A DNA stretch of 64,000 nucleotides from an uncultured Bacteroidia bacterium (GTDB lineage Bacteria; Bacteroidota; Bacteroidia; Bacteroidales; F082): assembly GCA_902799345.1 (NCBI GenBank), contig CADBZW010000010.1, positions 1 through 64,000 on the forward strand, written 5' to 3'. The position numbers and the translations under genes were made by a program. Positions 1-64,000 of the stretch are shown in pieces; within the stretch, counting starts at the first letter, position 1; each line of letters begins with the position of its first letter. The notes beneath the pieces are model-generated. The model did not search any database. It worked only from the letters and a program-made list of their open reading frames with translations, and was not told where the DNA came from.

Positions 1-37
1 AAAAAATACAATTTAAAACAAAATCGCCATTTTTCTA

Positions 38-45
38 TATCTTTG
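38..45 (+). promoter_or_regulatory. -7 promoter element of the DUF2075/NUDIX operon
   Basis: TATCTTTG matches the Bacteroidota -7 consensus TAnnTTTG and lies 20 bases before the first ATG. It is the only strong match ahead of this gene pair. Confidence 0.6.
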
Positions 46-64
46 CTGCATAAAACGAGACCCG

Positions 65-2104
65 ATGAACAATCGCTATTTTTATTACGCACACATTAAG
101 GATTTCTTAACAGAGAACGAGGATCAAATCTTTGGAAAAATGTCAAGAAACGATGAGTATGACACGGCATCAACTCAAAAATTCGCATGGTTGGTTGAAA
201 TTTTCGTACTAAAGGAGGTGCTAAAAACTTATCAAGACGAGGATTGCTGGGTTGCTTTTGAATACACGATTCCTAGAATCGGTAAAAGAATTGATGCTGT
301 CGTACTACTTAGAGAACGTGTTTTTGTTTTGGAGTTTAAAGCAGGAGAAGATTCCTATAATCGTCAAGATATTGATCAAGTATTGGATTATGCACTTGAT
401 TTAAAGAATTTTCACCAAGGAAGTTCTGACCGTATGATTGTTCCCATCTTGATTGCTACTGAAAGCTCTAACCATTCGAAAACCAATCGGTTATCTCATT
501 ATAACGACGGAATATATGAACCGCTGTTAACAAACAGAGAGGGGCTCCCCGAAGTTTTTCAAATGGTTATAAACGAACCGTTAACAACGAATCAATATCA
601 GGTTTCTTTATCTGACTGGATACGCAGCCGTTATGCTCCAACTCCAACTATTATCGAAGCGGCCAGCGCCCTATACACTCAGCATTCTGTCGCAGACATC
701 ACTCGTCATGAAGCAGAAGGAGCACAATTAGAGCGAACAACCGAATATGTGATGCAGGTTATTCATGATACGAAAAAACGTGGCGAAAAAAGCATCTGCT
801 TTGTCACGGGTGTTCCCGGTGCAGGGAAAACACTTGTTGGTCTAAACGTTGCCATTCAGCAATCCGAACAAAATCAAAATGGGAAAAGGGATCTTGCTGT
901 TTATCTTTCCGGTAACGGCCCCTTAGTAAAAGTACTTACAGAAGCACTGGCTCGAGACAAAAAACGCCAAGAAAATGAACGGGGCAATAAATACAATATC
1001 ACTGATGCCAGAAGAGAAGTTGGTCAGTTTATTCAAATCATACATCGGTATCGTGATCAAATGCTTCAAAAACTGCGCACACCCATAACAGACAATAGAA
1101 TTGAAATAGACCCAGAAAAAGAACTAAAAGATCAACATGCAGGTTACGCAGAAGTAGAAAACATCGCTATTTTTGATGAAGCACAACGTTCATGGGATAA
1201 AGAGCATTTGGCTTCTTGGCTAAATCGCAAGAAAGGTGTAAACAATTTTCCGATGTCCGAAGGAGAATTTCTCATTTGGTCGCTTGACCAACGCCAAGAT
1301 TGGGCTGTGATAGTATGCCTTGTCGGTGGAGGACAAGAGATAAACACTGGCGAGGCAGGAATTGGCGAATGGGTAAGGGCAATGAATGAAACATTTCCGG
1401 ATTGGAATGTTTATATCTCAAGTCATTTGACTGCTAAAGAATATGCGGAAGGAAAAGTCGAAGAATTACTTGAAAACAACTCTAAAGTTACGTATTCTGA
1501 AGACTTGCATCTTGCTGTTTCCATGCGCTCATTTCGTGCAGAAAGCTTATCAAATATGGTTCATGAACTACTCGATGGTAACGCGGATAAAGCACAACAA
1601 ATCTATCATGAGATAAAGAAGAACTATCCTATTGTGATTACAAGGGATCTTGATATCGCAAAGAAATGGCTTCGCAAACAAGCAAGAGGCTCTGAAAGAT
1701 TTGGTCTTTTAGCTTCATCAAAAGCTTATCGGTTGAAACCATTAGCCATTGACATGCGCTGTCAACCCGACACTGTTCATTGGTTTCTTGACGATATTGA
1801 TGATGTACGTTCGTCTCTTTTTTTAGAGGATGCCGCAAGTGAATTTGATGTTCAAGGACTTGAGCTTGATTGGACATGTTTGATATGGGACGGCGACCTA
1901 AGAAGAAACACAAGTGATTGGGATTTTTACGAATTCAACGGTGGTAATAAATGGAATCGGATTAATAAGGAAGAAAGGAAAGCCTATCAATTAAATGCAT
2001 ATAGGGTTTTGTTAACTCGCGCTCGTCAAGGAATGGTTATTTGTGTGCCTGCAGGCGACGAGAAGGACCAGACAAGATTACCAGATGGTTTTGAGGTAAT
2101 ATGA
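65..2104 (+). CDS. DUF2075 family helicase with N-terminal PD-(D/E)XK nuclease-like domain
   Basis: The protein has 679 residues. The N-terminal part shows a PD-(D/E)XK-like core: D77, then E90-x-K92 after a strand of hydrophobic residues. A Walker A motif, GVPGAGKT, sits at 249-256, and a Walker B/helicase motif II, DEAQ, at 371-374. The C-terminal region (VLLTRARQG) resembles motif VI of superfamily 1 helicases. This is the layout of DUF2075 (Schlafen-like) DNA/RNA helicase proteins. It overlaps the following MutT-like gene by four bases (ATGA), so the two are translationally coupled. The nucleic acid substrate is unknown. DUF2075 proteins often occur in defence islands, so an antiviral role is possible but is inferred here. 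Confidence 0.85.
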   Translation: MNNRYFYYAHIKDFLTENEDQIFGKMSRNDEYDTASTQKFAWLVEIFVLKEVLKTYQDEDCWVAFEYTIPRIGKRIDAVVLLRERVFVLEFKAGEDSYNRQDIDQVLDYALDLKNFHQGSSDRMIVPILIATESSNHSKTNRLSHYNDGIYEPLLTNREGLPEVFQMVINEPLTTNQYQVSLSDWIRSRYAPTPTIIEAASALYTQHSVADITRHEAEGAQLERTTEYVMQVIHDTKKRGEKSICFVTGVPGAGKTLVGLNVAIQQSEQNQNGKRDLAVYLSGNGPLVKVLTEALARDKKRQENERGNKYNITDARREVGQFIQIIHRYRDQMLQKLRTPITDNRIEIDPEKELKDQHAGYAEVENIAIFDEAQRSWDKEHLASWLNRKKGVNNFPMSEGEFLIWSLDQRQDWAVIVCLVGGGQEINTGEAGIGEWVRAMNETFPDWNVYISSHLTAKEYAEGKVEELLENNSKVTYSEDLHLAVSMRSFRAESLSNMVHELLDGNADKAQQIYHEIKKNYPIVITRDLDIAKKWLRKQARGSERFGLLASSKAYRLKPLAIDMRCQPDTVHWFLDDIDDVRSSLFLEDAASEFDVQGLELDWTCLIWDGDLRRNTSDWDFYEFNGGNKWNRINKEERKAYQLNAYRVLLTRARQGMVICVPAGDEKDQTRLPDGFEVI

Positions 2105-2484
2105 ACCACATCGAAGTCGTAGCAGCCATTATCCGAAAAGAAAACAAAATTTTCGCCACCCAGCGAGGCTATGGCGAATGGAAAGATTGGTGGGAGTTTC
2201 CTGGCGGAAAAATAGAACAAGGTGAAACTCCAGAAGAGGCACTGAAACGAGAAATCTCCGAAGAACTATCGGCAGAAATCAATGTGGATGAGCTTTTCAG
2301 CACTGTAGATTATGACTATCCCAAATTTCACTTAACGATGCATTGCTATCTTTGCACTCTTCAGACAAATGCGATGCACCTTAATGAACACGAATCTGCT
2401 CGGTGGCTCGCGAAAGACGAGCTAGACAGTGTGAAATGGTTACCGGCAGATAAATCTATTATTGAAAAACTCAAAACCCAATAA
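2101..2484 (+). CDS. NUDIX hydrolase, MutT-like (8-oxo-dGTP diphosphatase type)
   Basis: The 127-residue length is typical of MutT. The Nudix box runs from G36 to about residue 60 in the pattern G-x5-E-x7-RE-x2-EE, with E51, E54 and E55 as expected metal ligands. The Gly normally found after EEx is Ser here. The family hydrolyses nucleoside diphosphates linked to another group; MutT removes oxidised dGTP, and the close MutT-like length and an N-terminal VVAAII strand fit this. The ATG overlaps the stop of the helicase gene, so the pair forms an operon. Its partner makes a nucleotide-based defence role conceivable, but ordinary pool sanitation is equally compatible. Confidence 0.85.
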   Translation: MNHIEVVAAIIRKENKIFATQRGYGEWKDWWEFPGGKIEQGETPEEALKREISEELSAEINVDELFSTVDYDYPKFHLTMHCYLCTLQTNAMHLNEHESARWLAKDELDSVKWLPADKSIIEKLKTQ

Positions 2485-2485
2485 C

Positions 2486-2517
2486 CCATGTCCTGCCTCC
2501 AAGTCATCCCAGCCATC
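2486..2517 (+). repeat. Direct repeat of the start of the Pmp3-like gene (dead copy)
   Basis: These 32 bases match 2730-2761 at 29 positions, including the ATG and the first eight codons of the Pmp3-like gene. The copy does not continue into the transmembrane coding part. It looks like the remains of a small tandem duplication placed directly after the NUDIX gene. Confidence 0.6.
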
Positions 2518-2600
2518 AATTCTTCCTCTCAAAGCCCTCATGACACCAACTCCGCTGAAGCGGTAAAAAACAGCCTTGTAGCGGGATTAGGATACCCCAC

Positions 2601-2665
2601 AAAAAGTTAAGACCCATATCTCAACTTTTTGAAGGGTGGGTCTTGCGAGGTTAAGATATGGGTCT
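2601..2665. repeat. Nested inverted repeat, small palindromic element
   Basis: AGACCCATATCT at 2610-2621 is exactly complementary to AGATATGGGTCT at 2654-2665. Inside the same stretch AAAAAGTT (2601-2608) can pair with AACTTTTT (2623-2630). It lies between the dead copy and the live copy of the Pmp3-like gene, and may be the element whose insertion split them. Confidence 0.5.
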
Positions 2666-2705
2666 CACGGAGTTTTACAGTACCTTGTTTTCGGCATTAT
2701 TTTTG

Positions 2706-2713
2706 TACTTTTG
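2706..2713 (+). promoter_or_regulatory. -7 promoter element of the Pmp3-like gene
   Basis: TACTTTTG fits TAnnTTTG and lies 18 bases before the ATG at 2732. It supports that start over earlier in-frame codons. Confidence 0.6.
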
Positions 2714-2731
2714 CAAAACAAAAAAACAACC

Positions 2732-2887
2732 ATGTCCTGCCTCCAAGTCATCCTAGCTATTATCTTCCCGCCGCTGGCGGTGATCGACCGCGGCTGCGGG
2801 TCGATGCTCATCGTGTTTCTGCTCACGCTCTGCGGCTGGGTGCCGGGCGTCATCGCCGCGCTGATTATCCTGAACAAGAATAATTAG
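2732..2887 (+). CDS. YqaE/Pmp3 family membrane peptide (UPF0057)
   Basis: A 51-residue hydrophobic peptide with two transmembrane helices: residues 5-17 around IIFPPLAV and 24-46. The FPPLAV motif followed by a charged turn (DRGCG) and a second helix with W and P-G is diagnostic for the Pmp3/YqaE family, which sits in the inner membrane and is linked to salt and membrane-potential stress in other organisms. The start at 2732 is chosen because the promoter is just upstream and the family begins near this Met. It is a single gene with its own promoter. Confidence 0.8.
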   Translation: MSCLQVILAIIFPPLAVIDRGCGSMLIVFLLTLCGWVPGVIAALIILNKNN

Positions 2888-2901
2888 AAACCGACAGGCC
2901 A

Positions 2902-3206
2902 TCACCTCCCAAACACTGCTCTAAAGAACTCCACCGTCTCAGCAACGACTTGCTTGCGGCGGCGGGTGATGGTGTGGTTTTCGCCTTCCACCACTTTCAA
3001 GGTGGCAAGAGGGCCGTAGGCCTTGCTGGAGAAGATGCCGTGCATCAGTATCACCATTGGACATTGGTCTTTCGTTGGGTCAAACCCATCGGGCAAGGTA
3101 ACTTTGTACCTTGAGGCCCCCGAATGGAGGCTTTTTGTGCTTGGCAACCCGATAGAAACACCAAGCCAAGCACTGTCAGAAGTAGATAAGTAACAAACTG
3201 TCTCAT
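2902..3206 (-). pseudogene. Broken alpha/beta hydrolase (frameshift plus internal deletion)
   Basis: Reading from 3206 down, a lipoprotein signal (MRQF...VFLSGCQ) is followed by a frameshift near 3110-3130. The second frame then gives YKVTLPDGFDP, CPMVILMHGIF (the strand and HG oxyanion region of an alpha/beta hydrolase), and shortly afterwards a C-terminal piece with GENHTI, which carries the family's late His. The nucleophile elbow and most of the fold between them are missing. A normal enzyme of this type has about 280-320 residues, so this is a decayed remnant of a secreted esterase-like hydrolase. Confidence 0.7.
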
Positions 3207-3271
3207 AAATAGATAACGATGGTTGTTGTGGTTTATTGTATTAATTTGAAGTGCCAACGAGGGAATAGTTG

Positions 3272-3279
3272 TACATTTG
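3272..3279 (+). promoter_or_regulatory. -7 promoter element of the HAD phosphatase gene
   Basis: TACATTTG fits TAnnTTTG and lies 19 bases before the ATG at 3299. The upstream in-frame ATG at 3269 would precede this promoter, which argues against it. Confidence 0.6.
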
Positions 3280-3298
3280 CACCATAAAGAATAATCTC

Positions 3299-3946
3299 AT
3301 GAGATACAAACTGGTGATATTTGACCTCGACGGCACGCTGCTCGACACCATCGATGACCTCAAGGAGGCCGTCAACCACGCCATGAGTTTGAGAGGCTTT
3401 CCGACCTTTACGCGCGACCAAGTCATGGCTATGGTCGGCCACGGCGCACGCAACCTGATGCGGAAGGCTCTGCCCGTCGGCTATAAAGACGACGACATGG
3501 TGGATGCCGCCTATAACGACTTCCGAGCCTACTACCTTACCCATATCGACACGTACACAAAACCCTTTCCAGGGATACAAGACCTCTTGGCCAAGCTGCA
3601 CCAAGAAGGCGTGATGCTGGCCGTCGCCTCCAACAAGTTCCAAGAGGGCACCGAGCACCTCATCAAGGAGTTCTTTCCCGAGATTCCCTTTGTGGCGGTC
3701 CTTGGCGGTCGCCCTGACTTCCCCCTTAAGCCAGACCCTGAAATTGTCTGTGAGGTGCTACGCAAAGCGGACGTCAATAAAGAAGATGCCGTCATGATTG
3801 GCGACTCCGACACCGACATGGAGACTGCGGCCAACGGCGGCATCAGGAGCATCGCGGTGAACTGGGGGTATCGTAATATGAATGAAGTCGTTGGATTGAG
3901 TGTCGCAAATTCAGCACAAGAACTACTGAAGATGCTCATTTCCTAA
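3299..3946 (+). CDS. HAD-family phosphatase, phosphoglycolate phosphatase-like
   Basis: A 215-residue HAD hydrolase of subclass IA. Motif I is DLDGTLLDT near the N-terminus, with the nucleophile and acid Asp residues. Motif II is the Ser in AVASNK. Motif III is the Lys in LKPDPE, and motif IV is GDSDTDM. The alpha-helical cap between motifs I and II fits phosphoglycolate phosphatase (Gph) or beta-phosphoglucomutase-like enzymes. The exact substrate cannot be read from sequence. The promoter at 3272 supports the start at 3299. It is a single gene, convergent with the lipoprotein gene that ends at 3952. Confidence 0.85.
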   Translation: MRYKLVIFDLDGTLLDTIDDLKEAVNHAMSLRGFPTFTRDQVMAMVGHGARNLMRKALPVGYKDDDMVDAAYNDFRAYYLTHIDTYTKPFPGIQDLLAKLHQEGVMLAVASNKFQEGTEHLIKEFFPEIPFVAVLGGRPDFPLKPDPEIVCEVLRKADVNKEDAVMIGDSDTDMETAANGGIRSIAVNWGYRNMNEVVGLSVANSAQELLKMLIS

Positions 3947-3951
3947 CTAGG

Positions 3952-5049
3952 TCACTCCGCCACCCTAAAGGGGTGCCATTCCACAACAGGATCGTAAGGC
4001 TCTCCAAAAGACTTCAAGATGGCCTCGCCTTCCTCGTTAGTGAGCTCTTCCTCACCCTTGGAATAACCATGCACCATGTCGTCCCGTTCGAAAACAAAAC
4101 TCTGCATGTCGCTGAATTCGAATTCAGGAGCGCTGTTCTTCAGTTTGGTATAACGAGCGTAGAAACAACCTGTCCCACAGCCACCGGCATCACCGACAAC
4201 GCCTTTGTAGAAAATCAGATGGCGCTTGTAGTCCTTGCCTGCAGCGAGGGTGACTCCGCCTTCCACAATGGACAGCACAGCCTGATACTCTTCGTCATCG
4301 GTACTCAGCCACAGCTCCGGCTCGCCGTCCTCGTCGATGTCGATCAAGGCATATTTGCTGAAATCGCCCATCTCATAGGTCATATAGTCTTCGGTGAACG
4401 TTTCCATGACCCCATCGATTTCTGCAAATTCGGCCACTGGGTTGCAAGGCTTCATGCCGTCCCAACTGTAGACATGCCGCATCGCCGTCCACCAATTCAA
4501 GAAATACTCATTCACCACCAACTCATCACCTTCTTGCGGAAGCGTATATCCCAGCTCCACATTCGCAAACGACGGGGTGAATAGGTTAGCCAAACTGGTT
4601 TCAGGCGTCAGCGTGCCCTTCGACGGGTCGTAGTCGTAGAAAGCCAAAAACGACTTCACGGCAGAGGAAGACTGAGAGAAAGTGATACCAAAAAGCTGAT
4701 GGCCGTTGGAACGCTGCCTTACGTTGGCCCACATGCTCTCCGCTTCGCGGTCGTCGCTTCCCTCTGCAAAACTCATATAGTTGTTCTCCGGGTCATAGAC
4801 GGAGATGTATTGCTGTTGGTCCTCAGGGAGCTGCAAATCCTTCAGCAGCATTGCGATTGATTTGGTCGGCCATTGTTTTTGGAAAGCCTTAACCATGTCC
4901 TTGATTTCCGCACTTTTCACCCCGCTGATGGGCGCGGTCTGCCACGACGCATTCACCTCGTCAATCGTCATGATGGGCTTGTCGCTTTCCTTGCAGGAAA
5001 ACAGCATCAGGCAAAGGATGCCAACAATAAAGAGATTACATTTTTTCAT
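3952..5049 (-). CDS. Predicted lipoprotein of unknown function
   Basis: The 365-residue product starts with a type II signal peptide: MKKCN, a hydrophobic run, then lipobox LFSC with Cys19. It should be exported and lipidated in the periplasm or outer membrane. The mature part is acidic and Trp/Tyr-rich. It contains a DIDEDGEPELWL segment resembling the FG-GAP/Asp-box calcium loops of secreted repeat proteins. I do not recognise a family. A TATTTTTG promoter lies just upstream on the same strand. Confidence 0.75.
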   Translation of the reverse strand: MKKCNLFIVGILCLMLFSCKESDKPIMTIDEVNASWQTAPISGVKSAEIKDMVKAFQKQWPTKSIAMLLKDLQLPEDQQQYISVYDPENNYMSFAEGSDDREAESMWANVRQRSNGHQLFGITFSQSSSAVKSFLAFYDYDPSKGTLTPETSLANLFTPSFANVELGYTLPQEGDELVVNEYFLNWWTAMRHVYSWDGMKPCNPVAEFAEIDGVMETFTEDYMTYEMGDFSKYALIDIDEDGEPELWLSTDDEEYQAVLSIVEGGVTLAAGKDYKRHLIFYKGVVGDAGGCGTGCFYARYTKLKNSAPEFEFSDMQSFVFERDDMVHGYSKGEEELTNEEGEAILKSFGEPYDPVVEWHPFRVAE

Positions 5050-5074
5050 ACGTCAATAAATTTGGTTGATGGAG

Positions 5075-5082
5075 CAAAAATA
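5075..5082 (-). promoter_or_regulatory. -7 promoter element of the lipoprotein gene
   Basis: On the minus strand this reads TATTTTTG, fitting TAnnTTTG, 25 bases before the start codon at 5049. Confidence 0.55.
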
Positions 5083-5113
5083 CAAAAAACGGGCTATCGA
5101 AATAGAAATAACG

Positions 5114-5121
5114 TATCTTTG
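5114..5121 (+). promoter_or_regulatory. -7 promoter element of vsr
   Basis: TATCTTTG lies 17 bases before the vsr ATG at 5139. Confidence 0.6.
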
Positions 5122-5138
5122 TATTCGTTTTCAATCCT

Positions 5139-5690
5139 ATGACAGACCGTCTCACACCCGAACAACGCCACCGCGTGATGTCGCGCATCCACGGCAAAGG
5201 CACCAAGCCCGAGCTGAAGGTGCGGCAATGGCTGTGGCGGCACGGCTACCGCTATCGCCTCAACGTGAAGAGCGTGCCAGGCAAGCCCGACATCGTCATG
5301 CGGCGGTATCGGACGGCGATTTTTGTGAATGGGTGTTTCTGGCACGGCCACCATGTAGAGACGCGATTAATCGCGTCTCTACCAGCAATCACCAATTCAT
5401 CATGTTGCAAGATTCCGCAGACGAATCGGGATTTTTGGGTGAACAAAATCAAAAGAAACCAGGAACGCGACCAAAAGAACTATCAAATACTGCACGACAA
5501 CGGCTGGCAGGTCATCGTGGTGTGGGAATGCCAACTGACACCCAAGCGCATCGAAGAGACGATGCTGCGCGTGGAGCTGCTGCTCAACGAACATTTCTTG
5601 GCCTTGCACCAACCGAAAGTGGTACCCTACGACGTTCAGGAGGCTCCTATTTCTATGGCAGCGGAAGAAGACAGCTATAAAAAGAGGTGA
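5139..5690 (+). CDS. vsr: Very short patch repair endonuclease Vsr with an in-frame insertion
   Basis: The 183-residue product matches Vsr throughout: HRVMSRIHGKGTKPE at the start, PGKPDIV with the catalytic Asp, FVNGCFWHGH, and VVWEC near the end. Vsr nicks DNA next to T:G mismatches left by deamination of 5-methylcytosine. About 17 extra residues (VETRLIASLP...) follow HGH, next to the region that holds zinc and active-site ligands, and are encoded by a palindromic repeat at 5355-5382. The normal length is about 140-150 residues. No cytosine methyltransferase gene is nearby, so this is an orphan Vsr. Whether the insertion leaves it active is unknown. Confidence 0.85.
   Translation: MTDRLTPEQRHRVMSRIHGKGTKPELKVRQWLWRHGYRYRLNVKSVPGKPDIVMRRYRTAIFVNGCFWHGHHVETRLIASLPAITNSSCCKIPQTNRDFWVNKIKRNQERDQKNYQILHDNGWQVIVVWECQLTPKRIEETMLRVELLLNEHFLALHQPKVVPYDVQEAPISMAAEEDSYKKR
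5355..5382. repeat. Perfect 28-bp palindrome inside vsr
   Basis: GTAGAGACGCGATT is followed directly by its exact reverse complement. Read in frame it supplies part of the extra Vsr residues. It looks like a REP/MITE-type interspersed palindrome that entered the gene without breaking the frame. Confidence 0.75.
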
Positions 5691-5707
5691 AAATTCAAAT
5701 ATCTTTA

Positions 5708-5715
5708 TATCTTTG
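5708..5715 (+). promoter_or_regulatory. -7 promoter element of the OmpA-family operon
   Basis: TATCTTTG, 30 bases before the ATG at 5746. Confidence 0.6.
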
Positions 5716-5745
5716 CAGCCGTAAACCAATTAAAACGCATTAAAA

Positions 5746-6849
5746 ATGAAGAAGATTATTACCACAATAGCGATGCTTTTGTTTGCCGGAATGGCAGCAA
5801 TGGCCCAAGAAACCACCTACGCCAAGAGCGACTTCGTCCCGGGTGACGAGATTATTTTCGACGACAACTTCGAAGGAGAGAGACTGGGCGAGTTCCCGAT
5901 GAGCTGGGATTTGCTGGACGGATATGCGGAAATGGCACAGCAACAAGGACGCAATGTGATTGCATTCACCGACAACGGCCTGGGACAGGTGATGCCGCTG
6001 ATGAAAAAGAAATGGGATTGGCTGCCAGAGGTGTTCACGGTAGAGTTCGACCTCTTTGTGGCTCCGATGAATACGGGGAATGAGGAAGAGACCACGCTCG
6101 ATATGAACATTTATTTCGGCGACCGCGGCGACGACAGCTACTACAATGCATCAAGTTACGTAAAATTCTGGTATAGGGAAGACGGCTCGTGCAACCTGTC
6201 GTGGAGCCTGCTGAAACCGGATGGGGACAACCAGTCGAGTGGAGAGAAGATGCTGGGACTGAACTCAGGCAATAGCGACTACCTGGAAAAAGACAACCCT
6301 GTGGTTGCCGGCGAGTGGAACCACTTCGCTTTCTCGTTCAACCAGCGGGCTTTCAAAGGCTATGTGAACGGCGTACGCATGATTAACGTACCGGTTATGA
6401 AGGCTCCTGGCTATTTATTCTTTGCCAGCGGATCATTCTATCGCTACACAGGATTGAGCAATGTGCGCATCGCACAAGGTGCCGTGCCGCTCTACGACCG
6501 CCTCACCACCGACGGCAAAATCGTTTCCTACGCCATCACCTTCGAGACCGGCAAGGCCGACCTGAAGCCGGAATCCGTCATCGAAATCAACCGTGTGGCC
6601 AAACTGATGCAAGAGCATCCCGAGCTTGAATTCGAGGTGCAGGGCCATTGCGACAACACCGGCACTGATGCCGTGAACGACCCGCTGAGTCAACAAAGGG
6701 CCGAAACCATCGTGAATGCCCTTGTGAAACAAGGCATCGCACAGTCGCGCCTCACGCCCGTGGGCAAGGGTTCTCACTCCCCCATCGCTCCTAACGACAC
6801 AGCGGAAGGACGCGCCAAAAACCGTCGCGTGGAGTTCGTGAAGAAATAA
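5746..6849 (+). CDS. OmpA-family outer-membrane protein with peptidoglycan-binding domain
   Basis: A 367-residue protein with an N-terminal signal peptide ending near AMAQ. The middle part (about 30-240) is beta-rich, with a WNHFAF/FKGYVNG pattern typical of concanavalin-like lectin folds. The C-terminal domain (about 260-367) is the OmpA/MotB domain: ITFETGKADLKPES, then QGHCDNTG (the usual GHTDxxG with Cys in place of Thr), LSQQRAE and NRRVEF. It should anchor the outer membrane to peptidoglycan. It is followed after nine bases by another secreted protein gene, so the two form an operon. Confidence 0.85.
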   Translation: MKKIITTIAMLLFAGMAAMAQETTYAKSDFVPGDEIIFDDNFEGERLGEFPMSWDLLDGYAEMAQQQGRNVIAFTDNGLGQVMPLMKKKWDWLPEVFTVEFDLFVAPMNTGNEEETTLDMNIYFGDRGDDSYYNASSYVKFWYREDGSCNLSWSLLKPDGDNQSSGEKMLGLNSGNSDYLEKDNPVVAGEWNHFAFSFNQRAFKGYVNGVRMINVPVMKAPGYLFFASGSFYRYTGLSNVRIAQGAVPLYDRLTTDGKIVSYAITFETGKADLKPESVIEINRVAKLMQEHPELEFEVQGHCDNTGTDAVNDPLSQQRAETIVNALVKQGIAQSRLTPVGKGSHSPIAPNDTAEGRAKNRRVEFVKK

Positions 6850-6858
6850 GCTTAGGTT

Positions 6859-8061
6859 ATGAAAAAACTTCTTTTTCTCTTTCTTATGACCGCGTTGACA
6901 GCAGGGGCGCAAACCACCGAAAAGAATCCCAAAGACCTTTGGACCACTTCGGTTGAAGTTGATTTAGGCGACAACTGGAAACAAAAGACCATCACCGTGC
7001 CTGGAAACGGCATCCCCAATGTGATTGACTTTTTCCGCGCCTTTGCCAAAGCCTACCCGTGCGAATACCACGACCTGTTATTGCAATATTTCGACGGAGA
7101 CGAAGAAGTGTTGTTTTGCCATGAAAAGCCAAGGATAACCATCGACAAGGACTCCTGCTTCTTGCGAAACGAAAGCTTCTCAATGCGCGTCTTCTACGAA
7201 AAAGACAAACCTGTCGCTCTTGGCGTGTGCTGCCATAAGGAACTCATCACGAAACTGAAGGATGCCTACTACTATCGCTTCAACTCAGCCACACGTCAAC
7301 TGACACCTCTCGCTCAAGGTAGCGACTTTACGGGCGGCATCTTGAAACGTGAAACCTTGTTTTCTTCCAGAAAGGACGACAACACGGTTTTGATGACACA
7401 TCGTTGGGGGCGCTGCGGCATAGATGGCTCATTGCGTTGGGAAGACAACAAGTTCGTTTTTACTGACAACACGAAGCAAAGCTTTATACTTTACAGTCAG
7501 AGAGCAAGTGTGAAATCACTTTTTTCAGAATACCTCATGAGATATGACATGGAGTTACGTGAACCAAAAGCCCCCTCCGACCTGCCAGGCAGCAGTTACA
7601 CTTCTCTGCCCATCTGCGTGGCCATCGAAGGCAAGAATTCCGGAAAACACTATGCAGAAGCATCAGCCATGGAAGGTTTCTATGATTTCTATGCCCGAGG
7701 ATGGGAACGCGCCGACAGCACCATGCTAGTTGCCATCTATACAGAGTGCGCACCACAATTTGACTATGACTTCAGCCATAAAAATATAGACGGTACTACC
7801 GTCAAAACACCTCATAAATTGGAGGCTGGCGATGAAGTATTCCTACAATTCTACCTTTGCGACAATAAAGGGATGGCCTACTATTTAGACCCTAAAACAG
7901 ATTCATTTACCACTCTTGTCGGCATAGGCCTACCCAACCTAGAACACAACGAATGGCGTTGCGTTCTCTCTCCCGACAATGAGGACTTGCTGTTCGTCCG
8001 CGAGTCGGACGGACTGACAAAAGTGTTCAAATGGGAAGGCGATTTGCTGAAAGAACAGTAA
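6859..8061 (+). CDS. Secreted protein of unknown function
   Basis: A 400-residue product with a clear signal peptide (MKKLLFLFLMTALTAGAQ). The mature part has no family I recognise; it is beta-rich with many aromatic and acidic residues. It begins nine bases after the OmpA-family gene and is probably co-transcribed, which suggests a periplasmic or cell-surface location. Confidence 0.7.
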   Translation: MKKLLFLFLMTALTAGAQTTEKNPKDLWTTSVEVDLGDNWKQKTITVPGNGIPNVIDFFRAFAKAYPCEYHDLLLQYFDGDEEVLFCHEKPRITIDKDSCFLRNESFSMRVFYEKDKPVALGVCCHKELITKLKDAYYYRFNSATRQLTPLAQGSDFTGGILKRETLFSSRKDDNTVLMTHRWGRCGIDGSLRWEDNKFVFTDNTKQSFILYSQRASVKSLFSEYLMRYDMELREPKAPSDLPGSSYTSLPICVAIEGKNSGKHYAEASAMEGFYDFYARGWERADSTMLVAIYTECAPQFDYDFSHKNIDGTTVKTPHKLEAGDEVFLQFYLCDNKGMAYYLDPKTDSFTTLVGIGLPNLEHNEWRCVLSPDNEDLLFVRESDGLTKVFKWEGDLLKEQ

Positions 8062-8092
8062 GCGTTATTTCATTCCGAGCTTCAATAAATCG

Positions 8093-8941
8093 TCAAATCA
8101 GCATTCTTGTCTTTTTCCGATATTCAGCATAGCCCGGCTTGTTTTGAAGCTGGCGCCGCTCCATCATCGGGATGCTGATGAACAGGAATAGTGCTGTCAT
8201 GGCTACGGGGGCGAGAACCAGCCAATCCAAGCCGTACACTGAAGCATACATCGTCCAAACGCCCCACCACATCGAGATTTCGCCGAGATAGTTGGGGTGA
8301 CGACCGTGTTTCCAAAAACCCACATTACAATATTGACCGGGGTGTTCTTCTCGGAAACGGTGGATCTGGGTGTCAGCAACTAACTGTAAAGTGGCGGCTG
8401 AAATACAAATTGCAAATCCGAGCCAAGTCAACATGTTGGCCGTTTCCGTCGACTCAAACAAGCCGAATCCAGGAAGCATGGCTGCATATACCAGAACAGT
8501 CGGCATCATGTTCAAGCCAAAGAAATTGATGATTTGGAAAACGAAGGGCGACTGTGTTTCGCGATAACGGGTATAGCGCCAATCTTCATGGTCAAGGCCT
8601 TTAAAGGTATAAGCCCAATTGCCCGTCAAACGAATGCCCCAATACCACACGGCAATCAGCAGCAGGACAACCGGTAAGGTGAAAGTCGACTTGTAAAAAG
8701 CCCAAACGGTGAATATCACGGGAGGTGCTACGCTCCAATAGGGGTCGTAAACCGACACGTTCTTGAAGACGAGCCCGAAGAACCACACAACAACAGTGGC
8801 CACCACATCGGCGACAAACAATGCCCAGAGCTCAGACATGTCGCCTTTTAGTCTAGTGAACACCAAGTAACCTACGAAAAACGCAATTAGATAAACGATG
8901 GCGATGATGGCAATGCTTGCCGTTTTAGTTTTAGTATGCAT
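8093..8941 (-). CDS. DUF1295 membrane protein, steroid 5-alpha-reductase/ICMT-like
   Basis: A 282-residue integral membrane protein with six or seven hydrophobic segments. The C-terminal part has the DUF1295 signature: TQIHRFR, then GFWKHGRHPNYLGEI, which binds the nucleotide or SAM cofactor in this superfamily, and a late Glu-Tyr-Arg motif (GYAEYRKKT). Members reduce or methylate lipid-like substrates; the substrate here is unknown. The gene starts 12 bases after the GH92 gene on the same strand and is probably in its transcript, although no functional link is obvious. Confidence 0.85.
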   Translation of the reverse strand: MHTKTKTASIAIIAIVYLIAFFVGYLVFTRLKGDMSELWALFVADVVATVVVWFFGLVFKNVSVYDPYWSVAPPVIFTVWAFYKSTFTLPVVLLLIAVWYWGIRLTGNWAYTFKGLDHEDWRYTRYRETQSPFVFQIINFFGLNMMPTVLVYAAMLPGFGLFESTETANMLTWLGFAICISAATLQLVADTQIHRFREEHPGQYCNVGFWKHGRHPNYLGEISMWWGVWTMYASVYGLDWLVLAPVAMTALFLFISIPMMERRQLQNKPGYAEYRKKTRMLI

Positions 8942-8953
8942 TTCTATTAGGTT

Positions 8954-11182
8954 TTATTTCATGATGAACTCCAACGTTCCACCCGCCATGATTTGCTGGT
9001 GCGTAAGCTTGTAATCTTTAATCGACTTTCCGTTCAACTTTACGCTCTTGACAAGGATGCGTTTCGCCGTCTTGTTGGGCGCACTGATTACAAAGTCCTT
9101 GCCACCATTGAGGTGCAAGGTGGCTTTTGTGAACAACGGCGTTCCGATGACATACTCTGCCGAGCCGGCATGGAAAGGATAGAATCCGAGACTTGAGAAG
9201 ATATACCAAGCCGACATCTGGCCACAGTCATCATTGCCAGCATAGCCGCATGGCGTGGCGCGATAGAACTCGCTGCGCACTTGCTCCACCAACTCTTGTG
9301 TACGTTCGGGTTTGCCTGCAAAGTTGTAAAGATAAACGGTATGGTGGCTCGGCTCGTTGCCATGGGCATATTGCCCAATGAAACCACTGGCGTTGCCGTT
9401 CACTTCACCACTGGTGGCGGTAAGGCTGAAGTTCTCGTCGAGTTTCTTCAGGAAGGCTTTCGTTCCGCCGAAGAGGTCGATGAGCCCTTGCGGGTCTTGC
9501 GGCACGAACCACATATATTGCCAGGCGTTGCCTTCCACGAAGCAAGGTTGTTCGTACGACAACGGATCGAAGCCTTCCATCCAGTTGCCTTTTTCATCTT
9601 TGGGACGGAAGAAACCCGTCGCAGGGTCGAAGAGGTTCTTGTAGAACATGCTACGACGATAGAAACGCTCGTAGTCTTCTGTCTTGCCCAATTTCTTGGC
9701 CACCAATGCCACGCAAGCATCGTCGAAAGCCTGCTCCATAGTGATGCTGACACTCTCGTCCTGCAAAGTTTGAGGCATGTAACCATATTTTTCCCAAACC
9801 TCAAAGGGTGAGTTGAAGTGGCTTCGAGTGCTGCTCTTGACGATGGCACGATACGTCTCCTCAACATCGATTCCGGGAATCTCAGCGAGGATGGCGTCGG
9901 CGAGCACGGGGATGGCGTGGTTGCCAATCATGCAGTAGTTGTCTTGTCCCCACAGGTCCCAAATGGGCAGGTAACCGTAGGTCTGACAGTGCGCCACCAT
10001 GTCGCGGACAAACTGCGCAGCGATGTCGGGGGCGATGAGTGTATAAAGTGGATGGGCGGCACGGAAGGTGTCCCACAGGCTGAAGGTGCTGTGATAAGTC
10101 TGTCCCGGAGGCATCTGCTTGATTTCAAAATTGGTATTCATATAACGACCATCCACGTCGCTCATCGTATTGGGTTGCATCAACACATGATAGAGTCCCG
10201 TGTAGAAGATGGTCTTCTGCTCGTCGGTGCCTTCGATGTCGATGCGGCTGAGCTCACGCTGCCAGGTGTCGTGGGCGGCTTTGACATAACCGTCAAAATC
10301 CCAGCTCTTGGCCTCGGCGTACATGTTGGTTCTTGCGCCCAGGTTGTCGACGGGCGAGATGGCAACTTTGACCATCAATTCGCGGCTGTCTTTGGGGTCG
10401 AAGCTCAACGCGGCACGCAGCGTGCGGCCGTTGACGACATCGCTGTTACCTACGTTGAGGTTGCCGTTCATCAGGATATGGCTGACGATAGGCTTGGAGA
10501 ACTCGGCGCGGAAGTACACCTTACGCATCTTGGCCCAGCCCGTGATGACACGATAGCCTTCGATGGTGTGGTCGTCGACGAGGCGGATTTGCGCCTGAAT
10601 CACGTCGTAGCTGCGACGCTTTGAGTAGTAGGCCTCACCACGGAAGGTGCCACGGTCGAGGTCGAGGACTACAGTCTGGGGTTGCCCTTCGGGGAAGGTA
10701 TAGCGATGGATGCCCGTGCGCGTGGTGGCCGACAGCTCCACATTGACATTGCTCTCCTGCAACAACACCTGATAATATCCTGGTCGAGCGGACTCTTTGT
10801 CGTGGCTATAGTGCTGACCGAAGTCGGCGGCGGCCAGCTGTTCGGGTGTCACGGCTCGGTTCAAGGGCATGAGGCTCACGTCGATGAGGTCGGTGCAACC
10901 CGTGCCGCTGAGGTGGGTATGGGTGAAACCATAGATGATGTCTTTGTTATAGTCGTAGCCTGAGCAAGGGTCCCAAGTGACCATCAGTTCCGTCTCGGGA
11001 CTCAGCTGCACCATGCCTTGTGGCATCGTGGCGCCAGGGAAGGTGCTACCGCTGAGGGTGCCCGTCTCGTCGGTCTGCGTGCCGATGAAGGGATTCACAT
11101 ATTGGGTGTAGTCGTTGGCGCTTTGTGCGCTGAGGAAGAAATGTAGTAGCAGTAAGGCTGCAAAAAGAAGTGTACGTTTCAT
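8954..11182 (-). CDS. GH92 family glycoside hydrolase (alpha-mannosidase)
   Basis: A 742-residue secreted enzyme; the signal peptide MKRTLLFAALLLLHFFLSAQ precedes the mature N-terminus NDYTQYVNPFIGT. GH92 hallmarks follow: the GSTFPGATMPQGMVQLSP segment, TFSLWDTFRAAHPLY, and EVWEKYGYMP. The GNDDCGQMSAWYI segment near the C-terminus carries the catalytic acid region. GH92 enzymes are calcium-dependent exo-mannosidases that act on N-glycans and yeast mannans. The start at 11182 is chosen because the signal peptide begins there and a TACTTTTG promoter lies 21 bases upstream. It heads an operon with the DUF1295 gene. Confidence 0.92.
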   Translation of the reverse strand: MKRTLLFAALLLLHFFLSAQSANDYTQYVNPFIGTQTDETGTLSGSTFPGATMPQGMVQLSPETELMVTWDPCSGYDYNKDIIYGFTHTHLSGTGCTDLIDVSLMPLNRAVTPEQLAAADFGQHYSHDKESARPGYYQVLLQESNVNVELSATTRTGIHRYTFPEGQPQTVVLDLDRGTFRGEAYYSKRRSYDVIQAQIRLVDDHTIEGYRVITGWAKMRKVYFRAEFSKPIVSHILMNGNLNVGNSDVVNGRTLRAALSFDPKDSRELMVKVAISPVDNLGARTNMYAEAKSWDFDGYVKAAHDTWQRELSRIDIEGTDEQKTIFYTGLYHVLMQPNTMSDVDGRYMNTNFEIKQMPPGQTYHSTFSLWDTFRAAHPLYTLIAPDIAAQFVRDMVAHCQTYGYLPIWDLWGQDNYCMIGNHAIPVLADAILAEIPGIDVEETYRAIVKSSTRSHFNSPFEVWEKYGYMPQTLQDESVSITMEQAFDDACVALVAKKLGKTEDYERFYRRSMFYKNLFDPATGFFRPKDEKGNWMEGFDPLSYEQPCFVEGNAWQYMWFVPQDPQGLIDLFGGTKAFLKKLDENFSLTATSGEVNGNASGFIGQYAHGNEPSHHTVYLYNFAGKPERTQELVEQVRSEFYRATPCGYAGNDDCGQMSAWYIFSSLGFYPFHAGSAEYVIGTPLFTKATLHLNGGKDFVISAPNKTAKRILVKSVKLNGKSIKDYKLTHQQIMAGGTLEFIMK

Positions 11183-11202
11183 TTTCTGTTGATTTTCAAG
11201 GG

Positions 11203-11210
11203 CAAAAGTA
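11203..11210 (-). promoter_or_regulatory. -7 promoter element of the GH92 gene
   Basis: Minus-strand TACTTTTG, 21 bases before the start at 11182. It excludes the longer upstream reading frame. Confidence 0.55.
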
Positions 11211-11262
11211 GTATTTCTCTTTGCAAAAATAGTCACTTTTTTATCCCAAACAAAACATTTCC

Positions 11263-11270
11263 TATCTTTG
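11263..11270 (+). promoter_or_regulatory. -7 promoter element of the acyl-CoA synthetase gene
   Basis: TATCTTTG, 28 bases before the ATG at 11298. Confidence 0.6.
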
Positions 11271-11297
11271 CACATTTAAAACTTCAATTTTTATACT

Positions 11298-12959
11298 ATG
11301 ACTACAACGAAACCTATAGCACCCACTAAGCATTTCTTTGAATACTTCAATGAGAACCTCCCAAAGAACTGGGATGAACCCGCGCTGACCGACTACGACG
11401 ACGTCACAAGTTATACCTATGGCGAGATGGGCACCAAGATGATGCAGGTGCAGGCCATGCTCGAAGTGGCAGGGCTGAAGGCTGGCGACAAGATTGCCAT
11501 CTGCTCGAAGAACTGCGCCAACTGGGCCATCGCCTTCCTGGCCATCGCAGCCAACCGTGGCGTGGTGGTATCCATCATGGATGCCTTTGTCGAAAGCGAC
11601 ATCGAGAACCTGGTCACCCACTCCGACGCCAAGGCCATCTTCGTCGGTCCCGCCGTGTGGAAACGCCTCCACCCCGAGAAGATGCCCAACATCCAAATCG
11701 CCATCGGGACGGAGCAGTTCCGTGTTCTATATACCAAAGACGAGCAACTGAACACGGTGAAAGAAGACGCTGAAAAGCTGTTCAACAAGAGATACCCCAA
11801 TGGCTTCACCAAGGCCGATGTCAATCTGCCCACCGACAACCTCGACGAGCTGATGATCATCAACTACACGTCGGGCACCACCAGCGCGCCCAAAGGCGTC
11901 ATGCTCTCCTATCGCGCCATCTCCGCCAACGTGCAATACAGCCAAGAGACCATCCCCAACCATGCCGGCTGGACCGAGGTGTGCATGCTGCCCCTCTCCC
12001 ACATGTTCGGCATGACCATTGAGTTCCTCTACCAGATTGCGGGCGGCTGCCATGTGTATTTCCTGAGCAAGACCCCTTCACCTACCATCCTGCTGAAGGC
12101 TTACAAAGAGACCAAACCCTATATGATCCTCACCGTACCGCTGGTGCTCGAGAAAATCTTCAAGGCGAAGATTTTCCCCGCCCTGAACAAACCCATGGTG
12201 AAGTTCCTGTGGCACACACCTCTGCTCTGCAAAATCGTGGAGAAGACCATCTACAAGCAACTGATGGAAGCCTTTGGCGGCAACCTCATCTGGCTCATCA
12301 CGGGTGGCGCCGCCATCAACGCGGAGGTGGAGAAGGTATTCCGCCGCATCAAGTTCCCCTTCGTGGTGGGCTATGGCATGACCGAAGCCGGACCCCTCAT
12401 CTGCTACGAGCATTGGTACAATGAAGTGATAGGCTGCTGCGGCTCTTGCGTCACCCGCAACGAACTGAAAATTGACTCGCCCGACCCGGAGAACGTGGTT
12501 GGCGAAATCCTATTCCGTGGCGAGCATGTGATGATGGGCTATTACAAGAATGAAGAGGCCACCCGCGCCGCCATCGACGAAGAAGGCTGGCTGCATACCG
12601 GCGACCTCGGCACGATGAACAAGAAAGGCTTGCTGTTCATCAAGGGTCGTTCCAAGGCCATGATTCTGAGCTCCAACGGCCAGAACATCTATCCCGAAGA
12701 GATTGAAGACAAGGTGAACAACCTGCCGGGAGTTGTCGAGTCGCTCGTGGTAGGCCGTCAAGGGAAAATTGTTGCCCTCGTCTATCCCGACGAGAAATAC
12801 GACCTGCAAGACAAGAGCATGGAAGAGCTGATGAACGAAAACTTGGCTACGTTGAATGCCATGTTGCCTACATACTCAAAGGTGTCTTCCATCGTCCTCG
12901 TTGACAAGGAGTTTGAGAAGACACCCAAGCGTAGTATCAGGAGGTTCCTGTACTCGTAA
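11298..12959 (+). CDS. AMP-forming acyl-CoA synthetase (long-chain fatty acid--CoA ligase type)
   Basis: A 553-residue ANL-superfamily adenylating enzyme. The P-loop motif A3 is INYTSGTTSAPKGVM. The A5 motif is GYGMTEAGP, the A7/A8 region GWLHTGDLG with FIKGRSKAMI, and the C-terminal catalytic Lys lies in the KTPKRSIRR segment. The reaction is fatty acid + ATP + CoA to acyl-CoA + AMP + PPi. A FadD-like role is likely, but chain length cannot be judged. It is a single gene with its own promoter, convergent with the T9SS cargo gene three bases downstream. Confidence 0.9.
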   Translation: MTTTKPIAPTKHFFEYFNENLPKNWDEPALTDYDDVTSYTYGEMGTKMMQVQAMLEVAGLKAGDKIAICSKNCANWAIAFLAIAANRGVVVSIMDAFVESDIENLVTHSDAKAIFVGPAVWKRLHPEKMPNIQIAIGTEQFRVLYTKDEQLNTVKEDAEKLFNKRYPNGFTKADVNLPTDNLDELMIINYTSGTTSAPKGVMLSYRAISANVQYSQETIPNHAGWTEVCMLPLSHMFGMTIEFLYQIAGGCHVYFLSKTPSPTILLKAYKETKPYMILTVPLVLEKIFKAKIFPALNKPMVKFLWHTPLLCKIVEKTIYKQLMEAFGGNLIWLITGGAAINAEVEKVFRRIKFPFVVGYGMTEAGPLICYEHWYNEVIGCCGSCVTRNELKIDSPDPENVVGEILFRGEHVMMGYYKNEEATRAAIDEEGWLHTGDLGTMNKKGLLFIKGRSKAMILSSNGQNIYPEEIEDKVNNLPGVVESLVVGRQGKIVALVYPDEKYDLQDKSMEELMNENLATLNAMLPTYSKVSSIVLVDKEFEKTPKRSIRRFLYS

Positions 12960-12962
12960 AGC

Positions 12963-14468
12963 TTATTCTTTCACTAGTTTAATGGTCGTCATGCCACTCT
13001 CACTGGCGATGCGAACCACATAAACGCCCTTGGCAAAAGTGCCGAGGTCGAGTTCGGCATGGCCTTCATGCAAGGCAGCGGACTTCATTTGACGGCCAAA
13101 CAAGTCGAAGACAACGACTTCACCATCGGCGGCATTGGTTTCCACCTTAACGCTACCGGTGGTGGGATTGGGACTCACAGAAGCCGTCACAGAAGATGAC
13201 TCCATAAGGCCAACTGAGCTTGAGTCACCCACTTCCACGTCATCGACATAGATGCCTTCTCCGTTGTTACCCACGCCCATAAAGGCGATTTGATAGGTGG
13301 CTGACGGATCGGGGAGTTCCATCACGACTTGCTCCCATTGGTTGGTGGCGTTGGGGTAACGCTCAAGCTCTTGCCAGCTTTCGGTCTCCGTGGTGCGATA
13401 CCAAACCGACAGCTCGTCCACGCCATTCGCGTTTTGAAGCTGCTTGTGCTTAAAGGCAAGCGTGGGATGAGTGACAGCGGTGATATCCAATGGCGCGGAG
13501 ATGAGAAGGGCATCGCCGCCCAGCCAGATGAAGAAGGCGGTGTTGTTGAGGATGAGATAGCCAGGGTCAATCACCCATCCATCTGTGCCCGAGCCAATCT
13601 CAGTTTGCCAGCATAAGAAATCCTCAGAGGCTTCGAAGTCGTCGAAATAAGGCGTTTCATCTGTCACGGTAATCACATCGCAAAGCGTAGTGAAACTAAT
13701 CGGGATAGCCCAGTCCGATACATTACCCTCTCCGCAATTGGCCCTGACGCGATAGGTGTATTGCGTTTGAGGCCTCAAGCCCTCCATCAAAAAAAGTTGG
13801 GTAGTAACATCGAATTCATTGCCTTCAAATTCAACCGTCCAGCTCTCCTTGTTGCCCGTAGTAGACCAGCCGAGGAGCGCCGAAGTGGCAGTGATGTCGG
13901 AAGCCTGAAGACTGACGGGACGTGAACAACTTGAATTGGAGGCAATTTCGATATTGTCGACAAAAATATACATGCCACCAAGGCCTCGTCCCAAGAACGA
14001 TACCTGATAAGTGGCACTCAGGTTCTCCAATTCAAAGGTGTCCTCAAAGAAGTTTTGGTAATCGCTCAAGCTATAAGTAGCCAAAACGTGCCATTCGTCG
14101 CTTTCAGAAGAACGGTAGCAGACCTCAAGCTCATCATTCTGATAGATTCCCATCATGGCATAGGTGAAACTGAAGGTCGCGGCTTCAATCGCCGACAAGT
14201 CGAGGACGGGTGAAATGAGGCGGCCTTCATCACCATTGTTATGGTAAGAAAACGAAACCACGGTGGAATTGGTACCCTGGAGTATTTCCCAACTGCCGCC
14301 GCCCGAGATATCAATATCCCAACATTCAAAGCCATCGCCTTCAAAACCCTCAATGTAAGGACTGCCGTCAGTGACCGTAACGGTACATTGCGCAAAAGAG
14401 GAAACGGCAAAGAATAGTGCCACCAAAGTAGCAAATAGTGCTTTTGAGAAGTAGTGTTTGTTTTTCAT
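12963..14468 (-). CDS. Secreted protein with choice-of-anchor/MAM-like domains and T9SS sorting domain
   Basis: About 501 residues. After the signal peptide (ends near SSFAQC) come two related beta-sandwich domains that each begin with a TVTDGSPY/TVTDETPY-type segment, separated by a fibronectin type III-like domain (about 185-265). The C-terminal 75 residues match the type IX secretion type A sorting domain: VSPNPTTG, VFDLFGRQM, GVYVVRI, TIKLVK. The cargo is therefore exported through the Por system and probably attached to the surface or released. The start at 14468 fits the TATCTTTG promoter 37 bases upstream. Confidence 0.85.
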   Translation of the reverse strand: MKNKHYFSKALFATLVALFFAVSSFAQCTVTVTDGSPYIEGFEGDGFECWDIDISGGGSWEILQGTNSTVVSFSYHNNGDEGRLISPVLDLSAIEAATFSFTYAMMGIYQNDELEVCYRSSESDEWHVLATYSLSDYQNFFEDTFELENLSATYQVSFLGRGLGGMYIFVDNIEIASNSSCSRPVSLQASDITATSALLGWSTTGNKESWTVEFEGNEFDVTTQLFLMEGLRPQTQYTYRVRANCGEGNVSDWAIPISFTTLCDVITVTDETPYFDDFEASEDFLCWQTEIGSGTDGWVIDPGYLILNNTAFFIWLGGDALLISAPLDITAVTHPTLAFKHKQLQNANGVDELSVWYRTTETESWQELERYPNATNQWEQVVMELPDPSATYQIAFMGVGNNGEGIYVDDVEVGDSSSVGLMESSSVTASVSPNPTTGSVKVETNAADGEVVVFDLFGRQMKSAALHEGHAELDLGTFAKGVYVVRIASESGMTTIKLVKE

Positions 14469-14504
14469 AGCGTTTTTATTTTTGATATTGAATGATTTAC
14501 GAGG

Positions 14505-14512
14505 CAAAGATA
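14505..14512 (-). promoter_or_regulatory. -7 promoter element of the T9SS cargo gene
   Basis: Minus-strand TATCTTTG, 37 bases before the start at 14468. Confidence 0.6.
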
Positions 14513-14554
14513 TGTATTTATGTTGAATCGTTGAAAGTTTAATTGTTGAATTGA

Positions 14555-14622
14555 GCTATTAGCTTTCAGCTATCAGCATTGTAATGACCAAGCTGATAGC
14601 TGACGGCTGATAGCTGATAGCT
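14555..14622. repeat. AGCTATCAGC-type interspersed palindromic repeat
   Basis: The left half reads TTAGCTTTCAGCTATCAGC and the right half is built of GCTGATAGCTGACGGCTGA units, which can fold back on it. The same vocabulary recurs at 56838-56911. It lies between the T9SS gene promoter and the end of the EFR1 gene. Confidence 0.6.
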
Positions 14623-14624
14623 TA

Positions 14625-15431
14625 TTATCTTCTCCCAAAATAATATTGCCCCTTTCCCACCGTGGCCTTGCCGTATTGGATGGCATTGACCGGGCAATGG
14701 TGATAGCAGCCCATGCACATCGTGCAGTGGCCGTGCCATTTCGGGCGACCTTCTTCGAGGGTGATATTCTTTAAAGGACAGGCCTCAACGCATTTGCCGC
14801 AATGGATGCATGCCTCGGTCGACAGGTATTTCGAGTCGTCGGTGGCGGAGCGGTTGAAACCGGGATTCACCAAGTAGGTCTTGAGCCATGCCAAGCCACC
14901 CACGACCATCTCGGAAAAACTCTCCTTGTTGATGAGCCGCGGAATGTTTCGCATCAAGAGACTGTCTGCTTTATCAATCTTCAGTTTGGCATTTTCCGGG
15001 GTGTCGAGTTTGAAGCCCGCCATACCGATGTAGGTCTCGGGCATTTGCACGCTGAAACAGGCTGACAACGACAAACCTTTTGCTTCTAAAGCATTGCGAA
15101 AAACCTTCTCCGTGAGGCCGCAATTGTCACCGCAGGTGCAGGCGAAATAAACGTAAGGCAAGGTCCCTGAGCCCTCGGTTCCTGAGCTTGTCGAAGGAGT
15201 CGAAGGGCCGACCTTTATGTTTAGCTTTTTCACGAAGTCCAGCACCAGTTTCGGCGGTGCCCAAGAATAGATGGGAAACACGAAGCCAAGCCTTTCGCCT
15301 TCGGCCAAAGTGTAGTCATATCGGCCTTCGCGAGCCGCCTCGGGGATAAAAGTCAAATTGTCGTTGAGGCCTGCGGCGATAGTTTCCGCCACATATTTGC
15401 TGTTGCCACAGCCTGAGAAATAAAAGATCAT
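14625..15431 (-). CDS. EFR1 family ferredoxin (flavodoxin-like domain plus two 4Fe-4S clusters)
   Basis: A 268-residue protein. The N-terminus MIFYFSGCGNSKYVAE is the FMN phosphate loop of a flavodoxin-like domain. The C-terminal region has two 4Fe-4S motifs, CIHCGKCVEACP and CTMCMGCYHHCP. This is the EFR1 architecture, an electron carrier common in anaerobes. About 18 Ser/Thr/Gly-rich residues (PSTPSTSSGTEGSGT) interrupt the flavodoxin domain before LPYVYFAC and are encoded by an interspersed repeat at 15161-15210. The redox partner is unknown. Confidence 0.85.
   Translation of the reverse strand: MIFYFSGCGNSKYVAETIAAGLNDNLTFIPEAAREGRYDYTLAEGERLGFVFPIYSWAPPKLVLDFVKKLNIKVGPSTPSTSSGTEGSGTLPYVYFACTCGDNCGLTEKVFRNALEAKGLSLSACFSVQMPETYIGMAGFKLDTPENAKLKIDKADSLLMRNIPRLINKESFSEMVVGGLAWLKTYLVNPGFNRSATDDSKYLSTEACIHCGKCVEACPLKNITLEEGRPKWHGHCTMCMGCYHHCPVNAIQYGKATVGKGQYYFGRR
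15161..15210. repeat. CTTCGACAAGCTCAGG-type interspersed repeat inside the EFR1 gene
   Basis: The stretch contains CCTGAGCTTGTCGAAGG, a sequence I recognise as a widespread Bacteroidota interspersed repeat, with a partial second CCTGAGCC unit before it. It is in frame and encodes the low-complexity Ser/Thr/Gly insert of the ferredoxin. Confidence 0.6.
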
Positions 15432-15812
15432 AATGCTTAGTTTTTATTAGAACATACAAGCCCAGCCAAACTTTCTGGAGATTTCTCGTAACAAATTCAA
15501 GTCACCCACTGGGATAATAATTGACACAGTCTCTTTTTGTTTATTACGTAAGGGCATAAAAACAAAAAATACAAAAATTAAAAATGCTTTTCTTTGATTT
15601 TGTGGGAGTTAGACAAAAACGCCGAAAATTGAAAAGTACAATCTGCTTTAATTTTGCTTTAATGGAAGCCGGGAAACGGGGCCTGTTTCGTGGCCGAAAG
15701 TTTAATTGGAGCCGCTGTGGGTTTAATTTTCTGACCTAAAAACGACAAAATTCCTTGATTTTATAGGCTTTTATACCATTTTGCCGACCCCAGCAAAATG
15801 ATACCCCACACA

Positions 15813-15856
15813 CGCCTTTTGAAGGGCCTTTGAACACCCTTTGAAAGGCGTTTTTT
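15813..15856 (+). terminator. Terminator-like hairpin with T-run
   Basis: CGCCTTT at 15813-15819 pairs with AAAGGCG at 15844-15850, followed by six T. No plus-strand gene leads into it in the window, so it may be a relic or serve an undetected transcript. Confidence 0.4.
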
Positions 15857-15901
15857 CATGCCAGCTCCACGGGTACTTTTTGCCTCAAAAACGGCTTTGG
15901 A

Positions 15902-15933
15902 GTGACAAATGGGGTGACAAATGGGGTGACAAA
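15902..15933. repeat. Tandem 12-bp repeat GTGACAAATGGG
   Basis: Two full units (15902-15913, 15914-15925) and eight bases of a third. It lies about 70 bases outside the proposed left prophage end. Confidence 0.7.
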
Positions 15934-16129
15934 ACTCGAAAAAAAACGGCTCGACTTCACCCACATAATACAGCAAAACAACGCGAGTTGACCCCTATAT
16001 TAATGTATTTTCGCAAGTCGTGAATTGTGTCTAAATTATTGTAATTTAGTATTTTAATATGGATTTTTGACCCAAAAACCGCCTAAAAACACCGTCCTCC
16101 CCTGACAAAGGTCAGTTTCGATGGCCAAT

Positions 16130-16528
16130 TTAACCCGCTGCGGATGCGATTTCGGCACCATCGCTCCCCCCCGCAAGCAATGTATCAACCTTTTCTTCCA
16201 GAAGGTCGATAATCTTCTGCTGGTCGGCCACTTTTTCGCGCAACAGGCGGACAACTTCGTCGCGATCCGGCGGAGCGGTGCCGCTCATCACGGTGGTGTC
16301 GGCTTTGTGCATAGATCCTTCGCCAGTAATGAGCCAATATAAATCGTAAACTTCAGAATATTCTGATTTTGCAAACTTATAAAAGAAGTCATAAGAAGGA
16401 TTTGACTTTGAATTTATGATGTCATGTATAGTTTGCGACCTATCATATCCAAGATTTTGAGAAAATTTGTTTATCGTAACTTTCTCATTTTCAATGATTA
16501 TTTTTACTCTATCAGAAATTTTTGTCAT
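16130..16528 (-). CDS. Prophage repressor (XRE-type HTH, c repressor analogue)
   Basis: A 132-residue protein. The N-terminal helix-turn-helix spans about residues 10-60, followed by a Bacteroidota phage-repressor pattern (YWLITGEGSM). A C-terminal coiled coil with VADQQKIIDLLEEKVDTLL could mediate oligomerisation. The position at the left end, divergent from the early operon, matches Mu repressor c. The start at 16528 is chosen because it follows the promoter at 16604 and begins the HTH domain. A palindrome identical to the one in the early promoter lies inside the gene, which suggests autoregulation or a second operator. Confidence 0.8.
   Translation of the reverse strand: MTKISDRVKIIIENEKVTINKFSQNLGYDRSQTIHDIINSKSNPSYDFFYKFAKSEYSEVYDLYWLITGEGSMHKADTTVMSGTAPPDRDEVVRLLREKVADQQKIIDLLEEKVDTLLAGGSDGAEIASAAG
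16354..16365. promoter_or_regulatory. Candidate operator CAGAATATTCTG inside the repressor gene
   Basis: A perfect 12-bp palindrome identical to the one at 16555-16566, 201 bases apart. Two identical copies in this switch region are unlikely by chance. Confidence 0.5.
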
Positions 16529-16554
16529 TTTTGTCAGATTTTTCTTGTGTGTAT

Positions 16555-16566
16555 CAGAATATTCTG
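16555..16566. promoter_or_regulatory. Candidate operator CAGAATATTCTG abutting the early promoter
   Basis: A perfect palindrome ending exactly where the plus-strand -7 element TACATTTG begins (16567). A repressor bound here would block the early promoter and sit in the leader of the repressor transcript. Confidence 0.6.
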
Positions 16567-16574
16567 TACATTTG
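16567..16574 (+). promoter_or_regulatory. -7 element of the prophage early promoter
   Basis: TACATTTG fits TAnnTTTG and lies 48 bases before the first early gene at 16622. Confidence 0.6.
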
Positions 16575-16603
16575 CGGCGTGATTCAATCATTGAAGCACG
16601 CGA

Positions 16604-16611
16604 CAAAAATA
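16604..16611 (-). promoter_or_regulatory. -7 element of the repressor promoter
   Basis: Minus-strand TATTTTTG. Its transcript would run toward the repressor start at 16528 and overlap the early transcript by about 20 bases, a face-to-face arrangement. Confidence 0.5.
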
Positions 16612-16621
16612 GCAAAAAGAA

Positions 16622-16795
16622 ATGACAAAGCAACTACACACGAAAAAAGGCACCGGCAAGGAGATCGCCAGACTGCTCGGGGTGAGCGAGCACACGGTGA
16701 GCGATGCCATCCGTGGAAAGATTGACACGGAAACGGCCAGGAAGATCCGCACGATGGCCATCCGCAACTATGGGGCAATCGAGATTGAAATCTAA
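16622..16795 (+). CDS. Small HTH protein, Cro-like
   Basis: A 57-residue basic protein with a compact helix-turn-helix: GKEIARLLGVSEHTVSDAIRGKIDTETARKI. It is the first gene of the early operon and divergent from the repressor, the position of Cro or Ner in lambda and Mu. It would therefore act on the same operators and favour the lytic transcript; this role is inferred from position and fold. Confidence 0.7.
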   Translation: MTKQLHTKKGTGKEIARLLGVSEHTVSDAIRGKIDTETARKIRTMAIRNYGAIEIEI

Positions 16796-16821
16796 TCACC
16801 AATAAATAAGGAGGAAAGAAA

Positions 16822-17016
16822 ATGAGACACAACTTAATCTACATCAACGACATGATTTGGACTTTCATCTTCGAAGGTCTGGCGTTCGCTTGCCTCTTTG
16901 GAGCAATCGCCAAGGGCGCTTGGTGGCACATCGGGACGGCGGTCATCTGCACTGCGGTGGCCTTTGCTCATTTGAAAGATGCCATCGTCAACGAAGGTGA
17001 GGAGGACTTGGAATAG
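16822..17016 (+). CDS. Small phage membrane protein
   Basis: A 64-residue product with two hydrophobic helices (about 11-27 and 33-50) and an acidic C-terminus (NEGEEDLE). A strong Shine-Dalgarno AAGGAGG at 16808-16814 supports the start, unusual for a Bacteroidota genome. It belongs to no family I recognise. It could be a superinfection-exclusion or host-takeover protein, but nothing in the sequence shows this. Confidence 0.65.
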   Translation: MRHNLIYINDMIWTFIFEGLAFACLFGAIAKGAWWHIGTAVICTAVAFAHLKDAIVNEGEEDLE

Positions 17017-17048
17017 GAATGCAGAATGCAGAATGCAGAATGCAGAAT
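17017..17048. repeat. Tandem heptamer repeat GAATGCA
   Basis: Four full units and a partial fifth follow directly after the stop codon of the small membrane protein gene. Confidence 0.85.
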
Positions 17049-17078
17049 AATCAACTAACAATCTAAACACTTAAAGAC

Positions 17079-17345
17079 ATGATCAACATCAACGAGAGAA
17101 TGGCGGCACTGAACGCCGAAAGAAGGGCCATCAGGCTCGACTATGACAACCGCGAGAGAGCGGTAAAGGCAAAGCACTTGGCCGAAATGAATGCGGACAT
17201 CGACTTGCTCCGCGCCGAAAAGAACCGCAAAATCGACGCGACCTACCGCAAGCAGGACGAACTGGTGGCGGAATACCGTAAGGAGAAGCGTGAGTTTTAC
17301 GAGGCGATGAACGAGGCGGTGCCGTGCATCAAGGAGGAGAGATAA
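17079..17345 (+). CDS. Short coiled-coil phage protein
   Basis: An 88-residue, highly charged, almost fully helical protein with heptad-like spacing (about residues 5-80), rich in Arg, Lys, Glu and Ala. No family is recognised. It lies in the early operon between the switch and the transposase. Mu encodes the DNA-end-protecting Gam protein later in this region, but the present protein is too short to call Gam. Confidence 0.65.
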   Translation: MININERMAALNAERRAIRLDYDNRERAVKAKHLAEMNADIDLLRAEKNRKIDATYRKQDELVAEYRKEKREFYEAMNEAVPCIKEER

Positions 17346-17356
17346 AACCGATTGGG

Positions 17357-17378
17357 CTTGGGATGAAAGAGTCCCAAG
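17357..17378 (+). other. Hairpin upstream of the tRNA-like element
   Basis: CTTGGGA at 17357-17363 pairs exactly with TCCCAAG at 17372-17378 across an eight-base loop. Confidence 0.55.
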
Positions 17379-17383
17379 TGGTT

Positions 17384-17459
17384 GCGCGGATAGGATGCTA
17401 ATCGGATAGGCACCCAGTAAAACCCCTACATTAGTGAGGTTCGAGTCCTCACCCGCGCG
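17384..17459 (+). ncRNA. tRNA-like element with a degenerate anticodon arm
   Basis: The 3' part is a canonical T arm: TGAGG, loop TTCGAGT, CCTCA. GCGCGGA at 17384-17390 pairs at six of seven positions with CCCGCGC at 17452-17458. A D-arm-like TGCT/GGCA stem with an AATCGGATA loop is present, but three extra bases precede it. The stretch where the anticodon arm belongs has the right length but forms no 5-bp stem and no loop with U33. It is either a decayed phage tRNA or a tRNA mimic; a functional tRNA is unlikely. Confidence 0.4.
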
Positions 17460-17488
17460 CTGGAACTAACCTATAAAACGAAAGAGAT

Positions 17489-17827
17489 ATGAAAGCAAAT
17501 CTGAAAGCCGAGGACAAAAGACTGGCCGTGGTGCTGATGAGCACGAGCGGCAAGGTTTCGGAAGAAGCCATTAGTAATGCGAGGTCGCGCATCATGCTGA
17601 AGCATGGGATGTCGACCCAGTCAATACGCTTCGATGATAACGGTTTCTCTACCATTCTCATCTTTGAGGTATATAACGACGCCGCAGTCTTCCCAGATCG
17701 CCTCGCCTACCGTCTTCGCAAACTCTTCACAACAATACTGATGAAGGTAAACGGCGGAAACATTCCCGTCATGGTCGTAATCGAAGGTGACACGGACAGA
17801 TTTCCGATGCACGGGGCATTTCATTGA
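17489..17827 (+). CDS. Small early phage protein, overlapped by an opposing frame
   Basis: A 112-residue product. The start context AAAGAGATATG matches that of other prophage genes (for example 19882), which favours it. The first 45 residues look like real protein (AEDKRLAVVLMSTSGKVSEEAI), while the C-terminal half lies opposite the minus-strand frame 17621-17887. No family is recognised. It is possible that only one of the two frames is translated. Confidence 0.5.
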   Translation: MKANLKAEDKRLAVVLMSTSGKVSEEAISNARSRIMLKHGMSTQSIRFDDNGFSTILIFEVYNDAAVFPDRLAYRLRKLFTTILMKVNGGNIPVMVVIEGDTDRFPMHGAFH

Positions 17828-17887
17828 ACCAGCAATCTTCCTTAACCTTTTGGTTTCGGACTCAAATGGATTAAAACTATAACTCAT
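17621..17887 (-). CDS. Small phage protein on the opposite strand
   Basis: From the Met at 17887 the frame gives 88 residues, from that at 17824 it gives 67. The core reads CPVHRKSVRVTFDYDHDG and YLHQYCCEEFAKTV, with regular alternation of charged and hydrophobic residues and conserved-looking Cys and His. This looks more protein-like than the overlapping part of the plus-strand frame. A minus-strand gene inside the early operon would be unusual. No family is recognised. Confidence 0.5.
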   Translation of the reverse strand: MSYSFNPFESETKRLRKIAGSMKCPVHRKSVRVTFDYDHDGNVSAVYLHQYCCEEFAKTVGEAIWEDCGVVIYLKDENGRETVIIEAY

Positions 17888-17912
17888 AACAGGCCGCAAA
17901 GGTAGCGAAAAC

Positions 17913-19862
17913 ATGGAATACTACAAAAACATACTGGCCGTGGAAGCCGGATGGATGATTGAACAGGGCGTGATGACCAGCGAGAACTATCGCCAAATGT
18001 CACACCGTGGCGACATCCAAGTTGTGCGCCGCGCCTGCCGCAACACGCCCGCGCTGGTGGCCTACGACTCGATGCCCGACCGCTATAAGAAGGCCATCGT
18101 GGAGCGCGTGGGCGACCCGCGCAAGCAGGCCCGGCAGAATGTGCTGGAGGGCCTGATTGAGCACTCGGCCACGGCCACCACCTTTTTCGAGGACTACATG
18201 ATTGACGACGACCGTCACCTGCCCGCCGACAAACGGAGGGAATACTACACCAACGCCATCGTGCTCGACGGCGTGAAGCGACTGATTGAGGGCCGCAACT
18301 CGAAACGCAAGGCCCTGGGCAACCGCGCCACGCGCTTCTGGGACGAGATCAGCCAGGCGGTGCAGGAACTCGACCTGACGAAGTGGCCCCACACGCTGCC
18401 CGCCAACGCCCGCAGCCTGGAACGCAAATACCAGCGTTATCTCGCCGAGGGCCTCGGCAGCCTCGTCCACAAAGCCTACCAGAACGGCTCGAAGAATGCG
18501 GCGAAGGTGGCCGACGAGAACCAGAAGGCGATGCTCGTCACCTTCATGAGCGACCCGCGCAACCTCGACAACGAGCAGGTGGCCCGCCTCTATAACATGG
18601 TGGCCCAACAGATGGACTGGAAGAAGATAACGGCCTCGGCGGTTGCGGTGTGGCGCGACAAGTGCGACGACCTCATCTTTGCCCGCCGCCACGGAGCGGA
18701 GAAATACCGTGCCGGACGCGAGATGCAGGTGAGGCGCAGCGCACCCACGCGCCCGCTGCTCTTCTGGACGATGGACGGTTGGGATGTGGAACTTCTTTAC
18801 CAGCACAAGCCGGACAAGGGTGCCACGACCTACCACAACCGCCTGACGATGGTGGTGGTGCTTGACGGCTGCTGCCGTTACCCGATAGGATTCGCCGTCG
18901 GTAAGAACGAAAGCCCCGCTCTCATCCGCGAGGCCCTGCGCGATGCGGAGCGCGAGACGCAGCGGCTGTTCGGACGCATGTACCGCGTCGGCCAGCTCCA
19001 GAGCGACCACTTCGCCATGAAGAACCTCACGCCCACCTATCAGGCCGTGGCCGACAAGGTGACACCGGCCCGCGTGAAGAACGCGAAGGCCAAGCCCATC
19101 GAGGCGTGGTTCAACTATTTCAACAAGAAATACTGCCAAATGCAGACCAACTGGAGCGGCTTCGGCATCACCAGCCGCAAGGAACTCCAGCCAAACACGG
19201 AATACATCACCAAATACAAGCACCAGTTCCCCGACTTCGAGGGCTGCGTGAGACAGATCGTCAGCTTCATACAGGCGGAGCGTGCCGAACTGGAGACCGC
19301 GTATGTGGCCCAGTTTGAGGCCGAGGGCCTGATAGAGTTGAAGACGGGCCAATACCTGATGGCCTTCGGGGAGAGCACCGGCGAACGCCGCTACTTGTTG
19401 CAAGGCTGCGGCATACGCTGCACCATCGGCACCCGCAAGATGGACTACGACTGCTTCGACACCCATTTCCGCAAGTACCCGTCGACGCGCTGGCAGCTGC
19501 GCTACGACCCCGAAGACCTGCACTATGCCGTGGCCGTCAACGAGGACGAGAGCCTACAGTTCACCCTTGAGGAGAAATACATACAGCCGATGGCCTTGGC
19601 CGACCGCAAGGAAGGCGACGCACGGGAGCTTCAGCGCGTGATGGACTTCAACCGCCGCAAGGAGCAGGAACTGATGGACGAGCTCACCCCGATGGAAGAC
19701 CGCGCCCGCGAGCTGCTGGAGCAGACCACCCTGAGCAAGCTGCTCATCACCGACAGCCGGGGCCAACACAAGCTGCCCAAGGCCAAGGCAAGGCTGGCGG
19801 CTGCCAACGCCGAACTGGTGGAGGCGGTGGAGACCGGCGACAATTTCTACGACATGTACTAA
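17913..19862 (+). CDS. MuA-type DDE transposase
   Basis: A 649-residue protein, close to MuA (663). The catalytic triad is D288 (WTMDGW), D365 (LQSDHF) and E397 (KPIEAW), spaced as in the RNase H-fold transposase/integrase family. An N-terminal DNA-binding region and a Mu-type C-terminal beta-barrel and helical tail (from about 470) follow the expected order. It cuts and joins the phage ends for integration and replicative transposition, with the MuB-type ATPase encoded next. It starts one base into the opposing small gene region and lies 19 bases before the ATPase gene. Confidence 0.93.
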   Translation: MEYYKNILAVEAGWMIEQGVMTSENYRQMSHRGDIQVVRRACRNTPALVAYDSMPDRYKKAIVERVGDPRKQARQNVLEGLIEHSATATTFFEDYMIDDDRHLPADKRREYYTNAIVLDGVKRLIEGRNSKRKALGNRATRFWDEISQAVQELDLTKWPHTLPANARSLERKYQRYLAEGLGSLVHKAYQNGSKNAAKVADENQKAMLVTFMSDPRNLDNEQVARLYNMVAQQMDWKKITASAVAVWRDKCDDLIFARRHGAEKYRAGREMQVRRSAPTRPLLFWTMDGWDVELLYQHKPDKGATTYHNRLTMVVVLDGCCRYPIGFAVGKNESPALIREALRDAERETQRLFGRMYRVGQLQSDHFAMKNLTPTYQAVADKVTPARVKNAKAKPIEAWFNYFNKKYCQMQTNWSGFGITSRKELQPNTEYITKYKHQFPDFEGCVRQIVSFIQAERAELETAYVAQFEAEGLIELKTGQYLMAFGESTGERRYLLQGCGIRCTIGTRKMDYDCFDTHFRKYPSTRWQLRYDPEDLHYAVAVNEDESLQFTLEEKYIQPMALADRKEGDARELQRVMDFNRRKEQELMDELTPMEDRARELLEQTTLSKLLITDSRGQHKLPKAKARLAAANAELVEAVETGDNFYDMY

Positions 19863-19881
19863 TCAACAAAATAAAAGAGAT

Positions 19882-20739
19882 ATGGAAGACATCAAGAAAC
19901 AACAAATCGTGAACGCGCTGCGCAACTACTGCGAGCGTTACGAAAGCCAGGCAAAGGCGGCCAACTCGTTGAAGAATGTGAGCGCGGCCACCCTGAGCCA
20001 GATGCTGAACGGCAAATGGGAACTCATCAAGGACGACATGTGGCGCAATGTGGCGGCTCAGATTGGCTACAAAGACGAAAAGTGGAACGCCGTGGCCACC
20101 CGCGACTTCACCACCCTGATGCGCATCCTCGAAGATGTGCAGGAAAACGCCCTTGTCATGGCCGTGACGGGCGACGCGGGCAGCGGCAAGACCTTTGCCC
20201 TGAAGCAATACACAAACGCCCACAAACAGGTTTATTTGCTGTGTTGCAACGAATATTGGAACCGCAAGGCCTTCCTGAATGAACTGATGCAGGCGATGGG
20301 CCGCGACGCAGCCGGACTGAGCGTGAACGAGATGATGCTGGAGGCTGTTCGTTACCTGAAGATGCAGGAAGCCCCGCTGCTCATCCTCGACGAGGCCGAC
20401 AAGCTGAGCGACAAGGTACTCTATTTCTTCATATCTCTTTATAATGCCCTTGAGGGCGAATGCGGCCTGCTCATGGTGGCCACGAGCCACCTTGAGCTCC
20501 GCATCCGAAAGGGAGTGAAGGCTAACAGGAAGGGCTACAACGAAATCTGGAGCCGCGTGGGAAGGAAGTGCGTCACCCTGAAGGGCGTGAGCGCAGCCGA
20601 CATCACGGCGGTGTGCGAGGCCAACGGCGTGACCGACCCAAGGGACATCGACATCGTGATCAACGACTCGGAGAGCGACCTGCGCCGTGTGCGTCGCAAG
20701 ATCCACGCGATACTGAAGGGAAAGGAGGCCGCGAAATGA
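19882..20739 (+). CDS. MuB-type AAA+ ATPase, transposition target selector
   Basis: A 285-residue protein. Residues 1-60 contain a helix-turn-helix-like part (NVSAATLSQMLNGKWELI), as in the MuB N-terminus. Walker A is GDAGSGKT at 97-104 and Walker B LLILDEAD around D170-E171; a sensor-like ATSHLEL follows. MuB binds target DNA in an ATP-dependent way and activates the transposase. The gene follows the transposase directly and overlaps the next gene by four bases (ATGA). Confidence 0.92.
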   Translation: MEDIKKQQIVNALRNYCERYESQAKAANSLKNVSAATLSQMLNGKWELIKDDMWRNVAAQIGYKDEKWNAVATRDFTTLMRILEDVQENALVMAVTGDAGSGKTFALKQYTNAHKQVYLLCCNEYWNRKAFLNELMQAMGRDAAGLSVNEMMLEAVRYLKMQEAPLLILDEADKLSDKVLYFFISLYNALEGECGLLMVATSHLELRIRKGVKANRKGYNEIWSRVGRKCVTLKGVSAADITAVCEANGVTDPRDIDIVINDSESDLRRVRRKIHAILKGKEAAK

Positions 20740-21227
20740 GAAACACCCCGACGAAACGGCAGGCCGACGACAAGCGCACCCTCAACCAGAACCGCAGGCT
20801 GTATTGGCTCCTCAACGAGCTCGGCCTGAAGGACAGCGTTGCCGACCTGGTGAGCGACGAGACCAACGGGCGCACCACCCACACCAGCGAACTGACCTTC
20901 ATCGAGTGCATGTACCTCATCCGCAGGCTGGAGCAATACATTCGCAAGCCACAGGAGAAACCCACACCACAAAGCAAGCAGAACCGCATGGACAAAAAGC
21001 GCAAGGGAGTCATCAAGGCCATTTGTGCCTACGGCGAGCTGTGCGGAGTGAAATACACTGTTGATTACGCCAAAAGCATCGCCACACGCGCTGCCGGGCG
21101 TGACAGCTTCAACGAGATAACTGAAGGCGAGCTGACCCGCATTTACAATGAATTCTGCCGCAAGCAGACGGCTGCAAAGACAAGGACAAATTTACCCATT
21201 ATGAAGACAAACTATTCCTTGAACTGA
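20736..21227 (+). CDS. GemA-like protein (Mu gp16 family)
   Basis: A 163-residue basic protein. The pattern LNQNRRLYWLLNELGLKD, then TNGRTTHTSELTFIECMYLIRRLE, followed by a second helical part ending in LTRIYNEFCRKQ, resembles GemA/gp16 regulators of Mu-like phages (DUF1018), which affect host gene expression and DNA topology. The similarity is by pattern and position, so the call is moderate. It is translationally coupled to the genes on both sides (ATGA at 20736, one-base overlap at 21227). Confidence 0.6.
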   Translation: MRNTPTKRQADDKRTLNQNRRLYWLLNELGLKDSVADLVSDETNGRTTHTSELTFIECMYLIRRLEQYIRKPQEKPTPQSKQNRMDKKRKGVIKAICAYGELCGVKYTVDYAKSIATRAAGRDSFNEITEGELTRIYNEFCRKQTAAKTRTNLPIMKTNYSLN

Positions 21228-21844
21228 TGAAACGCGCCCTTACCATAACCGACATTCGGAACTACAAGACGAAGACCTACCTGCTCGACGGCGGCCTTGA
21301 CTTGGCCCTTGGCGAAGTGGAACTCACCGGCAGCTGGATCGTGTGGGGAGGGTCGGCAAACGGTAAGACGCGTTTCGCCTTGCAGCTGGCCAAGGCACTG
21401 GCCAAGCACGTGCGGGTGGCCTACGACAGCCTTGAGGAAGGCATGAGCCTATCGATGCAGCACGCCATCGAGGAGGTGGGCTTCGCTGATGTGAAGCGGA
21501 ACTTCATCCTCCTTGACGGCGAGGGCATCGACGAGCTGAAGGAGCGTCTGCGCAAGCAGCGCAGCCCCAAGGTGGTCATCATCGACTCGCTTCAATACAC
21601 CGGCCTCACCTATCCGGGATACAAGAAGTTCCGCGACGAGTTCCGCAACAAGCTCTTCATCTGGATAAGCCATGCCGAGGGGCACAATCCCAAGGGCGCA
21701 GTGGCCGACGCGGTGAAGTTCGACGCATTCGTGAAGGTGTATGTGGAGGGCTACCGGGCCTATCCCCAGAGCCGTTTCGGTGGCAACCAGGAATATGTCA
21801 TCTGGGAGGAAGGCGCGAAGCAATACGGATTGAAACACCAATAA
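21227..21844 (+). CDS. RecA/RadA-fold P-loop ATPase
   Basis: A 205-residue protein with Walker A GGSANGKT at 41-48 and Walker B KVVIIDSLQ near residues 122-130. A C-terminal SHAEG and an aromatic tail complete a minimal RecA-like core, as in single-domain phage ATPases that load or assist replication proteins. It lies in the replication module after MuB. Its substrate and partner are unknown. A role in replication or recombination is inferred from position. Confidence 0.7.
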   Translation: MKRALTITDIRNYKTKTYLLDGGLDLALGEVELTGSWIVWGGSANGKTRFALQLAKALAKHVRVAYDSLEEGMSLSMQHAIEEVGFADVKRNFILLDGEGIDELKERLRKQRSPKVVIIDSLQYTGLTYPGYKKFRDEFRNKLFIWISHAEGHNPKGAVADAVKFDAFVKVYVEGYRAYPQSRFGGNQEYVIWEEGAKQYGLKHQ

Positions 21845-21878
21845 ACACTATTCAATAATCACTTAAACAGCAATAAAA

Positions 21879-22127
21879 ATGGCAAATCTCAACAAAATGA
21901 GCAGAGAGAAACTGCTGAAAGCCGGATTCAAGTTTATCCGTATGACCGACTACCCGTGTAAGGACGGGATTCACTATCAGATTAGATTCTGCGACAGCGA
22001 CGACTTCGTTTGGAAAACACTGAACACCTACAACACAAAGGCTGCACGGGAACGGGCCGCTGCGGAACTGATTTCAGAAGGGCCGTATTTGCTCCTGGAA
22101 TGGAATAAGGAAGGAGGTGAGGAATGA
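21879..22127 (+). CDS. Small phage protein of unknown function
   Basis: An 82-residue product with mixed alpha/beta pattern (FKFIRMTDYPCKDGIHYQI). No family is recognised. It overlaps the following Cys-rich small gene by four bases, so it is translated with it. Confidence 0.6.
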   Translation: MANLNKMSREKLLKAGFKFIRMTDYPCKDGIHYQIRFCDSDDFVWKTLNTYNTKAARERAAAELISEGPYLLLEWNKEGGEE

Positions 22128-22285
22128 AGACCTGTAAAGACTGTCGTGGCATCCACTACGAAACCCTGCCGGACATGACTTTTGACTACGACAACCCAAG
22201 ATGCCTATTGCTCGGTAACATCACCACCAGCATGAGCCATCAGGCTTGCGAACACTTTGAACAACGACCTTTAATAACAACTTAA
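22124..22285 (+). CDS. Small Cys-rich phage protein
   Basis: A 53-residue product starting MKTCKDCRG, with two later Cys (RCLLLG, ACEHF). The C-x2-C...C...C-x2-H spacing suggests a small zinc-binding fold. It starts at the ATG overlapping the previous stop. No function can be named. Confidence 0.6.
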   Translation: MKTCKDCRGIHYETLPDMTFDYDNPRCLLLGNITTSMSHQACEHFEQRPLITT

Positions 22286-22297
22286 ACATCATTCAAA

Positions 22298-22957
22298 ATG
22301 GACAACAAGAAACAGACAGTAGAAATGACGGCGGCGGAGGCTGAACAATTCGCCGCGTTCAAGGAAGCCCAGGCAAAGAAAGAGGCCGAGGCAAAGAAAA
22401 AAGCCGACCGCGAGGCCTACGCCAAACTGGTGGATGAGACAATAGCATCGTCCATGCCACAACTGCGGGACATCAGCCAAGCCATCACGGAAAGGAAGCA
22501 GCTTGTGATGAGCAATTTCAAGACAGCACTGGAACTGAAGGCCGACATTTTCGGCGTAAGGGACAACCAACACAGCCACACCTTCACCAACAGCGAAGGC
22601 ACAGCCAGAATCACCCTCGGACAGTACCAGCTGGACAATTACAAGGACACGGTGAACGAGGGCATCGCCATCGTGAAGGAGTATCTGGGCAGCCTGGCCA
22701 AGGACGATGACAGTGCGGCCCTGGTGCAGGCTGTGTTGCGCCTGATGAGCCGCGACCAAGCGGGCAACCTGAAGGCAAGCCGTGTGCTCCAGTTGCGCAA
22801 GATGGCCCAGGACAGCGGGAACGAGCGGTTCCAGGAGGGCGTGCGCATCATCGAGGAGAGCTACGCGCCCACCGAGAGCAAGCAGTTCATCCGCGCCGAT
22901 GTGAAGGATGAGAACGGAAAATGGATACCTGTCCCGCTTGGGATGACGGAATGCTAA
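22298..22957 (+). CDS. DUF3164 family protein
   Basis: A 219-residue product with a charged coiled-coil N-terminus (AEAEQFAAFKEAQAKKEAEAKKKAD) and the DUF3164 body around LKADIFGVRDN and RITLGQYQLDNYKDT. This family is found in the early regions of Mu-like phages; its biochemical role is not established. Its place between replication genes and small zinc-finger genes agrees with an early function. Confidence 0.8.
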   Translation: MDNKKQTVEMTAAEAEQFAAFKEAQAKKEAEAKKKADREAYAKLVDETIASSMPQLRDISQAITERKQLVMSNFKTALELKADIFGVRDNQHSHTFTNSEGTARITLGQYQLDNYKDTVNEGIAIVKEYLGSLAKDDDSAALVQAVLRLMSRDQAGNLKASRVLQLRKMAQDSGNERFQEGVRIIEESYAPTESKQFIRADVKDENGKWIPVPLGMTEC

Positions 22958-22969
22958 GGAGGATAACTT

Positions 22970-23146
22970 ATGGGTGAAAAGCTTATAGGCTGCACAGGCT
23001 TCATCCTGAACCACGAAATCTGGGCGAAATGCCCGGTTTGCGGGTACGAGTACGACCGGCGCAAATGGGGCGACACTTGCCCCGTTTGCGCACGGGAGAC
23101 CATAAAGCGAATCAGTAACGGAGTGATGAAAATGGCTGAATCATGA
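22970..23146 (+). CDS. Small zinc-ribbon protein
   Basis: A 58-residue product with CPVCGYEY and CPVCA, two CxxC knuckles 16 residues apart, a classic zinc ribbon. Shine-Dalgarno AAGGAGG lies at 22956-22962. It overlaps the next gene by four bases (ATGA). Nucleic acid or protein binding is likely, but the target is unknown. Confidence 0.7.
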   Translation: MGEKLIGCTGFILNHEIWAKCPVCGYEYDRRKWGDTCPVCARETIKRISNGVMKMAES

Positions 23147-23616
23147 ACGAGATGGAAGGCATAATGGACACGGTTTCGCGGATGCGCAAAACCGACAAGA
23201 TCAAGCTGGTGAACCTCATCCTTGCAAGCATCAAAGATGCCAAAAACGATGCAACGGGTGCACCGATGCCGGTGTATGAGGGCCTCACGGTGTTCGATGA
23301 GGTGTACCGCACAAAGAAGGGTGTGAGTTACGCTCCGAGCGGCAAATTTTCAACCGCCGACTTCAAGCACATGAAGGAGTTGCTGATTAAGATAAGCGAC
23401 CGGCTTTCGGAAGGCGGCACGGTATTGGTGACTGATGCGCTGCGAATCGGCAGCCTGAAGATGTTCCTTCAGGCGGTGTGCGAAATGAAGAACCAGTGGT
23501 ACTACGAAAACCGCTTCATGCCATACGGACTGAACCACGACTTTGAGAACATCTATACTAACCTCAAAAACAACAGCGACCATGCCAGAAGAAAAGCAGC
23601 TTTCGACTGTCTCTAA
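23143..23616 (+). CDS. Phage protein of unknown function
   Basis: A 157-residue alpha/beta protein (KIKLVNLILASIKDAKND at the start, GGTVLVTDALRIGSLKMFLQAV later). No family is recognised. It is coupled to the zinc-ribbon gene upstream and overlaps the next gene by 35 bases. Confidence 0.6.
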   Translation: MNEMEGIMDTVSRMRKTDKIKLVNLILASIKDAKNDATGAPMPVYEGLTVFDEVYRTKKGVSYAPSGKFSTADFKHMKELLIKISDRLSEGGTVLVTDALRIGSLKMFLQAVCEMKNQWYYENRFMPYGLNHDFENIYTNLKNNSDHARRKAAFDCL

Positions 23617-24280
23617 CCAAGCCGTTGCTTTGTCGCGGGAGAGCCTTGCGCATTGCCCCGTGGCCCAGCGGCTGCTTTCGCAGAACGTGGGGGTAAACAG
23701 TTTCCCCACGGCGGCGGTGGCTGTGGTGGCCAATGCCGTAGGCGTGGCGACGACGGCTGCCGAGTCGGTCGGTTGCGGGCTTACCACGGTGAAACTGTTT
23801 GTGCGCCATTTCGACGAGCGCACGTTTGCGGCTGTCATCCTGACCCACATGACCATGCTTGAGGACATGCTGAACGTGGCCCGCCCGATGAAGCCCGACG
23901 CAATGGCCGCCCTTGCAAAGCAGGTGGCGCAGATGCTGCTTGACGACGACATGAGCTGGAACTTCGCAGACATCCAAATCGTGATGGACAGGCTGGCGAA
24001 GGGTGAAGCCGGACAGGTGTACGGCGGCCTGAACGCTCCGATGGTGACGAAGGCCTTCACGGACTACATGGGCGAGAAGGCCAACGCCTTTGTCGACTAT
24101 CGGGAACGGCAGGCACGTGAACAGTACGGCAGCGACCTTGGGCGTGACCGCACCAGAACCGATTATGAGGATGCCGTGAGGGCCGGAGAGCGGGTGAAAC
24201 ACATGGCGGCGATGGAAGCTTATAAAAACGGGACACTACAAAAGGACATCAAAAAGAGTAAGCGCAATGGGAAAAGTTAG
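23582..24280 (+). CDS. Early phage protein of unknown function
   Basis: A 232-residue, mostly helical protein, Ala/Val-rich in the first half with an extended charged C-terminal tail (DIKKSKRNGKS). The start at 23582 is chosen because it gives a sensible N-terminus (MPEEKQLSTVS) while keeping a short overlap with the previous gene; the earlier in-frame codon at 23543 lies deeper inside it. The family is not recognised. It lies at the end of the replication module. Confidence 0.6.
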   Translation: MPEEKQLSTVSNQAVALSRESLAHCPVAQRLLSQNVGVNSFPTAAVAVVANAVGVATTAAESVGCGLTTVKLFVRHFDERTFAAVILTHMTMLEDMLNVARPMKPDAMAALAKQVAQMLLDDDMSWNFADIQIVMDRLAKGEAGQVYGGLNAPMVTKAFTDYMGEKANAFVDYRERQAREQYGSDLGRDRTRTDYEDAVRAGERVKHMAAMEAYKNGTLQKDIKKSKRNGKS

Positions 24281-24443
24281 AAAATTCACATCCGAAAGGA
24301 TAGAGATCTGCCGCAACTGCTTGGGCTCGGGCACGGTTGATGCACTATTCACCACCAAGAGGTGCCCTGTATGTGAAGGCAGCGGGCGCGTGGACAAGAC
24401 AACCGAAATCACCATCACGGTGGAACCGCACAAGGAGGGATAG
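24267..24443 (+). CDS. DnaJ-type zinc-finger mini protein
   Basis: A 58-residue product with two DnaJ-like CxxCxGxG repeats, CRNCLGSGTV and CPVCEGSGRV, 18 residues apart. In DnaJ these form the zinc centre that binds unfolded protein. A stand-alone two-repeat copy is common in phages, with unknown role. It overlaps the previous gene by 14 bases and ends three bases before the next start. Confidence 0.7.
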   Translation: MGKVRKFTSERIEICRNCLGSGTVDALFTTKRCPVCEGSGRVDKTTEITITVEPHKEG

Positions 24444-24446
24444 GCC

Positions 24447-24692
24447 ATGGGCAGGAAGAAGCGTTACCGTAGCACCAAGAAACGGATGAAGGCCATCCGG
24501 GAAATCGTGGAGGCGGAATGGCAGCCTGGCGACCAGAGCCGGTGCTACGCGGCCATCTGGAGGCGGCGTATATTGCCGGAGTTCGGCATCTGCTACAAGA
24601 CCTTCCTCTCTTACCTTGGCGTTCCCCCTTCGGAGCTGGAGGAGGAGCCGGAAAAGGCCGACCCCAACCAGCTGAGCCTGTTCGACCAATGA
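24447..24692 (+). CDS. Small basic phage protein
   Basis: An 81-residue protein with a basic N-terminus (GRKKRYRSTKKRMK), a Trp-rich middle and an acidic, Pro-containing tail ending QLSLFDQ, which resembles a clamp-binding QLxLF motif. If real, it could bind the host DNA sliding clamp; this is inferred from the short motif only. It is the last gene of the early run. Confidence 0.6.
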   Translation: MGRKKRYRSTKKRMKAIREIVEAEWQPGDQSRCYAAIWRRRILPEFGICYKTFLSYLGVPPSELEEEPEKADPNQLSLFDQ

Positions 24693-24751
24693 ATAAACGA
24701 CCATTAAACACAACCTAAACAAACATCAAACAACAGAAAGGAGCTTAGACT

Positions 24752-25069
24752 ATGAGCAAGAAAACAAGAGAACTGAACGCGAGCCTGGCCGGGGGCTATA
24801 CCTCGGAAGGCTTGGAGAAGGACGGAAAGAACTGCACCTTTGTTGCCGAGTTCGACGGCCTGACGGCCAACACACCGGCACACCTTGAGCAGTCGGTTGA
24901 CGGTGAGACCCCCTATCAGGAGGTTCCCGACTCGGCCACTACGCTTGAGGCGGGACAGACCGTCCAGAACTGGAACGACGACATGCTGCCGAGAGGGACA
25001 ATGCTGCGCATCGTGGTTGGCAGCGGCGCGGGAACGATTGTCAACATCAAACTTTTGAGCAATGGATAA
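24752..25069 (+). CDS. Phage protein preceding the receptor-binding genes
   Basis: A 105-residue product with a beta-rich middle (NCTFVAEFDGLTANTP and GTMLRIVVGSGAGTIVNIKLL). It has a strong Shine-Dalgarno AAAGGAG at 24737-24743 and overlaps the next structural gene by eight bases. The pattern suggests a small virion beta-sandwich protein tied to the adhesin genes downstream. No family is recognised. Confidence 0.6.
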   Translation: MSKKTRELNASLAGGYTSEGLEKDGKNCTFVAEFDGLTANTPAHLEQSVDGETPYQEVPDSATTLEAGQTVQNWNDDMLPRGTMLRIVVGSGAGTIVNIKLLSNG

Positions 25070-26474
25070 GGCGATCAACTTAGGAGGGAGAAAATCGGGC
25101 GGCAGCTTCGACCCGAAAGGAACCTACGAGGAGCTCATTGCGGGCGGCATAACTCCAAAGACGGACGAACCGATTGAGATTGTTGGAAGGTTTGCAGCAG
25201 AGACCACAGGTGGCGATGCAGACATCAAGAATGGGAAGGCCTATCTACGAGTCATCAAGGGCAACCTTGATGCGAGCCTCCACCCGTTCAATGCCGACAA
25301 GTTCGTTTCCACGGGAATGAACCTTGTCGACCCTGAACAGAAACTTGACCACGGAGGAGACAGTATGTGGTATTTCCCCGTTATCGCTGGCGCGTGGGGG
25401 ATGTACGGAACAACGCAAGAAAACAACGGTTACGTCGTCTTTGGCGACGATATTGTGAGCAATGGGGTGTATTTCGTTTCGGAAAGACCCACGAGCGCAA
25501 GCACGGTGGCATCCGGCGGAACACTTTGCCCGTACCACGAATACGAGGGGAGGCGATACTATCTTCCTCCAACGGCTGGATGGATTTGCATCTTTGCTGA
25601 AACCGCGCCCGCTTGCCATATTGCATGGTCAAACTACAACGATGACGTTGCCGGTGAATTTGGGAACAGCGAGGTGTCTATCGCTGCCGCTATCGCCGCC
25701 GTTCATACATGGGGGCTTGCCGGATTCGTGACCCCTGCAAAAGTAGTCCAGGATGTCGTTGACTTGGAAAACCGTAAAGGTTATGCCTATTGTGACCGCA
25801 TCAAGCTTAAATCGCTGTCGTGGACAATGCAGACAGTAACGACCACGGACGAGGAGGAACAGACCACCACCGTCTATGTGTTCACCGCCACCGTCACTGG
25901 CATGGCCGAGAACGGACTATGCGCCTATGGCTTCGAGGGCTTGGAAAACAACGGCAATTTGCTGACCTATTCATCCGAGACCATCAACAGCGTGAACAAC
26001 TTGAAAGCTGCCCTTGACGAGGCTCTTATCTATTATGAGAAGGCAACTCCTTCGGAGGTGACCCTTTCGGATGTTGATACCGAGTTTGAAGCCAACGACT
26101 TCGGATTGACCTACTTCATGCTGAACGGTGAACTGGTGACAGTTGCCGCTTATGTCACATCCGCTTTCCACCAGGGTGGAAAAGACCAGCTTTTCAACGC
26201 TGTCACCTACCAGAAAATCCTGGCCGAGGTGGTGGCCACGGCTCTTTGCCAATTTGACGAACGCCTTTCTGCCATCGAAGGTCGTCGCGATGTGTCATGC
26301 AGTAGCTTGACCGTATCGCGCAAGTTCGATATGCCGAGGTGGCGCCATGTTGATGCACAGCCAGCAGCCGCAACCTCACCAGGCAGAATTGGCGACTACT
26401 TCATCACTTCGACCTACCTTTATCTGTGTGTTGAGACCAACACATGGAAGAAAATCGCAATCTCTAACTTCTAA
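25062..26474 (+). CDS. Probable tail fibre or adhesin-associated structural protein
   Basis: A 470-residue beta-rich protein. The C-terminal GRIGDYFITSTYLYLCVETNTWKKI is of the type found at the ends of phage fibre subunits. It lies between a small virion gene and the DGR target, in a module of receptor-binding proteins, and probably forms part of the same adhesin assembly. No enzymatic motif is seen. No family is recognised with certainty. Confidence 0.55.
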   Translation: MDKAINLGGRKSGGSFDPKGTYEELIAGGITPKTDEPIEIVGRFAAETTGGDADIKNGKAYLRVIKGNLDASLHPFNADKFVSTGMNLVDPEQKLDHGGDSMWYFPVIAGAWGMYGTTQENNGYVVFGDDIVSNGVYFVSERPTSASTVASGGTLCPYHEYEGRRYYLPPTAGWICIFAETAPACHIAWSNYNDDVAGEFGNSEVSIAAAIAAVHTWGLAGFVTPAKVVQDVVDLENRKGYAYCDRIKLKSLSWTMQTVTTTDEEEQTTTVYVFTATVTGMAENGLCAYGFEGLENNGNLLTYSSETINSVNNLKAALDEALIYYEKATPSEVTLSDVDTEFEANDFGLTYFMLNGELVTVAAYVTSAFHQGGKDQLFNAVTYQKILAEVVATALCQFDERLSAIEGRRDVSCSSLTVSRKFDMPRWRHVDAQPAAATSPGRIGDYFITSTYLYLCVETNTWKKIAISNF

Positions 26475-26485
26475 TATCACGAGCC

Positions 26486-27841
26486 ATGATTAACATTCAA
26501 AAGTACAACGGTCTTAACGACTATGCACAAGACCAAAGCAGACCCGCTGGAGAATGTGCGGTCTCGCAAATTGGAAACACCGTCAAGTACGATGGTGTCA
26601 ATGTGATTCTGAAAGGGAACCAGCTCAACGAGGACAGCGTTTGCTCGGTGTTTATTGATACACTGACCGGCGAGAAGGTATATATCCCCGTTGAGACGCT
26701 CAGCCTTGCTGCCCTTGACACTACGCGCTACACCATCCAAAACTATGTGCTGTTCGGTATGTGTGCTGGAAAGAAGCTCTATATCTCTGGTGTGTATAAC
26801 TCCACGAAGTGGGCCGAGAACAATTGGTATAAAATCCAATGCGACACCACGGCCAACGGCGGTTTTGATTGGGCCATAACCATCAACGGAACGGCGAAGT
26901 CTGGAACGGTGGCATGGGAGGCAGATGCAACGCTTGACAGCATCGTTACCCAGTTGCAGACGGGTGCCGTTTCAAGCCGCCTTATCTTCTCGCATGTCGC
27001 CGAGGAGGATTTCATCCGTGTGACGGTAAACAACTATTCCAACTCGACTTTTACGCTGACAAACAACACCGGGGCGACCTTGACAGACCTTTCAACCTTC
27101 TGCAAGGTTGGCGGCGTGGATCAGCCTTCGGCTCACCGTCAATGGCAGGGTGTGGCCGTGAAGACTCTCTTTGATGCCTATCCTGGTTGTGCCCCATCGA
27201 CAACGCTCTACGGCAAGAACAAACTCAATATGTCGTATCGCGCTGGCGGCAATCTTGCCAAATACAAGCAATACTATCGTGGTTCCAACGGTTCTGCTAC
27301 CTATGTGGCCGAGGCCAGCGGAAGAATGAGCGAACAGGGCTTTGCCAATCTCAACGGGAGCGACAATGCCGATGCCCAGGCCTTATACGACAAATATAAC
27401 GGTTCGTGGGATGCCTACATGGAGGCTGGAATGGTCTGGATTGACTCAACCTATCGCTCGTCGATGGAATTCCGTTCGTACAATGACGGGAAGGCTTGCA
27501 ACGACTTCTTGGCGAGTGTCACGACGATGAATTTTGCAGGTGAGTATGTACCGGCGTTCCCCGCTGCAGCACTTGCCGCCCAGACAACCTTCGACGGTGT
27601 GGCTGGCTGTCTGCCTACCGTCCACGAGGTCGCACTTTTCATGGAAGACGAACGCATGGCGAGAATCAACATCGGCCTCGATGCCATTAACGGCACGAAG
27701 CTGGCCAACACCGCTTATCCTTGGCCCGTTGGTGAGTTCACTGCCAACTATGCATGGTTATACTATGGCGATAATGGTAACATTTACACCAACGTCAAGT
27801 ACGTTTCTACCGGTGTTCGCCCTGTCCTCGCTTCTGCTTAA
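26486..27841 (+). CDS. DGR-diversified variable protein (receptor-binding, C-type lectin/FGE-like fold)
   Basis: A 451-residue protein with a beta-rich N-terminal half (structural, about 1-220) and a C-terminal domain (about 225-451) of the formylglycine-generating-enzyme/C-type lectin type used as DGR target: CLPTVHEVALFMEDE and the closing GVRPVL. The last 40 codons form the variable region. Sites that differ from the template are F418, T419, Y422, D429, Y434, T435, V437, V440 and T442, plus A449 at the edge. They cluster on an expected ligand-binding face. It is probably the phage receptor-binding tip. Confidence 0.88.
   Translation: MINIQKYNGLNDYAQDQSRPAGECAVSQIGNTVKYDGVNVILKGNQLNEDSVCSVFIDTLTGEKVYIPVETLSLAALDTTRYTIQNYVLFGMCAGKKLYISGVYNSTKWAENNWYKIQCDTTANGGFDWAITINGTAKSGTVAWEADATLDSIVTQLQTGAVSSRLIFSHVAEEDFIRVTVNNYSNSTFTLTNNTGATLTDLSTFCKVGGVDQPSAHRQWQGVAVKTLFDAYPGCAPSTTLYGKNKLNMSYRAGGNLAKYKQYYRGSNGSATYVAEASGRMSEQGFANLNGSDNADAQALYDKYNGSWDAYMEAGMVWIDSTYRSSMEFRSYNDGKACNDFLASVTTMNFAGEYVPAFPAAALAAQTTFDGVAGCLPTVHEVALFMEDERMARINIGLDAINGTKLANTAYPWPVGEFTANYAWLYYGDNGNIYTNVKYVSTGVRPVLASA
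27726..27835 (+). repeat. DGR variable repeat (VR)
   Basis: 110 bp matching the template repeat at 28472-28581. All 13 differences are at positions where the template has A (to T, C or G). The invariant, A-free stretch GGTGTTCGCCCTGTCCTCG near the 3' end is the probable homing initiation site. Confidence 0.95.
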
Positions 27842-27868
27842 TGCGATTTTAATTATTTATTTTTATTC

Positions 27869-27909
27869 AAGTGCCCATGGCTTGTGCCATGGGCACTTCG
27901 TTTTTTTTT
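27869..27909 (+). terminator. Strong hairpin and T-run after the DGR target gene
   Basis: A 13-bp stem AAGTGCCCATGGC/GCCATGGGCACTT with a four-base TTGT loop (27869-27898) is followed by a nine-T run. It ends the target gene transcript, and by position (33 bases after VR) may also serve as the cruciform that DGRs use to promote homing. Confidence 0.8.
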
Positions 27910-27938
27910 GAAAAATTTGTGGAAACGGAAAATGTCCG

Positions 27939-27946
27939 TACCTTTG
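27939..27946 (+). promoter_or_regulatory. -7 promoter element of the avd-TR-RT transcript
   Basis: TACCTTTG fits TAnnTTTG and lies 16 bases before the avd ATG at 27962. The DGR core thus has its own promoter, separate from the target gene. Confidence 0.65.
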
Positions 27947-27961
27947 CGCAAATTTAGCGAA

Positions 27962-28441
27962 ATGCCAAGCAACAGAAACAACGCGAAGAAGCGCAAAACC
28001 CCGTTGGATTTGCCGGTCATACACGACCTGGAAGAGTTTGAGTATAACTTCTGCCAATATGTCGACACGGCCATGCCAGCCAAATTCAGGAACAGTTATG
28101 TCAAACAAATCATGCGATCGCTTGACGGAGCGATGGAGGAAGGTCTGATGGCAATGACATGCGACCAGCGGCTGTTTTTGGCCAAGAAAATCATGCATGT
28201 GGACAATGCGTTGGCCAAGCTCTACCATGTTTCGACGCGACTCAATAGGCTGAATGACATGCAGCAAATCAGCGACAAGACAAAGGCTGTGCTTGACATG
28301 AAATTATACGACATCATTGACGGTTTCACAAGGTTCTCCAGCTCGCTTCGCAACATAAGCATCGCGGGTCAGGTTCCGCCGGGTACGCCTTTCGGAGAGA
28401 CTGGCGAGTTAGAAGGATGCCTAACTGATTGCAATTTGTGA
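27962..28441 (+). CDS. avd: Accessory variability determinant (Avd)
   Basis: A 159-residue mostly helical, basic protein fitting the four-helix bundle of Avd, with long helices around 24-50, 55-85, 90-110 and 115-140. It lies directly between target gene and TR, as in other DGRs. Avd forms a pentamer that binds the reverse transcriptase and is required for mutagenic retrohoming. The start at 27962 follows the promoter at 27939; earlier in-frame Met codons lie within or before that promoter. The C-terminal 15 residues are Gly/Pro-rich and probably disordered. Confidence 0.85.
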   Translation: MPSNRNNAKKRKTPLDLPVIHDLEEFEYNFCQYVDTAMPAKFRNSYVKQIMRSLDGAMEEGLMAMTCDQRLFLAKKIMHVDNALAKLYHVSTRLNRLNDMQQISDKTKAVLDMKLYDIIDGFTRFSSSLRNISIAGQVPPGTPFGETGELEGCLTDCNL

Positions 28442-28471
28442 TTAGTCAACAAAACATAGGCAAGCTGGGGG

Positions 28472-28581
28472 CCGTTGGTGAGTACAATGCCAACAATGCA
28501 TGGTTATACTATGGCAATAATGGTAACATTAACAACAACAACAAGTACAATTCTAACGGTGTTCGCCCTGTCCTCGAATCT
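28472..28581 (+). repeat. DGR template repeat (TR)
   Basis: 110 bp between avd and the reverse transcriptase. It holds 12 AAY (Asn) codons in the VR frame, including a run of five; mutating the two A of AAY cannot create a stop codon. Compared with VR, only template adenines are changed. It is transcribed with avd and RT as the RNA template. Confidence 0.95.
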
Positions 28582-28611
28582 CACAACGTCAAGGAGAACT
28601 TTGTGAACCTC

Positions 28612-29841
28612 ATGGTGCCACTTGATGAGTGGTACCGTCTCTATCGCATTTGCAAGAAGAATTGCAGCAGCAAATATCTTCACCTTCGTTTCAGATATGG
28701 GTGGTTTGTTGTGCGGATGATAAACATCTGCTACAATGTGAACGAGTTTGAATACGTCCCTATGATGTCGATCTGCTTCATGATTGAGCTTCCAAGGCTC
28801 CGTGAAGTCATTGCTGCACTGTTTGACGACAAGATGGTGCAAACGCTCTACTGTGACAAAATAATGCCTTTGCTTGAGAAGAACTTCCTGGATCCAGACA
28901 GTTATGCGTGCCGCAAGGGGAAAGGCGGCCTGCGTGCCGTGATCAACCTTCAGGAATACATCTTCGAGGAAAGCGAAGGCTATACTTCAGACGTTTGGTT
29001 GGCCAAGGTCGACATAAAGGGTTTCTTCATGTCCATCGACACCGAAATAGGGGTCAAGCTCCTTTCCGGCTTCATCAACGAACATGTGACGGATGCGAGG
29101 ATGAGGAACCTGCTTCTTTACCTGACGCGCATCATCTACCAATCCATGCCCCAGATGCATTGCATCATGCAGTCGCCAAAAGAGGTGCACGAATCCCTGC
29201 CTGAATACAAGAGAATGAAAGGCAAGTCCGGCTACAAGGGCGTGGCCATAGGCAACAAGACCAGCCAGATGATTGCGGCTTTCTACACCACTTTCTACCT
29301 TCAGTTGCTGCGTTCAATGGGGTATCGTTTTGTCCATTACACAGACGACACCGCCATTGTCGTCAGGGATAAGGACAAATGGCTGGCAGACCGCCGCTAT
29401 ATCGCCGCATGGATGGAGAAGGAGCTGCGCTTGACCCTACACCCGAAGAAGGTGTATCTCCAGCACTACAGCAAAGGCATTGAATTGTTGGGCTACAAAT
29501 TGCGTTTCAACCGGCGACTCCCCAGCGACCGCATCGTGCACAATTTCCGTTGGAAAGTGGCCTATATGTCACGCAAGGCCGAGGTGGAACCGTATCTATA
29601 CGCCAATCTTGAGCATTTTATGCAGACGGTGAACAGTTACCTTGGACTGCTGGGGTGGTGCAACACGGCAAGGCTGCGCCACGAGGTCGTGGAAAGCATC
29701 AAGGCCGGGCCTTACGGAAAGGCGTTTTTGTTTTCCGATGATGACCACAAGATCAACATCAAACCTTCGTACACCAGGACGGCACACTACATAAGGAAAA
29801 ACAAGCAGCGGAAGAAGTCATTGAAGCTTTGGGTAATGTAG
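28612..29841 (+). CDS. DGR reverse transcriptase
   Basis: A 409-residue reverse transcriptase. Fingers motifs: DPDSYACRKGKGG near 94-106. Motif A is KVDIKGFF (D134), motif B VAIGNKTSQ (211-219), close to the DGR-specific IGNxTSQ pattern, and the active site is YTDD at 243-246. The thumb-like C-terminus is basic. The enzyme copies TR RNA with errors at adenines. The start at 28612 is chosen because the frame upstream to 28429 runs through TR and avd and would encode template sequence. It converges on the minus-strand tail gene four bases away, without a terminator. Confidence 0.93.
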   Translation: MVPLDEWYRLYRICKKNCSSKYLHLRFRYGWFVVRMINICYNVNEFEYVPMMSICFMIELPRLREVIAALFDDKMVQTLYCDKIMPLLEKNFLDPDSYACRKGKGGLRAVINLQEYIFEESEGYTSDVWLAKVDIKGFFMSIDTEIGVKLLSGFINEHVTDARMRNLLLYLTRIIYQSMPQMHCIMQSPKEVHESLPEYKRMKGKSGYKGVAIGNKTSQMIAAFYTTFYLQLLRSMGYRFVHYTDDTAIVVRDKDKWLADRRYIAAWMEKELRLTLHPKKVYLQHYSKGIELLGYKLRFNRRLPSDRIVHNFRWKVAYMSRKAEVEPYLYANLEHFMQTVNSYLGLLGWCNTARLRHEVVESIKAGPYGKAFLFSDDDHKINIKPSYTRTAHYIRKNKQRKKSLKLWVM

Positions 29842-29845
29842 AAAA

Positions 29846-30457
29846 TCAGGATTGCTCTGGATAGGGGTTGAGTTCGATGTTGAGTCCAACCGTGTCAACG
29901 GCAAAGGTCGGCACCTCGTATGACAAATCCTTCAAATGGCACCGATAGGCCTCAATGCTGTCAACATACCGCTCATGGTCGTGGTTGACGGTTGAGGAGG
30001 TGCGCACAAGCGCATTGAAAGTGCCGATGACCTTGGGCGGCGTGGGCGTTTCTTCCTGTCCGGGAGACGCAGGGGCTTGCGTCTCCACAGGCACGGCAAC
30101 GGTGCCATGCTGTCCGTGAAGCTGCCGGAAGAGGACGGTGGGAATGTCGAGGTAGGACAGAGCCGTGGCCCTGACATCGGCGTTTTGGACATTGGATGCG
30201 GTGTTGGCATACCAAGGTGTGACGATGTGAAGGCGGATGGTGAGGTCGGTATCCTGGACATGCTGGCCGAGGGTGCGCCACTCTATGTTGGTGAACTCCA
30301 CGAATACGGCTGGTGTTTCGAAGGGCGTTTCCTGCTCCAAGAACTCGACCTGGCGGTTCCATAGGTCGCAGTGCTTAAATAAGGGTTGCGGGTTCTCCTG
30401 CTCGTCGGTGATGGCAAGGAGTTTTTCTTCGAGTGCGAGATAGAGATATCTAATCAT
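29846..30457 (-). CDS. Phage tail terminator-like protein
   Basis: A 203-residue product, last gene of the minus-strand head module. The N-terminus MIRYLYLALEEKLLAI and a middle VFVEFTNIEWRTLGQHVQDTDLTIRLHIVT segment resemble small tail-completion or tail-terminator proteins of myophages. It follows the virion morphogenesis gene with a four-base overlap. The function is inferred from pattern and order. Confidence 0.55.
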   Translation of the reverse strand: MIRYLYLALEEKLLAITDEQENPQPLFKHCDLWNRQVEFLEQETPFETPAVFVEFTNIEWRTLGQHVQDTDLTIRLHIVTPWYANTASNVQNADVRATALSYLDIPTVLFRQLHGQHGTVAVPVETQAPASPGQEETPTPPKVIGTFNALVRTSSTVNHDHERYVDSIEAYRCHLKDLSYEVPTFAVDTVGLNIELNPYPEQS

Positions 30458-30948
30458 GGCTGTGCTATTTGATTGAGTTTTTCTTCGAGTTTTTTGATGA
30501 TGAGGTCGTTCAGTTCAGGGTGCTCGCCCATGAACTGGCGGCGGGGCATGGTGAAGCCCTTTCCCCGACCGGCATGGAGTCCTTCGTTGTGGACGCGGCC
30601 ATAGGGTTCCTTTGATCCGAATGTGGACGGGTTTGTCCAGATGGTGACAGTGCCGTTTTGGGCCTCCATGATTTCGATGGAGCGACCGAGGTCGCCGGTG
30701 TCGCCGGTGAGGATCTTGCGGGTGGTTTGCGCCGGGTGGTGCTTGGCGGCATAGGTGTTGGCCTTGGTGCCAGGTGTGCGGCGTTGCACCTCCTTCCACT
30801 TGACACGGCCCCATGCCTGGTTCTGGAAGTTCTTCTTGAACCAGCTGACGGCCACGTTGCCGACAATCATGAGGCCATAGCGGTCGAAGAGCTCGCCGAA
30901 CTGCTCACGCATTTCGTGGATGCGCTGCTGGAACTGTTCAGGTGTCAT
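30454..30948 (-). CDS. Phage virion morphogenesis protein (Mu gpG type)
   Basis: A 164-residue product with the family pattern: FKKNFQNQAWGRVKWKEVQRRTPGTK, then ILTGDTGDLGRSIEI and a YGRVHNEG segment, ending in a helical, PRRQFMGEH part. The family includes Mu gpG and P2 gpS, needed for head-tail joining. It is coupled to the tail-terminator-like gene downstream (four-base overlap). Confidence 0.85.
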   Translation of the reverse strand: MTPEQFQQRIHEMREQFGELFDRYGLMIVGNVAVSWFKKNFQNQAWGRVKWKEVQRRTPGTKANTYAAKHHPAQTTRKILTGDTGDLGRSIEIMEAQNGTVTIWTNPSTFGSKEPYGRVHNEGLHAGRGKGFTMPRRQFMGEHPELNDLIIKKLEEKLNQIAQP

Positions 30949-30985
30949 TTTTTTCAGTTTTTTGTTGCATTATCCAAAAGTTTTG

Positions 30986-30993
30986 TATTTTTG
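30986..30993 (+). promoter_or_regulatory. Isolated plus-strand -7 element in the minus-strand head module
   Basis: TATTTTTG fits TAnnTTTG but faces opposite to the genes on both sides. Any transcript would be antisense to the 3' end of the MuF gene. It may be chance. Confidence 0.3.
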
Positions 30994-31056
30994 CAGTCGT
31001 AAGTCATTCAAACGAGAGCGTGGATTGTAGTTTCACGAGGCAGTTTGAAGGATTTG

Positions 31057-31118
31057 TAAAAAACAGAGCCGTTACTTTATCATTGGGGCGAGTATTTTTG
31101 CCTATGAGAGTGACGGCT
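31057..31118 (-). terminator. Hairpin after the MuF gene
   Basis: AGCCGT at 31067-31072 pairs with ACGGCT at 31113-31118 with further partial pairing inside. On the minus strand the stem is followed by a T-run (31058-31063). It would stop or attenuate transcription before the morphogenesis gene. Confidence 0.55.
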
Positions 31119-31124
31119 TCTCTT

Positions 31125-32297
31125 TTAGTATTCATGGATTTCCTTGCTAATGGTGTACAGGTAATAGTTTCCGTCATCATGCAAAACGATGTTCAAGTAT
31201 GCAGCCTGTCCGTCTGCAAGCGTGGTTCGACAGTAGTAGTATTTCCTGAATTTCCTCTTTAATCTGAGCGTCTTTCTGTTGGTATTGTGAGATAAATCAA
31301 CCTCAGCGTCCCCAACATAAGTTGCCTTCTTGAAATACGCTTCAGGAGCATTAAGCACTTCATTTTTCAGCCAATACATCCTCTTTTTTCCAAACATGGA
31401 CTGCGCCGTTTCCGAGATACCCCAATCGGCAAAGTGCACATCTTGTGTGGCTCCGTCTATTTCGCACGGGTAGGTTCTTGACAATAAAGGATTTTGTCTG
31501 GCCGAGTCTTTAATGAGATCGCGTGCAGTCACCTCGCATTGTTTTTCCACCTCATCCCGTTGCTTTCTGTTTTGTCCCGCTTTCGCAAAGTAGGTGCTAT
31601 TCTCTGTAAAGATCTGGCCAGTCTCAGCCGGATTGCCCTCCAGCCCTCTGGCAGGACGGATGCCTTCAGGATTGTCGCCGGTGACGGGGTCGTCGGTTTC
31701 TTCCCAATCGCACTTGCAGTTCCAGAGGTTGCCGGGCTGGTTGGAGTTCCAGAAGGGGTCGTTCTTGGCCCACACGCGGTTGTAGAAAGGAATGTGCTGC
31801 TCCCTTGGGTTTGCGCTGCGGCTGGGCAGCCATCGGATGTTGGGGAACAGAAACATGTTGTCGCCCTGGCTGAAGTCGGCCCACTGCTTGGCGGTGCGGG
31901 CACGGGCGACGGCGGTGTTGTATTCGGCGGCCTGATAGCGGTTGAAGGTGTTGAGGACGGCGCGGGCCATGCGGTCGAACTCTTCAGGGCTTCTTTCCAC
32001 GCCTTCGCGGTCGGCAAGCTGACGCTCCAGCTGTTGTGTGGCGTGGAAGGCCTTGTAAGCCGCAAAACGGGCCACGTTAGCCTCGAACTGAATCTGCATA
32101 TCCAAATACCTATCTCCGTAGGCGGAAGGGCTAAAAACGCCCGAAACGCCCTTTGCGAGGTTCTCGGAATATGCCCGGTAGAGTTCAGGGTGGATGGTAC
32201 CGGCCTTGCCGTCGCGCACATCGGCAATGACCTGGGTGTAGAGCTGGCGCATGGAGAGGGCATAGACGCGGGGCAATGCGGCCACGGCCATGGCCAA
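31125..32297 (-). CDS. MuF-like head morphogenesis protein with toxin-type C-terminal domain
   Basis: A 390-residue product. The N-terminal two thirds match Mu gp30/SPP1 gp7: PEEFDRMARAVLNTFNRYQAAEYNTAVARARTA and the conserved NLWNCKCDWEET end. The C-terminal 120 residues (about 270-390: DVHFADWGISE, VDLSHN, YYCRTTLADGQAAYLNIVLHDDG) resemble the barnase/EndoU/colicin/RelE-like nuclease domains known on MuF polymorphic toxins. Mu gp30 joins the head after portal assembly. The start is uncertain: ATG at 32291 or TTG at 32297; no in-frame ATG is found upstream. Confidence 0.8.
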   Translation of the reverse strand: MAMAVAALPRVYALSMRQLYTQVIADVRDGKAGTIHPELYRAYSENLAKGVSGVFSPSAYGDRYLDMQIQFEANVARFAAYKAFHATQQLERQLADREGVERSPEEFDRMARAVLNTFNRYQAAEYNTAVARARTAKQWADFSQGDNMFLFPNIRWLPSRSANPREQHIPFYNRVWAKNDPFWNSNQPGNLWNCKCDWEETDDPVTGDNPEGIRPARGLEGNPAETGQIFTENSTYFAKAGQNRKQRDEVEKQCEVTARDLIKDSARQNPLLSRTYPCEIDGATQDVHFADWGISETAQSMFGKKRMYWLKNEVLNAPEAYFKKATYVGDAEVDLSHNTNRKTLRLKRKFRKYYYCRTTLADGQAAYLNIVLHDDGNYYLYTISKEIHEY

Positions 32298-32362
32298 CTC
32301 TACGGGGCTGCCTTGGAAATAGAGGCTGTCAAGGTCAACGAGGGACGGGGCATCGCCCGTCC

Positions 32363-33691
32363 TCAGGCGAAAAAACGCTTCAGGCGGTTGAACAGGTTGG
32401 TGACTCCTGGCTTTCGATTGTCGGCCTTCGGGTCTTCTTCCTCGTCGTTCAACGGGTTTTCAGGCACCGTTTGAAAGGCTTTTAACGCCTGTTTCAGATC
32501 CATCTCCTCTTTCAGTTGCTCGTAGTTGTCAGGCTTGGGGATGGGGAACTCGTCGTAGATGTAGTCGTCGTCGACGGGAACCTCCTGACGGATGGCACTG
32601 ATGACATCCCACTTGTCCTTCAGTCGCGCCCAGTCGGTTTCGAGTCCCTCGTACATGATTTCGCCGCCTTGCAGGTTGAAGCCGAAACGCTTGAGCACGG
32701 CACGGAAGCGGGTGTTGAGGATGGAGAGGACAAACAGTTTGTCGCTCTCGTTCTTCTCGCCCTCGGCCTCCTTGTGTACCTCGCCCAGGGCCTGGCTGCC
32801 TATCTCGCCCTGCTCGGTGGTGAGGGTGTTGCCGAGGATGACCTTGGAGATGGCCGCGTCGCATTTGGAGATGAGGAGGTCGTAGACATCCGCGCTGCTG
32901 GTGCTGCCGCCGGTGTCGTGAAGGGTAAGCTCCGCCCCCTTGGGCTTAATCATATAGCCCGCGCTGCCCCATTCCTCCATGGCTTGTTCGAGCTTGGCGC
33001 GTGTGGCCTCGTCGTAGTCGTCGTAGGAAAGCTCACGGAAGGGCATGCCGAACATCTCGGCGAACTGGCTCCAGTCGCCGAATCCGCCGCGCTTATAGAT
33101 GACATACTGTGCGACGACGGCGAAGATGCCCATGTCGGTGGGGTCGCCAGCCCAGACCATATAGTTGGCCAAAGGCGGCTGAAGATAGAGGAAGTCGGGG
33201 GTGGCCATGTTCTGCTCACGGCTGACGCACTGGAAGCCGTCTTCGGGATGGACATGTTTGCGTGGGATAAGGTCGAAGTCGATGCGGTACTGCTCTTCGT
33301 CCTCGTCGAACCAGACGCGGTTGACCTGAAGGAGGGTGTAGCCGTAGAGGATGGTGCGCAGCAGCTCCTTGATGAAAATGCGCATGTCGGGAGAGTTGAG
33401 CAGCTTGCCTATTTCCTCGTCCTCAGTACCGTCGCGCTTGAATACGAGCCTTTTGTTGAGCACCGCGTCGCAGCGTTTGCCCCATGTGGCCTCCACCTGT
33501 CCGTCAAGCTCCATGTCCTTATATAGGTCGTAGAGATAGGTGCGGACGGGGTTGGTGGGGTTCTCGAATGCAGCGATGGCGCGTCGCCAGGTCTCGATGT
33601 CCTGAGTGGATCGGTTTGGGACACGCACATTGATGTTGGTGATATGGACACCGTTCTTGGGCAGTTCGCCCTTCTTTCGTGTTACAGCCAT
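32363..33691 (-). CDS. Portal protein (Mu gp29-like, DUF935)
   Basis: A 442-residue product. DUF935 landmarks are PTNPVRTYLYDLYKDMELDGQVEATW near the N-terminus, FDLIPRKHVHPEDG, and GNTLTTEQGEIGSQALGEVHKE in the C-terminal half. The family forms the dodecameric portal at the head vertex through which DNA is packaged. It follows gp36 with a 10-base overlap and precedes MuF, the order used in Mu-like phages. Confidence 0.9.
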   Translation of the reverse strand: MAVTRKKGELPKNGVHITNINVRVPNRSTQDIETWRRAIAAFENPTNPVRTYLYDLYKDMELDGQVEATWGKRCDAVLNKRLVFKRDGTEDEEIGKLLNSPDMRIFIKELLRTILYGYTLLQVNRVWFDEDEEQYRIDFDLIPRKHVHPEDGFQCVSREQNMATPDFLYLQPPLANYMVWAGDPTDMGIFAVVAQYVIYKRGGFGDWSQFAEMFGMPFRELSYDDYDEATRAKLEQAMEEWGSAGYMIKPKGAELTLHDTGGSTSSADVYDLLISKCDAAISKVILGNTLTTEQGEIGSQALGEVHKEAEGEKNESDKLFVLSILNTRFRAVLKRFGFNLQGGEIMYEGLETDWARLKDKWDVISAIRQEVPVDDDYIYDEFPIPKPDNYEQLKEEMDLKQALKAFQTVPENPLNDEEEDPKADNRKPGVTNLFNRLKRFFA

Positions 33692-34098
33692 TTGTTCCTC
33701 CTTTTCCTGTTGCCGCCGAATTTGACATAGTTGCTGCCTTTGGATCCGTCGAGGCGGGCGAGTCCGGGCATGGCGGCCTTTTCTGCCTGGACTGATTTGA
33801 GGAAGGCAATGGCATCGTCGTATGCCTTCTCTCGTGTTTCGGGCATATTGACGGGGCTTGAGCCTTCGTAGCAGTAATAGATGGCGATGTCGCGGACGAG
33901 CTTGACGGTCATGCCGTCGCGGGCCGCGCCTGTCTTGGCATACTCGGCCTCGATGTCGTAGCGGACGCAGATGTAGCTGCGCACCATGGCCATGGCATCC
34001 TCGATGGCTTGGGTGGCCTTACTGTTGTCGCCGCGAGTGATTGCGGTGAGCGATTCGGCATGGATGCCGTCGGTGAGTTCTTCAACTGTGATGTACAT
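33682..34098 (-). CDS. gp36-like head-tail protein (DUF1320)
   Basis: A 138-residue product matching the phage gp36 family: N-terminal MYITVEELTD, AMAMVRSYICVRYD, and VRDIAIYYCYEGS. These are head completion or connector proteins. It overlaps the portal gene by 10 bases. Confidence 0.85.
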   Translation of the reverse strand: MYITVEELTDGIHAESLTAITRGDNSKATQAIEDAMAMVRSYICVRYDIEAEYAKTGAARDGMTVKLVRDIAIYYCYEGSSPVNMPETREKAYDDAIAFLKSVQAEKAAMPGLARLDGSKGSNYVKFGGNRKRRNKWL

Positions 34099-34104
34099 GG
34101 CGTG

Positions 34105-34338
34105 TCATTTAGTGTGATAGAGGCATTGCCGGATGATGTAGAGATAGTCCTTCATCTCCTTACGGAAGATGCCGAGCCGGACAAGCTCGTCAATTTTGTC
34201 GCGGTCGTAGACCCGTACCTTGCCGTCTACTTTGATAACGAAGTATCTCTTTTTTGTCAATTGATGCATTTTGTCTGCATGCCGGATGGCGTTCTTTACC
34301 CGAACGTAGTTCATGAACCTTTTCCATAGTGTTGTCAT
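34105..34338 (-). CDS. Small conserved-looking phage protein
   Basis: A 77-residue basic protein (FMNYVRVKNAIRHADKMHQLTKKRYFVIKVDGKVRVYDRDKID) between the terminase and gp36 genes. The start at 34338 is used because upstream residues in the longer frame are low-complexity. No family is recognised. Confidence 0.65.
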   Translation of the reverse strand: MTTLWKRFMNYVRVKNAIRHADKMHQLTKKRYFVIKVDGKVRVYDRDKIDELVRLGIFRKEMKDYLYIIRQCLYHTK

Positions 34339-34369
34339 TTTGATGGTTGTTTTAGATGTTGATGATATG

Positions 34370-35902
34370 TTAGACCCGTTTCCTGTTTCGGGGCCTGCGG
34401 CCCAGGGAAACGGAGTTGATTTCGTGTGTGCGGATCTTTCCGTTGAGAATGAACCAGGCACCCTCGACGCAGTCCGCGCCGTCTGCCGGTGCCTTGAGCT
34501 GTTCCGTAAGCAGTATGAATTCCTCGGCGAGCCTTTCCATGTGCGGGTTGCCCTTCAGCTCCTCGTTGAAGACAAGGCGGCCTTGCCTGTTGAGCGGTTC
34601 CAGGTTGCCCTCGATGCGCGAGAACTTGTCCGGCTTCTTGCGCGGGTCGGGGCTGATATTCAGGAAGCCGTCCTTCTTGCCGCGCTCGGCGAACAGGGGT
34701 AGGAATACCTGCTGGTAGAACGGATCCTGAAGCCTGTTGTTCTCGATGAAGTTGTACACCTGCACGCCTTGAGGGACATCCTCGTTGATGTCGTAGAACC
34801 AGTCCACGAACTGTGCGCTGGTGGCGTGGTCGTCGCGGGCATTGATGATATAGAAAACGCCGTCCATGTAGCCCAGCAGTGCCATGGCCTTTCGGCTGGA
34901 CGCTTTTTTCAGGTTGTTGGACGGCGAAGGGTCGGCGTAGTTGACCAGGAACGGGAAGTGGCGCAGCGGGGGCACCTTGCCCCATGTCAGCTCCTTGAAC
35001 ACGGTTCCCTCTGTGATTGGGTTGTTGAAATACTCCTTTTGCGCCGACTTGGTGGATATCTTGGAGAGGATGAAATCGATGTCGGCCTCGGAGTTCTTCT
35101 CCGGCCACGACGATTTTCCGTTTTTGTCGCGGATGTTGATGACCTCGAACTTGTCGGCCTTCTCACCGGCCAACTTGATGCAGCAGTCCTTGGCGATGAT
35201 GTTGCCGTTGAAAAGAATCCTGATGTCGCCCGATACGGACACAGTGGGAATCAAGGCTTGCTCGATCCAGTCCCATTTGGCCTTGATGCGGTCAGGGTTG
35301 CGGCATTCCTCGTCGGTGTCGATATCGTCCACGAGGATGAAGTCGGGACGCTTGGCCTCGTTACGGGTACCACGGGGGCTTTGTCCCGCACCGATGGCCC
35401 TGAAGGAGCATCCGCACTTGGCGACGAACTGGCCCGTCTCCCAGTTGCCGGGGTTGACCTGGTCGCCGTAGTCGTTGATGATGCGGGCGTTCTTCTCCAG
35501 CTGGAGCTGGAAGGGCAGCAACAGGCGGCATGCGTTGTCGAAGCTGTTCGACACCAGAAGCATGTTGAAAATCTTCCCGGTGAGCGCGAGAAACAGCACC
35601 TCCATCATGGAGCGGGCAGACTTGGCCAGCTCGCGGCTCCATGCCCTGACCTCGTACCAGCGTGGGTGTTCAATCAGTCGTTTGGTGGCTGCCTTGTGGA
35701 AGGCTGCCGGTTCTGCCGTGCAGTATGCCGGGAAATAGTACTTGAACCATTTTTCGGGATCCGCCTCAAGCCGGGCAATACGCTTCAGCTTCTCCTCCTG
35801 GCTTTCCTCGGTGTCGACCTCGACATCCGAAATGAAGCTTTCGTAATACTGCCTCCATTCTTCGAGCAGCTGTTTGTCGGTGGGTTTGCGGAGCTTGGCC
35901 AT
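34370..35902 (-). CDS. terL: Terminase large subunit (Mu gp28-like)
   Basis: A 510-residue packaging motor. The atypical Walker A is SRELAKSARS at 89-98, typical of Mu-type TerL. Walker B is ILVDDID at 189-195, and the nuclease domain begins near 300 with D324 in YADPSPS. It drives headful packaging from integrated phage DNA with the small subunit encoded two bases upstream. It lies on the minus strand, opposite to the protease and capsid genes, unlike Mu, where all are collinear. Confidence 0.92.
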   Translation of the reverse strand: MAKLRKPTDKQLLEEWRQYYESFISDVEVDTEESQEEKLKRIARLEADPEKWFKYYFPAYCTAEPAAFHKAATKRLIEHPRWYEVRAWSRELAKSARSMMEVLFLALTGKIFNMLLVSNSFDNACRLLLPFQLQLEKNARIINDYGDQVNPGNWETGQFVAKCGCSFRAIGAGQSPRGTRNEAKRPDFILVDDIDTDEECRNPDRIKAKWDWIEQALIPTVSVSGDIRILFNGNIIAKDCCIKLAGEKADKFEVINIRDKNGKSSWPEKNSEADIDFILSKISTKSAQKEYFNNPITEGTVFKELTWGKVPPLRHFPFLVNYADPSPSNNLKKASSRKAMALLGYMDGVFYIINARDDHATSAQFVDWFYDINEDVPQGVQVYNFIENNRLQDPFYQQVFLPLFAERGKKDGFLNISPDPRKKPDKFSRIEGNLEPLNRQGRLVFNEELKGNPHMERLAEEFILLTEQLKAPADGADCVEGAWFILNGKIRTHEINSVSLGRRPRNRKRV

Positions 35903-35904
35903 GG

Positions 35905-36354
35905 CTACAGACAGGATTTGATGTAGGCGTTGAAGAGGCGGGCAATCTCCTTGCTCTGGTCGAGGCCGCAGGTCTTGCGGACGAAGGCGAGGAACTCCTT
36001 GCCAGTGGCTATCTTCTCGGCGGTGTTGGTTTCGGTTTCGAGGTTCTTGATGGCGGCGGTGATCTTTACCACGGCATCGGCCTCTTTGGAGGTGAGCAGC
36101 TGCTTGCCGTCTTCACGTTGTTCGACGGTGTCCTTCCACTGTTCAAGCTGGCGATAGAGCCACGACAGCTGCATATCCTTGCCCACGAGGAGTGAGGTGC
36201 GCATCTCGTCCCATTTCCCCTCGTTGACCCACTTGCAAATTGTAACCTTTGAAACTCCGACGCGGTCGGCGATCTCTGCCTGTGTGATTCCCTCGTCGTT
36301 CAGGAACAGCTGCTTGGCGAAATCCTTCTTCTGTTTGATTGTCAATTCTGCCAT
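35905..36354 (-). CDS. Small terminase subunit-like protein (Mu gp27/DUF1804 type)
   Basis: A 149-residue product with an N-terminal helix-turn-helix (GITQAEIADRVGVSKVTICKWVNEGKWDE) followed by long helices. It is encoded just ahead of TerL. It should recognise the packaging start site. The start at 36354 is chosen as the first Met before the HTH; the upstream frame has an unlikely N-terminus. Confidence 0.8.
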   Translation of the reverse strand: MAELTIKQKKDFAKQLFLNDEGITQAEIADRVGVSKVTICKWVNEGKWDEMRTSLLVGKDMQLSWLYRQLEQWKDTVEQREDGKQLLTSKEADAVVKITAAIKNLETETNTAEKIATGKEFLAFVRKTCGLDQSKEIARLFNAYIKSCL

Positions 36355-36483
36355 AATCGGTTGGTTTAGCGGTGCAAAATTGCACACGCGCAGGGGCATA
36401 ATCAAAAAAGGTGTCAAACTCTTTCCTCACTTTTTGCGGGGGCTGGATTGTTGATGGATTTTTGCACCGTGAAAAAGCACGAA
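36355..36483. promoter_or_regulatory. Divergent late promoter region between packaging and capsid modules
   Basis: Both strands carry the stretch TTTTGCACCG at matching positions relative to the two start codons: plus strand near 36462-36471 and minus strand near 36371-36380. The -7 match is weaker than for early or host genes (GATTTTTG, CAATTTTG). A shared late activator site is a reasonable guess. Confidence 0.4.
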
Positions 36484-37620
36484 ATGAAGACGAATTTTAG
36501 GATAGTGAACCGTGACCAAGGCGGCAAGGTCGCCGAGGTCTATATGTACGGCGTGATCGGTGCCGGACTCGACATCGACACGAATGTGATTGTGGCGCAA
36601 GTCGAGCAGATGAGGCGGCAAGGCATACGCGACTTCAAGTTTTTTGTGAACAGCGAAGGCGGCGAGGTGGTTCAAGGCTGCGCCCTGTTCAATTACCTCG
36701 ACCGTACCGACATCGACGTGGAGTGGGTGATTGACGGCCTTGCCGCCTCAATGATGGCCATGCTCATCACCAACCCCAACCACAAGGTGAGCGCAGCCCG
36801 CTACGCCAAACTGATGTACCACCGTGTGCAAGGATCGGTCTATGGTAACAGTGCCGAGGTGCGCTCCATGGCCGAGATGATAGACAAATTCGAGACCTCG
36901 CTGATTGAGATGATGGCCCGCCGCATGAACGAGCCGGTCGAAGAGGTTCGCAAGGAGTTTTTCACCGACGGCCTCGACCACTGGATGACAGCCGAGGAAG
37001 CCAAAAAGCGCGGACTGGTGGACAGCATCATTGAAGGTAGAAACATCGCAGAACCGGCAGCCGACATCAAGTCGGCCAAAACCGTGTTCGATTTCTTTAA
37101 CAAACAACTATTAAACATCATCAAACCCAACAACATGGACAGAGCAAAATTCGCAAACCTGCTGAACAAGCAGGAAAAGGACATCGAGACCGACGAAGCT
37201 CTTGAGAGTGCAGTGAAGGCCGTTGTCGACGAAAACGTCACCCTCCGCGACGAGCTCAAGGCCGAAAGGACCAAGAGTGCCGGGCTGGAGCAGCAGGTGA
37301 AGACCATGAACGAGGCGAAGGTGAAGCAGCTGGTGGATTCGGCCATCGCCGCCAAGAAGATTGGCGAGGACGAGCGCGAGACCTACACCAAGCTGGCCAC
37401 CAACGACTTCGAAATGGCAGAAAAGATTATCGGTAAGCTTCAGGGCGTGACCCCTGTGACTGACCAGCTGAAGACCCCCGTCGTCAACGAGGCCGAGAAG
37501 GACTGGACTTTTGACGACTACCACAAGAAAGGCAAGCTGGAGAACCTGATGAAGGAGAACCCGCAACGCTATTCTGAACTCTTCGAGGCCAAGTACGGCC
37601 ACAAACCCAACAACATCTAA
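36484..37620 (+). CDS. ClpP-like head maturation protease with C-terminal scaffold
   Basis: A 378-residue product. Residues about 1-210 form a ClpP-like fold: catalytic Ser in GLAASMMAM, His in LMYHRV, and an Asp in the MNEPVEEV region. From about 215 the protein is coiled coil (TLRDELKAERTKSAGLEQQVKTM), a typical scaffold. In Mu the protease gpI and scaffold gpZ are made from one gene; the same nested layout is suggested by an ATG at 37135 preceded by a leader-like sequence. The start at 36484 gives a sensible MKTNFRIV N-terminus. Confidence 0.85.
   Translation: MKTNFRIVNRDQGGKVAEVYMYGVIGAGLDIDTNVIVAQVEQMRRQGIRDFKFFVNSEGGEVVQGCALFNYLDRTDIDVEWVIDGLAASMMAMLITNPNHKVSAARYAKLMYHRVQGSVYGNSAEVRSMAEMIDKFETSLIEMMARRMNEPVEEVRKEFFTDGLDHWMTAEEAKKRGLVDSIIEGRNIAEPAADIKSAKTVFDFFNKQLLNIIKPNNMDRAKFANLLNKQEKDIETDEALESAVKAVVDENVTLRDELKAERTKSAGLEQQVKTMNEAKVKQLVDSAIAAKKIGEDERETYTKLATNDFEMAEKIIGKLQGVTPVTDQLKTPVVNEAEKDWTFDDYHKKGKLENLMKENPQRYSELFEAKYGHKPNNI
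37135..37620 (+). CDS. Possible internal start: separate scaffold protein nested in the protease gene
   Basis: The ATG at 37135 is preceded by AC-rich sequence (ACATCATCAAACCCAACAAC) like the leaders before many genes of this phage. Initiation here would yield a 161-residue scaffold with an MDRAKFANLLNKQEK start, comparable to Mu gpZ. It is in the same frame as the protease. Confidence 0.45.
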   Translation: MDRAKFANLLNKQEKDIETDEALESAVKAVVDENVTLRDELKAERTKSAGLEQQVKTMNEAKVKQLVDSAIAAKKIGEDERETYTKLATNDFEMAEKIIGKLQGVTPVTDQLKTPVVNEAEKDWTFDDYHKKGKLENLMKENPQRYSELFEAKYGHKPNNI

Positions 37621-37632
37621 AAAAGTAAAGAG

Positions 37633-38025
37633 ATGAACCCTATCAACACTGAGAACAACGCGAGCTACAACTTCGTAGCTCCGAGCATCCCCGAAGATGC
37701 CGACAAGAAAACGGAAGTGATGTTCCCCACCGCCGAGGTCGTGAGCCCCACCATCAGCTCGAACAAGGCTGATGCGCCGGTGCGCCGCCAGAAGACCATC
37801 GTGAAGCTGGGCACCCTCTCCGCTGCCACCACCCTGACCTTGGCCCCCGAACCCGCCAACTTGAACGTGGGCGCAATGGTGGCCGTCAACTGGACGAGCG
37901 ACGGCACGGCGAGAGCCGTCACCGTGAAAGTGGGAGCCGACACCGTGGCCACCCTCAGCGGCACCGCCTCAACGAAGGTGACGAAGCAACTGATGTGGGA
38001 CGGCGAGTCGTTCCTGGCCGTCTAA
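37633..38025 (+). CDS. Probable head decoration protein
   Basis: A 130-residue product. The N-terminal 55 residues are Pro/Ser/Ala-rich and probably extended; the C-terminal part is a short beta domain (IVKLGTLSAATTLTLAPEP, AMVAVNWTSDGTARAVTVKV). It lies between protease/scaffold and major capsid genes, the usual place of decoration or capsid-fibre proteins. The function is inferred from position. Confidence 0.6.
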   Translation: MNPINTENNASYNFVAPSIPEDADKKTEVMFPTAEVVSPTISSNKADAPVRRQKTIVKLGTLSAATTLTLAPEPANLNVGAMVAVNWTSDGTARAVTVKVGADTVATLSGTASTKVTKQLMWDGESFLAV

Positions 38026-38065
38026 TGAGAAACGAGAAACAGTAACAACAAACACAACAAACACA

Positions 38066-39187
38066 ATGAAAGCAAAATTCTTCAGATCGCTTCTGTTGGC
38101 CGTGATTGTGGCCATGGGAGTGGGCACCCTTTTCGGTGCAGGAGCTGGCGTGGCCGCTTTGGGTGCGTCGGCATTGGTTAAGGTTCCGGCTGGTTCGCTC
38201 TGCATGAGTGTGACGCCGGAGATTTGGACGGACTACATCGTGGAGAACCTGTTCAAGAATAACGAGTTTCTCCTTCAGTCCGTCGACGAGTCGCAGTATG
38301 TGATTCAAGGCAAGGTGGTACATGTGCCACAGGCAGGCGTACCGTCGAAAGTGAAACGCAACCGCACCCAACTTCCGGCAACAATTACGAGACGTTCGGA
38401 TGTGGATGTGACCTACGCATTGGACGAGTTCACTACCGACCCGCGCTTCATCCCGGATGCCGACAAGGTACAGCTGTTCTACGACAAGATGAACTCGTGC
38501 ATGACGGAGGACATGAGCTACCTGCGTCAGGTGATTGCTGACTCGATGCTTTACACCTGGAGACCCAAGTACTTCATCAAGGCCAGCAAGACGAAGAGCG
38601 CCGACTACACCATCCACGGGAACAACCTGCGCACGGGGGTATGTATGGACGATTTCGTGAAGGCGAAGGCTGTGTTCAATAAATGGGGCATCCCGAAAGA
38701 AGACCGCTACGTGCTGCTGCCGACCGAGATGTACAACCAGCTGTGCAACGACGTGCGCAACGCAACGAACGAGAACCTGATGACGGCTGTATATAATCCC
38801 GTGAACGGATCCCTTGAGAAACTGGAGGGCTTCACCATCATCGAGAGACAGACCGCATTGCTTGCATCGAACAGCACGCTGACGCAGGTAACTGGCAAGC
38901 CTTATTTTGAATGGACATCGGGCAATGACCTGACCTATACTCCTGAGGACTACGAGGATATTGATGCAGGCGAAAAGGCAGCAGCTACGCAAGCCTGCGC
39001 CTACGGCCTATTCTGGCAGAAGAGTATGGTGCGCCGTGCCTTGGGCGAGACCAAGATGTTCGAGAACGAGGGCGACCCGACCTACTACGGCGATGTGTAC
39101 AGCTTCCTGAACCGCATGGGAGGCCGCCGCAGCCGAGGCGACGCGAAGGGTGTGCTTGGCCTGATCCAGGAATACCACGCATCGTAA
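38066..39187 (+). CDS. Major capsid protein with hydrophobic N-terminal extension
   Basis: A 373-residue product. The capsid body appears to begin at MSVTPEIWTDYIVENLFKNNEF (Met47, base 38204) and runs to the basic C-terminus. Before it lies a 46-residue extension with a signal-peptide-like hydrophobic stretch (LLLAVIVAMGVGTLFGAGAGVAAL), odd for a capsid protein. It may be a propeptide removed by the ClpP-like protease, a membrane-associated assembly signal, or the true start may be at 38204. Position after protease and decoration genes supports the call. Confidence 0.75.
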   Translation: MKAKFFRSLLLAVIVAMGVGTLFGAGAGVAALGASALVKVPAGSLCMSVTPEIWTDYIVENLFKNNEFLLQSVDESQYVIQGKVVHVPQAGVPSKVKRNRTQLPATITRRSDVDVTYALDEFTTDPRFIPDADKVQLFYDKMNSCMTEDMSYLRQVIADSMLYTWRPKYFIKASKTKSADYTIHGNNLRTGVCMDDFVKAKAVFNKWGIPKEDRYVLLPTEMYNQLCNDVRNATNENLMTAVYNPVNGSLEKLEGFTIIERQTALLASNSTLTQVTGKPYFEWTSGNDLTYTPEDYEDIDAGEKAAATQACAYGLFWQKSMVRRALGETKMFENEGDPTYYGDVYSFLNRMGGRRSRGDAKGVLGLIQEYHAS

Positions 39188-39229
39188 GTAAAACGAAAGC
39201 AAACTGACGACCGAATAAATACTGAAGCC

Positions 39230-39721
39230 ATGGAAAAAAACCGTATAGCACGACTTGTTATCCATTGCACCGCCACTGTGGAAGGCAAGGAGGTGACAGC
39301 CGCTGACATCCGCCGTATGCATTGCAGCCCGAAGCCGACAGGCCGAGGGTGGAGACAAGTCGGCTATACGGACATGGTGCATCTGGACGGCAAGGTTGAG
39401 CGTCTGGTACCGAACAATGAAGATGCGTATGTGGACGGCTGGGAGGTCACCAATGGGGCAAAAGGCTACAACGGTACAAGCCGGCACATTGTGTATGTTG
39501 GCGGACTGGATACCAACCGACGCCCAGCCGACACACGCACCGAGGCACAGAAGGCCGCTTTGAAGGCGTATGTGGAGGATTTCCGCAAGCGTTTTCCGTG
39601 GGCTGATGTGTGTGGCCACCGCGACCTGAGCCCCGACCGTAACGGCGACGGCATCATCACCAGCAACGAGTGGACGAAAGTCTGCCCATGCTACGATGTA
39701 AGAAAGGAGTATGGGATATGA
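39230..39721 (+). CDS. N-acetylmuramoyl-L-alanine amidase endolysin (Amidase_2)
   Basis: A 163-residue amidase. Zinc ligands fit the T7-lysozyme/PGRP fold: His in LVIHCTAT, His in VCGHRDLSPD and Cys in KVCPCYD. The Tyr and Lys of the active site lie around GWRQVGYTDMV and NEWTKVC. It cleaves the amide bond between MurNAc and the stem peptide at lysis. It overlaps the next membrane protein gene by four bases, forming a lysis cassette. Confidence 0.92.
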   Translation: MEKNRIARLVIHCTATVEGKEVTAADIRRMHCSPKPTGRGWRQVGYTDMVHLDGKVERLVPNNEDAYVDGWEVTNGAKGYNGTSRHIVYVGGLDTNRRPADTRTEAQKAALKAYVEDFRKRFPWADVCGHRDLSPDRNGDGIITSNEWTKVCPCYDVRKEYGI

Positions 39722-40071
39722 TGAGCGAATGGCTACAGATAACGAGCTTGGTGCTGAACCTGGTGCTTGGCGGGACACTCATCGTCACCGTGGCCACGCT
39801 GAGGGCCACCGTGAAGAAAGCCGAGGCCGAGGCTGAAAAGGCCAATGCCGAGGTGGAACGCATGAAGGCTGACAACGAGCGCAGCGCGATGACTACCTTC
39901 CAGGAGTTCATCGTCGAGCCGCTGAAGACAGAGATCAAACGACTAAACAGAAATATCAGTGGACTACAGAAAGCGATTAGGCAGGCTAACAGCTGCCCTC
40001 ATAGTGACGATTGCCCTGTTCTTGACGAGTTGCAGAAGCAGTCGGACGACGAGTGTGGAGCGAAGAAGTGA
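39718..40071 (+). CDS. Membrane-anchored coiled-coil protein, i-spanin-like (or holin)
   Basis: A 117-residue product with one N-terminal transmembrane segment (LQITSLVLNLVLGGTLIVTVATL) followed by a long coiled coil (KKAEAEAEKANAEVERMKADNERS) and a C-terminal part with several Cys. This is the layout of an inner-membrane spanin (Rz type). It follows the endolysin with a four-base overlap and carries the start of the lipoprotein gene inside it in another frame, as Rz carries Rz1. A holin role cannot be excluded. Confidence 0.6.
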   Translation: MMSEWLQITSLVLNLVLGGTLIVTVATLRATVKKAEAEAEKANAEVERMKADNERSAMTTFQEFIVEPLKTEIKRLNRNISGLQKAIRQANSCPHSDDCPVLDELQKQSDDECGAKK

Positions 40072-40369
40072 GACCCGCACGGAAACAAACTCCACGGTGT
40101 CAAGCACTACCAACACGGAATATGTGCATGACAGCGTGTTTGTCTATGTCGGCGACACGGTCGTGATAACCCGCTGGCGCACCTCGTGGCGCGACCGCGT
40201 CATCCATGACACGGTGTTCAAACACACCACAGACACTATCCACGAAACGAATGATGTCGAGAAGGTGGTGCAGGTTCCCACAAAAGGCAGCAGTGCCGGT
40301 TGGGCCGTCGCCCTCGCACTGATGCTCCTGATTGTGGTTTACATACTGATTAAAAGCTTTTTGAAATAA
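39959..40369 (+). CDS. Spanin-like lipoprotein with C-terminal membrane segment
   Basis: A 136-residue product with a lipobox LTSC (Cys25) after a hydrophobic signal, a Ser/Thr-rich middle, and a C-terminal transmembrane helix (GWAVALALMLLIVVYILIKSFLK). A lipidated N-terminus plus a C-terminal inner-membrane anchor is the u-spanin architecture known from phage T1. It starts inside the preceding gene in another frame (113 bases of overlap). Together with that gene it should bridge inner and outer membranes in the last step of lysis. Confidence 0.7.
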   Translation: MDYRKRLGRLTAALIVTIALFLTSCRSSRTTSVERRSETRTETNSTVSSTTNTEYVHDSVFVYVGDTVVITRWRTSWRDRVIHDTVFKHTTDTIHETNDVEKVVQVPTKGSSAGWAVALALMLLIVVYILIKSFLK

Positions 40370-40387
40370 CATTAAAAACACATTGAA

Positions 40388-41593
40388 ATGCCATTACCCT
40401 ATGTAAGAATCAATTTCGCCAACGGTGCCATAGGAGGTTCGGCTGCCATGGACGACGGTTGCACTGGCCTTATCTGCAATGCAGAGGCCGTGTCGACCAC
40501 GTTTGCCCTGGGCACCAACTATCTCATCACTTCACTGAAAGGGCTTGAGGATCTCGGCATCAACGCTTCCTCGACCGGGCCAAACGCAAACGTGTACAAA
40601 TGCGTGAAGGAGTTCTACGACGAAGCACCGAAGGGCACAAAGCTCTATCTGCGTGGTGCGGCCACGAGCGTCACTGTTGAGAACCTTGTCCTGAAGACCA
40701 ACGCCCATGCCTGGCCGCTGTTGGAATATGCCGCAGGTGAGATCCGCACTCTGATTGTGAAGGTGACCGACGCGAACAACTACACGCCCGCCGTCACCCA
40801 CGCCATTGACGCAAAGGTGGAGTCCGCAATCACAAACGCCCAGGCTTTGGCTGTGGCCGCTGCTGAAGACTTGAAGGCTCCATTGTTGGTGTTGCTTGAA
40901 GGCCGTCATTACAGCGGTACCGCCGCCAGTCTGCCCGCTCTCAACGCACTCACCGCCAATCGCGTGGCCGTTGTCATCGGTGATACCAAGACTGGCTCAA
41001 CGGGTGCTGCCGTTGGCCTTTTAGCCGGACGCATCGCCCGCATCCCGGTGCAACGCTCTATTGCCAGAGTGAAGGACGGCGCAATGGTGGCAACCACCAT
41101 GTACATCAAAAACTCAGTGGCCGAAAGTGGCAGCCCCGATGTCATCCACGGCAAGGGCTTCATTTGCCCGCGTACCTTCGTCGGCAAGGGCGGCTACTTC
41201 TGGAGTGACGACAGCATCGCAACCGGCCCCACCGACGACTACTGTCTCATCCCGCGCCGCCGCACCATCGACAAGGCCTATCGTATCGCCTACCTCTCCA
41301 TGCTGGAGCAGGTGAGCGACGAAATCGCCCTCACCGCCGACGGCAAGATTGCCCCGGCAGTCTGCAAGAATATGGAGACGGTGATGGAGAGTGCCATCAT
41401 CAACCAGATGACCAGCGTCGGCAACCTGGGCAACGACCCGCAGGATCCAAATGACACCGGCGTGGTTGCCTATGTGAACCCTGAACAGAACATCGTGGCC
41501 ACTTCGAGACTGGAGGCATCATTGCGTATCCGTCCATACGGCTACGCCAAGTATATCGAAGTCGACCTTGGCTTCCAAACCCTTAACCATTAA
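40388..41593 (+). CDS. Tail sheath protein (DUF2586)
   Basis: A 401-residue product. DUF2586 features: GAIGGSAAMDDGCTGLICNA at the start, the insertion domain around TLIVKVTDANNYTPAVTHAID, and a C-terminal PYGYAKYIEVDLGFQ. Sheath proteins contract around the tube during injection, so the phage is a myovirus. It follows the lysis cassette and precedes the tube gene. Confidence 0.85.
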   Translation: MPLPYVRINFANGAIGGSAAMDDGCTGLICNAEAVSTTFALGTNYLITSLKGLEDLGINASSTGPNANVYKCVKEFYDEAPKGTKLYLRGAATSVTVENLVLKTNAHAWPLLEYAAGEIRTLIVKVTDANNYTPAVTHAIDAKVESAITNAQALAVAAAEDLKAPLLVLLEGRHYSGTAASLPALNALTANRVAVVIGDTKTGSTGAAVGLLAGRIARIPVQRSIARVKDGAMVATTMYIKNSVAESGSPDVIHGKGFICPRTFVGKGGYFWSDDSIATGPTDDYCLIPRRRTIDKAYRIAYLSMLEQVSDEIALTADGKIAPAVCKNMETVMESAIINQMTSVGNLGNDPQDPNDTGVVAYVNPEQNIVATSRLEASLRIRPYGYAKYIEVDLGFQTLNH

Positions 41594-41608
41594 AAGAAAG
41601 GAGGTATC

Positions 41609-42019
41609 ATGTTTAATTCAAGAGAATACGAATGGGCAGACATTTCCATTCTCATCGGCACTCGCATGCTTGTAGGCTTTATTGCCGTGAATTACAAGAA
41701 CAAGCAGAGCAAGAACCCCATCTATGGCAAGGGCAATGAGCCATACGCCGTCCAGAAAGGCAACAAGAGCCATGACGGTGAATTGGCCCTGAACATGAGT
41801 GAACTGCTCGCATTGCAGGCAGAAAGCCCAACAGGAAGCATCCTTGACCTTAGGGTGGATATGACAATTTGCTACGGCAACCCCGATCAGGGTGATGTGA
41901 TGCACACAAAGAAGTTGCTCGGTGTAGAGTTCACTGAAGAGCCAGAAGGAATGAAACAGGGCGACGACCACAGCGAACACACGCTCCCATTCATCTTCCT
42001 ACGCGAATTGAATGGATAA
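41609..42019 (+). CDS. Tail tube protein
   Basis: A 136-residue beta-rich product directly after the sheath gene, with a strong Shine-Dalgarno AAAGGAGGT at 41597-41605. The order sheath, tube, chaperone, tape measure is standard. The size is typical for a contractile-tail tube. Confidence 0.75.
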   Translation: MFNSREYEWADISILIGTRMLVGFIAVNYKNKQSKNPIYGKGNEPYAVQKGNKSHDGELALNMSELLALQAESPTGSILDLRVDMTICYGNPDQGDVMHTKKLLGVEFTEEPEGMKQGDDHSEHTLPFIFLRELNG

Positions 42020-42028
42020 AAAACCAAC

Positions 42029-42076
42029 GGCCCCGTCCACCGACGATTCTTCCATGTCGGACGGGCGGGGCTTATT
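42029..42076 (+). terminator. GC-rich hairpin after the tail tube gene
   Basis: GGCCCCGTCCACCGAC (42029-42044) pairs with GTCGGACGGGCGGGGC (42056-42071), followed by a T-rich TTATTT. It probably lowers transcription of downstream genes relative to the abundant tube protein. Confidence 0.7.
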
Positions 42077-42103
42077 TCAAAACGAAACCAAACAACAAAC
42101 GAC

Positions 42104-42421
42104 ATGGAAAAAGAAGAAAAGACCTTGGTGGGACAGGCCACACCAGAACAAATCGAGGCCTGGAAGAAACAATACGGCGACATTTTTGCTGTCACCGTCG
42201 ACGGCGGTATCTGCTATCTGAAGAAGCCTTCGCGTAAGGCTCTTGGATATGCATCCTTTGCTTCAAAGAACAATCCGCTCAACTTCAACGAAGTCATTCT
42301 TAACGACTGCTGGCTTGGCGGCGACGAAAGCATCAGGACAGACGACTCGAAGTTCCTGGGCATTTCCGGGGCCATTGCCCAACTCATCGAGGTGAAGGAG
42401 GCAGAAATAAAAAAGCTCTGA
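42104..42421 (+). CDS. Tail assembly chaperone, short (G-like) form
   Basis: A 105-residue product between tube and tape measure genes, with an EKEEKTLVGQATPEQIEAWKKQYGD start. It ends four codons after a slippery A AAA AAG at 42409-42415. In phages with long tails a short chaperone and a frameshifted longer form are made from this position. Confidence 0.75.
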   Translation: MEKEEKTLVGQATPEQIEAWKKQYGDIFAVTVDGGICYLKKPSRKALGYASFASKNNPLNFNEVILNDCWLGGDESIRTDDSKFLGISGAIAQLIEVKEAEIKKL

Positions 42422-42597
42422 CCGTCGCCGAGATCGGAGAGGGGAAAGGACAAGGCTTTCGGAAAAGCGACGCACAACTGCGATACTATTTCCACATAGC
42501 AAACCCTGAAGATCTCAGCGACGAAGAGTGGGCCATGCGTGTGCGTGAGCTTGAATGGGTGAGAAAACAGGAATCCAAATCATTAAAAGGTAAGTAA
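42104..42597 (+). CDS. Tail assembly chaperone, predicted -1 frameshift (GT-like) form
   Basis: A -1 shift at A AAA AAG (42409-42415) continues as GCT CTG ACC... for 60 more codons to a stop at 42595-42597. The extension contains HIANPEDLSDEEWAMRVRELEWVRKQE, a convincing protein sequence with no start codon of its own near its beginning. The total is 164 residues. The tape measure gene starts at the next base after the stop. The arrangement copies lambda G/GT. Confidence 0.7.
42409..42415 (+). promoter_or_regulatory. Slippery heptamer A AAA AAG
   Basis: It lies exactly in the zero frame of the chaperone gene (ATA AAA AAG), two codons before its stop. This is the canonical -1 frameshift site, the same heptamer as in E. 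coli dnaX. Confidence 0.75.
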
Positions 42598-44220
42598 ATG
42601 GCACAAGTCGTAAAATTCACAATCAATCTCGACGGCAATGCGGTGGATGGCGTTGCCCATCTTGAGGAGGGAATGGATCAACTTGTGACCTCCGCGAACA
42701 AGGTCGGTTCAGTGTTTGACAGCCTTGGCAACGCCGCGTTTAAGTTGAACAATATAATTGGCCTCGTTTCCAATGTGATAGGCCGTGTGACATCATCGAT
42801 GCAGGCTTGCGAGCAAGCCAACCAAGCCCAACAGGAGGCGGAAACCAAGCTGGCGCAGGTGATGCGGAACACGATGAACGCAGGTGCGGATGAGATGGCC
42901 GCCATAAAGGAACTCACAGCAGCCCAACAGCAGCTTGGCGTGATTGGTGACGAGGTGCAACTGGCAGGTGCCCAGGAACTGGGTACATATCTTGAGAAAA
43001 CGGATAGCCTGAAGCAACTCATCCCCGTGATGAACGACATGCTGGCACAACAATACGGACTGAACGCCACACAGGAGCAAGCCGTGACCATCGGAAGCAT
43101 GATGGGCAAGGTTATGGAAGGTCAGGTCGGAGCATTGAGCCGTTACGGATACAAGTTCGATGAAGCGCAGGAGAAGATTCTGAAATACGGCACCGAGGAG
43201 GAAAAGGTGGCTACCCTTGCGGAAGTCATCACCCAAAGTGTCGGAGGCATGAACGAGGCACTCGCGGCAACGCCTGAAGGCCGACAAAAACAGGTGGCCA
43301 ACGAAATCGGCGACATACAGGAACGCATCGGGGCACTTTGGATCCAAATTCAGGAGGTGTTGCTACCTATCCGGGAAAAGGTTCTGAGTGTGATAACCAC
43401 CGTCATCGAAAAAGTCGAGGCATCAATGGACACCATCAAAGCCGTTATTCCTATTGTGCTTGATGTGGTTGGCGTTATAGGCGCAGTCATTGCAGTGGTC
43501 AAACTGTGGTCAGCAGCGCAAGCCGTCCTCAATGTTATCATGACGGCCAATCCTATCGGGGTAATCATCATGGCCATTGCCGCGTTGATAGGCATAATTG
43601 TCGCCGTGGTAAGGCACATGGAGGGTTGGGGCGAGACCTGGAACAACACGATGGAATACCTAAAGCTGACCTTTCAACAGTGTGGTGCCTGGCTTCACAA
43701 GAAGTGGCTTGAAATTGAGGACTTCTTCATGTCGGGATTTGAAACCATCATGGAAGGATGGTACAAAGTCCAATCCCTGTGGGACGGGGAAGGTGCCGCC
43801 GAGGGCCTTAACAAACTCAGAGACCAACGCGACGAGAGGGCCAAGGCCATCGCCGAGGCCCAGGGCAAGATAGACGAACTTGCGGAAGCCCGCCGAAACA
43901 TCGACATTTGGCAAGTAAAGCTGAAGAAGGACGGAAAAGAGGAAAGCAATGGCACATCAACGATGGGGGCTTTGCTTTCGTCCGTGAATGGGGGCCTGAA
44001 TGCCATCTCGACAGGCGATGCCTCAACTGCGGCTTCGAAGAGCGCACAAGCCACCGCCACTGGCGGAACCCGCAACACCACGGTGAACATCAACCTCGGC
44101 AAGATGGTGGAAAGCATCGTCTTCAACGGAGGGTACGAAGAAAACGAACAGGATATGGAACAAAGGCTGGCCGCGATGCTCTCACGCATCCTCGGCATGG
44201 CCGAAGCAACAGCCGGATAA
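42598..44220 (+). CDS. Tail tape measure protein
   Basis: A 540-residue product with long helical parts. Residues about 85-130 are Gln/Ala/Glu-rich coiled coil, and about 275-335 form a hydrophobic segment (VIPIVLDVVGVIGAVIAVVKL and NPIGVIIMAIAALIGIIVAVV). A C-terminal coiled coil lies near 400-440. This is the pattern of tape measure proteins, which set tail length and reach the host inner membrane. 540 residues would suggest a rather short tail. Confidence 0.85.
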   Translation: MAQVVKFTINLDGNAVDGVAHLEEGMDQLVTSANKVGSVFDSLGNAAFKLNNIIGLVSNVIGRVTSSMQACEQANQAQQEAETKLAQVMRNTMNAGADEMAAIKELTAAQQQLGVIGDEVQLAGAQELGTYLEKTDSLKQLIPVMNDMLAQQYGLNATQEQAVTIGSMMGKVMEGQVGALSRYGYKFDEAQEKILKYGTEEEKVATLAEVITQSVGGMNEALAATPEGRQKQVANEIGDIQERIGALWIQIQEVLLPIREKVLSVITTVIEKVEASMDTIKAVIPIVLDVVGVIGAVIAVVKLWSAAQAVLNVIMTANPIGVIIMAIAALIGIIVAVVRHMEGWGETWNNTMEYLKLTFQQCGAWLHKKWLEIEDFFMSGFETIMEGWYKVQSLWDGEGAAEGLNKLRDQRDERAKAIAEAQGKIDELAEARRNIDIWQVKLKKDGKEESNGTSTMGALLSSVNGGLNAISTGDASTAASKSAQATATGGTRNTTVNINLGKMVESIVFNGGYEENEQDMEQRLAAMLSRILGMAEATAG

Positions 44221-44223
44221 GAT

Positions 44224-44724
44224 ATGTTTGTAGCTGGACTGAATTTAGTGAGACGTGCAATAGCCGAGACCAGGCCGATGCCCAACGGCATGGGAAACTT
44301 TGGCTTTGCCGATTACTATTCCCCAGTCACCCTGAAAGGTGACGGACTGGATGTGAATTTGGATGCCGACCCGCTCATTGCCGTGGCCCGCGCCAACAAC
44401 ATTGTGTGCCGTAGTGTCGCCAAGCCGAAAAAGGATGGAACCATCAAAGAGAGCTGGGCGGTGGGCGACTGGGATATCACCATCGCCGGGGTCATTATCG
44501 CCAAGACCAAGGAGGAACTGTGGCACTCCGTAGAGCAGTTATGCTTGATTAGTGAAAAGCGCCAGTCACTTGAAATAACCTGTCCTCCGATCAACGAGCA
44601 ATACGGCATTACGCGGATAGCCGTGAAGCAGCTTCAGCTGCCCTTTACAGAAGGCGAACTCAATCAGCAGTTCACCATTACGGCCCTCAGCGACACAAGC
44701 CACGAACTATTGGAGGAGCTTTGA
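44224..44724 (+). CDS. Phage baseplate-associated protein (DUF6046-like)
   Basis: A 166-residue product after the tape measure gene, before the hub gene. The pattern (AVGDWDITIAGVIIAKTKEELWHSVEQL) resembles the DUF6046 family of Bacteroidota phages; this match is from memory. In Mu the equivalent place is held by a DNA circularisation/baseplate protein (gp43). It overlaps the hub gene by one base. Confidence 0.6.
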   Translation: MFVAGLNLVRRAIAETRPMPNGMGNFGFADYYSPVTLKGDGLDVNLDADPLIAVARANNIVCRSVAKPKKDGTIKESWAVGDWDITIAGVIIAKTKEELWHSVEQLCLISEKRQSLEITCPPINEQYGITRIAVKQLQLPFTEGELNQQFTITALSDTSHELLEEL

Positions 44725-45680
44725 TGTTCAGGATGGACTTTGACATAACTGTTGGCAATTACCGCCTGAAGATGGTGGACGCTGTGAAGGTGAAACACTC
44801 CGTGGAGCAGCTCTCCGACACTGCCACCATCACCTTGCCCGCCATGGTGGAGGGGAAGACCATCGAAATAGAGGACAAACTGAAAGTGGGCGACGCCGTG
44901 ACCATACAACTCGGCTACGACGACCGCCTTCAAACAGAATTCAAAGGCTATTTGAAGGCCATCAATACGGACGGCGGCAACCTGACCTTGGAGTGCGAGG
45001 ATGCGATTTACCTTTTCGACAAAAAAGTTTCCGATGTGGAACTCAAGAGCGTCACCATGAAGGCATTGCTGGAAAAGGTGGTGAAGCAGGTTGATCCGGC
45101 AATCACCGTGCAGACCGAGTTCGACTTCACATGGGAAAAGTTCACCTTCTACCACGCCACCGCCCGCGATGTGCTAAAGAAGGTTCAGGATGAGACGAAG
45201 GCCAATATCTGGTTCGACGGGCAGACGCTGCATGTGCAGCCCCAATATGCCCAAGCGTCGGGTCGAACAGTGGTCTTCGACTTTGAGCGCAACATCGAGT
45301 CGTCTAACTTGAAGTACCGAAAGGCGAGTGATAAGAAGGTGGAGGTGACGGTGGAACTGACCGATGCCGAAGGCAAGAAATCCGAGGTGAAATACGGAGC
45401 CGAAGGTGGCAAGAACATCAAGCGTGTCGGTCACGGCATGACGAAAGCCGAGGCTAAGAAAATCGCCGAGAACGAGTATAACCTTTGGTGTTACGATGGA
45501 TACGAAGGCTCATTCACGGGTTGGCTGGTGCCATTTGTCGAACCGGGTGATGCGGTTCGCCTTCGTGATGCCGACTACCCGAACAAGGAAGGCGTGTATT
45601 ATGTGACGGGAACGGAAATTAGTTTCTCAAAAGATGGAGGAAAAAGAACAGTAAGCCTTGGGAGGTGGCTCAGCAAATGA
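44724..45680 (+). CDS. Baseplate hub protein (late control D/Mu gp44-like)
   Basis: A 318-residue product with the hub pattern: N-terminal tube-like domain (DFDITVGNYRLKMVDAVKVKHSVEQL), GDAVTIQLGYDDRLQTEFKGYL, and a C-terminal FVEPGDAVRLRDADYPNKEGVYYVTG domain. Hub trimers hold the central spike. The start is the ATG at 44724 overlapping the previous stop. Confidence 0.8.
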   Translation: MFRMDFDITVGNYRLKMVDAVKVKHSVEQLSDTATITLPAMVEGKTIEIEDKLKVGDAVTIQLGYDDRLQTEFKGYLKAINTDGGNLTLECEDAIYLFDKKVSDVELKSVTMKALLEKVVKQVDPAITVQTEFDFTWEKFTFYHATARDVLKKVQDETKANIWFDGQTLHVQPQYAQASGRTVVFDFERNIESSNLKYRKASDKKVEVTVELTDAEGKKSEVKYGAEGGKNIKRVGHGMTKAEAKKIAENEYNLWCYDGYEGSFTGWLVPFVEPGDAVRLRDADYPNKEGVYYVTGTEISFSKDGGKRTVSLGRWLSK

Positions 45681-45685
45681 AAACG

Positions 45686-46093
45686 CTATTTCTTCTTTTG
45701 AACATACTTTTTGGCCTGCGGGTCATAGCCTTCAGTAACGAGCACGAACACATCGGCATCGAGCCAGTCAGTGAGACGAATGGTGTAGTCCTCTTCGCCC
45801 TTCCTGGTCACAAACTGCCACTCACCTTCCTTGGGAGCACGGTCGACCACACGGACATTGAAGTTGTGAGCCTCGCCCCAGTTGCTGAACCACACGCGCA
45901 CATCGGCGTGTTCGTTAGGGCCGACGATACGAACCTTCCCATAGACACTCCGTGTGACACTCGCCGAAATGTTGGCCCCGTAGTCCGTCACGATGGTGAT
46001 AGTCTCGTCATCAGAGTGATACACGGGACTCCCTTGGGCGAAGCCGAAGACTGCTGTCAAAACCAAAGACACTATAATAAACAACCTCTTCAT
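45686..46093 (-). CDS. Secreted moron protein (DUF6150-like)
   Basis: A 135-residue product with a signal peptide (MKRLFIIVSLVLTAVFGFAQG). The mature part has repeats of the type KVRIVGPNEHADVRVWFS and EDYTIRLTDWLDADVFVLVT, reminding of the DUF6150 family of small Bacteroidota secreted proteins. It is the only minus-strand gene in the tail operon and has its own host-type promoter at 46098, so it can be expressed from the prophage. This is the layout of a moron gene. A lysogenic conversion role is possible but not shown. Confidence 0.65.
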   Translation of the reverse strand: MKRLFIIVSLVLTAVFGFAQGSPVYHSDDETITIVTDYGANISASVTRSVYGKVRIVGPNEHADVRVWFSNWGEAHNFNVRVVDRAPKEGEWQFVTRKGEEDYTIRLTDWLDADVFVLVTEGYDPQAKKYVQKKK

Positions 46094-46097
46094 GCCG

Positions 46098-46105
46098 CAA
46101 AGATA
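46098..46105 (-). promoter_or_regulatory. -7 promoter element of the moron gene
   Basis: Minus-strand TATCTTTG ends only four bases before the start codon at 46093, so the transcript would be nearly leaderless or the true start lies further in. Confidence 0.6.
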
Positions 46106-46120
46106 GCAAAAAACTGAAAC

Positions 46121-46639
46121 ATGGATAATTACACTGAAATAAAGAACAAAATCCGTGCCATGGTCGGCCAGAAAACCCCGCTATTGCTCACCGGCAAGGT
46201 GGAGCGCGTGAACGGCGAAACCTGCACCGTATCGATAGGCGACCTCACGCTCACCGATGTGCGCCTGCGCTCGGTGATCAACGGAGAGGACTCCAAGCTG
46301 CTCATCACGCCAGCGGATAACAGCTATGTCACCATCATAGATCTGAGCGGTGAACTGCGCGAGACCGAGGTGATAGGCTACAGCCAAATCAAAGCCATCG
46401 ACATCCAAGGCACCGATGCCGACCCCGTCAAAGTCACCATCAACGGTGGCGACAACAAAGGACTGGTGAAGATTGACGAACTGACCCAAAAACTAAACCA
46501 GCTCGTCGATAAGTTCAACGCGCACACGCATAAAGTGACAGTATCCCATCCGGGCGGAACAGTAGTTTCAACCACCCCTTCGCCTACTGCCTCTCAATTC
46601 AACAAAAACCAATATGAAGACACTAACGTGAAACACTGA
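46121..46639 (+). CDS. Baseplate assembly/spike protein (gpV-like, Mu gp45)
   Basis: A 172-residue product with an N-terminal OB-fold-like part (VERVNGETCTVSIGDLTLTDVRLRSV) and a C-terminal beta/low-complexity tail with FNAHTHKV, typical of gpV-type spikes. The spike punctures the outer membrane. It overlaps gp25 by one base. Confidence 0.75.
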   Translation: MDNYTEIKNKIRAMVGQKTPLLLTGKVERVNGETCTVSIGDLTLTDVRLRSVINGEDSKLLITPADNSYVTIIDLSGELRETEVIGYSQIKAIDIQGTDADPVKVTINGGDNKGLVKIDELTQKLNQLVDKFNAHTHKVTVSHPGGTVVSTTPSPTASQFNKNQYEDTNVKH

Positions 46640-46941
46640 TGAAAAACATCGACATACAAATAGACGAAGACTACGGCCTGAAGACTGACCCGGTCAAGCA
46701 CGACCTCGTAGTGGGTGACGTGACCCTCCAAAACCAGGCACTCATCCTCATCGCACAGCCGGGCGAGTGGAAGGAACACCCTATGGTGGGCTGCGGTATT
46801 GAGGGCATCACCAACGACGAGGACAACGGCCAATGGAGGCGCGACATCCGTGAGCAGCTTACCCGCGACGGCATGAAGGTGCGTAGCCTTAAAATCAACC
46901 AAGACAATATTGAAATAGACGCAGAATATGAGAACGACTGA
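46639..46941 (+). CDS. GPW/gp25 family baseplate wedge protein (Mu gp46)
   Basis: A 100-residue product matching the gp25 family: an N-terminal DIQIDEDYGLKTDPVKHDLVVGDVTLQNQALIL and a conserved GEWKEHPMVGCGI. It forms part of the baseplate wedge with the J-like protein that follows after a 14-base overlap. Confidence 0.85.
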   Translation: MKNIDIQIDEDYGLKTDPVKHDLVVGDVTLQNQALILIAQPGEWKEHPMVGCGIEGITNDEDNGQWRRDIREQLTRDGMKVRSLKINQDNIEIDAEYEND

Positions 46942-47782
46942 AGAAATCAAGAAACAGATGACCGACGCGGTGCTGGCAAATTCCACTCTGCGCGACGCTT
47001 TCGGTCTCGACCAGAACCAGGAATGGGACACACAGGTGTCGTCCGTCAACATTCTCAACCTCATCATCTACATCGTCGCCATGGCCATCCGCACACTCGA
47101 ATGGCTCCACGACCAGTTCCGTGCTGAGGTGGAAGAGCGCATCGCTGCCGCCTTCCCCGGCACCATCTCATGGTATTGGAACAAGGTCATGCAGTTCAGA
47201 TATGGGTACGATGTCAACCAATACGGCGTGTATGAAGGTGCGGCACTCGAACACCCCGAAGCCCTCATCATCACTCACTGCGCTGTGATGGAACAAGACA
47301 ACGGCATCATCGTAAAGGTCAACAAGGGCACAGATACCTACGAACCGCTCACCGCTTCCGAACAGGAAGCTTTGGAAGCCTATGTCAACACAATCAAATT
47401 TGCAGGCACTGTGGCCACCGTCTACAGCTTCGATCCAGACGAAATACGCTTAAAACTCAACATCTGGCGCAACCCTATGGTTCTTGATGAGAACATGTGC
47501 CTCCGCGATACTAACAGCACCCCGGTGGTTGAAAACGCGGTCGTGGCCTATCTCAACTCAATCGCCTACGGTGGCACGTTCAACAAGACCAAACTCATCG
47601 ATGCTGTGCAGCAGGTGGAGGGCGTGATTGACGTTACCATTCGTTCAGGTAGCATCTACTGCCACCAAGACCAAAGCAGCCACAACTTCAATTCGTTTGT
47701 GCAGAATTTTACCAGCTATGCTGGACATTTTACCTTAGGTGGCACCCATGGCGGTCTCACCTGCTACGACCAAAACTCTTAA
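46928..47782 (+). CDS. Baseplate J-like protein (Mu gp47)
   Basis: A 284-residue product. Its position after gp25, the long N-terminal helical part (VNILNLIIYIVAMAIRTLEWLHDQF) and the C-terminal FNKTKLIDAVQQVEGVIDVTI element are those of baseplate J proteins (gp6/gp47). Confidence 0.8.
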   Translation: MRTTEEIKKQMTDAVLANSTLRDAFGLDQNQEWDTQVSSVNILNLIIYIVAMAIRTLEWLHDQFRAEVEERIAAAFPGTISWYWNKVMQFRYGYDVNQYGVYEGAALEHPEALIITHCAVMEQDNGIIVKVNKGTDTYEPLTASEQEALEAYVNTIKFAGTVATVYSFDPDEIRLKLNIWRNPMVLDENMCLRDTNSTPVVENAVVAYLNSIAYGGTFNKTKLIDAVQQVEGVIDVTIRSGSIYCHQDQSSHNFNSFVQNFTSYAGHFTLGGTHGGLTCYDQNS

Positions 47783-47786
47783 AGCC

Positions 47787-48386
47787 ATGACTTATCCAAA
47801 TTATTCGGCGGCTATGCACCACCTCAGTGACCAGCTTACGCCTATGGTTCTTCGTAAGACCGTGTGGCGTGCACTGGTGCAGGTCATCCTCGGGCCTGTC
47901 GAGGCTCTCAGTACCGACTATAGCACTTTTCGTGCCGCCAAGCGGCAGCGCATGGAGCACAATGGGCAGGTTCGTCTGCTCGAGCGTATCTGCAATATCC
48001 TCATGGTGAGTAGTTATAGTCCGAATTCCCCGCTTATCTACTTGGACGAGCCTGAACCCATCTACGATTTCATTATTTCGCCCGACGGACAATGGGAACT
48101 GCAAAGCAGCATCCACTACGACCAGTACGGAAAGATCGATTGGAACACGCAAAACCATGACCCAGAAGAGGAACCCGAGCAATATAGCATACTGCACGAC
48201 CGCAGCGGCCACTCAGCAGGTCTTGGCTTCATAGTACACATCTCGACGGCCCTCGGCCCTGATGCGCCCAACTCATATTGGAAAACCCGCTTCTACACAC
48301 GAGGTGGCGAAACCGCCCTACGCAGCATCGTTGACACCTACAAACTCGCTGGCAAGCAATACACCATCGTGTGGGATGAAGAATAA
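47787..48386 (+). CDS. Tail protein, Mu gp48-like
   Basis: A 199-residue product after the J-like gene, the place of gp48/tail protein I. The N-terminal LTPMVLRKTVWRALVQVILGPVEAL is helical; the rest is beta-rich with acidic loops. The start at 47787 is used because it follows the previous stop by four bases. The function is inferred from position. Confidence 0.65.
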   Translation: MTYPNYSAAMHHLSDQLTPMVLRKTVWRALVQVILGPVEALSTDYSTFRAAKRQRMEHNGQVRLLERICNILMVSSYSPNSPLIYLDEPEPIYDFIISPDGQWELQSSIHYDQYGKIDWNTQNHDPEEEPEQYSILHDRSGHSAGLGFIVHISTALGPDAPNSYWKTRFYTRGGETALRSIVDTYKLAGKQYTIVWDEE

Positions 48387-48410
48387 AACAACAAATAAAT
48401 ACCATAAGCA

Positions 48411-49295
48411 ATGAAAAAACTCAACACCAACAACGCGGGGCGCATGCCCTTCTGGCAGGCCGACCTTGACTGGATACAACAGGCCTACACCCAACCAATA
48501 GAGGATATTGTCAAGGAACTTGGAATGCTTGACGCATCCACCCCAAGACCATACTTTCCAGTCACAGGCTGTCGTGTTAGCCTTAATAATGGTAACATCT
48601 CCATGTCCGCTGGCTGGTTTTGGTGGGATGGCAAGTTGCTTCCTGTCCGTGCGTTGGGAACCACATCTGCATCAGCATTCAGAAACCCCGTGGTAATCCT
48701 TTCTGAGGTTAGCCATTATGACACCAACGGATCGCGCCAATTCATTCTGCCCGATCTCAGCACCGAAACCGTAAATGACGTGTGGCAGGACGACTATATC
48801 GAACCTTCCGTGATTGATAGTGCGGAAGAGGATCGGCCTGGTGTAATAATACTTCCTGGCGCATTGACGCTTTCCCAACTCATCAAACGCCGTTCCGAAG
48901 ATTCCGAGAGAGCATGGGTTACAATATCAGGTTTGACCGCCCCAGAGCAAATGGCATTCAAACAAATAGGAAGAACTGTTGTTCTAAAGGGTGGAGTCTT
49001 CCTTAAAAATGACGACACCCCTGCCGTAACGGGTCTTCCCGCGCCTTTGGGTGGAAGGGCGCAACTCGTCGTTGGAAAAAAAGTATATGCCGTCCCCATG
49101 TTGCAGCCTCAAAATGCCAGCCTCAATACCGAGGCCGGTGAGTTATATGTCTGGGTCGATAGCGATGGGAACCTCATCGTCCAGCAGACTGACGGCGATA
49201 CAGATGAATACGTCACCCTCACCGGCATGACTTATATTGCCGAAGAGCCATACGAAGCTGTTTTTATTGATACGAAGGTCATCGTGAATTTATAG
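48411..49295 (+). CDS. Probable tail fibre or baseplate-fibre adaptor
   Basis: A 294-residue product. Its N-terminus (RMPFWQADLDWIQQAYTQPIEDIVKEL) resembles baseplate-attachment parts of fibres in Bacteroidota Mu-like phages, followed by beta-rich repeats. It is the last large structural gene of the tail operon and far from the DGR target; it may anchor the variable receptor-binding protein. Confidence 0.6.
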   Translation: MKKLNTNNAGRMPFWQADLDWIQQAYTQPIEDIVKELGMLDASTPRPYFPVTGCRVSLNNGNISMSAGWFWWDGKLLPVRALGTTSASAFRNPVVILSEVSHYDTNGSRQFILPDLSTETVNDVWQDDYIEPSVIDSAEEDRPGVIILPGALTLSQLIKRRSEDSERAWVTISGLTAPEQMAFKQIGRTVVLKGGVFLKNDDTPAVTGLPAPLGGRAQLVVGKKVYAVPMLQPQNASLNTEAGELYVWVDSDGNLIVQQTDGDTDEYVTLTGMTYIAEEPYEAVFIDTKVIVNL

Positions 49296-49305
49296 ACCTA
49301 CCGCA

Positions 49306-49536
49306 ATGAAAAAATCCATAGTACAACGGAGACAAAGCCTGTGGGATATGGCCATTGAGCACTGCGGATCGGCAGACGCTGCTTTCGCCATGGCCGAGCT
49401 CAACAAAATATCGCCTACCGAAAGCCGCCTCACCGCCGGGCAGGAACTCCTAACCCCTGAGCCTATCAACAAAAGTGTGGCCAAGCACTACGCCCAACGG
49501 CAACTCGTGCCAGCCACACAAACCGACCTAAAGTAA
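49306..49536 (+). CDS. LysM-type tail protein (gpX-like)
   Basis: A 76-residue product with a LysM-like core: RQSLWDMAIEHCG, AELNKISPTES, LTAGQELLTP. Small LysM proteins (tail protein X type) bind peptidoglycan or the spike complex at the baseplate. It closes the tail operon and is followed by strong hairpins. Confidence 0.75.
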   Translation: MKKSIVQRRQSLWDMAIEHCGSADAAFAMAELNKISPTESRLTAGQELLTPEPINKSVAKHYAQRQLVPATQTDLK

Positions 49537-49577
49537 TCACTTCAGTGGGGCCACAGAAAAGGCCCCCGCCTCCAAAG

Positions 49578-49657
49578 TCAGGCCCTTACCCCTGACAATG
49601 ATAAAGGTGCCACAACACCACGGCAGAGGCCGTAAGCCTCTCGGTGTTGTGGCACCT
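49578..49657 (+). terminator. Double hairpin terminating the tail operon
   Basis: The first hairpin pairs GTCAGG with CCTGAC (49577-49595). The second is a 15-bp stem, AGGTGCCACAACACC (49605-49619) with GGTGTTGTGGCACCT (49643-49657), with an inner AGAGGC/GCCTCT stem, followed by a T-rich tail. It separates the late operon from the right-end unit. Confidence 0.75.
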
Positions 49658-49722
49658 ATTTGTTTATACAATGTAAGGGACTGCAAAAATAGATAAAAAA
49701 CGACAACCTAAAACATACAAAG

Positions 49723-49866
49723 ATGGAAAACAAGAAGAAAAGCTACACCTACCACCCGCAATACGGCATCGTGGTAATGTGCACAGACGAGCAGAACCAA
49801 ATCGACACGTTCAATCGTCTGAAGGAATTGAACCTTGGTCTAAAACTTAAAGTTGTAACGGTATGA
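49723..49866 (+). CDS. Small phage protein, first gene of the right-end unit
   Basis: A 47-residue basic protein (MENKKKSYTYHPQYGIVVMCTDEQNQ) starting 66 bases after the terminator. It overlaps the ABC-GNAT gene by four bases (ATGA), so it is coupled to it and may regulate or assist it, as Com does for Mom in Mu. Com is a zinc-binding translational activator; this protein has only one Cys, so it is not Com itself. Confidence 0.6.
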   Translation: MENKKKSYTYHPQYGIVVMCTDEQNQIDTFNRLKELNLGLKLKVVTV

Positions 49867-51002
49867 GAATCGAAATCAACCACACCTGCGAGGACTTCAC
49901 CAGCTACAGGGCAGAGCGCGTGAAATCCCTATTCAACGCCGAAACGGGCTACCAATGGAAGCACACGGCAGAACTGCCCATCGAGAACATGGACTGGCAA
50001 ATCGGCCTCATCGTCGGAAGGTCGGGAAGCGGGAAAAGCAGCATTGGAAAAGCGATGTTCCCCGGTGTTCCGCTCTATGACCTTTATGCCGGATGGCATG
50101 AAGACCGTCCCATCATCGACGACATTTGTCCCGATGGTGACTTTGACGCGGTGACGGGCGCACTGTCAGCCGTCGGCCTTGGCGATGTACCGGCATGGCT
50201 GCGACCGTTCAAGGTGCTTTCAAACGGCGAACAATTCAGGGCCGGTCTCGCCCGTCTCGTTTGCGACAAGCCTGAAATCGCCGTCGTGGACGAGTTTACC
50301 AGCGTAATTGACCGCCAGATTGCCAAGATAGGCGCGGCGGCCTTTGCGAAGAGTTGGCGGCGTGGAAAAGGCAAAATCGTCCTTCTTACTCCGCACTTCG
50401 ATGTGATTGAATGGTTGCAGCCCGATTGGGTGTACAACACAAACGAGGCGCGGTTCTACACCCGCGACTGCCTTCGGCAAAGGCCACAAATCGAACTCTC
50501 AATTTACAGAGTTCCGGGAACGAAATGGGGTTATTTTAAGCCACATTACTATTTAGATCTGCCCATGCCCATCGCGGCCCAGTATTTCATCTGCTTTGCC
50601 GGTGACGAGCCTGTGGCACACCTTGCCGTTTGCCCGATGTTTCAGGGTGGACACTACCGGGCCACGCGCCTCGTGGTCATGCCGGAGTGGCAGGGCATTG
50701 GCGTTGGCACGGCCTTCCTGAATGAGGTTTGCAGGCTTCATCTTGATGGCCAGGGACGGTGTGGGCGAAAGTACACCACATTGTTCCACACCTCGCATCC
50801 GCAACTCTGCCGTGCGCTCAGGAAGTCGCCCAAATGGGTGCAGGTCAGTGGTGCGCTGAAGTTCGCCGACAAAAGCAAGTCCATCAAGACACTCAGCCGG
50901 TCGGCTATCAATGGCGGCATGAAACACGGAAGCGGTGGCTTTGGCGGCCATTTCAGGGCGGTACAAGGATTTGAATATATAGGAGACCAGGAACTATGTT
51001 AG
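49863..51002 (+). CDS. ABC-type ATPase fused to a GNAT acyltransferase domain (COG2401 type)
   Basis: A 379-residue protein. The ABC domain (about 40-205) has Walker A GRSGSGKS at 52-59, signature LSNGEQ at 119-124, Walker B EIAVVDE at 138-144 and switch His178 in TPHFD. The C-terminal GNAT domain (about 235-345) has motif A RLVVMPEWQGIGVG with QGIGVG at 277-282, which binds acyl-CoA. No transmembrane segment is present, so it is not a transporter. It lies at the phage right end, where Mu has mom, whose product is a GNAT-fold adenine-modifying enzyme. A DNA-modification role is inferred. It overlaps the formyltransferase gene by seven bases. Confidence 0.8.
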   Translation: MRIEINHTCEDFTSYRAERVKSLFNAETGYQWKHTAELPIENMDWQIGLIVGRSGSGKSSIGKAMFPGVPLYDLYAGWHEDRPIIDDICPDGDFDAVTGALSAVGLGDVPAWLRPFKVLSNGEQFRAGLARLVCDKPEIAVVDEFTSVIDRQIAKIGAAAFAKSWRRGKGKIVLLTPHFDVIEWLQPDWVYNTNEARFYTRDCLRQRPQIELSIYRVPGTKWGYFKPHYYLDLPMPIAAQYFICFAGDEPVAHLAVCPMFQGGHYRATRLVVMPEWQGIGVGTAFLNEVCRLHLDGQGRCGRKYTTLFHTSHPQLCRALRKSPKWVQVSGALKFADKSKSIKTLSRSAINGGMKHGSGGFGGHFRAVQGFEYIGDQELC

Positions 51003-51505
51003 TGAGGATATTAGGACAGACAACAACGCAGGCATATATCGCCGCAAAAGAGGTCGTAGAAAGATGCGGCTGCACGGTGTTCCATGATTCGATGGAGTAT
51101 CTGCCGGACATGGAGATAGACCTGAACATCGCGCCGTTGCTGACGGAGAAGATCCCGACCGATGTAATCAAGGAGCCTCGCTTAGGCACGCTCATCTTTC
51201 ATCCGTCACCGCTGCCGTATGGACGCGGTGCGGCATCCATCAAATGGGCCTACAAAAGGAATGAAGCCGTGACCGCCGCGACATGGTTCTGGGCTGATGA
51301 TGGCCTTGACACGGGCAATATCTGTGAGCAGGAAATCGTCAAAATAGACCACACCGTCAAGCCGCGACAATTCTACGAGCGCGACATAATTCCAGCCCTT
51401 TGTCGAACGCTTGAACGCTGTTTAAGCAGCCTTCGAATAGGTCTTAAACGCGAGATAAAGCAGCAGGGCAAATACGCCACATTCGACAGGAAAGAGGGCT
51501 TATAA
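50996..51505 (+). CDS. Formyltransferase-like enzyme (Fmt/GART fold), phage-encoded
   Basis: A 169-residue single-domain protein. The family core is IFHPSPLPYGRGAASIKWA with His69, and DDGLDTG with Asp105, corresponding to the catalytic His and Asp of 10-formyl-tetrahydrofolate-dependent formyltransferases. The Asn normally two residues before the His is Ile67 here, so the chemistry may differ. Only the N-terminal domain is present; Met-tRNA formyltransferase is about 310 residues. It is coupled to the ABC-GNAT gene by a seven-base overlap and is the last gene of the prophage. Confidence 0.75.
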   Translation: MLVRILGQTTTQAYIAAKEVVERCGCTVFHDSMEYLPDMEIDLNIAPLLTEKIPTDVIKEPRLGTLIFHPSPLPYGRGAASIKWAYKRNEAVTAATWFWADDGLDTGNICEQEIVKIDHTVKPRQFYERDIIPALCRTLERCLSSLRIGLKREIKQQGKYATFDRKEGL

Positions 51506-51508
51506 GCG

Positions 51509-51546
51509 AAGTGGGCGCACCGGGGAAAATCCGACGCGCCCACTTT
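51509..51546 (+). terminator. Terminator after the formyltransferase-like gene
   Basis: AAGTGGGCGC (51509-51518) pairs with GCGCCCACTT (51536-51545). It marks the end of prophage transcription, about 50 bases before the right boundary. Confidence 0.75.
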
Positions 51547-51598
51547 TGGAAAAAATTGTACGATTCATTTTAGAAATGTGTACAATTCGTTTTTGCGA

Positions 51599-51871
51599 TT
51601 ATATACGCTCTTCAATACTTGCTGAATCAATGTCAAATTGCGTTTGCAAGTTCATCCAAACCTCTGCAGGAATACCCATAGCTTTTTCTAATGCCATGGC
51701 TACGGAAAGCGAAACTGAGCGTTTCCCATTGATGGTTTCGCTAAGGACAGAAGGTTTGATGCCAGTCAATTCCGACAATTGTTTCTGCGTCATGTTTCGC
51801 TCTTTCAGTTCATCCTTAATCATTTCTCCAGGATGAGTCGCAATAAAAGGGGTTATTCTATTATTATTCAT
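51599..51871 (-). CDS. higA: HigA-type antitoxin (XRE family)
   Basis: A 90-residue protein with the HigA pattern: HPGEMIKDELKERNMTQKQLSELTGIKPSVLSETINGKRSVS (HTH) and WMNLQTQFD. It neutralises HigB and represses the operon. The C-terminus (SIEERI) is about 10-20 residues shorter than common HigA proteins, and the last codons lie at the prophage boundary, so insertion may have trimmed it. It overlaps higB by eight bases; here the toxin gene comes first, as is usual for HigBA. Confidence 0.88.
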   Translation of the reverse strand: MNNNRITPFIATHPGEMIKDELKERNMTQKQLSELTGIKPSVLSETINGKRSVSLSVAMALEKAMGIPAEVWMNLQTQFDIDSASIEERI

Positions 51872-52181
51872 AATGCTTTGATATTTCGATTATTAATGCG
51901 TTAACAACGATTCCATTTCCATCAGGCGAACTCCCAAAATGCAATCTGTACTGGGTATTAATCCACACCACTTCCACACCTTTCAGGTCTCCTTTCTTTT
52001 TCTCATAATGCAGCGACTTAATCAAATACAAATCCTCAACACGTGTCGCGGCTTTAATATAATTTACCGTTTTGACGTATTGCTTCACTACATCTAAAGG
52101 CAACTTCTTGTATTTTCGTTCTTTAGTTGAACCTGTCGTGTATAGTTCTTCTAATGCATTATCGTCAAATGATATGTTCAT
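51864..52181 (-). CDS. higB: HigB-type toxin (RelE superfamily mRNA interferase)
   Basis: A 105-residue protein. The RelE-fold pattern is seen in the KLPLDVVKQYVKTVNYIKAA helices, LKSLHYEKKKGDLKGVEVVWINTQYRLHF, and NALIIEISKHYE at the end. HigB cleaves mRNA on the ribosome. It is the first gene of the pair, with a TATTTTTG promoter 20 bases upstream. The pair borders the right end of the prophage and is taken as host DNA. Confidence 0.88.
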   Translation of the reverse strand: MNISFDDNALEELYTTGSTKERKYKKLPLDVVKQYVKTVNYIKAATRVEDLYLIKSLHYEKKKGDLKGVEVVWINTQYRLHFGSSPDGNGIVVNALIIEISKHYE

Positions 52182-52200
52182 TTATTCCAATATTACACGG

Positions 52201-52208
52201 CAAAAATA
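52201..52208 (-). promoter_or_regulatory. -7 promoter element of higBA
   Basis: Minus-strand TATTTTTG, 20 bases before the higB start at 52181. Confidence 0.6.
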
Positions 52209-52268
52209 AAACTATTTTGCGAATAATTATCAAATTTGCGAATTTTTTCTTCGTATAAAGTATTATTG

Positions 52269-52276
52269 TACTTTTG
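52269..52276 (+). promoter_or_regulatory. -7 promoter element of the MATE gene
   Basis: TACTTTTG fits TAnnTTTG and lies 24 bases before the ATG at 52300. Confidence 0.6.
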
Positions 52277-52299
52277 CATCCGCAAAAACAAAAACTCAA

Positions 52300-53619
52300 A
52301 TGCCCCAAAACTCGCTCAACCGCTCCATCCTGAAGCTCGCCATCCCCAACATCGTCAGCAACATCACCGTGCCGCTGCTGGGCTTCGTCGACATGATGCT
52401 GATGGGGCACCAGGACAGCATCGCCTACATCGGGGCCATCGGCTTAGGTGGCACCATCTTCAGCGTAATGTATTCCATCTTCAGCTTCATGCGGGCGGGC
52501 ACGACGGGCTTCACGGCACAGGCCTTCGGCGCCAACGACCGCACTGAAATCGCCTACTCGCTCTACCGCGCACTCTGCATTGCGCTGATTGCCACCGCTT
52601 TGGTACTTTCGTTGCAAAAAGCAGTGGAATGGCTCAGCATGAAGTTGCTCAACGGCAGCGAAGAGGTGCTGGCCTACACCGCCACCTATTTCCACGTCCG
52701 CATCTGGGCCGCGCCAGCGGTGCTTTGCCTCTATGCCTTCAACGGATGGTTCATCGGAATGCAAAATACCACCATCCCCATGGTCATCGCCATCCTGATC
52801 AACGTGGTGAACATCGTGTTGAGCATCGTTTTCGTCAACGCCATGGGCATGGGCGTGAGTGGCGTGGCCTTGGGCACCGTCATCGCGCAGTACTGCGGCT
52901 TGATTACTGCCATCGTCTTCCTGTTCGCCAAGTTCCGCTATCATCTCATCCCCATTCGACGGGTCATCCTTTTGCAGACAGACAAACTGAAGCGTTTCTT
53001 CAAGGTCAACGCCGACTTCATGATTCGCAGCATCCTCTTGGTGCTGAGCATCGCCTATTTCAACAACCAATCGGCCAAGCTCGGCGACGACATGCTAGCC
53101 GTCAACATGATATTGATGCAGTTCTTCTACATCTTCTCCTACTTCACCGACGGCTTTGCCTACGCAGGTGAGGCTTTGGTGGGGCGTTTCACGGGTGCAC
53201 ACGACAACAAGCAACTCCACCAAACCGTGAAACTATTATTCATTTGGGGCTTCTTGATTGCCTTGCCTTTCACGGTGCTCTATGCCCTCTTCCCCGACTG
53301 GTTCATCGGCCTCGTCAGCGACCAACCTGACATCATCCCTATGGCAAAACCCTACCATATCTATCTGGCACTCATTCCTTTAATCACCTTTGCGGCTTTC
53401 CTTTGGGACGGCGTCTACATCGGCGCCACCGCATCGCGAGCCATCCGCAACACGATGCTTATTTCTGCTGTCGGCGTGTTTTTGCCCGCCTCCTTGTTAT
53501 TAATGCCCCACTTCGGCAACCACGGCCTTTGGATTGCTTTTTTGATGTTTATGGTGGCACGTGGCCTTTCCATGACCTTGATGGCGAAAAAGGCGGTGTT
53601 TTTTGGAAACAAATCTTAA
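52300..53619 (+). CDS. MATE family efflux transporter, DinF-like
   Basis: A 439-residue integral membrane protein with 12 predicted helices, the size of MATE exporters. Family marks include NIVSNITVPLLGFVDMMLMGH in helix 1, FSFMRAGTTGFTAQAFGA in helix 2, and the repeat-related SYFTDGFAYAGEALVGRFTGA in the second half. The DinF branch is suggested by the MGH...ALGGTIF-like pattern. It exports cationic or metabolic compounds with Na+ or H+; the substrate is unknown. Confidence 0.9.
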   Translation: MPQNSLNRSILKLAIPNIVSNITVPLLGFVDMMLMGHQDSIAYIGAIGLGGTIFSVMYSIFSFMRAGTTGFTAQAFGANDRTEIAYSLYRALCIALIATALVLSLQKAVEWLSMKLLNGSEEVLAYTATYFHVRIWAAPAVLCLYAFNGWFIGMQNTTIPMVIAILINVVNIVLSIVFVNAMGMGVSGVALGTVIAQYCGLITAIVFLFAKFRYHLIPIRRVILLQTDKLKRFFKVNADFMIRSILLVLSIAYFNNQSAKLGDDMLAVNMILMQFFYIFSYFTDGFAYAGEALVGRFTGAHDNKQLHQTVKLLFIWGFLIALPFTVLYALFPDWFIGLVSDQPDIIPMAKPYHIYLALIPLITFAAFLWDGVYIGATASRAIRNTMLISAVGVFLPASLLLMPHFGNHGLWIAFLMFMVARGLSMTLMAKKAVFFGNKS

Positions 53620-53703
53620 ACAAATCTAATATAAATCTTTTTCTCTGCTTTGCACTAGCCCTTGTGGGGTTTCTGACAGATCGCAATCCGTCGCAATGAA
53701 CCT

Positions 53704-53728
53704 GCGGATTTGTAATCCGCGTTTTTTT
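53704..53728 (+). terminator. Terminator after the MATE gene
   Basis: GCGGATT (53704-53710) pairs with AATCCGC (53714-53720), followed by a T-run. The hairpin wording resembles a Bacteroidota interspersed palindrome; the next promoter begins three bases further on. Confidence 0.65.
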
Positions 53729-53730
53729 CC

Positions 53731-53738
53731 TATCTTTG
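53731..53738 (+). promoter_or_regulatory. -7 promoter element of the DUF2461 gene
   Basis: TATCTTTG, 19 bases before the ATG at 53758. Confidence 0.6.
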
Positions 53739-53757
53739 CACCAAATCTGAAACTCCT

Positions 53758-54423
53758 ATGGAAGAAATCCTCACTTTTCTCGACGACGTCCTACATAACA
53801 ACAACCGCCCGTGGTTCCAAGAGCATAAAAACGAATATATCAAGGCTCAGGCCAACTTCAACGCCTTGGCCGAGCAGATCATTGCTGGCGTGCAGAAATT
53901 TGACGACAACTGCAAAGGCCTGACTTTGAAAGACTGCACCTACCGTTTCTACCGCGACACCCGTTTCTCGCCCGACAAACGGCCTTACAAGACCCATTTC
54001 GGTGTGTTCGTCTGTCCCGAAGGCAAGAAGTCGATGCTGAGCGGCTATTATTTCCACATCCAGGCCAAGGAGTCGGAATACCTGTCGGGCAACATGCTCT
54101 GCACGGGGATGTACATGCCCGACACGACCATGCTGAAGACCATCCGCGACGAGATCCTCTTCAACGGCGAGCCGTTGGTGGAAGCCATCGCCAAAGCCAA
54201 AGGATTTGACTTGGACACCAGCCACGCCATGAAGCGCGTGCCCAACGGCTATCCCAAAGACCATCCGCAAGCCGAGCTTTTCAAACAGCGCGACTGGCTA
54301 GTGGTGCAAGACCTCCCCGAGAAGCGCCTCTTCGACCCACATCTGGTCGACTGGGCGCTAAGTGAGTTCGAGAAGACCAAGGACTTCTGCCAGTGGCTGA
54401 ATCGGACGGTGAGAGGGGAATAA
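53758..54423 (+). CDS. DUF2461 domain protein
   Basis: A 221-residue product with DUF2461 landmarks: [18 protein letters not shown] near the start, [27 protein letters not shown] and [13 protein letters not shown]. The family is widespread and has no proven function. It is followed after 20 bases by the DUF2130 gene, so the two may be co-transcribed. Confidence 0.88.
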
Positions 54424-54443
54424 AAACAAAAAAACATAAAGCT

Positions 54444-55772
54444 ATGAGAGAACTGAAATGCCCAAAATGCGGAAGCGTCTTTTCGGTTGACGAAGCCGAT
54501 TATGCATCCATTGTCAATCAAGTGAAGAACGCCGAGTTTGCTATAGAGGTGAATCGTCGATTACAAGAGTTACACCAACAACATCTAGCCGAACAGCAAA
54601 CAGCAGAAGCCAAGTTGGAGAAAAACTATCTGATGGAACTTGGCAAAAAAGATCAGGACTTGAACCGTAAGGAGTTGGAAATCGCCCAACTCAAAAAAGA
54701 CTTGCAAAACATCGGGCAGCAAAAGAAATCGGAGCTGGATTTGGCCCTGGCCGAAAAAGACAAGACCATCAACGAGTTGCGGTCACAGATAGCACAAAAC
54801 TCCAATCAGCAGCAGCTGGCAGTCATGGAGGTGCGACAAAAAGCACAAAACTACCTGACCCAAAAAGAGGTAGAAATCACCCAACTGAAGTCGGAGGTGC
54901 AGGCACAAAAGATGGAAACGGAGTCAAAAATGGCTGTGCTGAAAGAGCAGTATGAAGGAAAGCTGAAAAACGCACAAGACCAGTTGGATTACTACAAGGA
55001 CCTGAAAACCAAGATGTCGACAAAAATGGTGGGCGAGACCCTAGAGATACACTGCAGCACCGAATTCAACCGCGTGCGCCCGCTCTTCCCCAACGCCTAT
55101 TTTGAGAAAGACAACGATGCATCAAGTGGAAGCAAGGGCGACTTCATCTTCCGCGACTACGAAGACGGCATCGAATACGTCTCTATCATGTTTGAGATGA
55201 AAAACGAGATGGACGAAACCTCCACCAAACACAAAAACGAGGATTTCCTTAAGAAACTTGATGCCGACCGTAACACCAAGAAATGCGAGTTCGCCGTGCT
55301 CGTCAGCCTACTCGAACCAGAGAGCGAACTCTACAACACTGGTATCGTTGACATGTCGCACCGTTATCCAAAGATGTATGTCATTCGTCCACAGTTCTTT
55401 ATACCGCTCATCACCTTATTGGTACAGACCTCGAAAAAGAGCCTCGACTACAAACGTCAATTGGCTATAGCCCAAAGCCAATCGCTCGACGTGACTAAAT
55501 TTGAACAACAGCTACTGGATTTCAAAGACAAATTTGGCAGAAACTACCGCCTTGCCAGTGAGAAATTCCAAAAAGCTATTGAAGAAATCGACAAATCCAT
55601 CGACCATCTCCAAAAAATCAAGGAGGCTTTGATTGGGTCGGAGAACAACCTGCGTTTGGCCAACGACAAGGCCGAAGACCTCACCATCAAGAAACTGACT
55701 TACAACAACCCGACCATGAAGGCCAAATTCGAAGAAGCCCGTCAACGGAACCGCGACGAGCTTCTTGATTGA
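54444..55772 (+). CDS. DUF2130 domain protein (coiled coil plus nuclease-like domain)
   Basis: A 442-residue product. An N-terminal zinc knuckle ([10 protein letters not shown]) is followed by a long coiled coil (about 40-190) and the DUF2130 domain: [47 protein letters not shown]. The D...ExK pattern suggests a PD-(D/E)XK nuclease-like fold. The function is unproven. The start at 54444 begins at the zinc knuckle; the longer frame overlaps the previous gene. Confidence 0.88.
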
Positions 55773-55789
55773 CCAATAAAGTCTGAATC

Positions 55790-56821
55790 TCACGCCAGCT
55801 CAAACTGCTCGAGGAACTTCATGTCGTTCTCGAAGAACAGGCGCAGGTCGTTGATGCCGTATTTCAGCATGGCGATGCGTTCCACGCCCATGCCGAAGGC
55901 GAAGCCCGTGTATTTCTCCGGGTCGATGCCACTGGCGATGAGGATGTTGGGGTCGCACATGCCGCAGCCCAAAATCTCAACCCAACCTGTGTGCTTGCAG
56001 ATATTGCAACCCTTGCCACCGCAGATGTTGCATGAGATGTCCATCTCTGCCGAGGTCTCGGTGAAGGGGAAATAGGACGGACGGAAACGCACCTTGGTGC
56101 CCTCGCCAAAGAACTCCTGCACGAAGTGATACAAGGTCTGCTTCAAGTCGGCGAAAGAGACGCCTTCATCGATATACAAGCCCTCAATCTGATGGAAGAT
56201 GCAGTGGGCACGGGCCGAGATGGCTTCGTTGCGGAACACGCGACCAGGGGCGATGATGCGGATGGGCGGCTGGTGGGTCTCCATCACGCGGACCTGCACG
56301 CTCGAGGTGTGGGTGCGCAGCAGCACATCCGATGCCTTGTTGACGTTGGGTTCCTTGCTGATGAAGAAGGTGTCCTGCATGTCGCGGGCGGGATGGTCGA
56401 GCGGGAAGTTCAAGGCCGAGAACACATGGTAGTCGTCCTCAATCTCGGGACCTTCGGCGATGGTGAAGCCGAGGTGCGAGAAGATCTCGTTGATGTCGCG
56501 GCGCACGATGGACAGCGGGTGACGGGCACCCTTCATGTCGGCGGCGGGCATGCTCATGTCGAAGCCGGCATCGTTGCTATGCTGGCTCTCGAACTTTTGC
56601 AATTGCTCTTCCACTTTGTCCTGCACGGTGTTTTTCAACTCGTTGAGCTTCATGCCCATCTCTTTGCGAAGTTCAGGGGCCACGGTTTTGAAGTCGGCGA
56701 ACAAAGCAGGGATGACGCCTTTCTTGCTCAGATAGGTGATGCGGAAATTCTCCAAAGCCTCTTTGCTGTCGGCCTGGAAGTCACGCACCTGGGATAATAT
56801 CTCTTCTACTTTTTCTTTCAT
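55790..56821 (-). CDS. pheS: Phenylalanine--tRNA ligase alpha subunit
   Basis: A 343-residue class II synthetase subunit. Motif 2 is FRNEAISARAHCIFHQIEGLYI, motif 3 is GFAFGMGVERIAMLKYGI. HPLSIVRRDINEIF begins the catalytic domain, and the N-terminal coiled coil binds tRNA. It works with PheT, which is not in the window. A zinc-like CNICGGKGCNIC segment before motif 3 is common in this family in Bacteroidota. Confidence 0.95.
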   Translation of the reverse strand: MKEKVEEILSQVRDFQADSKEALENFRITYLSKKGVIPALFADFKTVAPELRKEMGMKLNELKNTVQDKVEEQLQKFESQHSNDAGFDMSMPAADMKGARHPLSIVRRDINEIFSHLGFTIAEGPEIEDDYHVFSALNFPLDHPARDMQDTFFISKEPNVNKASDVLLRTHTSSVQVRVMETHQPPIRIIAPGRVFRNEAISARAHCIFHQIEGLYIDEGVSFADLKQTLYHFVQEFFGEGTKVRFRPSYFPFTETSAEMDISCNICGGKGCNICKHTGWVEILGCGMCDPNILIASGIDPEKYTGFAFGMGVERIAMLKYGINDLRLFFENDMKFLEQFELA

Positions 56822-56837
56822 TGGAGTATTTTTTTGC

Positions 56838-56911
56838 TTTCAGCTATTAGCCATCAGCTATCAGCTTCGGTTTGACTAAGCTGAATGCTGATGGCTGACG
56901 GCTGACAGCTC
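56838..56911. repeat. AGCTATCAGC-type interspersed palindromic repeat
   Basis: The left half (GCTTTCAGCTATTAGCCATC...) pairs with the right half (...GATGGCTGACGGCTGACAGC). It shares units with 14555-14622. It lies between the pheS start and the cyclophilin stop. Confidence 0.6.
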
Positions 56912-56912
56912 T

Positions 56913-57548
56913 TTATTTTTCAATCGTAACGGAAATGATAGTCACGGGCTCTACGGGCACATCCATGTAACCGGTCTTCACAGCGGCGATCTTGTCGACG
57001 ATGTCCAAGCCCTCGGTCACTTCGCCGAACACGGTGTAGTCGCCATCGAGATGGGGCGTGCCACCCACGGTCTTATAGGCCTGACGCTGACGGGCGTTGA
57101 ACACCTTGCCCATGCGGCTCTCAAACATGTCCAAGGTACGGTCGTCGTACACCTTGCCTTGCACGATGTAGAACTGCGATCCGCTGGAGGCCTTCTGGGG
57201 GTTCACCTGGTCGCCTTGGCGAGCTGCACAAAGCGCACCTTTTTTGTGGAAGTGGTTGTCCTTGATTTCAGCGGGGACTCTATAGCCCGGGTCGAGGCGA
57301 CCGTCTTTGTTTTGTCCGCCTTGAATCATAAAGTCCTTGATGACACGATGGAACGGCGAGCCGTTGTACCAGCCTTGGTTCACCAGTTTGACGAAGTTGT
57401 CGCGGTGCTGCGGCGTGTCGTTGTACAATTTAGCTTTTATGGTTCCCATGCTGGTCTTGATGACCACTACGGTTTCCTTCTCGGTGGCTTTCTGTGCCTG
57501 GCAGGTCAGACCGACCAAAACCAAAGCAGCGATAATCAGTTTTTTCAT
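56913..57548 (-). CDS. Periplasmic peptidyl-prolyl cis-trans isomerase (cyclophilin)
   Basis: A 211-residue protein with a signal peptide (MKKLIIAALVLVGLTCQAQ). The cyclophilin core is visible: FHRVIKDFMIQGGQN, AARQGDQVNPQKASSGSQFYI and VFGEVTEGLDIV. It catalyses proline isomerisation in folding exported proteins. The start at 57548 is chosen at the signal peptide. It follows DUF4270 by 19 bases on the same strand. Confidence 0.92.
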   Translation of the reverse strand: MKKLIIAALVLVGLTCQAQKATEKETVVVIKTSMGTIKAKLYNDTPQHRDNFVKLVNQGWYNGSPFHRVIKDFMIQGGQNKDGRLDPGYRVPAEIKDNHFHKKGALCAARQGDQVNPQKASSGSQFYIVQGKVYDDRTLDMFESRMGKVFNARQRQAYKTVGGTPHLDGDYTVFGEVTEGLDIVDKIAAVKTGYMDVPVEPVTIISVTIEK

Positions 57549-57567
57549 TCTATTTATGTTTTGTTGT

Positions 57568-58917
57568 TTATTCATTTACAAGAGAATACGTAACCTCAAG
57601 ACGCATCTTGTTTTCTTTGTTCGACTCTGGTCCGTTGAGGATCATACGATGGGCGTTATAGCCGGCTCCATTGATGCCAAAACTCAAGCCACAGTTTTCT
57701 TTCTTTCCAGAAACCACGCTCTGCATATATTCAGAGATACGGAAGATAACGGCTTGTTGGTTAGCGTTATAAGTGCCTCCAAAATAATTGACGCCTTCAA
57801 AATAGTCAGGCAAGAGGTAAGTGGTGCTGTCGGCATTGAAACCAAGCAAAATAAAGTTGGAAGGCAGGCGGAACAGTGAATCTACCATGTTTTCATCCAC
57901 GGGAAGCACCAGTTTTGCTTCGTTGATGACGATATGACTACCCTCAAGCGAGTCGGCCCAATGTTCCAAATTGGGCATACAAACGCGCGTTCTGACGCCA
58001 CCCATGCATTGCGCATAAACCGTTTGCTGACCTGCCGCCGTGTTGCCGTTCACCAGTTGGTCGACAAACTCGGGGCTACCTTGAGTGTAGTCATGGTCGA
58101 TATGATTGAAATAGGTATCCGACGAAGTCACATAGAAGTCGTAACGCATGGCTTTGTCAGGTGTCTCTGCGTTGTGGTAATAGAGCTGCAACAAGGTGTA
58201 GGAGTTGTCGGTCAGTGTCACCGAGGTGATGGCACCAGGTTGGCTGACAGGGTCGCAAATCACAAAAAGGCCTTTGAAGTTCTCCTTGAAATAATCAGGT
58301 TGTGTGTAAGCAACTGTATCGAGGTTCATCAGATACTCTCCCAACGTCGCACTCAGCGGGATGCGGAGGATGGAATGACGGATAGTGTCGGTGCCCACAA
58401 TGTTCATCGCCGTTCTGGGACGGGGACGGAACTGATAGCCATTGGCAAGGTCGATGGGGTCATAGTCAACACTTGAATGATTGTAATAGCTTGAAGTCGA
58501 TGACAAGGTATCCGTCAACTCATAGACGTGGACGGTCTGCAGCACGTTGGTGTCGCCATAATAGTTTGCGACACTCAACTGTAGCACCAACGAATCCAAG
58601 ACGGGGTTGTCGCCAAAGTTTTGTCCGGCCAGCGACAGGCGAAACTGGGAATAGAATCCCGCTTCGGAGTTGCCGAAGACAGGGTCTTTCATGCTACCCA
58701 GCAACACATTGTTGGTGTTTTTCGTGCTCACTGAATCGATATAGGAGTAACACACGATTTCCACAGTGTCGGTATAATAAGGGACGATGTACTCGCTATC
58801 CGAAATAAGGTCGTTGCCGATAGTTCCGGGAGTCTTCTTGCAAGCGGCAAAGGCCAACAGCAACGTGCCAATCATTAACGCCAAGCAGGCTCGAGCGGTT
58901 GAATGATAGTTTTTCAT
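57568..58917 (-). CDS. DUF4270 domain lipoprotein
   Basis: A 449-residue protein. Lipobox FAAC with Cys26, then the DUF4270 start GNDLISDSEYIVPYYTDTVEI and beta-rich repeats. Members are outer-membrane lipoproteins of Bacteroidota with unknown function. It follows the glycogen-synthase-like gene, a neighbour pair I remember as conserved in Bacteroidales. Confidence 0.85.
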   Translation of the reverse strand: MKNYHSTARACLALMIGTLLLAFAACKKTPGTIGNDLISDSEYIVPYYTDTVEIVCYSYIDSVSTKNTNNVLLGSMKDPVFGNSEAGFYSQFRLSLAGQNFGDNPVLDSLVLQLSVANYYGDTNVLQTVHVYELTDTLSSTSSYYNHSSVDYDPIDLANGYQFRPRPRTAMNIVGTDTIRHSILRIPLSATLGEYLMNLDTVAYTQPDYFKENFKGLFVICDPVSQPGAITSVTLTDNSYTLLQLYYHNAETPDKAMRYDFYVTSSDTYFNHIDHDYTQGSPEFVDQLVNGNTAAGQQTVYAQCMGGVRTRVCMPNLEHWADSLEGSHIVINEAKLVLPVDENMVDSLFRLPSNFILLGFNADSTTYLLPDYFEGVNYFGGTYNANQQAVIFRISEYMQSVVSGKKENCGLSFGINGAGYNAHRMILNGPESNKENKMRLEVTYSLVNE

Positions 58918-58977
58918 TATGGTCAGAAATTATCGTTTGAGGTTATTCGCGGTGAGATAACTCAAAAAAGGTCGTTC

Positions 58978-59802
58978 TTATTGTTTTTCAAGGATGGTAT
59001 CGTAGAAATCGTTGCAGGCCTGAGCGTAGTGTACCTGTTCCTTATACGAGAGGACCGGCTTCTTGACCGTCTGCAGATACGCTTCAAGCTCGGGGTGGAG
59101 GTGCTCGGTGCTGACCACGATGCCGTCGGAATAGTCGATGGCAGCCTTGGTGAGGTTCACATAGTTGGCCTCCTTGAAATACTTGAGGTCCTTGGCCGTC
59201 ATGCCCGGCAGCTTCATCTTCTTGTCGAAGCCCGGCCTAAAGTCCTCGGTGAAAGCATCGTCATAGATGGAATAGACAATCTTCGACTCGTTGAAGAGCG
59301 GGTTGTCACGGACGTTCATGGCGCGCTTGATGTAGACGGGCATCAAGGCCGAAATCCAGCCATGACAATGGATGATATCAGGCGACCAATTGAGTTTCTT
59401 CACCGTCTCGATGACGCCACGGGTGAAGAAGACGCAACGGCTGTCGTTGTCCTCGCAGAAAGTACCGTTTTCGTCATACATCAGGTATTTCTTCTTGGTG
59501 AAGAAGTCGTCGTTGTCGATGAAATAAATCTGCATCCTGGCCTTTTGGATGGAGGCCACCTTGATGATCAAGGGGTGGTCCGTGTCGTTGATGATGAGGT
59601 TCATGCCCGAGAGGCGAATCACCTCGTGGAGCTGGTTGCGGCGCTCGTTGATGACGCCATAGCGTGGCATAAATATCCTGATTTCCTTACCGCTTTCTTG
59701 AGTGGCCTGTGGCAGGTAACGACCGACGAGGCTCATCGGCGTTTCCGGCAGATAGGGTGCGATTTCCTGGTGGACGAATAGTACTCTTGTCTTGCTAGTC
59801 AT
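58978..59802 (-). CDS. Glycogen/starch synthase-like protein, N-terminal domain only
   Basis: A 274-residue protein. The N-terminus RVLFVHQEIAPYLPETPMSLVGRYLP resembles the ADP-glucose-binding lobe of GT5 synthases, with IIHCHGWISALMP as the conserved middle motif. The C-terminal lobe of the GT-B fold, with the nucleotide-binding E and the KTGG-type loop, is absent; full synthases have about 480 residues. This short form is found in Bacteroidota next to DUF4270. It may be catalytically inactive. Confidence 0.75.
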   Translation of the reverse strand: MTSKTRVLFVHQEIAPYLPETPMSLVGRYLPQATQESGKEIRIFMPRYGVINERRNQLHEVIRLSGMNLIINDTDHPLIIKVASIQKARMQIYFIDNDDFFTKKKYLMYDENGTFCEDNDSRCVFFTRGVIETVKKLNWSPDIIHCHGWISALMPVYIKRAMNVRDNPLFNESKIVYSIYDDAFTEDFRPGFDKKMKLPGMTAKDLKYFKEANYVNLTKAAIDYSDGIVVSTEHLHPELEAYLQTVKKPVLSYKEQVHYAQACNDFYDTILEKQ

Positions 59803-59827
59803 GGGCTGTAGTGTTGCTTAGAAACTA

Positions 59828-59835
59828 CAAAATTA
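59828..59835 (-). promoter_or_regulatory. -7 promoter element of the GS-like/DUF4270/cyclophilin operon
   Basis: Minus-strand TAATTTTG fits TAnnTTTG, 26 bases before the start at 59802. Confidence 0.5.
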
Positions 59836-59876
59836 CGCATTTTTTTTGGAATAACGCAAATAAAAATAAAAAACCC

Positions 59877-59884
59877 TACCTTTG
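59877..59884 (+). promoter_or_regulatory. -7 promoter element of meaB
   Basis: TACCTTTG, 23 bases before the ATG at 59907. It rules out the longer upstream frame. Confidence 0.6.
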
Positions 59885-59906
59885 CGGAATAAAACCGCAG
59901 CCCGCC

Positions 59907-61025
59907 ATGGAATACGAACACTTTGAAAATCAGGAACATGAATGGGAGTCAAACCTTCGAGTGACCGAAGGAGTCGACGGTCCCATCCAAGTCAACCCGA
60001 ACGCCTTGGAGCGCATGAAACGCAACCAGCAGCAGCTGATGCCGCTGGAGTGGTACGTCGACGGCATCCTCCGTGGCGACCGCGTGGCGCTCAGCAAGGC
60101 CATCACCTTGGTGGAGAGTGCCCTGCCCAAGCACCAAGAGCTGGCACAACAAATCATCGCGGCCTGTCTGCCCCATGCGGGCAAGGCCTTGCGATTGGGT
60201 ATCACGGGCGTGCCGGGCGCGGGAAAGAGCACCTTTATCGAGGCTTTGGGCGTGCATCTCTGCAACAAAGGCCAGAAACTGGCAGTTCTGGCCATCGACC
60301 CGTCGAGCCAACGCTCCAAAGGCAGCATCTTGGGCGACAAGACCCGCATGGAGAGCCTTTCCGTGCATCCCAATGCCTACATCCGTCCCTCAGCTTCAGC
60401 AGGAACTTTGGGCGGTGTGGCAAGAAAGACAAGGGAAACGATCATCCTTTGCGAAGCAGCGGGCTACGATACCATCTTCGTGGAGACGGTGGGCGTAGGC
60501 CAGTCCGAGACGGCGGTGCACTCCATGGTCGATTTCTTCTTATTAATACTCATCAGTGGCGCCGGCGACGAGCTGCAAGGCATCAAGCGCGGCATCATGG
60601 AGATGGCTGACGGCATCGCGGTGAACAAGGCCGACGGCGACAATGTGATGCGTGCCAACCGTGCCGCCGCCGAATGTCGCAATGCGCTGCACCTCTTCCC
60701 TCTTCCCGAGTCGGGACAAGAGACCAAGGTGCTGACCTGTTCCGCCCTGACGGGCTTCCAAATCGACGAGGTGTGGCAAATGGTGGCCGACCACGTGCAG
60801 GCCATCCGCGACAACGGCTACCTCTATAAGAAACGTGCCCAACAGGACGTACAGATGATGTACGACTCGATGGACAGCGCCTTGAAAAACGATTTCTACC
60901 AGAACCAGTTGGTGGCCGACCTGCTTCCTTTAGTCGAAGCTGATGTCCGCGGCCAGCGCATGAGCGCGTATATCGGGGCGCAGAAGTTGCTGGATGCTTA
61001 TTTTAATATGCTGAAACGGGAATAG
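59907..61025 (+). CDS. meaB: Methylmalonyl-CoA mutase-associated GTPase MeaB
   Basis: A 372-residue G3E-family GTPase. Walker A is GVPGAGKST, followed by FIEALGVHL and the conserved AIDPSSQRSKGSILGDKTRMESLS. The switch region is ETVGVGQSE and the base motif NKADGD. It protects and reloads methylmalonyl-CoA mutase with adenosylcobalamin. The mutase genes are not in the window. The start at 59907 fits the promoter. Confidence 0.93.
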   Translation: MEYEHFENQEHEWESNLRVTEGVDGPIQVNPNALERMKRNQQQLMPLEWYVDGILRGDRVALSKAITLVESALPKHQELAQQIIAACLPHAGKALRLGITGVPGAGKSTFIEALGVHLCNKGQKLAVLAIDPSSQRSKGSILGDKTRMESLSVHPNAYIRPSASAGTLGGVARKTRETIILCEAAGYDTIFVETVGVGQSETAVHSMVDFFLLILISGAGDELQGIKRGIMEMADGIAVNKADGDNVMRANRAAAECRNALHLFPLPESGQETKVLTCSALTGFQIDEVWQMVADHVQAIRDNGYLYKKRAQQDVQMMYDSMDSALKNDFYQNQLVADLLPLVEADVRGQRMSAYIGAQKLLDAYFNMLKRE

Positions 61026-61262
61026 TTATTCCGCCTGTTGTTGATATTCCTTAGCTTTCGTCTCGTCCCCGTTGAGGGCATACAATTCGTATAGGTTTCG
61101 ACAAACCTCCTTGCGAACGTTTTCTTGTGCCTCGGTGAGTGGCCCTTCGCCCAATTTGGACAACACACGTTCGTATTCCGCTATCAGTTCAGGTCCTTCC
61201 TCGCCGTTGGCTTCCATGGTCTTGGCGTTGTTGAATGAAATCATCCAGTCTCTTAGTGCCAT
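61026..61262 (-). CDS. Small conserved-looking helical protein
   Basis: A 78-residue acidic helical protein (MALRDWMISFNNAKTMEANGEEG...). It is convergent with meaB, sharing the stop region without a gap. A TATCTTTG promoter lies 20 bases upstream of the start at 61262. No family is recognised; the helical-pair pattern resembles a TPR fragment. Confidence 0.6.
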   Translation of the reverse strand: MALRDWMISFNNAKTMEANGEEGPELIAEYERVLSKLGEGPLTEAQENVRKEVCRNLYELYALNGDETKAKEYQQQAE

Positions 61263-61282
61263 AATTCTTGTTTTTGTTACCG

Positions 61283-61290
61283 CAAAGATA
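61283..61290 (-). promoter_or_regulatory. -7 promoter element of the small helical protein gene
   Basis: Minus-strand TATCTTTG, 20 bases before the start at 61262. Confidence 0.6.
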
Positions 61291-61372
61291 GGAAAAAACC
61301 ATGGATTCAAAGGAAAAAACAGCATTTATTCTTCTTTTGGATAAGCATGACGGAATAATTACTATCTTTGCG

Positions 61373-61380
61373 CAAAATCT
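61373..61380 (+). promoter_or_regulatory. -7 promoter element upstream of glnA
   Basis: TATCTTTG lies 211 bases before the glnA ATG. The long leader holds the cruciform repeat at 61421-61508, so the transcript would carry that structure. Confidence 0.55.
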
Positions 61381-61420
61381 CGGGTTGGATACTGGGTAAC
61401 CACAACCCTAACGCCCTTAA

Positions 61421-61508
61421 CGTCATGGCGGAGGCACATCCGCCATCTCCCGTGAGCGAAGACGACAACCTCTCGCTCGGGAGATTGCGGGTCAAGCCCG
61501 CAATGACG
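61421..61508. repeat. Cruciform interspersed repeat in the glnA leader
   Basis: The outer arms are CGTCAT and ATGACG. Inside are three stems: GGCGGA/TCCGCC (61427-61444), ATCTCCCG..GAGCGA with TCGCTC..GGGAGAT (61445-61485), and TGCGGG/CCCGCA (61485-61502). The four-way structure is typical of an interspersed palindromic element. It falls between promoter and start codon of glnA. Confidence 0.75.
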
Positions 61509-61591
61509 ATTCGGCGGTCGGTTTTGGTGCCGAGTCAAACTATTGAATCTTTGAATTTTGAATTTTTAAATCTTTAAATAAACAAATCGTA

Positions 61592-63112
61592 ATGGACCAA
61601 AGAATTGCCATGAACCCCAATCGTCTGGTGCAGTACCTTCAGAAGCCTGCAGCAGAGTTCACTCGCGCCGACATCATCCGTTATTGCGAGGAAAACCAAA
61701 TCGAATTCGTCAACTTCCACTATTGTGGCTGGGACGGCAAACTGAAGACCTTGAACTTCGTGATTCATAGCCTCGAACACCTCGAGAACATCCTCACCGC
61801 CGGTGAGCGTGTCGATGGCTCCAGCCTCTTCCCCTTCATCGAAGCCGGAAAGAGCGACCTCTATGTGGTGCCGAAGTACAAGACCGCCTTCCGCAACCCC
61901 TTCACCGAGACGCCCACCTTGGACATCCTCTGCTCGTTCTACAACCGCGACGGCGAGCCTTTCGAGAGCTCACCAGAGCACATCCTCCACAAGGCTCACG
62001 AAGTCTTTAAGAAGACCACAGGCTTGCAGATGGAGACCATGGGCGAGTTGGAATACTATATCATCGCCGACGACGAAGAAATCTACGAAGTGCCCGACCA
62101 AAAAGGTTATCACGAGAGCGCCCCGTTCAACAAGTTCACCGAGTACCGCGTCGAGGCCATGCGCCTCATCGCCCAGGCTGGCGGCTTGATTAAGTACGGT
62201 CACTCCGAAGTGGGTAACTTCACCCTCGACGGCAAGATCTACGAGCAGAACGAAATCGAGTTCCTGCCCACCAACATCGAAGACGCCGCCGACCAACTCG
62301 TGGTCGCCAAGTGGATCATGCGCCAGCTGGCCTACGAATACGGCGTCACCCTGACCTTCGCCCCGAAGATCACTGTGGGCAAGGCTGGAAGCGGCATGCA
62401 CGTCCACTGCAAGTTCACGAAGGACGGCAAGAGCGTCATGGTCAACAAGGGCGAACTCAGCGACTACGGCAAGAAAGCCATCGCCGGCTACATGGACGCT
62501 GGCACTTCGCTGCCTGCCTTCGGCAACCCCAACCCGCTGTCGTTCCTGCGCCTCGTGCCCCATCAAGAAGCCCCGACCTCGCTGTGCTGGTCCTACTCGA
62601 ACCGCAGCGCCTTGGTGCGCGTGCCGCTCGGCTGGATCAACAACGGCAAGGACATGGCCGCCAACGCCAACCCGCTTGAGAAGAAGTCGAACAAGGACTT
62701 CAGCGAGAACAGCGAGAAACAGACCTTCGAATGGCGTGCCTCCGACGGCTGCGCCGACATGTACCTGCTGATGGCCGCCCTCTGCTGCGCCGCCCGCCAC
62801 GGCTTCGAGATGCCCAACGCCCTCGAAGTGGCCGAAAAGACCTACGTCGGCCTCGGCGTCAACATCCACGACGACAAGAACAAGAAGCTGCAAGAGAGCC
62901 TCGAACAACTGCCCGACAGCTGCGTGGCCGCCGCCAAGGAACTGGCCAAGGACCGCAAGATCTACACCGACAAGGGCGTGTTCTCCGACAGCATCGTCGA
63001 CTATATGATCAAATTCCTCACCAACTTCAACGATGCCAACCTACGCAAGGAACTGGGCAACGACACCGAGAAGATCCTGAAATTGGTGAAGGAAAACATT
63101 CACGTGGGATAA
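61592..63112 (+). CDS. glnA: Glutamine synthetase
   Basis: A 506-residue enzyme. The beta-grasp N-terminal domain (WDGKLKTLNFVI) is followed by catalytic motifs: DGSSLFPF, MGELEYY with metal-binding Glu, NEIEF, GSGMHVHCKF, and the substrate loop NRSALVRVPLGW. It makes glutamine from glutamate, ammonia and ATP. The tyrosine of the GlnA adenylylation site is not evident, so control is probably not by adenylylation. A long leader with the cruciform repeat precedes it. Confidence 0.93.
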   Translation: MDQRIAMNPNRLVQYLQKPAAEFTRADIIRYCEENQIEFVNFHYCGWDGKLKTLNFVIHSLEHLENILTAGERVDGSSLFPFIEAGKSDLYVVPKYKTAFRNPFTETPTLDILCSFYNRDGEPFESSPEHILHKAHEVFKKTTGLQMETMGELEYYIIADDEEIYEVPDQKGYHESAPFNKFTEYRVEAMRLIAQAGGLIKYGHSEVGNFTLDGKIYEQNEIEFLPTNIEDAADQLVVAKWIMRQLAYEYGVTLTFAPKITVGKAGSGMHVHCKFTKDGKSVMVNKGELSDYGKKAIAGYMDAGTSLPAFGNPNPLSFLRLVPHQEAPTSLCWSYSNRSALVRVPLGWINNGKDMAANANPLEKKSNKDFSENSEKQTFEWRASDGCADMYLLMAALCCAARHGFEMPNALEVAEKTYVGLGVNIHDDKNKKLQESLEQLPDSCVAAAKELAKDRKIYTDKGVFSDSIVDYMIKFLTNFNDANLRKELGNDTEKILKLVKENIHVG

Positions 63113-63118
63113 TAAACT

Positions 63119-63189
63119 GTAGGGCTGTCATATTATGGCAGCCGCACGGATTTGTTTCCTATGCGGCTGCCACGTTGTGACAGCCCTAC
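63119..63189. repeat. Long hairpin repeat after glnA
   Basis: GTAGGGCTGTCA (63119-63130) pairs with TGACAGCCCTAC (63178-63189), and TGGCAGCCGCA pairs with TGCGGCTGCCA inside. It looks like another interspersed palindrome and may also work as terminator for glnA, though no T-run follows. Confidence 0.65.
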
Positions 63190-63191
63190 AA

Positions 63192-64000
63192 ATGAACAAT
63201 GCCATGACTAAGGACAAGATATTCAATTGGAAATTTTGCCTTTGTTGTGGCATTTTCATTTGGTTCCTCGTCAACCTGCTGCAGGGTATCTTCACCGAAA
63301 TACAGGAGGACGAGGCCTATTATGCCCTCTTTGGAGAACACCTCGCCTGGGGTTATTACGACCACCCACCCATGGTGGCACTGATGGCCTTTCTCAGCAG
63401 CATCCTATTCTCGGGAACCTTAGGCGTTAGGCTTTTCACGATTATCGCCTCGTGCTTTGCGTTGCTTGTGATATGGTTGATTGCCATAGGCCGGCCTGTC
63501 GATTCCGAAACAAACCCCAAGCTCAGCGACCTTAGCCCAAAAAGCATAGTGCTGTTCTTCATCGTCTCCTACTCCATCGTGATGTTCAACATCTACGGCT
63601 TCGTCACCACACCTGATGTTGCGTTGATTATGTTTTCAGCCTTGTTCCTGTTTGTTTATCAACGCTACCTCAATGACAGCTCGTGGAAGAACGCTCTCGT
63701 CATGGGCACCATCATGGCCTTGATGGTTTACAGCAAGTATCATGCTTTCTTATTCTTAGGCCTAATCGTGCTATCGAACCTCAAACTGCTAAAAGACGGC
63801 AAGTTCTGGGTAGCATGCCTCGTGGCCTTGGCCCTGCTGACGCCGCATATCGTGTGGCAAGTCAGCAATGACTTTCCGAGCTTCCGTTACCATCTTGCCG
63901 GACGCAACGAGGCGTTTCGCTGGAGTTATTTCTGGGAGTATCTGCCCAACCAACTGCTGATTTTCAATCCGTTTACTTTTGGGGCGGTAGTCTATGTATT
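63192..64000 (+). CDS. GT39-type membrane glycosyltransferase (incomplete, cut by window end)
   Basis: At least 269 residues, running off the window. The first loop after the N-terminal helix has EIQEDEAYYALFGEHLAWGYYDHPPMVALM, the acidic DE motif and DHPP of ArnT/PMT-like enzymes that use lipid-linked sugars. Several transmembrane helices follow. The start at 63192 is the first Met after the hairpin repeat. It should glycosylate an extracytoplasmic acceptor such as lipid A or a glycan. Confidence 0.8.
   Translation, partial: MNNAMTKDKIFNWKFCLCCGIFIWFLVNLLQGIFTEIQEDEAYYALFGEHLAWGYYDHPPMVALMAFLSSILFSGTLGVRLFTIIASCFALLVIWLIAIGRPVDSETNPKLSDLSPKSIVLFFIVSYSIVMFNIYGFVTTPDVALIMFSALFLFVYQRYLNDSSWKNALVMGTIMALMVYSKYHAFLFLGLIVLSNLKLLKDGKFWVACLVALALLTPHIVWQVSNDFPSFRYHLAGRNEAFRWSYFWEYLPNQLLIFNPFTFGAVVYV

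What the first reader, a model, noticed from the sequence alone, without database searches (positions are those of the whole stretch)
49723..51505. Candidate new right-end DNA modification or anti-restriction system
After strong terminators lies a separate three-gene unit with overlapping genes: a 47-residue protein, an ABC ATPase fused to GNAT (no membrane part) and a one-domain formyltransferase-like protein. Mu carries com and mom at the same place; Mom is a GNAT-fold enzyme that modifies adenine in DNA. Here the acyltransferase is joined to an ATPase that could scan or remodel DNA, and a folate-type C1 transferase is added. The combination would suit an adenine hypermodification that differs from Mom's.
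Basis: inference. Interest (0 to 1): 0.85.

Follow-up and report, generated by a model that had tools for sequence, protein, structure and literature searches.

The report
Phage DNA acyl-modification cassette replacing mom
At the right end of a Mu-like prophage sit three overlapping genes that probably put a small acyl group, perhaps formyl, on phage DNA bases to dodge restriction; the core enzyme type was predicted earlier but not tested in the papers seen, and some of its relatives sit just where phage Mu keeps its own DNA-modifying gene.

Summary
The three genes are real and exactly placed. The core is a fused ABC ATPase and GNAT acyltransferase, for which DNA-base acyl modification was already predicted (Iyer 2013, as cited in PMC7824862). 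Added here: (1) the 47-residue protein is not Com-like; it resembles the C-terminal tail of ParB-like proteins that precede ABC-GNAT in other phages. (2) A formyltransferase-fold gene (FMT) follows ABC-GNAT in 110 of 118 close relatives with room for it, and in 0 of 140 distant ones. (3) FMT is closest in sequence to the hydrolase domain of 10-formyl-THF dehydrogenase, which hands formyl to a phosphopantetheine thiol, and like it lacks the Asn of amine formyltransferases. (4) In 19 relatives a Mu-Com-type gene lies just upstream, and 0 of 14 such virus or phage records shows mom. (5) A sister clade carries aspartate decarboxylase and/or CoA-transferase-III-like genes. Best reading: FMT makes formyl-CoA and ABC-GNAT formylates DNA bases. 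DNA as target is likely; formyl is a prediction.

The parts
49723..49866 (+). 47-aa protein: stand-alone version of the C-terminal tail of ParB-like proteins
   Evidence: phrog_28816; NHagos ParB query hits homologous small ORFs, e.g. L017 60% id, E 3e-10; tail HMM hits the C-terminus of 73 long ParB-type ORFs
49863..51002 (+). ABC ATPase fused to GNAT acyltransferase, 379 aa; Walker A 52-58, LSNGE 119-123, DEFTS 143-147, switch His 178, GNAT motif QGIGVG 277-282 (motif names recalled)
50996..51505 (+). 169-aa formyltransferase-fold protein (FMT), closest in sequence to the hydrolase domain of 10-formyl-THF dehydrogenase; H69, S71, D105 invariant
49579..49683 (.). inverted repeat before the cassette
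51509..51545 (.). inverted repeat after the cassette
51546..51603 (.). right end of the Mu-like prophage, about 51603
   Evidence: identity to L008 and L009 stops at 51603 in both

Best explanation
A DNA acyl-modification cassette that does Mom's job. The ParB-tail protein (in other phages a whole ParB-like protein) helps bring the machine to phage DNA. The ABC ATPase, as an ATP-driven dimer, engages or distorts the duplex. The GNAT domain transfers an acyl group from CoA to a base amino group. In this clade the acyl group is most likely formyl: the FMT moves formyl from 10-formyl-tetrahydrofolate to the CoA thiol, as proposed for HypX and as described for the FDH hydrolase domain with its carrier arm, and ABC-GNAT uses the formyl-CoA. 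The mark would protect packaged DNA from restriction. Shown here: the genes, their linkage, conserved catalytic motifs, and a com gene without mom beside the cassette in relatives. Inferred: DNA as target (about 0.75), formyl as the group (about 0.35), the ATPase and ParB-tail roles.
For: Position: Com homologs 184-332 bp upstream of the ABC-GNAT match in 19 of 281 loci, all in the group at least 45% identical to the window protein; of these 19, 14 have the FMT, 3 lack it with room and 2 are cut. Three of four candidate Com ORFs scanned score PF10122; the fourth (L072) was sent in a wrong frame. No mom in 14 of 14 of these virus or phage records; Mu has com then mom at its right end. In Gordonia, Streptococcus, Leptospira and Pasteurella phages the order is ParB-like, ABC-GNAT, then terminase one to three genes on, the 'ParB-Tls' region known for DNA-modification genes (PMC6536676, passages). 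ParB-like DpdB acts in dPreQ0 insertion, though it is said to be dispensable in some clusters (PMC12839542, passages). Linkage: FMT in 110 of 118; one tree clade of 50 rows, 42 FMT, 5 without, 3 cut, support 100/100. Two single ORFs hold ABC-GNAT plus FMT. Chemistry: FDH best by sequence (E 3.5e-46 vs 2.9e-28 for Fmt); no Asn two before the His in 49 of 49, as in FDH (Ile there). FDH/HypX mechanism from PMC6802093 (passages). A sister clade has Asp_decarbox PF02261 (E 2e-33) and CoA_transf_3 PF02515 (E 2.2e-8).
Confidence: 0.55

Rival explanations
1. Two-step base modification: GNAT attaches an amine-bearing acyl group (glycyl or beta-alanyl type) to the base and FMT then formylates that amine on DNA, as Fmt does on methionyl-tRNA.
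For: Many Formyl_trans_N enzymes among the hits act on amines (Fmt, ArnA, sugar formyltransferases); the sister clade carries an aspartate decarboxylase, which makes beta-alanine (the reaction is recalled).
Against: The Asn of amine formyltransferases (recalled) is missing in 49 of 49; FDH is the closest relative by sequence.
Confidence: 0.15
2. The cassette acylates a host protein or RNA (RNA polymerase, ribosome, tRNA) to help take over the cell.
For: Phage GNATs are known or predicted to modify RNA polymerase and ribosomal proteins (PMC7824862, passages); an ATPase plus GNAT architecture exists in tRNA acetylation by TmcA (recalled).
Against: ParB-like partner, terminase-near placement and a com gene without mom all point to DNA.
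Confidence: 0.15
3. The FMT is an independent metabolic gene (purine or folate supply) that merely travels with an ABC-GNAT modification gene.
For: Annotators call it phosphoribosylglycinamide formyltransferase; 8 of 118 relatives with room lack it.
Against: Immediate linkage in 110 of 118 and one shared tree clade; PurN is a far weaker match (E 2.3e-16) than FDH.
Confidence: 0.07

Closest known systems
ABC-GNAT predicted DNA acyl-modification system (Iyer et al. 2013, as described in PMC7824862; Tenacibaculum phage pT24)
   Same: Same ABC ATPase plus GNAT family: pT24 matches at 38.6% identity, E 5e-37 (annotated there as two ORFs); same predicted class of function
   Different: Here an FMT and a stand-alone ParB tail complete the unit, at the right end of a Mu-like prophage; whether the 2013 paper mentions the FMT could not be checked (not held)
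Phage Mu com-mom
   Same: Right-end position; GNAT enzyme (Mom as GNAT: PMC7824862); in 19 relatives a Com gene precedes the cassette
   Different: No detectable sequence similarity to Mom; extra ATPase and FMT; no Com found in the window
10-formyl-THF dehydrogenase (ALDH1L1) hydrolase domain and HypX N-terminal domain
   Same: Formyl_trans_N fold, His and Asp catalytic residues; Ser and the lack of Asn two before His as in FDH
   Different: Stand-alone, without carrier, dehydrogenase or CoA-binding domains; 169 aa in the window; HypX was not checked for the Asn
ParB-Tls phage loci with ParB-MTase modules (PMC6536676, passages)
   Same: In several siphophage relatives a ParB-like protein precedes the enzyme and terminase follows
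   Different: Acyltransferase instead of methyltransferase; here only the ParB tail is present and the place is the right end

Membership tests
ABC-GNAT DNA acyl-modification family (predicted) | ABC ATPase and GNAT in one protein or adjacent ORFs, homologous to phage pT24 | tested here: met
   38.6% identity to pT24, E 5e-37; Pfam domains; phrog_11143 E 2.5e-141
ABC-GNAT DNA acyl-modification family (predicted) | intact ATPase and CoA-binding motifs | tested here: met
   G52, S54, G55, G57, K58; L119, S120, G122; D143, E144; H178; G278, G280 invariant in 52 sequences; motif meaning is recalled
ABC-GNAT DNA acyl-modification family (predicted) | an acylated base in the DNA | not testable with these tools
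   needs nucleoside mass spectrometry
Mom family | sequence similarity to Mu Mom | tested here: not met
   hhalign probability 0.1% (one Mom sequence); no tblastn hit of Mom in the window at E<=0.01
Mom family | right-end location in a Mu-like phage | tested here: met
   right end about 51603; Mu transposition genes and portal
Mom family | preceded by Com | tested here: not met
   no Com hit in the window; met in 19 of 281 related loci
FDH/HypX-type formyl transfer to thiol | His/Ser/Asp present, Asn two before His absent | tested here: met
   49 of 49 sequences for each; FDH has Ile there; the triad alone is shared with Fmt and ArnA (PMC6802093)
FDH/HypX-type formyl transfer to thiol | closest in structure | tested here: inconclusive
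Amine N-formyltransferases (Fmt, PurN, ArnA) | NxH motif with catalytic Asn (recalled) | tested here: not met
   0 of 49 have Asn at that position; of this genome's two other Formyl_trans_N proteins one shows NIH, the other was not caught by the pattern used
Com (PF10122) | zinc-ribbon cysteines in the 47-aa protein | tested here: not met
   one Cys in the window protein; 0 of 72 matched segments of stand-alone small ORFs has four or more Cys; no Pfam match

The most novel reading that the evidence does not exclude
Phages formylate their DNA: a folate-dependent enzyme makes formyl-CoA and an ATP-driven GNAT puts N-formyl groups on exocyclic base amines. Sister clades swap in other acyl-CoA supply genes (aspartate decarboxylase, CoA transferase), so the family would be a modular DNA acylation platform whose chemical mark is set by the donor gene next door.
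Probability: 0.3. Interest if true: 0.87.

Novelty: new variant of a known kind. Interest (0 to 1): 0.63.

Why it matters
If right, it gives a widespread family of phage enzymes (ABC-GNAT), so far a prediction in the papers seen, a concrete chemistry, a donor-making partner and a functional equivalent (Mom). It would add base acylation with formyl-CoA to the known DNA hypermodifications, give formyl-CoA a use beyond those named in PMC6802093 (oxalate CoA-transferase and, as proposed, HypX), and offer a way to predict the mark from the gene beside ABC-GNAT. It is directly testable by nucleoside mass spectrometry on phages that have been isolated.

Tried and rejected
Com-like role for the 47-aa protein: rejected (no cysteine cluster; matches ParB tails). 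The 'acr candidate' label on the Porphyromonas copy is an annotation only; not followed. Mom membership: rejected by sequence. Transporter: ABC motifs are present, but the protein carries a GNAT and the unit holds no other ORF for a permease; only shows that residues 1-209 have the ABC ATPase fold and does not test the GNAT half. ABC-GNAT-FMT single ORFs (L012, P0046) are weak evidence, since a one-base error in the gene overlap would give the same. RNA switch between com and the small gene: mean z -1.2 in 19 loci; the column-shuffle null of the consensus fold was degenerate, so inconclusive. Spread in the host's order: 1 of 295 genomes (the own one) at E<=1e-30, with only 6 candidates scored per genome in the rows listed, so probably accessory. 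Left prophage end not found.

Literature, all in the held open library: COG2401/acetyltransferase/phage 0 papers; Mom/hypermodification/GNAT/formyltransferase 6 papers, two opened at passages, neither relevant; ParB/ABC ATPase/acetyltransferase/DNA modification/phage 2 papers, both seen at passages; momylation 1 paper, passages; phage Mu/Mom/carbamoylmethyl/adenine 47 papers, listing of 20 only; Porphyromonas/transposable/prophage/formyltransferase 0; GNAT/ABC ATPase/ParB/formyltransferase/DNA modification 2 papers, none with 'formyltransferase'; formyladenine/phage DNA/modification listing of 15 of 3,650, none of the 15 with 'formyladenine'; formyl-CoA/bacteriophage/DNA modification 1 paper, where it names an integration-site neighbour. 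So the FMT link and the com-without-mom arrangement were not seen in print in these searches, but Iyer 2013 is not held and may contain part of it. Locus counts are not deduplicated: near-identical and repeated contigs are included (for instance L127 and L189 lie on one contig, L075 and L160 are the same phage). The loci were drawn with ABC-GNAT queries, and two scans kept only the best 80 of 581 and of 180.

Full report
OBSERVATION. Pfam finds ABC_tran and GNAT in the 379-aa protein and Formyl_trans_N in the 169-aa protein. Phage families of unknown function match the first two proteins (phrog_28816, phrog_11143). The element is a Mu-like prophage with transposase, MuB-type ATPase and Mu portal. 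Its right end is near 51603, where identity to two other prophages stops in both cases. Across 49549-51603 those prophages are 96% and 91% identical to the window, while the window's tail genes just upstream (about 43.3-49.5 kb) give no nucleotide match to either locus, which suggests that the cassette moves as a block. Inverted repeats lie on both sides.

THE 47-AA PROTEIN. Proteins annotated as ParB-like, or homologous to such, sit directly upstream of ABC-GNAT in phages of Gordonia, Rhodococcus (Jace), Streptococcus, Oenococcus, Leptospira and Pasteurella. Pfam confirms ParB_N for the Streptococcus one (E 1.1e-11) and finds no family in the Gordonia NHagos one. Their last 35-40 residues resemble the small ORF: the NHagos protein used as query hits small ORFs at up to 60% identity, E 3e-10 (L017). 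A profile made only from 72 stand-alone small ORFs hits the C-terminus of 73 long ORFs that also match the ParB profile; 67 of these 73 lie directly upstream of an ABC-GNAT. So the protein is best read as a freed ParB tail, not a Com.

EQUIVALENCE TO MOM. Mu Com, used as query, hits 8 loci just upstream of ABC-GNAT. A profile finds 19 of 281, all in the group at least 45% identical to the window protein, with 184-332 bp between the Com match and the ABC-GNAT match and the small gene in between. Of the 19, 14 have the FMT; L053, L114 and L115 lack it with room, and L122 and L126 are cut. Three candidates score PF10122 (E 1.1e-20, 3.4e-13, 3e-5), as does Mu Com itself (2.7e-9); the L072 ORF sent with them was in the wrong frame and scored nothing. 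A search of the whole records for Mom found none in the 14 Com-bearing virus or phage records, one partial match on another contig stretch in 1 of 5 bacterial genomes, and a Mom in the non-Com record L246, which shows that the search can find distant Mom proteins. Several virus records are fragments. So in these phages the cassette stands where mom stands in Mu. In several siphophage relatives it stands between a ParB-like gene and terminase, the region described for DNA-modification genes (PMC6536676, passages, citing Iyer 2013). ParB-like DpdB is part of another base-modification system, though said to be dispensable in some clusters (PMC12839542, passages).

ALTERNATIVE DONOR GENES. Jace gp87 is PF02261 (E 2e-33) and gp88 matches the first part of PF02515 (positions 4-107 of 366, E 2.2e-8). 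An Alsobacter locus has homologs of both, one on each side of ABC-GNAT (L069). Other loci of this clade carry one or both. Both fit the supply of an acyl-CoA other than formyl-CoA (inference); the short CoA-transferase may not be a full enzyme. ASCH-domain genes follow the Streptococcus MismyG, Oenococcus and L190 versions.

GNAT DIFFERENCES. 26 positions are at least 95% conserved in 31 FMT-clade sequences (30 with FMT, plus L085 placed there by the tree) but present in at most 15% of 21 others, among them H253, F308, H309, G362 and H363 in the GNAT part. This is consistent with a different acyl group or acceptor in this clade (inference).

PHAGE CONTEXT. Of 52 FMT-bearing loci from bacterial genome contigs, 24 have a homolog of this window's own phage genes in the stretch held. 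Of ten large upstream ORFs, one from each of ten further loci, six match tail, terminase, tail-sheath or integrase families, one a reverse transcriptase, two only unnamed phage families, and one nothing. The remaining loci were not examined for context one by one.

PRIOR WORK. PMC7824862 (passages) says the authors had earlier predicted that a GNAT coupled with an ABC ATPase makes an uncharacterised acyl modification of a DNA base, naming phage pT24, a homolog of this protein. Thus the core idea is in print; the FMT/formyl-CoA link, the ParB-tail identity and the com-without-mom arrangement were not seen in the searches listed under Tried and rejected.

VERDICT. A real, mobile, conserved phage cassette; most likely a DNA acyl-modification system that stands in for Mom, with formyl as the best guess for the group.

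Noticed in passing
L246:10358-10825: A Mom homolog (46% identity to Mu Mom) lies about 3.3 kb downstream of a stand-alone ABC-GNAT of the P12024S type, so one phage can carry both.
   Followed up: partly
L012:1245-2846 and protein P0046: ABC-GNAT and FMT read as one open frame of 534 and 540 aa; true fusion or an indel in the overlap.
   Followed up: partly
L077:9127-9516, L207:5982-6347, L190:5198-5629: ASCH-domain genes next to ABC-GNAT; an ASCH protein (YqfB, recalled) removes acetyl from N4-acetylcytidine, which may hint at cytosine acylation.
   Followed up: no
L017:5054-6646: Reverse transcriptase (phrog_1423, E 9.5e-66) upstream of the cassette, possibly a diversity-generating retroelement.
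   Followed up: no
window 51599-52181: A HigB-like protein (PF05015, E 2.2e-6) and an HTH_3 protein on the - strand abut the prophage end; the right end falls at the 3' end of the HTH gene.
   Followed up: partly
L202, L200, L205 and L209-L288: ABC-GNAT without ParB or FMT in the stretches held, in T4-like and marine phages; donor and context unknown.
   Followed up: partly
window ABC-GNAT residues 253, 309, 363: Three histidines conserved in the FMT clade and not in the others; could form a metal site.
   Followed up: no
L170 and L179 downstream of ABC-GNAT: A further ParB-like ORF (judged by eye) follows ABC-GNAT in these contigs.
   Followed up: no
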